This document shows, in pieces, positions 1-23,769 of a stretch of 23,769 bases of DNA. How positions within the stretch are numbered: the stretch's first letter is position 1; each line of letters starts with the position of its first letter. The notes beneath the pieces are model-generated. The model had not been told where the DNA came from. It did no database searches and worked only from the letters and a program-made list of their open reading frames with translations. A program made the position numbers and the translations under genes. The DNA is from a virus. The DNA lies in IMG/VR virus record IMGVR_UViG_3300027977_001253, positions 1-23,769 of that record; one strand, 5' to 3'.

Positions 1-20
1 CGGAATACAAACGAAGAAGA

Positions 21-794
21 ATGAACGCGACTTTGGAAACTTCCGAAGAGGTTGACAGTGCTATTTTACAAATTAAAAAATATATGAATGAAGATTTAAA
101 ATTTATTTTTAAACTTGATCCAGATAAATATCTGAATAATAATTTAGGTAGTGCATCTCAATCGGCTTGGGTGTATGCGGAAAAAAATGGTCTTACACCA
201 AATGATTCTTCATATTTTGGAGTTGGAGTGAAAGAAATTGAAATACAACCTCATAAAAATTTAGAAACAATAAAAGGAACGATTGACCATGAAGTTGACC
301 ATATTATGAGTGCGACTTTAGATGGTGGAACTACCTATAAAGCATATAAAAATTTAAAATCTTATCTTGGTCCAAAATTACTAAAATTAGACCCAAAATA
401 TAAAGAAAAAAATCCAATATTATCCCTTTTTGATACAAATATTGGTAACACAACGGAAGAATGGTTAAAATATGTTGGGAACAATGAAGAGTCATTTGCA
501 AGATTAAATCGATTAAATTTTTGGTTTAAGGAAAAATATGGACTTTCAGACCAATCTGAATTAACTAAAGGTCAGGTAGATACTTTATGGGATGAATACA
601 CAACTAAATGGAGGAGAGGAGAAACACCTGAAGGGTATGAGGATATTAAATGGTTATTAGATGGTTTTTATGAAACTAACCCATGGGATAGAAACGTTAA
701 TAAGGTAAAAATGAAAGAAGATTTAAGAACTATTTTAAATGCTTCTTTTGCGATAGGGGGATTAATAGCATTAAACCAATTCGGAGAAGAGTAA
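21..794 (+). CDS. HExxH zincin-like putative metallopeptidase (possibly 5'-partial)
   Basis: Soluble 257-residue protein with no signal peptide or membrane segment. A zincin-type HEVDH motif lies at residues 90-94, preceded by a hydrophobic/Thr helix (IKGTID), as in metallopeptidases where two His bind Zn and Glu is the base. A downstream Glu-rich helix around residues 155-160 (NNEESFARL) could give the third ligand. The C-terminal third is Trp/Tyr-rich and ends in a short hydrophobic stretch (about 240-252). The reading frame stays open from the ATG at 21 back to the window edge (six sense codons), and no promoter-like box is visible in the 20 bases present, so the true start may lie outside. 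Substrate is unknown; a host- or virion-protein-cleaving role is only inference. It could also be a non-catalytic structural protein. Confidence 0.6.
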   Translation: MNATLETSEEVDSAILQIKKYMNEDLKFIFKLDPDKYLNNNLGSASQSAWVYAEKNGLTPNDSSYFGVGVKEIEIQPHKNLETIKGTIDHEVDHIMSATLDGGTTYKAYKNLKSYLGPKLLKLDPKYKEKNPILSLFDTNIGNTTEEWLKYVGNNEESFARLNRLNFWFKEKYGLSDQSELTKGQVDTLWDEYTTKWRRGETPEGYEDIKWLLDGFYETNPWDRNVNKVKMKEDLRTILNASFAIGGLIALNQFGEE

Positions 795-832
795 TATTAA
801 TAGAAATATTTTTTTAATTCAAATAAGTTTCA

Positions 833-841
833 TATATTTGT
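833..841 (+). promoter_or_regulatory. Bacteroidota-type -7 box (TATATTTGT) before the M20 peptidase gene
   Basis: TATATTTG fits the Bacteroidota -7 consensus TAnnTTTG exactly. It ends 3 bases before the ATG at 845, so a transcript starting about 7 bases downstream would be leaderless or nearly so. No clear -33 TTG is visible. It closely resembles the TATATTTAT boxes of the later genes. Confidence 0.45.
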
Positions 842-844
842 GGT

Positions 845-1630
845 ATGGAAAGAAATTTTGAATTATTAAAACATGTTTTATCAATCCCCACAAAAACTTA
901 TCAAGAAGATTTGATGATTGATTTTATAACAACTTGGTTGGAGGAAAATAAAATCCCTTTCTATGTTGACCAATTTTACAATATCTACGCCACAAAACAA
1001 ACCGATGATAGTATTAATTATTTTCCTTGTGTGGTCGCACATACAGATACCGTACATACAATTGATTCAATCAATGTTGTTGAGGAACAACTACCTAACG
1101 CCCAAAAAGAAATTAAACTTTCTTTAAAGGCTTACAATAATGATGGTGAACCAACTGGTATCGGTGGTGATGATAAGTGTGGTGTGTATGGTTGTTTGGA
1201 ACTTTTAAATGAATTACCAAACCTTAAAGCGGCATTTTTTGTTGCTGAGGAAACAGGATGTAAAGGTTCGTTTAATGCAGATCCTGAATTCTTTACAAAT
1301 ATTGGATATGTAATCCAATTTGACGCACCAGAAAACAATATGATTTCCGAGTTTTTGATGAATAAACCAATGTTTAAAAGAGATTCAGAATTTTTTAATG
1401 TCGGAGGTCGTTTAATAACAGAACACTTTCCAGGTGACACCAAATATCATAAACACCCATATACGGACATTTTCCCTTTAAACCAAAATTTTGGCCTATC
1501 CTGTTTTAATATTTCAATTGGTTACTACAACTATCACACAAAAAACGAATACGTTGTTGTTGAAGATACTTATAACGGTATTAAGGTTGGTAAACTAATG
1601 ATAGAAGAATTAGGTTATACTAAACATTAA
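845..1630 (+). CDS. Compact M20/M28-clan zinc aminopeptidase-like protein
   Basis: The 261-residue protein shows the di-zinc peptidase signature of the M20/peptidase T type: HTDTV with ligand candidates H66 and D68, the bridging Asp in GGDDKCG (D109/D110), catalytic and metal Glu in AEETG (E135/E136), Asp in IQFDAP (D160), and a terminal His in YHTKNE (H231). The order and spacing match an M20 catalytic domain. It is much shorter than peptidase T (about 400 residues) because only about 70 residues separate D160 from H231, so the usual dimerisation/lid domain is missing. All expected ligands are present, so activity on small peptides is plausible. It lies 50 bp after the zincin-like gene, suggesting a peptide-processing pair. 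The role in infection is unknown; a peptide-scavenging or peptidoglycan-peptide role is speculative. Confidence 0.75.
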   Translation: MERNFELLKHVLSIPTKTYQEDLMIDFITTWLEENKIPFYVDQFYNIYATKQTDDSINYFPCVVAHTDTVHTIDSINVVEEQLPNAQKEIKLSLKAYNNDGEPTGIGGDDKCGVYGCLELLNELPNLKAAFFVAEETGCKGSFNADPEFFTNIGYVIQFDAPENNMISEFLMNKPMFKRDSEFFNVGGRLITEHFPGDTKYHKHPYTDIFPLNQNFGLSCFNISIGYYNYHTKNEYVVVEDTYNGIKVGKLMIEELGYTKH

Positions 1631-1662
1631 CTTTTCTTATTATTTGCGTTTTTATTAATAAA

Positions 1663-2418
1663 ATGAATATGGAAAACAAATTTATAATTTCAGAAGAAGA
1701 AAAAAATAGAATACTTGATTTACACGAATCAGCAACAAAAAATCAATATTTAATTTCTGAAAGTATTACTGGTCAGGATATGAGTTCTGAAGACAGGATG
1801 AAAAAAAAATACCCAAATGGATTTGATCTCCCATTTACTGTAACTTCATATGGTAATTCTACATTTTCAAACGGTGTTGATATAATTAATAAAAATGACC
1901 CAAAAATTAAAGAAATATTACTTACAATATCTGACTTATTAAAAGTGACAAAAGGTAATGTTAAGGTTATTGTGAATGGTGGAGCTTCAGCCGTTGGTAG
2001 TTCTTCTGGTTATAATAACAAATCTTTAGCTACAAGAAGAAGGGATAATTTAATAAAAGTTATAAAAGATAATTGGCAATCACTAAGATTGATTGTAACA
2101 CCAGGAGCAACAGTTGTTGGTAAATCAACAGTAAAAGATAGTGCGGCTTCAACAAAAGAACAATATGTTTCCGCATCAATATCTGGAGATAAAACAATGA
2201 ACATACCGATTAAAGCTGAAAAAGGTGACAATACTAATGTATATATTCCGGATTTAAATAGAAATAAAATACCAGGTGTTATACCAAAAAAGAATAGAAA
2301 GAAAAAAATCTGTATAACAATACCAATTGAAGCTTACGCTTCATTTAATAGATATTTTAAAAAGTTTGCCAGTGAAAACGGGTTATCGAAAATTCCATGG
2401 TCTGAAAAAGATGTATAA
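1663..2418 (+). CDS. OmpA-C-like domain protein with N-terminal phage motif
   Basis: The 251-residue protein has three parts. Residues 1-35 carry an amphipathic segment (ISEEEKNRILDLHE) of a kind I associate with N-termini of unrelated proteins in large phages of this group, followed by a possible I-S-E/S protease site. Residues about 70-175 resemble an OmpA-C fold: a hydrophobic strand (VKVIVNGGAS), then NKSLATRRRDNLIKVI matching the family's N-x-x-L-S-x-x-R-A-x-x-V helix, and a later strand. The C-terminus is basic. OmpA-C domains bind peptidoglycan, but there is no signal peptide, so a virion part contacting the wall during entry, or a cytoplasmic remnant, are both possible. A second ATG lies two codons downstream at 1669. 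The gene runs towards the minus-strand clp gene and ends in a shared hairpin. Confidence 0.5.
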   Translation: MNMENKFIISEEEKNRILDLHESATKNQYLISESITGQDMSSEDRMKKKYPNGFDLPFTVTSYGNSTFSNGVDIINKNDPKIKEILLTISDLLKVTKGNVKVIVNGGASAVGSSSGYNNKSLATRRRDNLIKVIKDNWQSLRLIVTPGATVVGKSTVKDSAASTKEQYVSASISGDKTMNIPIKAEKGDNTNVYIPDLNRNKIPGVIPKKNRKKKICITIPIEAYASFNRYFKKFASENGLSKIPWSEKDV

Positions 2419-2420
2419 TA

Positions 2421-2451
2421 AAAAAAAGGAGGGTTTTTAATCCTCTTTTTT
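2421..2451. terminator. Bidirectional terminator between convergent genes
   Basis: An A7 run and GAGG on the left pair with CCTC and a T6 run on the right, with one bulged G and a loop of about ten bases. The oligo-A/oligo-T flanks let it work in both directions. It lies between the OmpA-like gene and clpC, and its right arm overlaps the last clpC codons. Confidence 0.7.
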
Positions 2452-4503
2452 CTTTCTACCTTTTTTCTTTGGTTCTGGTTTTGACCTATCTTCTATTTCT
2501 ATTGTTTGATCATCACCCTCACCTTTTACAAATAACATATATTCAGTACCCTCAACAACTTCACTAAGAAGTATTTTTTCTGAAATCAAATCCTCAATCT
2601 TATTTTGGATTGCTCTTTTAATTGGTCTTGCACCGTATGTTTCATCAAACCCTACCTTAGAAATAATATCAATTACCGATTGCTCATAACTGAAGTTATA
2701 TCTCATTGATTTTAATCTTTTAATAAGGATATCAATTTCAAGTTTAACAATTTTATCAATGTGTTCTTTTTTAAGTGAGTTAAAAATAATAACATCATCA
2801 ATTCTATTTAAAAATTCAGGAGCAAAAAACTTACTTAATTCTTTCTTAAGAATGTCTCTTTTATGTTCCTCAAGAACCTCCTCACTTGTATTGTTTGTTT
2901 TAAATCCCATTCCACCACCAAAATCTTGGATTTTTCTAACCCCAATGTTTGATGTCATAATTATTAAACAATTTTTAAAGTTGATTTTTCTTCCAAGACC
3001 ATCAGTCATATGACCATCATCTAACATCTGTAGTAATGTTGAAAAAATGTCTTTATTTGCTTTCTCAATCTCATCAAATAAGATTACAGAGTATGGTTTA
3101 TTTTTTACTTGTTCTGTAAGTTGTCCACCTTCTTCGTGACCAACATATCCTGGAGGAGACCCAATTAATCTAGAGATGGTATGTTTTTCTTGGTATTCAG
3201 ACATATCAACTCTAATTAAACTATCTTCACTACCAAAAATTTCTTTGGCTAATCTCTTTGCCAAAAACGTTTTACCAACACCGGTTGACCCCAAGAAAAT
3301 AAATGACCCAATAGGTCTATTAGGATCTTTAATACCAACTCTATTTCTTCTGATTGATTTTGATATTTTTCCAACTGCCTCCTCTTGTCCGATAACACTA
3401 GTATTTAAAGTTGTTTCAAGATTAACCAATGAATTTTTTTCATCAATATTAATTTTACTTACAGGAATTTTAGTCATATTAGATACGACTTCATAAATTA
3501 AATCTTCTGGAATATGTCTTTTACTATTTTTAAGTTCTTCCTCAAATTTTCTTTTCCCATCTTCCAATTGAATTAATATGTTTTTTTCTCTATCTCTAAG
3601 TTCTGCCGCTAATTCATAATTTTGTTTTTTAATAACTTCAGCCTTCTCCTTTTTTATGTTTTGAGATATCTGTTTTAATTTTTCAATATGTTCCGGAAGT
3701 TTAATATCTATTTGCATTCTTGAACCGACCTCATCTAAGATATCAAAGGCCTTATCTGGAAATTCTCGGTCTGTTATATACCTATCTGCCAATTCCACAC
3801 ATAAACGTAATGACTCATCACTATAGGTTACATTATGATGTTCTTCATATTTACCCTTACTTTGTTTTAAAATTTCTAATGTTTCTTCTTTTGTTGAAGG
3901 GTCAACAATTATTTTTTGAAATCTTCTTTCAAGAGCCCCATCCTTTTCAAAATGTCTACGATATTCATCTAATGTTGTTGCTCCAATACACTGAATTTCT
4001 CCACGAGATAATGCGGGTTTAAATATGTTTGATGCATCTAACGACCCTGAACTATTACCAGCTCCAACCATTGTATGTATCTCATCAATAAAAATAATTA
4101 TATTTGGGTTACTTTGTAATTCTTCAATAATCACCTTCATTCTTTCTTCAAATTGACCTCTATATTTTGTACCGGCAACAACCGAATTAATATCTAACGA
4201 AACAATTCTTTTTTCAGATAAATTTTTAGGACATTCCCCATTATGTATCATCATTGCAAGACCCTCAACTATTGCCGTTTTACCTGCTCCAGGTTCTCCA
4301 ATAATAATAGGGTTATTTTTCTTTCTACGAGATAAAACTTGGGCAATTCTAAAAATTTCTTTTTCACGACCAATCACTGGGTCTAATTTTCCTTGACTTG
4401 CAAGTTTAATTAAATCTTTACTGAAATTATCTAAAACTGGAGTTCCTCCTCCACCATCAGGTTTTTTTTTATTTTTATCCCCATCATCAATAAATTCTAT
4501 CAT
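2437..4503 (-). CDS. clpC: ClpC-type AAA+ protein unfoldase lacking the N domain
   Basis: A 688-residue double-AAA+ Hsp100 unfoldase. D1 has Walker A GEPGAGKT (69-76), Walker B IIIFIDE (135-141) and Arg-finger region LERRF (191-195). A short ClpC-like middle segment (about 270-340) contains a UVR-like helix (NYELAAELRDRE). D2 has Walker A GSTGVGKT (405-412), Walker B VILFDE (473-478) and sensor-2 GARPIKRA. Between them and FAPEFLNRID lies GGGMGF, aligning with the IGL/VGF loop by which ClpA/ClpC dock on ClpP, so it probably works with host ClpP. ClpC proteins usually exceed 800 residues; here the protein starts almost directly at D1, so the adaptor/substrate-binding N domain is absent. The Lys-rich tail is unusual. 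It is antisense to its neighbours and has no clear copy of the local promoter box. Sequence around the ClpP loop looks Bacteroidota-like, suggesting host origin. No clpP is in the window. Confidence 0.93.
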   Translation of the reverse strand: MIEFIDDGDKNKKKPDGGGGTPVLDNFSKDLIKLASQGKLDPVIGREKEIFRIAQVLSRRKKNNPIIIGEPGAGKTAIVEGLAMMIHNGECPKNLSEKRIVSLDINSVVAGTKYRGQFEERMKVIIEELQSNPNIIIFIDEIHTMVGAGNSSGSLDASNIFKPALSRGEIQCIGATTLDEYRRHFEKDGALERRFQKIIVDPSTKEETLEILKQSKGKYEEHHNVTYSDESLRLCVELADRYITDREFPDKAFDILDEVGSRMQIDIKLPEHIEKLKQISQNIKKEKAEVIKKQNYELAAELRDREKNILIQLEDGKRKFEEELKNSKRHIPEDLIYEVVSNMTKIPVSKINIDEKNSLVNLETTLNTSVIGQEEAVGKISKSIRRNRVGIKDPNRPIGSFIFLGSTGVGKTFLAKRLAKEIFGSEDSLIRVDMSEYQEKHTISRLIGSPPGYVGHEEGGQLTEQVKNKPYSVILFDEIEKANKDIFSTLLQMLDDGHMTDGLGRKINFKNCLIIMTSNIGVRKIQDFGGGMGFKTNNTSEEVLEEHKRDILKKELSKFFAPEFLNRIDDVIIFNSLKKEHIDKIVKLEIDILIKRLKSMRYNFSYEQSVIDIISKVGFDETYGARPIKRAIQNKIEDLISEKILLSEVVEGTEYMLFVKGEGDDQTIEIEDRSKPEPKKKGRKKKED

Positions 4504-4586
4504 AATAATATGTTTTACCTAAGTGTAACTATAAGGTTGTATGGAGTCAATAATTTTAACAACTTGTTAGTTTGTTTTTTATAATA

Positions 4587-4611
4587 CTGACATTTTGTCA
4601 GGGTTTTTTTG
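4587..4611 (+). terminator. Plus-strand terminator-like hairpin in the clpC/KTSC divergent gap
   Basis: CTGACA and TGTCAG form a perfect 6-bp stem with a 3-base loop, followed by GG and T7. The T tract is only on the plus-strand 3' side. It lies 44 bases upstream of the KTSC gene's promoter-like box and 83 bases from the clpC start, so it would stop plus-strand transcripts arriving antisense through clpC. Apart from this hairpin and the box at 4655, I see nothing else in the 173-bp gap. Confidence 0.6.
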
Positions 4612-4654
4612 ATATGTTTTTACTCAAAAGGATGTATTTTTCTTTTATTAAAAA

Positions 4655-4663
4655 TATATTTAT
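4655..4663 (+). promoter_or_regulatory. Late promoter-like box TATATTTAT before the KTSC gene
   Basis: Copy of the recurrent box, 13 bases before the ATG at 4677. It supports this downstream ATG over the upstream in-frame ATG at 4572, which would put the terminator hairpin and the box inside the gene. Confidence 0.55.
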
Positions 4664-4676
4664 AGAAAAAAACATT

Positions 4677-4922
4677 ATGGCAATCACTAAAGAAGAAATC
4701 AAAGGAACAAAAATTTTAAATGAGGTTGAGTCCTCTAATATCGTTAAGACGGAATATGATACCGAAACTAAAAAAATGATTACCGAATTTAAAAATGGTA
4801 TAAGATATGAATATGAAGAGGTACCTCACCAAACATACACTCAATTTAGGTCCGCTAAATCACAGGGGTCATTCTTTAACACAAACATTTCAAAGGTATT
4901 TAAATATAAAAAGTTAAGTTAA
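4677..4922 (+). CDS. KTSC-domain small protein
   Basis: An 81-residue protein whose residues about 16-80 fit the KTSC domain (named for its occurrence at some lysyl-tRNA synthetase C-termini): S-x-I-V-x-T-x-YD, then F-x-NG-x-x-Y-x-Y-x-x-VP, Y-x-x-F-x-x-A-x-S-x-G, and a closing FNxxI. KTSC proteins are common in phages and bacteria and their activity is unknown. The start is the ATG at 4677: the longer frame from 4572 adds a hydrophobic/basic segment translated from a terminator hairpin and AT-rich leader. It is followed after 25 bp by the nucleotidyltransferase gene, which has its own box, so the two need not be one operon. Confidence 0.75.
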   Translation: MAITKEEIKGTKILNEVESSNIVKTEYDTETKKMITEFKNGIRYEYEEVPHQTYTQFRSAKSQGSFFNTNISKVFKYKKLS

Positions 4923-4933
4923 TTAACATCCCT

Positions 4934-4942
4934 TATATTTAT
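4934..4942 (+). promoter_or_regulatory. Late promoter-like box TATATTTAT before the nucleotidyltransferase gene
   Basis: The box ends 5 bases before the ATG at 4948, in a 25-bp gap. If it is a -7/-10 element the mRNA would be leaderless or nearly so. Confidence 0.5.
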
Positions 4943-4947
4943 ATGAG

Positions 4948-5679
4948 ATGGATAATGAATTAATAAAAAGTTTTGAGCCCCAGAAAGAATTAAATCCGAA
5001 GGTTTGGGAAGGGGAGAAAAAAGACCCTAAAATGAAACCTGAAATAAGGGAAAGGCTTCTTGAGATTGCTTATGAATTTATATATTTTTTAGATGTTGAT
5101 TTAGTTGTTACAGACATAATCCTCACAGGTTCGTTATCAAACTTTAATTGGTCAAAATATTCGGATTTTGATTTACATATAGTTGCAAATTACCAACAAT
5201 ACCCAGAAAATCAAATTGATTTATATGAAAAACTGTTCAACCTAAAAAAAATGTTGTTTAATGAGAAACACGACATAACAATAAAGGGGTATGAGGTTGA
5301 GTTATATGTCCAAAATGAAACAGAATCTCACTTTAGTAGTGGGGTTTATTCCGTTTTGTTTAATGAGTGGTCAAATATTCCAAAAAAAGAAAATATAACA
5401 ATAGATAAAGAATTATTAATGTTAAAATCAAAACAGTGGATGAACGTAATTGACGATTTAATTGACTCAATTCAAGACGAGGATGCAAATACGGCAAAAG
5501 AGTTGGTAAAAAAATACAAAGACAAATTAAAAAAATATAGGACTTGTGGGTTAGAAACGGGTGGTGAATACTCTACCGAAAATATGGTATTTAAAATATT
5601 AAGAAGGAATGGGTATATTGAAAAGCTTCACGATGAATCAACAAAAATAATAGATAAAAAATTATCTATGAAACAATAA
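4948..5679 (+). CDS. Nucleotidyltransferase-fold protein (Pol beta superfamily)
   Basis: The 243-residue protein has the Pol beta-type nucleotidyltransferase signature: LTGSLSNFNWSKYSDFDLHI, with GS at 61-62 and the metal-binding pair D73/D75 (DFDLH), plus a plausible third acidic residue E118 in YEVELYV. The C-terminal half is helical and charged, with a later conserved-looking block (CGLETGGEYSTENMVFKILRRNG). All catalytic acids are present, so nucleotidyl transfer is likely, but the substrate (tRNA, protein, small molecule) cannot be told. Such genes recur in T4-like phages without a firm role. It is larger than MNT toxins, and no HEPN partner is adjacent, which argues against a MNT/HEPN toxin-antitoxin pair. 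Confidence 0.75.
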   Translation: MDNELIKSFEPQKELNPKVWEGEKKDPKMKPEIRERLLEIAYEFIYFLDVDLVVTDIILTGSLSNFNWSKYSDFDLHIVANYQQYPENQIDLYEKLFNLKKMLFNEKHDITIKGYEVELYVQNETESHFSSGVYSVLFNEWSNIPKKENITIDKELLMLKSKQWMNVIDDLIDSIQDEDANTAKELVKKYKDKLKKYRTCGLETGGEYSTENMVFKILRRNGYIEKLHDESTKIIDKKLSMKQ

Positions 5680-5712
5680 TTTAACAAATCAACAAATAAA
5701 CATATTTATTGA

Positions 5713-5721
5713 TATATTTAT
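5713..5721 (+). promoter_or_regulatory. Late promoter-like box TATATTTAT with a second partial copy upstream
   Basis: TATATTTAT lies 33 bases before the ATG at 5755; a partial copy (CATATTTAT, 5701-5709) lies 12 bases further upstream, forming a tandem. This gives the longest predicted leader of the set, about 25 bases and A-rich. Confidence 0.5.
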
Positions 5722-5754
5722 ATAAAAAAATAATATTTTAAAAACAAATATACT

Positions 5755-7152
5755 ATGGGAGGATTAAGACCTATTGGAAGTGAAAAATTACAAGGTATGG
5801 ACAAGATTCGTAGAATTATGGAAATTGCCAGATTTAACGAAGTTTTACCACAATCCATAAATGAAAACAAATCAACTGAATACACCCTACCTTTAGCGGA
5901 TGGTAACACATACGCTATTGTTAAAGAAAGACAAGGTTATATTATTAAACTAAGTTTAAACGAATCTGTAACGGATTATGTTGAACCTATGCAAAGTAGA
6001 AAATACTACCCGTCATATTCTCAAGCATTAAAAAGATTAAATTTAATGGCCAAAGAATACAACGGTTTGTACGGAAACGATGAAGGTATTTCTCTTTTTA
6101 CAGAGCAAAAAAAAAAGTTTAAACTAAGGTTACCAACAACAAATACGGAAGAAATTCCTACACCGGCTCCGGCGCCAGAATTGGCTCCGGTTCCGGCACC
6201 TGTTACCCCACCGGCACCTGCTGGTGATATGGGTAGTGATATGCCACCACCACCAGAAGGTATGGGAGATGATATGGGATCTGATATGCCACCACCGGAA
6301 GGTATGGATGATATGGGTGATGAAATGCCACCACTTCCTGATGATATGGGTGATGATATGGGCGACGAATCAAAAAAAGAGGAAGGAACCTCTTTTAAAA
6401 TTATCCAAAAACTAACAGGTAAATTAGCTCAAAAAATTAGAAAATTTAATGATAAAGATGAAATGGACGGTAATGATGTTAAATACATTATTAATTCTAT
6501 TTTATCTGCTATTGATGTTGATGTATTAGATGATGATGATCTTGAAGAAATTATATCACGATTAGAAGGTGATTATGATGATGAAGATAAAGACGAAGAA
6601 GAAGACGACAATGAAGACGAAGATATGTCAATGGAAGAACCTTCAGATATGGGAGATGATGAATTACCTCCACCACCACCAGAAGGGGGAGAAATGACCG
6701 AATATGACACACCAACAATGGGTGATGCAATTAATCGTTTGGCAACAACAACAATGGCCGACGGTTTATCTAAAATGAGTGAAATGGGTGAAGAATATCC
6801 TAAACACGGAGCAAGAACCAACCAAAGAAATTATAACCATTTTGAACACGGAACATTCGGTGAGTCAAAAGTAGATAAAATAATTTCAAAATATTTTAAT
6901 ATTACTAACGAAGACGTAATAATTAACGAAAGTAAGGAAATTAAAAGAAAAGAGGAGATGGAAAAATTAAGAGAAAAAAATATTAAAGGTATAAAAAGAT
7001 TATCTGAAAATATTAAACAAGAAAGAATCTCTCTTAAATTTATTGAAATAAACCCAACATCAAGATTGGCTGGTTTATCTAATAAAGGTAATTTAGTTTT
7101 TGTTGATGGTTTAACAGAAAGAAAAATAACAACGGACGGTAAAATACTATGA
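5755..7152 (+). CDS. Putative virion-associated protein with Pro/Asp/Met-rich linker
   Basis: A 465-residue protein I cannot assign. Residues 1-125 look globular (MGGLRPIGSEKL start, then a strand-rich YTLPLADGNTYAIVKE region). Residues about 135-205 are a low-complexity Pro/Ala tract followed by repeats of Gly-Asp-Asp-Met and Met-Pro-Pro-Pro-Glu-Gly. Residues about 215-265 are a short folded segment, followed by an acidic Asp/Glu stretch and a second polyproline (about 302-310). The C-terminus (375-465) is a charged helix ending in a small beta-rich piece. Folded pieces joined by disordered acidic linkers fit an internal or neck/portal-associated virion protein. The ATG of the next gene overlaps its stop (7149-7152), indicating translational coupling. 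Confidence 0.6.
   Translation: MGGLRPIGSEKLQGMDKIRRIMEIARFNEVLPQSINENKSTEYTLPLADGNTYAIVKERQGYIIKLSLNESVTDYVEPMQSRKYYPSYSQALKRLNLMAKEYNGLYGNDEGISLFTEQKKKFKLRLPTTNTEEIPTPAPAPELAPVPAPVTPPAPAGDMGSDMPPPPEGMGDDMGSDMPPPEGMDDMGDEMPPLPDDMGDDMGDESKKEEGTSFKIIQKLTGKLAQKIRKFNDKDEMDGNDVKYIINSILSAIDVDVLDDDDLEEIISRLEGDYDDEDKDEEEDDNEDEDMSMEEPSDMGDDELPPPPPEGGEMTEYDTPTMGDAINRLATTTMADGLSKMSEMGEEYPKHGARTNQRNYNHFEHGTFGESKVDKIISKYFNITNEDVIINESKEIKRKEEMEKLREKNIKGIKRLSENIKQERISLKFIEINPTSRLAGLSNKGNLVFVDGLTERKITTDGKIL
6223..6369 (+). repeat. In-gene degenerate repeats coding for DDMGD/MPPPEGM
   Basis: Short imperfect repeats of GGTGATATGGG-type and ATGCCACCACC-type units code for alternating acidic Asp-Met-Gly and Pro-rich blocks. 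A shorter polyproline repeat follows near 6665-6690. Confidence 0.75.
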
Positions 7153-7556
7153 GTTATTTAATTTACATAAATGGATTAGGACCAAATTATAGGGGAGAAA
7201 ACATTTATGAATTTATATTTTCAGATAGTATTGATGAGGTTTGGGGTGAAAGTTGGGAATCAAAACCAGCAAATGGATATCCAAGTCCTCCAGATGTTGA
7301 ATATGTGAAAAAGGTTGGTATTCTAACCCACGGAAAAATAACATTGGAGTTGGTTCAAAACTCGGATGTTTTTTCTGTTCAGGATTCAATTGATGGTGTG
7401 TTAGCATTAGGGTGGGAAAAAGAAGAGGATATTGATTTCTCGTTAGTTAAACGACTTGTATTTAAGTTTGGTGATGAGGAACAGATTGTTAAAGATAAAC
7501 TTTATGAGAGAGATCTTGTATTAGAATTTGAAAAAAAAGTGGTATATGAAAAATAA
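7149..7556 (+). CDS. Conserved phage protein of unknown function
   Basis: A 135-residue, mostly beta-stranded acidic protein without signal peptide or membrane segment. Recognisable features are an EFIFS strand, a Trp-rich segment VWGESWESKPANGYPSPP, a middle strand pair, FSVQDSIDGVLALGWE, and a closing LVFKFG strand. I associate this pattern with conserved hypothetical proteins of T4-like phages but know no function. Its start overlaps the previous stop in ATGA, and the next gene starts inside its 3' end, so the block 5755-9930 probably forms one translationally coupled operon served by the box at 5713. Confidence 0.6.
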   Translation: MSYLIYINGLGPNYRGENIYEFIFSDSIDEVWGESWESKPANGYPSPPDVEYVKKVGILTHGKITLELVQNSDVFSVQDSIDGVLALGWEKEEDIDFSLVKRLVFKFGDEEQIVKDKLYERDLVLEFEKKVVYEK

Positions 7557-8559
7557 AAAATATGTTACAGTTTTACTAGAAAATGGTATTCATTTTAACA
7601 CCATTTCAAAAATGACTGGAAACCAAGTTAAGGTTTTAGCTGAAAAGTTTAAAGTAAATGAGGCGGTTACCCAAAAAGTATCTCAAACTATAACAACACT
7701 AGATGATACTGACTTAAGTAAAGGTATGGCAGTACCTAATGATAAGGAAACAGGTGACGTTCAGATTAAAAGGGTTGGAGGTAAAGTACAAGTTGTTACT
7801 GGATCTAACGCTCCTATGTCTGAAGAAAAAGAACTTGACGAAAAATACGAATCAAGAGCTCAACAAAAATTATTCTTTACAAAATGTGGAGATGGTAAAA
7901 CAAAAGAACAAAAAAAATGGTGTAGAATGAGAGATGATTTTTCTAGTAAAACTACCAAAAAAGACCAAGAAGATATGCCGGAAAAATTACATCCAGAAAA
8001 AACTGTGAAGTATAAGAAAAAAACAACCAAAGAAGGATATGAAAAATATCTTGAAGATAGGATTGTTGAAATGATTGAAAAACATATTGAACCTAGAATG
8101 ACTAAGGGGGATATTTTAAGAACAATTTCAGAAAGAACCGGTAAAAGTGATTCTATTATGTTGTCAAACCCAAAAAGAAATACTATGTTTTCCAAAAATG
8201 AAGGTATGGAAATGAAGGGTATGGGAATGAAAAGACCAATTGGTAAAATTTCATCTATGAGTGGTGAAATGGGAGAAAACACTAAAGAAAAAGAAAGAAC
8301 AAAAACTCCAGGAACAAAAACACCACCAAAAAGAAGAGATAATCCATTTAAGGACCCTAACCCAGGAGTAAAAGAAAAACCAAAAGCAAATACTAGAACT
8401 AAAGAGGCTCCGGCAAAACCTGGAGTTAAAACCCCACCAAAAAGAAGAGATAATCCATTTAAGGATCCTAACCCTGGTGTTAAAGAAAAACCAAAGGCAG
8501 AAATTGAAAGTCAAAAGAATGAGTTCATTGGAGCGATAAAACAAGCGTTAAATATGTAA
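7546..8559 (+). CDS. Basic low-complexity virion-associated protein with internal duplication
   Basis: 337 residues from the ATG at 7546. A longer frame begins at a TTG at 7528 but would overlap the preceding gene by 29 rather than 11 bases. The N-terminus (1-45) is a small folded segment (YVTVLLENGIHFNTI, then a Lys/Val helix). A middle region has a two-Cys motif (FFTKCGDGKTKEQKKWCRMRDDF). The C-terminal part is Lys/Pro-rich and contains two nearly identical 24-residue units (KTPPKRRDNPFKDPNPGVKE). The last residues form a short helix (FIGAIKQALNM). Basic disordered tails suggest DNA or RNA contact or an internal virion protein; this is inference. No catalytic motif was seen. Confidence 0.6.
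   Translation: MKNKKYVTVLLENGIHFNTISKMTGNQVKVLAEKFKVNEAVTQKVSQTITTLDDTDLSKGMAVPNDKETGDVQIKRVGGKVQVVTGSNAPMSEEKELDEKYESRAQQKLFFTKCGDGKTKEQKKWCRMRDDFSSKTTKKDQEDMPEKLHPEKTVKYKKKTTKEGYEKYLEDRIVEMIEKHIEPRMTKGDILRTISERTGKSDSIMLSNPKRNTMFSKNEGMEMKGMGMKRPIGKISSMSGEMGENTKEKERTKTPGTKTPPKRRDNPFKDPNPGVKEKPKANTRTKEAPAKPGVKTPPKRRDNPFKDPNPGVKEKPKAEIESQKNEFIGAIKQALNM
8317..8499 (+). repeat. Two-copy 72-bp direct repeat inside a gene
   Basis: Copies at 8317-8388 and 8428-8499 (offset 111 bp) both code for KTPPKRRDNPFKDPNPGVKE followed by KPKA. Most DNA differences are synonymous third-position changes (GAC/GAT, CCA/CCT, GGA/GGT, GTA/GTT, AAA/AAG), so the duplication is not recent and the peptide is conserved. 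Confidence 0.85.
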
Positions 8560-8562
8560 AAA

Positions 8563-9930
8563 ATGTCAAATAATTTAGAAAGATTAATAAGAAAAATTGT
8601 TAAGGAAGCACCTATGGATTTTGGTGATTACCAGGAAAGACCCGACCCAAAAACCCAACGAAAAATCGAAGACCCTCAAGGAATTTACGCAAAAAATAGA
8701 GCGTTTAGAGGTGGTGTTAGTGACGTAGAAAAAATGACTAGTAAAAGATTTAAAGAAGTTGTTGATTACGTTAAAAGATATTTTGGTACTCAACAAAATA
8801 TTACAAACCCACAAGTTAAGTTAGCAATTCAAAGGGAACAGATGAGAGCCGTACAACAAGCTATGAGAACCGAGCCTAGATACAGAGAACAATTAAGAGA
8901 TTTGGCAGTTGAGATAGCAGCCAAAGAAGATGGGTTTTTATCTTATGATTTAACTATGGAAGATGCAATTAATCAAGGAATTATTGCTAAAAAAAGACGT
9001 AATGGTGGAGGAATTGTGTATGAATTTGATTTTGTTAACGTACTTACATTTTTAGGTGAACAACCAATTAATCCAAATGAATTTCAAATTAAACCAGAAG
9101 AAAAAAAGAAATTAGAATTACCTAAAAACTTTTCTTTTGATATTGATGAATTAACTCCCGAAGAACAAAGAGAGTTAGAAATTGAAAAAAGAAATGTTAT
9201 AAATGCGATGGTGCAAGGGGCTGGTAAAAGAGGTCAATTTGCATACCAAGCATATAAAGATAGATTAGATGCAATAGACCCATCATTATATGAATTATAT
9301 AATAAAATAATGGGAGCAAATGATTTGATGTATTTCACAGATGAAGACCTTATTGAAGCATTGGGTGGTAATGCCGCTGGTTCTGCAGGTAAGGGGGGTG
9401 ATGATCCTGATGATGACGATGATGAAGAACAAGGAGGAGAACAAGAGAATGAGGGTAACGGTAATGATATGTATACTTCAAATGGACTAATATTCCCAAT
9501 CCTGCTTCACGAACTATCTAAGATGTTCCCAATGATACAAACAAGAGAACAATGGAGAGATATGGACCCTGAGATGGCAATGGATGTTATGGGTCAAACA
9601 GATACAATGGAGAATGAACCAATGAATTTTCGTGTTGGGGCTGAACTTATAAGAAAAATGAGAATGTTATTACCGGATGAATTAATTTTAGATAATGAGG
9701 GTAAAATTTACATACCTTTCTTTTATAAGATACTATATGGGATTCCAGCTGAAGAATTTTTAAAAGATGTTATTGCTAATGTTGTTTCAGAAAATCCATC
9801 TGATAATGAAAAGGCTAAAAGAAGATTTAACGATATTTTAGGACAAGCAAAAGAAATGTATAGAAAAACGTACGGTGATGATGAAGATGATGATTACGAT
9901 AATGAAGACGATGACGATGGTGTATACTAA
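8563..9930 (+). CDS. Conserved virion-associated protein, unknown function
   Basis: A 455-residue protein, 3 bp after the previous gene. It opens with an amphipathic helix (LERLIRKIVKEA) containing a possible V-K-E/A protease site. Residues about 60-280 look folded and helical (VINAMVQGAGKRGQFAYQAY is a distinctive block). A Gly/Asp/Glu-rich linker follows (about 285-305), then a second helical domain containing FPILLHELSKMFP, and a very acidic tail ending in a poly-Asp/Glu tract. I recall similar proteins in marine and freshwater T4-like phages without a role. HEL is not followed by the second His needed for a zincin. It ends the coupled block closed by the hairpin at 9968. Confidence 0.6.
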   Translation: MSNNLERLIRKIVKEAPMDFGDYQERPDPKTQRKIEDPQGIYAKNRAFRGGVSDVEKMTSKRFKEVVDYVKRYFGTQQNITNPQVKLAIQREQMRAVQQAMRTEPRYREQLRDLAVEIAAKEDGFLSYDLTMEDAINQGIIAKKRRNGGGIVYEFDFVNVLTFLGEQPINPNEFQIKPEEKKKLELPKNFSFDIDELTPEEQRELEIEKRNVINAMVQGAGKRGQFAYQAYKDRLDAIDPSLYELYNKIMGANDLMYFTDEDLIEALGGNAAGSAGKGGDDPDDDDDEEQGGEQENEGNGNDMYTSNGLIFPILLHELSKMFPMIQTREQWRDMDPEMAMDVMGQTDTMENEPMNFRVGAELIRKMRMLLPDELILDNEGKIYIPFFYKILYGIPAEEFLKDVIANVVSENPSDNEKAKRRFNDILGQAKEMYRKTYGDDEDDDYDNEDDDDGVY

Positions 9931-9967
9931 ATAAATTAGGTTTATAATAAAACAATTATTATATATT

Positions 9968-10001
9968 AAAACCCCCTTTTATGAAAATAACTGGGGGTTT
10001 T
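9968..10001. terminator. Strong bidirectional hairpin terminator
   Basis: AAAACCCCC (9968-9976) pairs perfectly with GGGGGTTTT (9993-10001) around a 16-base AT-rich loop. Flanking A and T runs allow function in both directions. It separates the upstream block from the terminase gene and directly abuts its promoter-like box. Confidence 0.85.
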
Positions 10002-10010
10002 GATATTTAT
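10002..10010 (+). promoter_or_regulatory. Late promoter-like box GATATTTAT before terL
   Basis: Directly follows the hairpin terminator and ends 14 bases before the terL ATG. This terminator-promoter arrangement supports a new transcription start here. Confidence 0.6.
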
Positions 10011-10024
10011 ATGTAAATATCTTT

Positions 10025-11794
10025 ATGGGTTTATCTAAAGAACAGTTAATGATAGAGTATGTGAAGTGTATGAAAGACACCCCATATGCTCTTAGAACTT
10101 ATTTACAAACATACGACAACACAGTATCAAAGTATGTTCCATTGGGATTATTTCCTGACCAAATTTCCTTATTAAATGATTACGAGGAATTTGAGGAGAA
10201 TATTGCATTAAAATATAGACAAGCTGGTGTAACTACGGTAACCGCCGCTTGGATATCTAAACGATTAGTTTTTGCAAAAAAAACACAACCTGAGAAAATA
10301 CTAATAATTGCAAATAAATTGGACACCTCAATGGAGATGGCTAATAAGATTCGTGCCTTTGTTGACCAATGGCCTTCTTGGGTTGGTGCTGGGTTTTCGG
10401 TAGACAAAAATTCACAAAAACATTATAAACTAACTAATGGTAGTGAAGTTAAGGCCGTTGCAACATCAAAGGATGCCTTACGTGGATTTACCCCAACAAT
10501 ACTTGTATTTGATGAGGCGGCATTTATTGAAGCCGATAGTGATTTTTGGGCGGCTTGTATGGCATCCCTATCAACGGGAGGTAAGGTAATTGTGGTTTCT
10601 ACACCTAATGGATACGACCCAATTTATTACGAGATTTACGACCAATCGTTAAAAGGAATGAATAATTTCAAAATCTCTGAGATGTTTTGGTTTAGAGACC
10701 CAAGATACTCAAAAGATTTATATCTAGTCCCAACAGACGATTTAGTTCATTATTTACTACATAAAGATGAACAAGATCCGTTAAAACACGTATCGTTTGA
10801 ACATATTGATCCGTACCATAGAGATTATGATGAACTAACATCATATTTTAAAAAGGGTTATAAACCCTGTTCTTCTTGGTATGAAAAAATGGTTAAAAAA
10901 CTTAAATACGATAAAAGAAAAATTAATCAGGAGTTAAATTGTGAATTTTTAGGTTCTGGAGATAACGTATTTGACAACAAACAATTAGAAGATATTAAAA
11001 ATAATTTCATAGAAGAACCTAAAACAAAGTTAATGGGTAATTCTTTATGGATGTGGGAAGAACCTAAAGAGGGTCATAAATATATAATGGGAGTTGACGT
11101 TTCTCGTGGGGATAGTGAGGATTTTTCATCAATACAAATAATTGATTTTGATACTAGGGAACAGGTTTTAGAATATGTGGGTAAAATACCACCTGACGCT
11201 TTGGCAGAAATTGCATATAAATGGGGGTTAATGTATAGTGCATTTATAGTTACCGACATCACCGGTGGTATGGGGGTATCAACATCTAGAAAATTACAAG
11301 AACTTGGTTATAAGAATTTATATATTGATGGTTTTGATACCACAAATATATGGAATTATAATGCAAAGGCTCAGGAAAAAATACCTGGTATAAGTTTTAA
11401 TAATAAAAGAGTTCAAATTATTGCATCTTTTGAGGAATACGTCAGACATAAATTTAAAATTAAAAGCATTCGTTTATATAATGAAATGAATACTTTTATA
11501 TATGTTAATGGTAGACCAGATCACCAAAGGGGACAACACGATGACCTTATAATGGGAATATCAATGGCAATATATGTTGGTGAAACATCTTTTGCAAAAC
11601 TTGAGAAAGTAACCGAAAAAACAAAGGTTATGATTGAATCGTGGACTGTAAGTAATAACGATAGTGTGGGTAAAGATATTTACTTTAATCCGGTACTTCC
11701 AAATTTGAATGCGGCCTCTCACAGATACAACACGAATTCAGGTCCCTCAAAAGACGATTATATTAAACACGGTTGGTTATTTGGCGGTAGATAA
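10025..11794 (+). CDS. terL: Terminase large subunit (T4 gp17-like ATPase/nuclease)
   Basis: The 589-residue packaging motor pumps DNA into the prohead through the portal and cuts the concatemer. The ATPase domain has a Walker A-like KYRQAGVTT (63-71), adenine-motif-like LPDQ equivalent FPDQISLL near 43-50, Walker B ILVFDEAAF (D163/E164), and a coupling motif VSTPNG (191-196). The RNase H-fold nuclease domain has GVDVSRGDSEDFS (D358), VTDITGGMG (D411) and HDDLIMG (D506/D507), the expected acidic triad. Length is close to T4 gp17 (610). The usual P-loop lysine is Val69; a lysine (K63) sits five residues before the glycine, as in lambda-type deviant Walker A motifs. It is followed by a small gene and the portal gene, without the tail sheath and tube genes that separate 17 and 20 in T4. 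Confidence 0.95.
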   Translation: MGLSKEQLMIEYVKCMKDTPYALRTYLQTYDNTVSKYVPLGLFPDQISLLNDYEEFEENIALKYRQAGVTTVTAAWISKRLVFAKKTQPEKILIIANKLDTSMEMANKIRAFVDQWPSWVGAGFSVDKNSQKHYKLTNGSEVKAVATSKDALRGFTPTILVFDEAAFIEADSDFWAACMASLSTGGKVIVVSTPNGYDPIYYEIYDQSLKGMNNFKISEMFWFRDPRYSKDLYLVPTDDLVHYLLHKDEQDPLKHVSFEHIDPYHRDYDELTSYFKKGYKPCSSWYEKMVKKLKYDKRKINQELNCEFLGSGDNVFDNKQLEDIKNNFIEEPKTKLMGNSLWMWEEPKEGHKYIMGVDVSRGDSEDFSSIQIIDFDTREQVLEYVGKIPPDALAEIAYKWGLMYSAFIVTDITGGMGVSTSRKLQELGYKNLYIDGFDTTNIWNYNAKAQEKIPGISFNNKRVQIIASFEEYVRHKFKIKSIRLYNEMNTFIYVNGRPDHQRGQHDDLIMGISMAIYVGETSFAKLEKVTEKTKVMIESWTVSNNDSVGKDIYFNPVLPNLNAASHRYNTNSGPSKDDYIKHGWLFGGR

Positions 11795-11801
11795 TATTTA
11801 T
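11793..11801 (+). promoter_or_regulatory. Late promoter-like box AATATTTAT overlapping the terL stop
   Basis: Overlaps the TAA of terL and ends 4 bases before the next ATG, filling almost the whole 11-bp gap. Confidence 0.5.
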
Positions 11802-11805
11802 AAAA

Positions 11806-12132
11806 ATGGGGTTAGAACTTAGAAGAACATCCGGAAAACAAATTAATGGATCCACTTTAGTGGTTCCCGGACAACCCATTTTAGGATATAAAAAATTTGA
11901 GAACTCTTTTGGGTATAAGAAAAAACCAGATACTTATGAAGGATATCCTGTTGACCAACCACAGATAACCCCAACAAGTACGCCGACAACTACACCAACA
12001 AGTACACCAACAAGTACACCAACACCCACACCAAGCCCAACGATAGACCAAATATTATTAAACCCAATAATCACAAACAATCACGAATATATAAGTACAG
12101 AATCTAATTTTTACTTAATGTTTGTTGATTAA
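11806..12132 (+). CDS. Small Thr/Pro-repeat protein between terminase and portal
   Basis: A 108-residue protein I do not recognise by function. Residues 1-50 are polar and aromatic (GYKKF, GYKKKP repeats), residues 55-79 are a Thr-Pro-Thr/Ser repeat tract likely to be an extended disordered linker, and the last 25 residues form a short beta-prone end (HEYISTESNFYLMFVD). No signal peptide or transmembrane segment is seen. Its position between terL and portal, where T4 carries tail genes 18 and 19, makes a small virion or decoration protein plausible, but it could be unrelated. Thr/Pro linkers are also common in surface-exposed fibres. Confidence 0.6.
   Translation: MGLELRRTSGKQINGSTLVVPGQPILGYKKFENSFGYKKKPDTYEGYPVDQPQITPTSTPTTTPTSTPTSTPTPTPSPTIDQILLNPIITNNHEYISTESNFYLMFVD
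11968..12042 (+). repeat. In-gene (CCAACAAGTACA)n-type tandem repeat
   Basis: Imperfect 6- and 12-base units coding for Thr-Pro-Thr and Thr-Pro-Ser. The two to three middle copies are nearly identical at DNA level, indicating slippage-prone, possibly length-variable DNA. Confidence 0.75.
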
Positions 12133-12153
12133 CTTTAAAATGTAAAAATAGTA

Positions 12154-12162
12154 AATATTTAT
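12154..12162 (+). promoter_or_regulatory. Late promoter-like box AATATTTAT before the portal gene
   Basis: Ends 29 bases before the portal ATG, in a 59-bp AT-rich gap with no other visible signal. Confidence 0.5.
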
Positions 12163-12191
12163 ATTTAAGAATTATAAACTAAATTTTCAAT

Positions 12192-13991
12192 ATGGAACAA
12201 AACTTTAATCAACTAACAGTTTGGCAAAGGTTATCAAAGACATTCGGACCAAATTCATTATTGGGTCAAGATGTTCCGACGTACAAATTTGACAAAAAAG
12301 AATTATTAAAAACTAGAGATAGAAATGAGTTTGAAAAAGAAAAATTACAAGCTCAGCAGTCATTATATATGGCTAATCAATGGACTAAAATAGAGAGTAA
12401 TCTTTATACACAAGCCATTTATTATGAACCAACAAGAATTGCGGCGTTTTATGATTATGAATCTATGGAATTTACCCCAGAGATTTCTACCGCTTTAGAT
12501 ATATATGCAGAAGAATCAACAACACCAAATGAAGATGGTCATATTTTACAAATTTACTCCGAATCAAAAAGAATAAAAGGAATATTAGCAGATTTATTTA
12601 ACAACACTTTGGATATTAACACTAACCTACAGATGTGGATTAGAAACACTTGTAAATATGGTGATAATTTTGTTTATCTTAAATTAGATTCTGAAAAAGG
12701 AATAATTGGTTGTGTTCAATTACCAAATATCGAGGTTGAGAGGCTTGAAAGAGGAATGTCACCTAGAACCCCCAATTCAGAAGTTAGACCCGACGAAAAG
12801 GGTTTAAGATTTAAGTGGAAAGAAAAACAAATGGAATTCAATACATTTGAAGTTGCCCACTTTAGATTATTAGGTGATGATAGAAAACTTCCTTATGGAA
12901 CATCAATGCTTGAAAAGGCAAGAAGGATTTGGAAACAATTGGTTTTGTCTGAAGATGCTATGTTAATTTATCGTACATCAAGAGCGCCAGAAAGAAGAGT
13001 ATTTAAGGTATTCGTTGGTAATATGGACGATAAAGATGTTGAACCATACGTACAACGTGTTGCAAACAAATTTAAACGTGACCAAATTGTTGATAATAAA
13101 ACGGGAAATGTTGATTTACGTTTTAATCAAATGGCAGTTGACCAGGATTACTTTATTCCAGTTCGTGACGCAACTCAAACAATGCCAATTGAAACGTTAC
13201 CTGGAGGAACAAACTTATCTGAGATTGCTGACATTGAGTATATTCAAAAGAAACTTGTTTGTGCATTAAGAATACCAAAAGCGTATCTTGGATTTGAAGA
13301 ACCGGTTGGTGATGGTAAAAATTTATCATTACTTGATATACGTTTTGCTAGAACAATTAATAGAATACAAAAAAATATTTTATCTGAATTAAATAAGATT
13401 GCGATTGTCCATTTATTTTTATTAGGATTTGAGGATGAATTACAAAACTTTACATTAGGATTAAACAATCCATCTAAACAAGCAGACCTATTAATGGTTG
13501 ATGTGTGGAAAGAAAAAGTTTTACTATATAAAGATTTGGTAAGTGAAATACCAAACTCATTGGCACCGACCTCAGCTACTTGGGCTAAGAAACATATATT
13601 TGGATTCTCAGATGAAGATATTAAATTGGATACCCAAAGACAAAGAATGGAAAGAGCGGTTGCTGCTGAACTTGCAAATACCGCAACAATCATAACCCAT
13701 ACAGGAATGTTTGATACTATTGATAGGTTATATAAAACAGTTTCTGGAACAACCCAATCTGGTGGATCACCACCAGAAGGAGGAGAAGGTCCGGAAATGG
13801 GAGGACCACCATCCCCACCGGCAGGAGGACCACCAGAAATGGGAGGACCACCACCAGGAGGACCTGAAGGTTTACCAGAATCAAAAAACAAGTTAGAAAA
13901 TTTACTATTAGAAACAGATGACGATATGTATATTACAAACTCATCGTTAGGTGATATGGAAAAAGAATTACTTAAAATATTGAAAGATTGA
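12192..13991 (+). CDS. Portal protein (T4 gp20-like)
   Basis: The 599-residue protein forms the dodecameric vertex through which DNA enters, nucleates prohead assembly and docks the terminase. The gp20-type pattern is clear: an N-terminal segment rich in Gln/Tyr, then YDYESMEFTPEISTALDIYAEE, the MWIRNTCKYGDNFVYLKL block, VAHFRLLGDDRKLPYGTSML, a long RAPERRVFKVFVGN segment, the clip/crown region (DATQTMPIETLPGGTNLSE), and a helix with RIPKAYLGFEE. T4 gp20 is 524 residues; the extra length is mostly C-terminal, where residues about 523-560 are a Gly/Pro/Glu tract ending in LPESKNKLENLLLE. Order after terL and before the protease matches T4 head-gene order. Confidence 0.93.
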   Translation: MEQNFNQLTVWQRLSKTFGPNSLLGQDVPTYKFDKKELLKTRDRNEFEKEKLQAQQSLYMANQWTKIESNLYTQAIYYEPTRIAAFYDYESMEFTPEISTALDIYAEESTTPNEDGHILQIYSESKRIKGILADLFNNTLDINTNLQMWIRNTCKYGDNFVYLKLDSEKGIIGCVQLPNIEVERLERGMSPRTPNSEVRPDEKGLRFKWKEKQMEFNTFEVAHFRLLGDDRKLPYGTSMLEKARRIWKQLVLSEDAMLIYRTSRAPERRVFKVFVGNMDDKDVEPYVQRVANKFKRDQIVDNKTGNVDLRFNQMAVDQDYFIPVRDATQTMPIETLPGGTNLSEIADIEYIQKKLVCALRIPKAYLGFEEPVGDGKNLSLLDIRFARTINRIQKNILSELNKIAIVHLFLLGFEDELQNFTLGLNNPSKQADLLMVDVWKEKVLLYKDLVSEIPNSLAPTSATWAKKHIFGFSDEDIKLDTQRQRMERAVAAELANTATIITHTGMFDTIDRLYKTVSGTTQSGGSPPEGGEGPEMGGPPSPPAGGPPEMGGPPPGGPEGLPESKNKLENLLLETDDDMYITNSSLGDMEKELLKILKD

Positions 13992-14000
13992 TATATTTAT
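13992..14000 (+). promoter_or_regulatory. Late promoter-like box TATATTTAT directly after the portal stop
   Basis: Starts immediately after the portal TGA and ends 14 bases before the next ATG in a 23-bp gap. Confidence 0.55.
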
Positions 14001-14014
14001 AATAAAAACTGATT

Positions 14015-14731
14015 ATGAAATTTGGAATATTAAAAACAAAAATAGAAAAGTGCCTTACCGAATCTTATGAAAACGGTACATTTAAAAAAGATGTGTTCCT
14101 TTTTAAGGAACTTGTTCTAAACAATAAAAACGTAAGCAAACTTTATTATCTGTACGATGAATTATCGAAGAATAAAGGACTAAACGAATCTTTAGGTTCT
14201 GAATATATTAATCAAAGTACGATTATTTATGAGAACATTATTAATAAAATTGATAAGTTAAATCTTAAAGAATTAGCATTATGGTTAGGTCATGTAAAAT
14301 CTGGTAATAACTATAACGATATTGATAATTTATTCTCCTCAAGTGTTGTAAATTTAGAGGAAAAAATTAAAAGTAAAAAAACTATATTAGAAAACTTAAA
14401 GAAACAACCAATAACCGAAGAAGAAACCCTAAAGGTCCCAATTGATAAAATGGTAAAAGTTGCTAATAAAACAGTTAATGATTATATCACAACCCTAGGG
14501 GAATCCGATAAGAAAAAATTAACATCAATTTTAAATGAAAGTAATAATAAGTTACTTATTAAGTACGATGTTTTAAAAGAAACGGTAATTGACAAATTAG
14601 AAGATCTTAAATCTGAGGAATCTAACAACGAGGTTTTAGGAAGAATAAATGAAACTATTGTTAAAGTTCAAAAAGAATCCTTTGATAAGTTAAGTTATTT
14701 CAAACTATTACAGTTGAATAAGAATCTTTAA
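14015..14731 (+). CDS. Helical protein between portal and protease, possible prohead core component
   Basis: A 238-residue Lys/Glu/Asn-rich, mostly alpha-helical protein with no Cys, no signal peptide and no catalytic motif. Several segments have coiled-coil-like spacing (about 110-130 and 190-215). A possible L-T-E/S protease site lies near residue 16. In T4 the portal and protease genes are separated by the prohead core genes 67 and 68; position and composition make this a candidate functional analogue, but I see no sequence support for homology. Its TAA shares TTAA with the stop of the convergent bS21 gene, with no terminator between, so the two transcripts must overlap. Confidence 0.55.
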   Translation: MKFGILKTKIEKCLTESYENGTFKKDVFLFKELVLNNKNVSKLYYLYDELSKNKGLNESLGSEYINQSTIIYENIINKIDKLNLKELALWLGHVKSGNNYNDIDNLFSSSVVNLEEKIKSKKTILENLKKQPITEEETLKVPIDKMVKVANKTVNDYITTLGESDKKKLTSILNESNNKLLIKYDVLKETVIDKLEDLKSEESNNEVLGRINETIVKVQKESFDKLSYFKLLQLNKNL

Positions 14732-14913
14732 TCTTTGATTTTAATTTTTTGTATGTAAATTGCTTTTTGCAACTCTTGTCTTTTTTCAACCGACTTTTTA
14801 GTAAATTCTTTTCTGTAATTTAGGTGACTATTTTGCCTTGTTTTTATCACCTTACTTTTTAATTCTTTTAGGGATCTTTCAATATCCCCTCTTTTAACTT
14901 TTACTATTAACAT
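14728..14913 (-). CDS. rpsU: Phage-encoded ribosomal protein bS21
   Basis: The 61-residue protein matches bS21 over its full length: strand MLIVKVKRGD, helix IERSLKELKSKVIKT, then YRKEFTKKSVEKRQE and QKAIYIQ, corresponding to the family's R-x-x-F-x-x-P/K-S-V-x-x-R and K-A-x-Y-x-Q segments. bS21 sits on the small-subunit platform beside the 16S rRNA 3' end. Tyr53 aligns with Bacteroidota Tyr54, which I recall contacts and helps hide the anti-Shine-Dalgarno; E. coli bS21 has no such Tyr. The middle (RQNSHLNYR) is diverged from cellular forms, so this is not a recent host copy. The A-rich leader lacks a Shine-Dalgarno, unlike the autoregulated flavobacterial rpsU I recall. A weak box (GATATCTAT, 14941-14949 on this strand) lies 27 bases upstream. 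It is antisense to all head genes. Confidence 0.88.
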   Translation of the reverse strand: MLIVKVKRGDIERSLKELKSKVIKTRQNSHLNYRKEFTKKSVEKRQELQKAIYIQKIKIKD

Positions 14914-14980
14914 ATTTTTGTTTTATTTTCTTATTTATTGATAGATATCGTAAAAATACGTAAACTTATTAAAAATAAAC

Positions 14981-14989
14981 GATATTGGT
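14981..14989 (+). promoter_or_regulatory. Weak late promoter-like box GATATTGGT
   Basis: A degenerate match lying 13 bases before the ATG at 15003, the same spacing as the stronger boxes. An out-of-frame ATG at 14990 follows it. Confidence 0.25.
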
Positions 14990-15002
14990 ATGAAAAAAAA
15001 TT

Positions 15003-15470
15003 ATGAAAAAAGGAAAAACCACAAAAATAAATGGTTTCAGAACATCTAAAGTACATTACGGGACCGTCGATTCAAAAGAATTTAAATCACTTTATTTAAA
15101 TATTCAAACTTGGTCGGAACCAAAAATTGAATCTGAAAATTGGACCCGTGTGGTATTAAATATGAACGGGGCAATAAAACATTCGGTTTATCAAAATATA
15201 GACAAAACATTATTTGACGACAAATTTATTGTAGATATGGACTTAAGAACCAGCGGACTACAACTAAAGAAAAAATCATTTATGAATTTAGAAATAAATT
15301 TATTTTTAAACCAAGAAATAGATTTTAAATCACCAAAATTAAAAAAATCTTTAAAAAATTTAACTAAAGAAATTTATAACGATGTCCTAACCGGGAATGA
15401 CTATTTCAAGTTCTTTCTTACAAAAAATGGAAATTATAAACCCGTAAAGGCAATATTAGAAAAAGTTTAA
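15003..15470 (+). CDS. Unknown protein beside the prohead protease
   Basis: A 155-residue, basic, beta-rich protein that I do not recognise. The N-terminal 20 residues are Lys/Thr-rich, followed by alternating strands (LYLNIQTW, WTRVVLNMNG, FIVDMDLRTSG, FMNLEINLFL) and a C-terminal Lys-rich helix pair. No catalytic motif, signal peptide or Cys. Start is ATG 15003. It lies between bS21 and the protease, in the interval where T4 has prohead core genes. The strand pattern would also fit a small DNA- or RNA-binding fold, which is speculation. Confidence 0.55.
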   Translation: MKKGKTTKINGFRTSKVHYGTVDSKEFKSLYLNIQTWSEPKIESENWTRVVLNMNGAIKHSVYQNIDKTLFDDKFIVDMDLRTSGLQLKKKSFMNLEINLFLNQEIDFKSPKLKKSLKNLTKEIYNDVLTGNDYFKFFLTKNGNYKPVKAILEKV

Positions 15471-15477
15471 TATTTAT
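15469..15477 (+). promoter_or_regulatory. Late promoter-like box AATATTTAT before the protease gene
   Basis: Overlaps the TAA of the preceding gene and ends 14 bases before the protease ATG. Confidence 0.55.
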
Positions 15478-15491
15478 TATTAAAACTAATT

Positions 15492-16229
15492 ATGAACGGT
15501 TATAAAATTTTAGGACCTAGAGATACGGGTAAGGGTATTCTTATTGAGTATGATGCGGGATACATTAATCCAAGAGAAGGTAGAAATTACGATTTATTAA
15601 AAGAGTCCAAAAATTTTATGGACTATTCAAAACCATTTGAATTCTATGCGGTCTTACAAAAATATGATACACCAAATAGAAATGGTAGAGTTTATCCAGA
15701 AAAAATATTAAAGAGAGAATCTGAAAATTATAAAAAAATGATTGAGAAAGGAACTTCTCTTTCTGAATTAAATCACCCAGAATCCTCTTTAATTGATTTA
15801 GATAGAGTATCACATATGATAACTGAAGTTTGGTGGGAAGGTCCTGTTTTGTTAGGTAAATTAAGATTACTTACAAGTCCAGGATTTCACGAAAGAGGAA
15901 TATGTTCGACTAAGGGTGATATTGCAGCAAACTACTTACGTCAAGGTGTAACTCTAGGGATTTCCTCTCGTGGTGTTGGATCACTTAAAAAGGTTGGGGA
16001 AAGAAATGAGGTACAAGATGATTTTGAATTAATTTGTTTTGACCTGGTATCATCACCGTCCACTCCTGGAGCTTATTTATTCTTAGATAAGAACGATAGA
16101 GGTAAGTATGATGAGAATCTTGAGGAGGAGACAAAAATGAATATAGAAAGAGCAACTGGAATGGAATCCACGTCTATTGATAAGACAAAAAGTTTGATGG
16201 ATAAGTTATCTTCATTTCTTGACAAATAA
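15492..16229 (+). CDS. Prohead maturation protease (T4 gp21-like)
   Basis: A 245-residue serine protease of the phage prohead type. Features in order: FYAVLQKYDTPNRNGRVYP (51-69), a strand/loop that recurs in T4-like prohead proteases; catalytic His candidate H95 in ELNHPE; WWEGPVLLGKLRLL; and catalytic Ser candidate in GISSRGVGS (S158/S159), followed by the FDLVSSPSTPGA segment. T4 gp21 is 212 residues. It cleaves scaffold and capsid protein inside the prohead, typically after Glu in a hydrophobic-x-Glu context. An L-K-E/S site at about residues 36-39 could be a self-cleavage site. The gene sits between portal and capsid genes as in T4. Confidence 0.9.
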   Translation: MNGYKILGPRDTGKGILIEYDAGYINPREGRNYDLLKESKNFMDYSKPFEFYAVLQKYDTPNRNGRVYPEKILKRESENYKKMIEKGTSLSELNHPESSLIDLDRVSHMITEVWWEGPVLLGKLRLLTSPGFHERGICSTKGDIAANYLRQGVTLGISSRGVGSLKKVGERNEVQDDFELICFDLVSSPSTPGAYLFLDKNDRGKYDENLEEETKMNIERATGMESTSIDKTKSLMDKLSSFLDK

Positions 16230-16241
16230 TATTATTACTCT

Positions 16242-16250
16242 TATTTTTAT
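16242..16250 (+). promoter_or_regulatory. Late promoter-like box TATTTTTAT
   Basis: A one-base variant of the box, 14 bases before the ATG at 16265, identical in spacing to the boxes of terL, the 14015 gene and the protease. Confidence 0.45.
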
Positions 16251-16264
16251 AAAAAATTATAATT

Positions 16265-16480
16265 ATGGAACAAGGAGAAAAGTATTTTGTGGCTAAAATC
16301 ACATCTGATTTATTAGATAGTGAATCGGGTAAAGTAAAAAAAACAAGAGAAGAAAAATTAGTTAAAGGGTATTCACCTACAGATGTTGAAGCCAAAGTTA
16401 CTAAAGTTTATGAAAATTACACAATGGATTGGAGAATAACTTCAATTACCGAAAGTAAGATTGATGAAGTGATTGAATAA
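16265..16480 (+). CDS. DUF4494-like small protein
   Basis: A 71-residue protein whose layout resembles DUF4494, a family I know mainly from Bacteroidota and their phages: an initial YFVAKI strand, a variable loop ending in KKTREEKLVKGYSPTDVEAKVT (matching the family's T-E-x-Y-L-V-D-A-x-S-F-T-E-A-E-A-R pattern), then a strand WRITSITESKIDEVIE. The function of the family is unknown. It is followed by a very strong terminator, so it ends the transcription unit that includes the protease. The family name is from memory and should be checked by a profile search. Confidence 0.6.
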   Translation: MEQGEKYFVAKITSDLLDSESGKVKKTREEKLVKGYSPTDVEAKVTKVYENYTMDWRITSITESKIDEVIE

Positions 16481-16504
16481 AATAACAACTTTTATTTAAA
16501 AAAT

Positions 16505-16539
16505 AAATGGAAATGATTAAGTTCATTTCCATTTTTTTT
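16505..16539 (+). terminator. Strong hairpin terminator
   Basis: AAATGGAAATGA (16505-16516) pairs perfectly with TCATTTCCATTT (16523-16534) around a 6-base loop, followed by a further T run. It separates the protease unit from the scaffold-capsid unit. Confidence 0.88.
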
Positions 16540-16578
16540 GCATCTATACCAAAATAACTGAACTTTTTTATTTTATCA

Positions 16579-16587
16579 AGTATTTAT
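16579..16587 (+). promoter_or_regulatory. Late promoter-like box AGTATTTAT before the scaffold gene
   Basis: Ends 25 bases before the ATG at 16613, downstream of a strong terminator, so it likely drives the scaffold and capsid genes together. Confidence 0.5.
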
Positions 16588-16612
16588 TTGAATAAACATC
16601 ACAAAATAAAAG

Positions 16613-18223
16613 ATGATAAAAAACAATTCAGTTATTGAGGACGCACTTTTCCAGATTAAAAATTTGGAAGAATCCCTTAACAAAAACGCACAAGGAATAC
16701 TTTCTTCAACTATGAGGAAAGAAATTGGTTCATTAGTAAAAGAATCTCTCTTAGAACAAGATGAGGTTGAGGATGATGAGGATGTTGACGTTGATGTATC
16801 TGCCATGGATGATTTGGAGGATATTGATGCCGATACTGATAATTTAGATGATATAGATGATGAGGACGACTTTTCATTAGACGTGGATGACACAGAAGAT
16901 GATTTAATGGACCTACCAACTATGGATTCAGATGAAGACACAATCGATTTAACCGGAGCATCAGATGCTGAAGTTTTAAGAGTATTTAAAGCAATGGGAG
17001 ACGAAGATGGTGTAATCGTAAAAAAAGAAAACAATATGTTACATTTATCAGACAACGAAAATGATACAGAATACCTAATCCAACTTGGTGAATCCGATGA
17101 CGCATTGGTTGCTATGGACGAACTTAAAGAGTTTGGTCAATCAGAATTTGATATGTATGATTTTCATCACCCTAGAAAAGGAAGACATCACGATGAAGAT
17201 GAAGATGATTTGTCAGATATAATGGGTATGTCTATGATGGGTGATGATGATGATTACGAAGATGATTTTTCATTTGAAGAATTTACAGAAATTGAGGACT
17301 TAACTCAACAATCTCTTGAAAACGATAAAAAAGAGATGGGTGAAGAAACAATCTATGAGTTAGAATTAGAGGATGACGGAATGTCAGGCGACAGACACCC
17401 AATTGAATTTATGGAAATGGATGATTTTGATATGTCCGGTAATGAAGACAGATATATGGGAGTGGAAGACGATGAACTATACTCTGATGAATTTCAAGAA
17501 GGATGGATGAATGAAGCCAAAATGAAAGCCAAAATGAAAGCCAAAGGAATGGGTATGGGTAACGCATCTAAATTCAAATACGATAAAAAACCAAACCAAT
17601 CTGGTGGTTTCAAAACAACTATGAAACAAGGTACCAGAGGTGTTGGAATGGGTAAGGCGAAATTTGAATATAAAGAGGAAGTTAACGACGAAGGTTTCGG
17701 AATGAAACCAAAAGCTAGAGGAGAATTTAAAGAGGCTTCTAGAACTTTGGGTAACGGTAAAAGATGGGGTAGAGAAGGTTTGGATAAACCAAAAGCAGCA
17801 CCAAGACATTTAAGAAAAGAAAGTACTGAAGAGTTAGATTTATTAAGGGCAAAAAACGGAGAATACCGAAAGGCTCTTGACCTTTTCAGAACTAAATTAA
17901 ATGAGGTTGCAGTTTTCAATTCAAACTTGGCATACGCAACTCGTTTATTTACTGAACACTCAACAACAAAACAAGAAAAGATTAATATTCTAAGAAGATT
18001 TGACAACGCTGAAACTTTAAAAGAATCTAAAAATCTTTACAAATACATTAAAGGAGAACTTTCTGAAGTAACTTCAAAAGGAGATGGTACAATAACAGAA
18101 TCAGTACAAAGAACAATTTCTAGAGTTCCTACAACAGGATCGGCAGTAAATTTAATTGAATCTAAAACGTATGAAAATCCTCAGTTCTTAAGAATGAAAG
18201 ATTTAATGGGAAAATTAAAATAA
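16613..18223 (+). CDS. Acidic scaffold/prohead core protein in the gp22 position
   Basis: A 536-residue protein immediately upstream of the capsid gene. Residues 1-48 are helical and end at possible cleavage sites (VKES, LLEQ). Residues about 50-110 are an Asp/Glu/Val repeat-rich acidic tract. Residues about 120-175 form a small folded block. Another acidic Met/Asp-rich region follows, then a basic region with triple Lys-Ala-Lys-Met units (about 302-315) and Gly-Met-Gly repeats. The C-terminal helical domain (about 405-500, LNEVAVFNSNLAYATRLF) resembles a block I recall from scaffold-position proteins of marine T4-like phages. Scaffolds form the core around which capsid protein assembles and are degraded by the prohead protease. 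T4 gp22 is much shorter (269). The name rests on position, composition and that C-terminal block. Confidence 0.7.
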   Translation: MIKNNSVIEDALFQIKNLEESLNKNAQGILSSTMRKEIGSLVKESLLEQDEVEDDEDVDVDVSAMDDLEDIDADTDNLDDIDDEDDFSLDVDDTEDDLMDLPTMDSDEDTIDLTGASDAEVLRVFKAMGDEDGVIVKKENNMLHLSDNENDTEYLIQLGESDDALVAMDELKEFGQSEFDMYDFHHPRKGRHHDEDEDDLSDIMGMSMMGDDDDYEDDFSFEEFTEIEDLTQQSLENDKKEMGEETIYELELEDDGMSGDRHPIEFMEMDDFDMSGNEDRYMGVEDDELYSDEFQEGWMNEAKMKAKMKAKGMGMGNASKFKYDKKPNQSGGFKTTMKQGTRGVGMGKAKFEYKEEVNDEGFGMKPKARGEFKEASRTLGNGKRWGREGLDKPKAAPRHLRKESTEELDLLRAKNGEYRKALDLFRTKLNEVAVFNSNLAYATRLFTEHSTTKQEKINILRRFDNAETLKESKNLYKYIKGELSEVTSKGDGTITESVQRTISRVPTTGSAVNLIESKTYENPQFLRMKDLMGKLK

Positions 18224-18252
18224 ACAAATAAATAAAATAAAAAACCAAAAAA

Positions 18253-20109
18253 ATGGGAGCATTATTAGAATCAGGTCTTGTAGGTAACATCGGGTTAAAA
18301 CACCTTAAAGTTATCAAAGAAGACACTATAAACAAATGGGACAGATTAGGGTTCCTTGAAGGTCTTAAAGGCCACCTAAAAGAAAACGTAGCACAGTTAT
18401 ATGAAAACCAAGCTTCTTTCTTGATTAACGAAGCAACTTCAGAAGGTTCTAACGGAGCATTTGAAACAGTTGTTTTCCCTATCGTAAGAAGAGTTTTCTC
18501 TAAATTGTTGGCTAACGACATCGTATCTGTACAAGCAATGAACTTACCTATTGGTAAATTGTTCTTCTTTGTACCTAAAATCCAAGGTTACCAATCGGCA
18601 GGTGCCACTGGTGGTGAACATTATGCACCAATCGGTTCTCCAACTGCGGTTAACAGTGGTACTAACGATCCTAACCAAGGTTATGGTACGGCATCAGTAA
18701 CAAACTTCCCTTACGCAAAAAATCTTTATGATTTATTTTATGAAGGTGGTGAAGCTGGTTTAGATCCTCCAGGATTATTTGATTACTCTAAAGGTCAGTG
18801 GACTGCGGTTACTGCTCTTACAGACATCCAAGTATGGTCTAGTGGTAATCTAGTTGATTCGGCAGCACCAACAGGTAATATCAGAAAAATGATTTTGAAA
18901 ATTTCAGGATTCAGAACTTCAGGAGCTGGTAAATTAGTAGGTCCTGATGGTAATGAAATGGATTCAGAAACATTCTTATCTGACCTTAAAATTATTGCAA
19001 ATCAACCAACTTTATCCGCATCTACAACACCTTGTAATGTACTTGCAGACGAAAACGGTACTCCAATTCCATTGTTATTTAGAGTTGTTACTCAACAATA
19101 TGGTAAAGGAATTGTTCAATACGGTAATCAATCGGCAACGGTTTTTGCAACAAATGGAAGTAACGCAGGTAATGGTGGTTCTTACTACGATATCTGTGAT
19201 GCTAACGGTTATATCTACGTTGAGGTAGATTTATCTTGTCCTGTATGTGCTGACTGTAACTCAACATCTTTAGATGGTTACACAGGTACTACAATTTATT
19301 CAGGAGCATCAGGTGATTCATTTACTTCAGTATACAGAACTTACAAAAATATGGAGTTTGAAGACCAAATTGGTGAAGTTTCTTTTGATTTAGAATCAGT
19401 AACTGTTTCTGTATCTGAAAGAAAATTAAGAGCACAATGGTCTCCAGAAATGGCACAAGACGTTGCAGCATTCCACAACATTGACGCTGAAGCTGAATTG
19501 ACGGCTTTATTGTCAGAACAAGTGGCTGCTGAAATTGACCGTGAAATTTTACGTGACTTAAGAAAAGGAGCGGCTTGGAACCTACGTTGGGATTACAACG
19601 GATGGAGAAGAATTGCTCAAACTACATCTTATACTCAAAAAGATTGGAATCAAACTTTAATTACGGCAATCAATCAGTTGTCAGCACAAATCCACAAATC
19701 TACTTTAAGAGGTGGAGCTAACTGGATTGTTGTTTCTTCTGAGGTTTCTGCAATATTTGATGATTTAGAATACTTCCACGTATCTAACGCATCTCCTGAA
19801 CAAGACCAATACAACATGGGTATTGAAAGAGTTGGTACTCTTGCAGGACGTTACCAAGTTTACCGTGACCCTTACTTCCCACCAAACACAGTTTTGTTAG
19901 GACATAAAGGAACATCATTGTTAGACACAGGTTACATCTACGCACCGTACGTACCTCTACAATTAACACCTACAATGTATAACCCGTTCAACTTTACTCC
20001 GATTAAAGGAATAATGACGAGATACGCGAAAAAAATGGTAAATAATCGCTTTTACGGAAGAATTACTGTTGATGGTGTTAGAACATTCGATTTAAGAGAA
20101 TTGAGATAA
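18253..20109 (+). CDS. Major capsid protein (T4 gp23-like)
   Basis: The 618-residue capsid protein has the gp23 hallmarks: an N-terminal helical propeptide (KWDRLGFLEGLKG), the FPIVRRVFSKLLANDIVSVQAMNLPIG block (T4: MVRRAIPNLIAFDICGVQPM), KNMEFEDQIGEVSFDLE with the following RKLRAQWSPEMAQDVAAFHNID segment, the TLAGRYQVYRDPYFP block, and YNPFNFTPIKGIMTRYAKKM near the end. A predicted maturation site I-N-E/A follows residue 60, close to the T4 cleavage after residue 65. It is about 100 residues longer than T4 gp23 (521), mainly from an insertion at about 120-350 that includes a CPVCADC triple-Cys motif (C329, C332, C335). Codon use shows more C-ending codons than neighbours, fitting high expression. 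It has no promoter-like box and probably depends on the scaffold transcript. Confidence 0.95.
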   Translation: MGALLESGLVGNIGLKHLKVIKEDTINKWDRLGFLEGLKGHLKENVAQLYENQASFLINEATSEGSNGAFETVVFPIVRRVFSKLLANDIVSVQAMNLPIGKLFFFVPKIQGYQSAGATGGEHYAPIGSPTAVNSGTNDPNQGYGTASVTNFPYAKNLYDLFYEGGEAGLDPPGLFDYSKGQWTAVTALTDIQVWSSGNLVDSAAPTGNIRKMILKISGFRTSGAGKLVGPDGNEMDSETFLSDLKIIANQPTLSASTTPCNVLADENGTPIPLLFRVVTQQYGKGIVQYGNQSATVFATNGSNAGNGGSYYDICDANGYIYVEVDLSCPVCADCNSTSLDGYTGTTIYSGASGDSFTSVYRTYKNMEFEDQIGEVSFDLESVTVSVSERKLRAQWSPEMAQDVAAFHNIDAEAELTALLSEQVAAEIDREILRDLRKGAAWNLRWDYNGWRRIAQTTSYTQKDWNQTLITAINQLSAQIHKSTLRGGANWIVVSSEVSAIFDDLEYFHVSNASPEQDQYNMGIERVGTLAGRYQVYRDPYFPPNTVLLGHKGTSLLDTGYIYAPYVPLQLTPTMYNPFNFTPIKGIMTRYAKKMVNNRFYGRITVDGVRTFDLRELR

Positions 20110-20132
20110 TCAAAATCTTAAAGAATAACACT

Positions 20133-20160
20133 AAAGGGACAATTTATTGTCCCTTTTTTT
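20133..20160 (+). terminator. Terminator after the major capsid gene
   Basis: AAAGGGACAA (20133-20142) pairs with TTGTCCCTTT (20147-20156) around TTTA, followed by four more T. A textbook intrinsic terminator 24 bp after the stop. Confidence 0.92.
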
Positions 20161-20200
20161 ATGTGTCTACATTAACTATATGTTTTTTGGTCAAATAACT

Positions 20201-20209
20201 TATATTTAT
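20201..20209 (+). promoter_or_regulatory. Late promoter-like box TATATTTAT before the HNH gene
   Basis: The box includes the first two bases of the ATG at 20208, which argues that the real start is the next in-frame ATG at 20214, 4 bases after the box, matching the spacing at 4948, 11806 and 23119. Confidence 0.55.
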
Positions 20210-20213
20210 GTAT

Positions 20214-20894
20214 ATGAGAAAAATAGAATTAACAGAATTGCAAGTTAAGGAAATAATAAAGTTATACACTGAAGATTTATTAGGTTCCCCCACTATTAGT
20301 GAAAAATTAAAAATACATAAAACAATTATCTTAAATACTCTTAGGGATAATGGTATTGTCCTTGGACCATCAGGTAGAAGAAATATTGGTGGTAAAAAAG
20401 TTGCCGATAAAAAATGGAGAGATTCTAATAAAGAGTATATGTCTAATAAATCCAAAACTTGGTATGAACAAAACAAAGAACATCGTAAAGAATACCTTAA
20501 AGAATACCGTGAAAAAAATATAGATAATATTAGAAAAACAAAACGAGATTACGAAAGAAATCGTAAAGCAAGAGACCCCATCTATAAACTAATATCTAAT
20601 TTCAGGACCGCAATATACCAGGTATTAAAGGAGAGTAATGTAGAAAAGAACAATCATTACTTTGACATACTACAATACACACCTGAAGAACTAATAACAC
20701 ATTTAGAATTACAATTCAAGGACGATATGAGTTGGGATAACTATGGAATTTGGCATGTTGACCATAAGTTACCTATAACATCATTTGATATACAGGAGAT
20801 GGGAGACAAAGAATTTATGTCTTGTTGGGCCTTAGATAACCTCCAACCAATGTGGGGTATTGAGAATATACGTAAATCAAATAAAACCGAATAA
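20214..20894 (+). CDS. HNH homing-type endonuclease
   Basis: A 226-residue protein. The N-terminal 50 residues form a helix-turn-helix-like DNA-reading segment (EIIKLYTEDLLGSPTISEKL then a recognition-like helix). Residues about 65-125 are a Lys/Arg/Tyr-rich charged helix, typical of DNA-binding linkers. The C-terminal HNH domain has WHVDHKLPI (180-188), CWALDNLQPMW (204-214) and a final EN-x-x-K, giving the His, Asn and His/Asn residues of the fold. The position, immediately after the essential capsid gene and closed by its own terminator, fits a free-standing homing endonuclease. The first ATG at 20208 lies in the promoter-like box and is not favoured. There is no sign of an intron in the capsid gene. 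Confidence 0.85.
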   Translation: MRKIELTELQVKEIIKLYTEDLLGSPTISEKLKIHKTIILNTLRDNGIVLGPSGRRNIGGKKVADKKWRDSNKEYMSNKSKTWYEQNKEHRKEYLKEYREKNIDNIRKTKRDYERNRKARDPIYKLISNFRTAIYQVLKESNVEKNNHYFDILQYTPEELITHLELQFKDDMSWDNYGIWHVDHKLPITSFDIQEMGDKEFMSCWALDNLQPMWGIENIRKSNKTE

Positions 20895-20895
20895 G

Positions 20896-20927
20896 AAAAA
20901 AGGAGATAAGTAATTGTCTCCTTTTTT
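20896..20927. terminator. Terminator after the HNH gene
   Basis: A6-GGAGA pairs with TCTCC-T6, extended inward by A-T pairs around a short loop. It lies right after the HNH stop and can work in both directions. Confidence 0.85.
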
Positions 20928-20988
20928 AATATATGCTAATTCATAATACCAATATACACAACCAATTTAATTAATTATTGACAATAAA

Positions 20989-21007
20989 TAATTTTGTAAG
21001 TATTTAT
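20989..21007 (+). promoter_or_regulatory. Promoter-like region with TAATTTTG and AGTATTTAT before the surface protein gene
   Basis: TAATTTTG (20989-20996) fits the Bacteroidota -7 consensus TAnnTTTG, and AGTATTTAT (20999-21007) is the phage-type box ending 17 bases before the ATG at 21025. Having both could mean host-type and phage-type control of the same gene. A TTGACA at 20979-20984 is too close to serve as a -33/-35 element for either. Confidence 0.4.
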
Positions 21008-21024
21008 TAATAAAATGATCACCT

Positions 21025-23106
21025 ATGAAAAATTCACTATTTATTTTTTTTGTAATACTAACAAGTTTTTTTGTTAGATCACAAGTAAGTTCTTATACGT
21101 TTGGAACATCAACCGGAACATACACACCAATAGTTGGTGGGGTCAATTATAATAACTTTACAAGTTGGTCAAATACCAACTTTTTAGATGATAATAATTC
21201 GGCGGTATTAGAATCAATCGGATTTAACTTTGTTTATAATGGAACAACGTATACCCAATTTGGGGTTAATGCTAATGGATTTATATCACTGGGGTCATTA
21301 CCAACTAGTAGTTATTATCCATTATCAATAGGTACGTCAAATAATGTAATATCGGCAATGGGTGTTGATTTAATAGGACGTGGGTCGTTATTAGCAAATA
21401 GAACAACTGGGAGTGCGGTAATTACAATTACAGGTGGAGACATATCTCTAATATCGGTTGGGGATAAGGTAAGTGGTACGGGTATTCCTGCAGGCGCCAC
21501 AGTATTATCTAAAACCGCAACTACAGTTACAATTTCTGCAAATGCAACAACTTCGGGTACCGGATTTCATTTTAAATTTAGTAGGTCAACATTTGGTATT
21601 AGATTTCAAACAATAGGAACATCACCAAATAGGACATTAGTGGTCCAATGGACAGGATGGCAAAGATATACCACATCAAGGTTTTTTGGTGAATTATATA
21701 ATTTTCAAATAAAATTAAACGAAACAACAAATACTATCGTGTTTGTTTATAATATATTAGGTCCTGGTTTAGGTCCTGACAGTGCTACGCCAACAACATT
21801 TCAGATAGGTTTAAGAGGAACCTCAAATACCAATTTTAATAATAGAACAACTACAACAAATTGGTCGTCAACTACGGCTGGAACATTAAACAGTTCAACA
21901 GTTACATTATCAAGTACGGTTAAACCAACTGCAGGATTAACATATACGTGGACACCGCCCGTTATTCCCGTTTGTTCAGGAACACCAAATCCAGGAAACA
22001 CACTTTCTTCTTCATTAACATCACCACCAAACGGAACCGTAAATCTTTCACTACAAAACACCACAACTGGTACAGGGGTAACTTATGTGTGGGAGAGTAG
22101 TACAGATAATTCAACATGGACAACCTTTGGTTCCTCATCGGCTACACAAACATCACCACCAATCACATCACCTACTTGGTTTAGATCTACCGTTACTTGT
22201 TCAGGAAATAGTGGGATATCAACACCTATTCAAATAACATTATCATATTGTACATATAATATAACTAATAATGATCCTACAGGTATTACTTCTGTAACGT
22301 TTGGTACAATATCAAATACAAGTATTGGTGGTCCATCCTACAGTGATTTTACCACACAATCAACTACCGTAGAACAGGGTGGAATTTATCAATTAAATGT
22401 TAATGTGAACACAGATGGTAATTGGACGGTAAATACAAAGGTTTGGATAGATTGGAATCAAAATTACATATTTGAAGTAGAAGAAGAGTATTCTTTAGGT
22501 AGTGCGTTAAACACTACTAATGGAATTACATCATTATCCCCTTTAAATATAACTGTACCAACTGGAGCAACTTTAGGAGAAACTAGAATGAGAATAGTAT
22601 CAGTTGAAGCCAGTGATCCTGCACCACTAGCGTGCGGTACACAACTTTACGGCGAAGCTGAGGATTATAAACTAACAATAACACCACCAACAGGACTTCC
22701 TGTAGAGTTACTATATTTTGATGGTATTACATATCCTTTGTTTAACTCACTTAAGTGGTCAACCGCATCGGAACATAACTCAGATTATTTTGAGGTAGAG
22801 AGAAGTGTTGATGGTGAAATATGGAAGGTTGTTGGTAGTAAATTGGCTTCAGGTAATAGTACGGTAGTTATTAATTATAGTTATTTAGATTCTTTTGATG
22901 ATTTGGTAATACATTATTATAGATTAAAACAGGTTGATTATGATGGTCAATATAAGGTGTACGGACCTATTGGTTTAGATAATACAAAATCAGTTAAAAA
23001 AGTTGTTAAATACATTAACATTTTAGGTCAAGAAGTAAGTTCAGAAACAAACGGGCTTATTTTTGAGGTATATGAAGACGGAACTATGAAAAAGATTATT
23101 AGGTGA
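21025..23106 (+). CDS. Exported host-like surface protein: signal peptide, GEVED domain, T9SS-like C-terminus
   Basis: A 693-residue protein with an N-terminal signal peptide (Lys2, hydrophobic 5-16, predicted cleavage near FFVRSQ, typical of flavobacteria). Residues about 23-310 form a beta-sandwich of the kind found in Bacteroidota exported proteins (YTFGTSTGTY, NANGFISLG), interrupted at about 121-185 by a module with VGDKVSGTGIPAGATV. Residues 316-408 look Ig/PKD-like with paired Cys. Residues about 410-552 match GEVED (KVWIDWNQNYIFE, then GEAEDYKLTI at 543-552). Residues 558-650 contain LPVELLYF, SLKWSTASEHNSDYFEVERS and YYRLKQVDYDGQY, the usual lead-in to type IX secretion sorting domains. 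The tail (about 656-693: YINILGQEV, then GLIFEVYEDGT) resembles the end of a sorting domain but lacks the YPNP entry strand. Secretion to the host surface is likely; a superinfection-blocking or adhesion role is inference. Confidence 0.8.
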   Translation: MKNSLFIFFVILTSFFVRSQVSSYTFGTSTGTYTPIVGGVNYNNFTSWSNTNFLDDNNSAVLESIGFNFVYNGTTYTQFGVNANGFISLGSLPTSSYYPLSIGTSNNVISAMGVDLIGRGSLLANRTTGSAVITITGGDISLISVGDKVSGTGIPAGATVLSKTATTVTISANATTSGTGFHFKFSRSTFGIRFQTIGTSPNRTLVVQWTGWQRYTTSRFFGELYNFQIKLNETTNTIVFVYNILGPGLGPDSATPTTFQIGLRGTSNTNFNNRTTTTNWSSTTAGTLNSSTVTLSSTVKPTAGLTYTWTPPVIPVCSGTPNPGNTLSSSLTSPPNGTVNLSLQNTTTGTGVTYVWESSTDNSTWTTFGSSSATQTSPPITSPTWFRSTVTCSGNSGISTPIQITLSYCTYNITNNDPTGITSVTFGTISNTSIGGPSYSDFTTQSTTVEQGGIYQLNVNVNTDGNWTVNTKVWIDWNQNYIFEVEEEYSLGSALNTTNGITSLSPLNITVPTGATLGETRMRIVSVEASDPAPLACGTQLYGEAEDYKLTITPPTGLPVELLYFDGITYPLFNSLKWSTASEHNSDYFEVERSVDGEIWKVVGSKLASGNSTVVINYSYLDSFDDLVIHYYRLKQVDYDGQYKVYGPIGLDNTKSVKKVVKYINILGQEVSSETNGLIFEVYEDGTMKKIIR

Positions 23107-23113
23107 TATTTAT
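23105..23113 (+). promoter_or_regulatory. Late promoter-like box GATATTTAT
   Basis: Overlaps the TGA of the preceding gene and ends 5 bases before the ATG at 23119, in a 12-bp gap. Confidence 0.5.
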
Positions 23114-23118
23114 ATTAG

Positions 23119-23724
23119 ATGTTAGACGATATTATAAAAAAAGTATTAAATGAAATTTCCACTTCTGTAAGTGCGGGGGGATATAACGGACCAATAGCGA
23201 TAGGATTAAAAAAATGGAAAAAATCAGAATTAGGACCTTTTACTGAGTTTGCTGATACGGAATTTAATCACGAGAAAAAACAAAAAACATTAAAAAATAA
23301 CGTTAAGGGTTATGTTGGTCATTGGGAAAAAAATGAAGATGGTTCTTACGAATTAGATAATTACGACGCACACACAATTAATGAAGATTTAGCTGTTTGG
23401 TTTGGAACAAAGAAGAAACCAAAAGGTTCTAAACAACCAAAAGGTCCGTGGGTTAATATATGTAGAAAAGTTGATGGTAAACATCCCCCTTGTGGTAGAC
23501 CTGACGCCGATAGTAAAGGTTACCCTAAATGTCGGGCAGTGGGAGTTGCGGGTAAAATGTCAGATTCAGCAAAAAAATCAGCGTGTCAACAAAAAAGAAC
23601 TGCAGAGAAAAAAGACACACAAACAGGTAAAGGTCAAAAACCCGTAATGACTTCATATAAAACAAAAAAGACCCAAAATGAGTCTTTAAATATTATAATT
23701 AGAAATATTTTATCGGGTCTTTAA
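23119..23724 (+). CDS. Cys-rich small-domain protein (DUF5872-like)
   Basis: A 201-residue basic protein. The N-terminus is an amphipathic helix with a possible L-N-E site (IIKKVLNEIS). Residues about 95-152 hold a four-Cys block: WVNICRKVDGKHPPCGR, GYPKCRA and AGKMSDSAKKSACQQKR, a pattern I associate with a small domain of unknown function (DUF5872 from memory) found in large viruses and phages. The Cys spacing would allow zinc binding. It is followed by a Lys/Gln/Thr-rich tail and a C-terminal amphipathic helix (ESLNIIIRNILSGL). Such terminal helices recur on other proteins in this window, suggesting a virion-packaged protein. Function is unknown. It overlaps a possible convergent minus-strand frame by 15 bp. 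Confidence 0.65.
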   Translation: MLDDIIKKVLNEISTSVSAGGYNGPIAIGLKKWKKSELGPFTEFADTEFNHEKKQKTLKNNVKGYVGHWEKNEDGSYELDNYDAHTINEDLAVWFGTKKKPKGSKQPKGPWVNICRKVDGKHPPCGRPDADSKGYPKCRAVGVAGKMSDSAKKSACQQKRTAEKKDTQTGKGQKPVMTSYKTKKTQNESLNIIIRNILSGL

Positions 23725-23769
23725 CAATTTAATAAACCCTAACCAAGTGTCTAAGTCATTTTCATTTCT
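23710..23769 (-). CDS. Possible C-terminal end of a minus-strand gene (partial)
   Basis: On the minus strand an open frame enters from the window's right edge and ends at a TAA (23710-23712), giving 19 residues with protein-like composition (ending GFIKLLKTR). It would converge on the Cys-rich gene with a 15-bp overlap, similar to the convergent overlap at 14728. Twenty open codons in AT-rich DNA is weak evidence; the stretch could also be non-coding. Confidence 0.25.
   Translation of the reverse strand, partial: RNENDLDTWLGFIKLLKTR

Follow-up and report, generated by a model that had tools for sequence, protein, structure and literature searches.

Why would a phage carry its own gene for ribosomal protein bS21, and what might the product do to the host's choice of mRNAs? 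Bacteroidota ribosomes ignore Shine-Dalgarno (SD) sequences because bS21 helps to hide the anti-SD, and autoregulation of the host bS21 gene, rpsU, ranks with the clearest examples of ribosome specialisation in bacteria. Genetics and biochemistry in F. johnsoniae demonstrated that removing bS21 or its C-terminus shifts ribosomes towards rpsU mRNA and away from mRNA without an SD, and that rpsU is autoregulated via ribosomes lacking bS21; phage bS21 was discussed accordingly (McNutt et al. 2023, PMC9976891). Chen et al. 2022 (PMC9723584) distinguish five clades of jumbo myoviruses that infect Bacteroidetes and encode bS21, and propose that the phage protein substitutes into ribosomes. The core idea considered below is therefore already stated in these two papers; here we examine what a further locus and its relatives add to it.

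A bS21 gene among the head genes

The window, by which we mean the entire 23.8-kb virus record analysed here, contains a complete open reading frame of 61 codons, from ATG to stop, at 14728-14913 on the minus strand. The first-pass annotation had called this a full-length bS21 on the strand opposite the head genes, and the call holds. Pfam Ribosomal_S21 (PF01165) matches the product at 30.2 bits, above the curated cut-off of 27 bits, over profile positions 2-52 of 55 (near full length), and the closest solved chains in a sequence search are both bS21 (9i5v_9, E 4e-9; F. johnsoniae 7jil_z, E 7e-8). An AlphaFold model (pLDDT 87.8) has two helices, at residues 11-35 and 40-60; the seven PDB matches returned by a fold search with this model are all ribosome entries, though weak on their own (best E 0.81). 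A chance open reading frame is ruled out by the family match, by conservation across loci and by purifying selection (below), and the gene is a real phage-encoded bS21, firm in both identity and phage context.

Genes for the terminase large subunit (10025-11794; PF03237, phrog_2), a T4-like portal protein (12192-13991; PF07230), a prohead protease (15492-16229; PF03420) and a T4-like major capsid protein (18253-20109; PF07068) all lie on the plus strand. Within this cluster bS21 is convergent with a gene for a hypothetical protein (14015-14731, plus strand), their stop codons overlapping, and the two are on opposite strands in all 148 loci that hold both. On its other side a divergent gene (15003-15470, plus strand) begins 89 bases away. 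Chen et al. describe the same layout, in which a reverse-strand bS21 is flanked by two hypothetical genes and lies among TerL, portal, protease and MCP. The window and its relatives also share with those myoviruses an aromatic residue 54, divergence in the N-terminal half, Clp genes, a GC content of ~32% and, among the relatives, lengths of ~290 kb; the window adds a member to that published group. Its host is likely Bacteroidota, because the portal shares ~40% identity with its counterpart in Flavobacterium phage immuto, a GEVED-domain protein is encoded, and SD sequences are absent. Pelagibacter phage HTVC008M is likewise a myovirus encoding bS21 but differs in its alphaproteobacterial host and origin (PMC6375957); a tblastn search of 50,697 phage records with the window protein (E 0.01) gave no match and no cultivated phage relatives. 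Elsewhere on the plus strand, the window encodes a KTSC-domain protein (4677-4922; PF13619, 63 bits), a protein that is HNH-endonuclease-like by eye, with no Pfam match, directly after the capsid gene (20208-20894), and the large GEVED-domain protein (21025-23106), whose start looks by eye like a signal peptide, as in Bacteroidota secreted proteins.

A bS21 homologue occupies the same place in 148 of 161 phage loci (window included; loci partly overlapping). That constancy within the head cluster, and virion packaging, which Chen et al. raise as possible, could point to a non-ribosomal role, for instance as an RNA-binding or virion-associated protein. We regard such a role as improbable, since the ribosome-facing residues are conserved and the gene is preceded by a promoter-like element of its own instead of the head-gene motif (both below).

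The divergent gene, which sits where Chen et al. have 'bS21_CN', encodes 155 residues with a predicted alpha/beta fold (pLDDT 89.7), for which there was no significant PDB structural match and only marginal matches in sequence searches. It is found in 146 of the 148 bS21 loci, and its candidacy as an obligate partner of bS21 is weakened by its persistence in three loci lacking bS21. These three (L109, L139 and L145) retain portal, protease and divergent neighbour, with bS21 missing from the gap. By eye, L139 and L109 hold promoter-like remains (TATATTTATATCAACA; TAATATTTGGGTAATATATCAAA) without a coding sequence, those of L109 sitting inside a GGGTAATATA...TATATTACCC inverted repeat. Barring assembly error in the fragments, this suggests that bS21 has been lost in a few relatives that otherwise keep the locus, and that it is useful but not essential.

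A ClpA/ClpC-like AAA+ unfoldase (2437-4503, minus strand; Pfam AAA_2 and ClpB_D2-small, phrog_4871) shares its strand with bS21 in all 14 loci holding both. McNutt et al. raised the speculation that host bS21 might be attacked by a protease of phage origin, and the unfoldase is a possible candidate for that activity or for a partner of bS21. Phage ClpP and phage bS18 were both considered as companions of bS21, and neither gave a match in the window or in four longer relatives (possibly fragments). The unfoldase would consequently need host ClpP; sequestration of the 16S tail by phage bS21 would need host bS18 and bS6.

Conserved and divergent parts of the protein

Ribosome-contact residues were taken from McNutt et al. 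and Chen et al., and positions in the phage set follow F. johnsoniae numbering. The window's K-A-I-Y53-I-Q aligns with K-A-A-Y54-I-Q of F. johnsoniae, Tyr53 corresponding to Tyr54 because the phage protein is one residue shorter at position 10, and the K-A-x-Y-x-Q segment noted at first pass is indeed kept. Among 73 distinct phage proteins residue 54 is aromatic throughout (64 Y, 5 H and 4 F, counting histidine as aromatic), as Chen et al. also found for their phages, and it is Y in all 54 proteins of the Flavobacteriia set. K17, K20, K22, I24, T26, K40, S42 and R46 are invariant in the phage proteins, and A52 and Q56 are kept at 0.96 or more. Aligned with Flavobacteriia bS21, the phage protein retains its C-terminal segment and aromatic residue 54, and it shares family, Tyr54 and C-terminal segment with the product of host Flavobacteriales rpsU (PMC9976891).

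The middle of the protein is diverged, as the first reading of the sequence had it, with 5 of 15 identities for the window protein in residues 21-35 versus 9 of 16 in residues 43-58; Chen et al. likewise report divergence in the N-terminal half. In alignment this is more than drift, the phage set having prevailing residues of its own. A phage-specific signature spans residues 21-31 (I24 at 1.00, Q28 at 0.99, V23 at 0.93, R27 at 0.88 and S21 at 0.82), and the prevailing phage residues set against those of the Flavobacteriia set are S21/R21, V23/F23, I24/D24, R27/G27, Q28/T28, N29/V29, S30/R30 and N33/R33. Judged by a median pairwise dN/dS of ~0.17 over 523 pairs, phage bS21 is under purifying selection; ~7% of pairs exceed 1, probably with small counts behind them. 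When 108 sequences were placed in a tree, the phage proteins grouped together (support 100/98; 64 columns only, bootstrap not settled), and a single origin is valid for this set alone, which was gathered as close relatives. Adjoining the phage clade is a bacterial bS21 (L304, genome G056) whose leader is without an SD.

Chen et al. placed the divergent positions where mRNA would bind, and on their reading alterations to the N-terminal helix and turn, which lie close to the path of the mRNA, would bias initiation towards phage leaders. The phage-specific residues 21-31 are in keeping with such specialised ribosomes. A-richness, however, is the only shared feature of phage leaders that we found for them to read, and host mRNAs are SD-less as well (PMC9976891). 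We would call this bias possible but would stop short of expecting it; it is compatible with the substitution of host bS21 that we favour below. The first-pass annotation had offered, as its second option, that the phage protein alters the occlusion of the anti-SD. The conserved C-terminus lends that no support, while the fixed residues in 21-31 leave room for altered mRNA handling.

Leaders and the promoter-like element upstream of bS21

The leader of the window gene (14914-14937, minus strand) is A-rich and was described at first pass as having no SD. This proved correct: it pairs at only -2.5 kcal/mol with the assumed sequence of the 16S 3' tail, and the extended SD of autoregulated rpsU is absent. 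None of 76 distinct phage bS21 leaders has an SD at -8 kcal/mol or below (best pairing -7.3 kcal/mol), whereas all 58 distinct host rpsU leaders, in a set gathered by F. johnsoniae query and mostly from Flavobacterium, have a very strong one (-17.6 to -23.3 kcal/mol). The contrast is unchanged by the 16S tail lengths, leader lengths and alternative anti-SD tried. In a phylum-wide Bacteroidota set, which includes lineages without Tyr54, 45 of 72 leaders pair below -13 kcal/mol. Two Bacteroidota genomes (G106, with L305 and L306; G091, with L312 and L285) carry two bS21 copies each, one with a strong-SD leader and one without, and may be a cellular parallel of the phage genes.

Absence of an SD is the norm for phage genes generally, pairing below -8 kcal/mol being found before 9 of 572 large phage ORFs versus 6 of 572 shuffled leaders. 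With SD before phage genes not beyond chance, we reject phage bS21 as an SD-promoting factor. A phage could in principle gain from either direction of altered translation, and the few proteins with H or F instead of Tyr54 might be read as freeing the anti-SD in favour of SD-bearing phage mRNAs; given these counts and a residue 54 that is aromatic throughout, we consider this very improbable. What the phage gene does lack, in having no SD, is the feature on which host rpsU autoregulation depends. On the leader data and the published F. johnsoniae work, phage bS21 should escape that autoregulation.

Upstream of the leader, a footprint of 21 sequences thinned to <85% identity revealed three near-invariant boxes, which in the window's clade follow the order GTTTATTTT, TAnnTTTG, two bases, [AG]TATATATCAA. 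In the window these lie on the minus strand at 14972-14980 (GTTTATTTT), 14951-14958 (TATTTTTA, one mismatch to TAnnTTTG) and 14938-14948 (ATATCTATCAA), the last two each departing from consensus. In flavobacterial sigma-A promoters TAnnTTTG serves as the -7 box, occupying -12 to -5 in F. psychrophilum (PMC9723704), and by that spacing the predicted transcript start would fall inside the TATATATCAA box. The GTTTATTTT box, found at a similar distance in a second subclade too, is possibly a -33 region or a signal of the divergent gene.

The element is dedicated to bS21. Of 66 TATATATCAA sites in the phage loci, 51 are directly before bS21, and a search of 944 kb of phage loci (partly overlapping, so not all independent) for the combination TAnnTTTG-N1-3-[AG]TATATATCAA gave 42 occurrences, all of them ahead of bS21 and no more than 60 bases away. 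Each of four longer records (two of ~290 kb) contains a single copy of the element, allowing one mismatch at most, immediately upstream of its bS21 match. A different motif, ATATTTAT, precedes 287 of 577 large ORFs, versus 2 on the reverse complement and 6 in shuffled leaders; it is strand-specific and lies most often 14 bases before the ATG. In the window it stands before most head-region genes (e.g. those at 14015, 15492, 12192 and 23119), relatives are alike, and it is a candidate promoter of this phage group. It occurs in only 9 of 76 bS21 leaders, all of the second subclade. From these motifs, bS21 in the window's clade appears to be its own transcription unit with a host-type promoter, unlike the genes with the head-gene motif. 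Chen et al. report late-stage bS21 expression, which would also fit a constitutive promoter.

Proposed substitution into host ribosomes and the rpsU loop

We hypothesize, and hold it to be rather probable, that phage bS21 takes the place of the host protein in 30S subunits, that the anti-SD is kept hidden, and that the protein is made without the host rpsU brake. Incorporation and displacement of the host protein are steps that we infer. The conserved C-terminus would keep the 16S tail sequestered, and ribosomes would stay suited to SD-less phage mRNAs. Host rpsU is best translated by ribosomes lacking bS21, through its very strong SD; if the anti-SD is kept hidden, its translation should stay low. 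Because the phage gene is SD-free and has a separate promoter-like element, production of its protein should stay free of this control while bS21 accumulates in ribosomes. The first-pass annotation had suggested that the phage version may replace host bS21, keep ribosomes blind to SD sequences and escape host autoregulation, and this fits the aromatic residue 54 in 73 of 73 proteins, the SD-less phage genes and the SD-free bS21 leaders. Judged from the sequences, the phage protein probably replaces host bS21 and leaves the anti-SD hidden.

A simpler alternative is that the phage copy tops up bS21 as host supply falls late in infection, with mRNA choice unchanged. Such a supplement would keep the C-terminal contact residues and the predicted two-helix fold, the reported late expression agrees with it, and an SD-free gene would get steady translation. 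The fixed signature in residues 21-31, however, exceeds the needs of a mere copy, and we consider a plain supplement unlikely, if less so than a role outside the ribosome.

Three observations count against the substitution that we favour. Residues 21-35 are strongly unlike those of host bS21, so that the two proteins may not function alike; bS21 is missing from three relatives that have the remaining locus; and Pelagibacter phage bS21 does enter E. coli ribosomes, but those ribosomes kept only ~5% activity (Mizuno et al. 2019, PMC6375957).

In comparison with McNutt et al. and the searched parts of the main text of Chen et al., what is new here is the contrast between SD-free phage leaders and strong-SD rpsU, the bS21-only promoter-like element, and the loss of bS21 in relatives that keep the locus. 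It is tempting to carry substitution one step further, with the control loop of the host turned on the host itself: phage bS21, SD-free and with a dedicated promoter, would fill ribosomes and shut off rpsU translation, making the takeover self-reinforcing. We offer this extension tentatively, with rather less confidence than substitution itself. In any case, a regulatory SD is missing from every distinct leader examined in this large group of bS21-carrying phages, whose bS21 is predicted to be uncoupled from the host loop while acting on it.

Follow-up and report, generated by a model that had tools for sequence, protein, structure and literature searches.

Phages of Bacteroidota are known to encode cargo of the host type IX secretion system (T9SS). 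The Cryophage carries such genes, which were suggested to serve in competition or to mediate superinfection exclusion (Bellas et al. 2020, PMC7468147), and crAss-like cluster 2 phages encode proteins with T9SS sorting domains near their head genes (PMC6949934). The known C-terminal sorting domains (CTDs) of types A, B and C have been reviewed (PMC10202324), and a near-invariant lysine close to the C-terminus is a feature of type A (PMC10994853). Here, we analysed the window, which comprises all 23,769 bases of an IMG/VR record and in which an earlier note had recognised a phage-borne gene whose adhesin-like product appeared to be exported and to have a T9SS-like end. This reading is supported by our analysis. 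We propose that the gene probably encodes an exchangeable cargo of the structural-gene class, which would be exported by Sec and then, via a short C-terminal tail, by the T9SS, and which would act in an adhesin-like manner at the cell surface.

The window encodes a T4-type terminase, a gp20 portal protein, an S77 prohead protease and a gp23 capsid protein, which constitute the structural module of a T4-like virus with a putative Bacteroidota host. Among cultured phages with a Bacteroidota host, the closest capsid relatives come from the Flavobacterium immuto phages, with about 40% identity over the aligned parts. All features described below lie on the plus strand. The gp23-type major capsid protein (18253..20109; Pfam Gp23, E=1.7e-72) is the upstream anchor of the slot that holds the cargo gene (21025..23106), and a conserved phage gene (23119..23724; phrog_23735, E=1e-4) forms its downstream border. 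In the window, an endonuclease VII/HNH-like, probably homing endonuclease (20208..20894; phrog_1035, E=3e-15) sits between the capsid and cargo genes. A separate observation concerns two N-terminal peptides, MKKLYFLDEEEKNRILNLHESATKRQYLxE and IIKKVLxEA(T/S), which recur in the window at 1663-2418, 8563-9930 and 23119-23724 and in many ORFs of related loci. They resemble capsid-targeting sequences with the (L/I)xE cut site of the T4 prohead protease, and the ORFs that bear them possibly represent a set of internal head proteins.

The cargo gene starts with ATG and encodes a 693 amino acid long protein, as delineated by its ORF, domain matches and related loci. The signal peptide claimed in the earlier note is plain in the sequence (aa 1-19, 21025..21081; MKNSLFIFFVILTSFFVRS followed by Q, with predicted cleavage before Q20) and is kept in 19 of 19 full-length relatives; export by Sec is very likely. 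The mature protein begins with a constant N-terminal ectodomain (aa 20-312, 21082..21960) that is assigned to no known family, followed by an exchangeable middle region (aa 313-553, 21961..22683). The latter contains the GEVED domain that had been noted before (aa 471-550, 22435..22674), which matches PF20009 well above the cut-off (E=2.9e-19; 70.1 versus 24.4 bits). A lectin-like N-terminal domain and an Ig/PKD-like domain, which had been proposed as well, could not be substantiated: Pfam holds no match for either, and the predicted full-length structure is poor outside the last 135 residues. Foldseek matches to this full-length model were mostly long, poor alignments, and a sequence search of solved structures with the full family profile gave no matches. 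The model of residues 555-693 has a mean pLDDT of 91.7. The segment LPVELL...ASE...YYRLKQVD, read in the earlier note as the lead-in to a T9SS sorting domain, is real, but it belongs to a predicted fibronectin type III (FN3) domain (aa 558-652, 22696..22980), with a best VIA Z of 11.3 and an rmsd of 2.5 over 86 residues to FN3 domains; this fold comparison reached the FN3 domain only and is silent on the tail, and the lack of a T9SS CTD among its listed matches carries no weight. The remaining C-terminus is a short, sorting-like tail of about 38 residues with three predicted strands (aa 656-693, 22990..23103), defined by the model and by a tail family profile.

The shortened sorting-domain-like tail described in the earlier note is real and represents a recurrent family. 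A profile built on the last ~40 residues retrieved 65 distinct phage proteins, and the distance from the end of the match to the C-terminus is 0-7 residues in all 65; a near-terminal lysine is kept in the tail alignments. By a simple heuristic test for a hydrophobic core, a signal peptide is present in 61 of the 63 tail proteins with closed 5' ends, compared to 26 of 706 other ORFs on the same contigs (p=1e-66). In 41 of the 65 loci, a major capsid protein gene precedes the tail gene at a distance of up to 3.5 kb, and in 42 of the 65 a phrog_23735-type gene follows within 2.5 kb. The tail is also found outside the slot, in phages of up to 314 kb in our scan and in the 635-kb uncultured phage record LR745206, in which the full FN3 domain and tail are present. 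Among the cultured phages in INPHARED, no full-length relative of the cargo protein was found; the matches were uncultured phage records only and were confined to the C-terminal FN3/tail region. The ectodomains on tail-bearing phage proteins are very diverse and include CUB, GEVED, galactose-binding and Ig domains, with CUB in 13, GEVED in 10, GBD_T9SS_assoc in 6 and F5/8C in 5 of 40 proteins. As judged from these matches, the domain types correspond to those of surface proteins, and a surface-binding function is likely because of them.

At 21 distinct loci, the stop codon of a short-tail cargo gene coincides with, or lies only a few bases from, the start of a gene for an apparently multi-pass membrane protein of about 153 amino acids (e.g. 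L131:12438-12914, L184:7325-7780 and L292:6115-6570). This protein is absent from the window, was encountered solely beside cargo genes and matches no Pfam or PHROG family; it may be a functional partner of the cargo.

Bacterial genomes carry the same tail. In five Flavobacteriales genomes reached via the genome scan (G015-G018 and G022; e.g. loci L227-L246), 42, 28, 21, 19 and 12 copies are present, and the cellular carriers are secreted esterases, peptidases, nucleases and propeller proteins. With two false regex matches excluded, a signal peptide is present in every retrieved cellular tail protein whose start is intact. Profile alignment places phage and cellular tails in one family (hhalign 97%, E=5e-11). 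Two other Bacteroidota genomes contain 52 and 150 classical T9SS domains and no short tail, and therefore the tail profile does not merely detect the classical domain.

We estimate that the T9SS is quite probably the second export step. The short-tail genomes encode 41-150 TIGR04183 proteins each, and 41-76 in the five Flavobacteriales with 12-42 tails. The clearest indication comes from two phage records of 142.7 and 229 kb (L305 and L306), in which five consecutive signal-peptide proteins precede the usual downstream gene. Of these five, the first two score above NCBI's TIGR04183 cut-off (46.5 and 41.5 bits), while the last two bear the short tail. The first (L305:1-1260) has subtilase-like S8 active-site motifs, judged by eye, and its TIGR04183 domain at the end; the second contains SprB repeats and also matches PF18962 (E=1.3e-13). 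Of all observations, this array argues most strongly for the delivery of T9SS-type cargo from the slot, by association rather than proof. Exported subtilases also precede cargo genes in the capsid-adjacent slot at L280 (2451-3878), L285, L290 and L304; S8 active-site motifs occur in this group, and PF00082 matched the L280 protein, the one tested, with E=2e-31.

Several observations would also fit a different assignment, in which the tail is a tag for a non-T9SS route or a signal for periplasmic or outer-membrane retention. The affiliation with curated T9SS sorting-domain families that the earlier note had envisaged was not borne out: in an NCBIfam scan to E=10, no curated T9SS model of type A, B or C matched the tail of the window protein, TIGR04183 and PF18962 gave no match over cut-off in this protein or in 40 phage tail proteins, and no public Pfam or NCBIfam model recognised the tail in the phage or cellular proteins scanned. 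The tail forms a separate short family. Its similarity to classical CTDs is weak; in a profile comparison with 41 of them it aligned in register, at a level that is not significant (1-3%, P 0.006-0.016). SprA is present in six of seven short-tail genomes tested, including four of the five Flavobacteriales with 12-42 tails, but its co-occurrence with the tail is not discriminating in a class-wide sample (18 of 18 tail-bearing versus 268 of 277 other genomes), and the phylum sample contained two tail-bearing genomes only. Against a non-T9SS route, the tail-bearing genomes also encode classical CTD proteins by the dozen, TIGR04183 proteins share the phage slot with the tail, and both the register of the D-x-LG-x-E/V motif and the near-terminal lysine agree with the second half of type A CTDs. 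We therefore regard such a route or retention signal as unlikely and retain the T9SS assignment.

A scan of viral contigs revealed relatives of the cargo gene at 37 other loci. Wherever the contig reaches far enough, each lies immediately 3' of gp23, and the endonuclease is optional, being missing from most of these loci. Pairs of phages mostly share 82-92% identity over the N-terminal 312 residues of the cargo protein, compared to about 72-80% for the capsid proteins. The cargo gene is under strong purifying selection, with a dN/dS of about 0.12 for the N-terminal part, 0.24 for the C-terminal module and 0.21 for the capsid protein; the median pS among its relatives is 0.42. Its modularity is evident at L015-L026, where the middle region is replaced by an unrelated sequence of ~360 amino acids while both ends are kept, and in other phages, e.g. 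at L030, L031, L126, L132, L139, L166, L184 and L190, where wholly different ectodomains with their own signal peptides are joined to the same C-terminal module.

These data also bear on the alternative raised in the earlier note that the gene is host DNA, recently acquired next to a homing endonuclease and without phage function. The adjoining endonuclease and the host-like domain content would agree with such an origin, but the gene occupies the same position in dozens of phages, mostly without the endonuclease, and both the purifying selection and the conserved leader described below argue against it. Moreover, a genome search with the C-terminal 139 amino acids did not retrieve a host gene of the same architecture, and the median pS speaks against a very recent spread. 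We consider this origin extremely improbable; a recent capture beside the endonuclease is rejected in view of the fixed position, the conserved leader and the low dN/dS.

A survey that started from the capsid gene alone covered 57 loci in which the downstream sequence extends for 2 kb or more. The script flagged a signal-peptide cargo in 19 of these, of which 16 were left after manual removal of three ORFs located beyond other genes; in the other loci, the slot is empty or is taken by endonucleases or other genes. In seven related contigs (L032-L038), the gene has decayed; 80 codons and an out-of-frame FEVYEDGTMKKIIR are left, a pattern that an internal deletion would produce. Because it is decayed in these contigs and absent from most relatives defined by the capsid gene, the cargo gene is dispensable. 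Decay, patchy presence and conservation together characterise it as an accessory gene, though one that has long been maintained.

The leader of the cargo gene is conserved as well. An intrinsic-terminator-like hairpin with a T-run (20896..20927; -16.3 kcal/mol, z=-6.6) divides the cargo gene from the upstream genes; the hairpin and TCTCCTTTTTT are kept in 13 of 14 loci and the T-run in all 14. It is followed by the promoter-like motif TATTTATTA (21001..21009), which is common to the structural genes and conserved 5' of the relatives. The core TATTTAT occurs in 12 intergenic copies compared to 2.2 in shuffled sequences, and 10 of 17 plus-strand copies are located 7-48 nt 5' of a start codon (binomial p=5e-11). 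This strongly enriched and strand-biased motif precedes the terminase, portal, protease and other structural genes, with TATTTAT(A/T) copies e.g. at 4936, 10004, 11795, 12156, 13994, 15471, 16581, 21001 and 23107, and is a candidate late promoter. Based on the conserved leader and the motif in common with the structural genes, we infer that the cargo gene is expressed with the late genes.

Such a location directly 3' of gp23 and a promoter-like motif in common with structural genes might also be expected of a virion component, for example a Hoc-like head decoration of Ig-like domains that is encoded beside the capsid protein. In addition, the cultured Flavobacterium phage immuto (NC_055915, L193:10955-12595) encodes an Ig-repeat-like protein near the same place, two genes after gp23, which has neither signal peptide nor tail. 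Hoc-like head decorations are cytoplasmic and bind to assembled heads. The near-universal cleavable signal peptide, however, would take the cargo out of the cytoplasm, where heads assemble, the same tail is borne by secreted bacterial proteins, and the cargo protein has no structural PHROG match. A virion component is accordingly very unlikely, and an exported cargo is the preferred reading.

We suggest the following scenario for the window's copy of this exchangeable gene of T4-like Bacteroidota phages. The protein would be made alongside the structural, late-class genes, and its signal peptide would direct it to the host Sec pathway and thereby across the inner membrane. The short tail would then mark it for sorting, with the host T9SS as the most likely route, by which the protein would reach the cell surface or be released. 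There, the adhesin-like ectodomain could bind surface polymers or receptors and alter the encounters of the infected cell or its debris with other phages, particles and cells. Because of the structural-gene timing, receptor masking on dying cells and debris or altered adhesion of infected cells would be favoured over early superinfection exclusion. With somewhat less than even confidence, we further propose that the tail is a distinct, not yet modelled class of outer-membrane (T9SS) sorting signal, and that the exchangeable capsid-side slot of T4-like phages, in many cases accompanied by genes for a subtilase and a coupled membrane protein, remodels the surface of the infected cell. If so, this class would be common to Flavobacteriales and their large phages, and lytic-type phages would systematically display their own proteins via the host outer-membrane secretion machine. 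It would also offer a short sorting tag, amenable to testing, which goes unnoticed in current annotation although a single genome can have dozens of proteins that bear it.

Like the Cryophage, the phages described here are Bacteroidota phages with genes for proteins that end in a known or probable T9SS sorting signal, and these genes are exchangeable between variants. In the Cryophage (PMC7468147), which measures 76 kb, classical type A domains are attached to enzymes and to a PA14 protein, whereas the present genes belong to T4-like phages, carry a short tail that is not modelled and occupy a fixed slot after gp23. The proximity to head genes is shared with crAss-like cluster 2 phages, in which the context is one of BACON domains and recognised T9SS domains in a phage group unrelated to that of the window. 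The cargo protein has a true GEVED domain like other GEVED secreted proteins (PF20009), but it is phage-encoded and its GEVED domain is exchangeable between relatives. With type A CTDs (TIGR04183/PF18962), the tail shares its C-terminal position, a beta-rich character, the Sec signal peptide, the near-end lysine and the many copies per genome. It differs by its length of ~38 instead of ~75-100 residues, the lack of the PNP strand and the lack of matching models; the type A CTD is a seven-stranded, Ig-like domain of ~100 residues, while the tail has three predicted strands and lies beside an FN3 domain. The literature searched contains no description of the short tail, of its use by T4-like phages or of a capsid-adjacent slot. 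Thus, phage-encoded T9SS cargo as such is already known, and the novelty relative to this literature lies in the short tag, in its occurrence in T4-like phages and in the slot beside the capsid gene.
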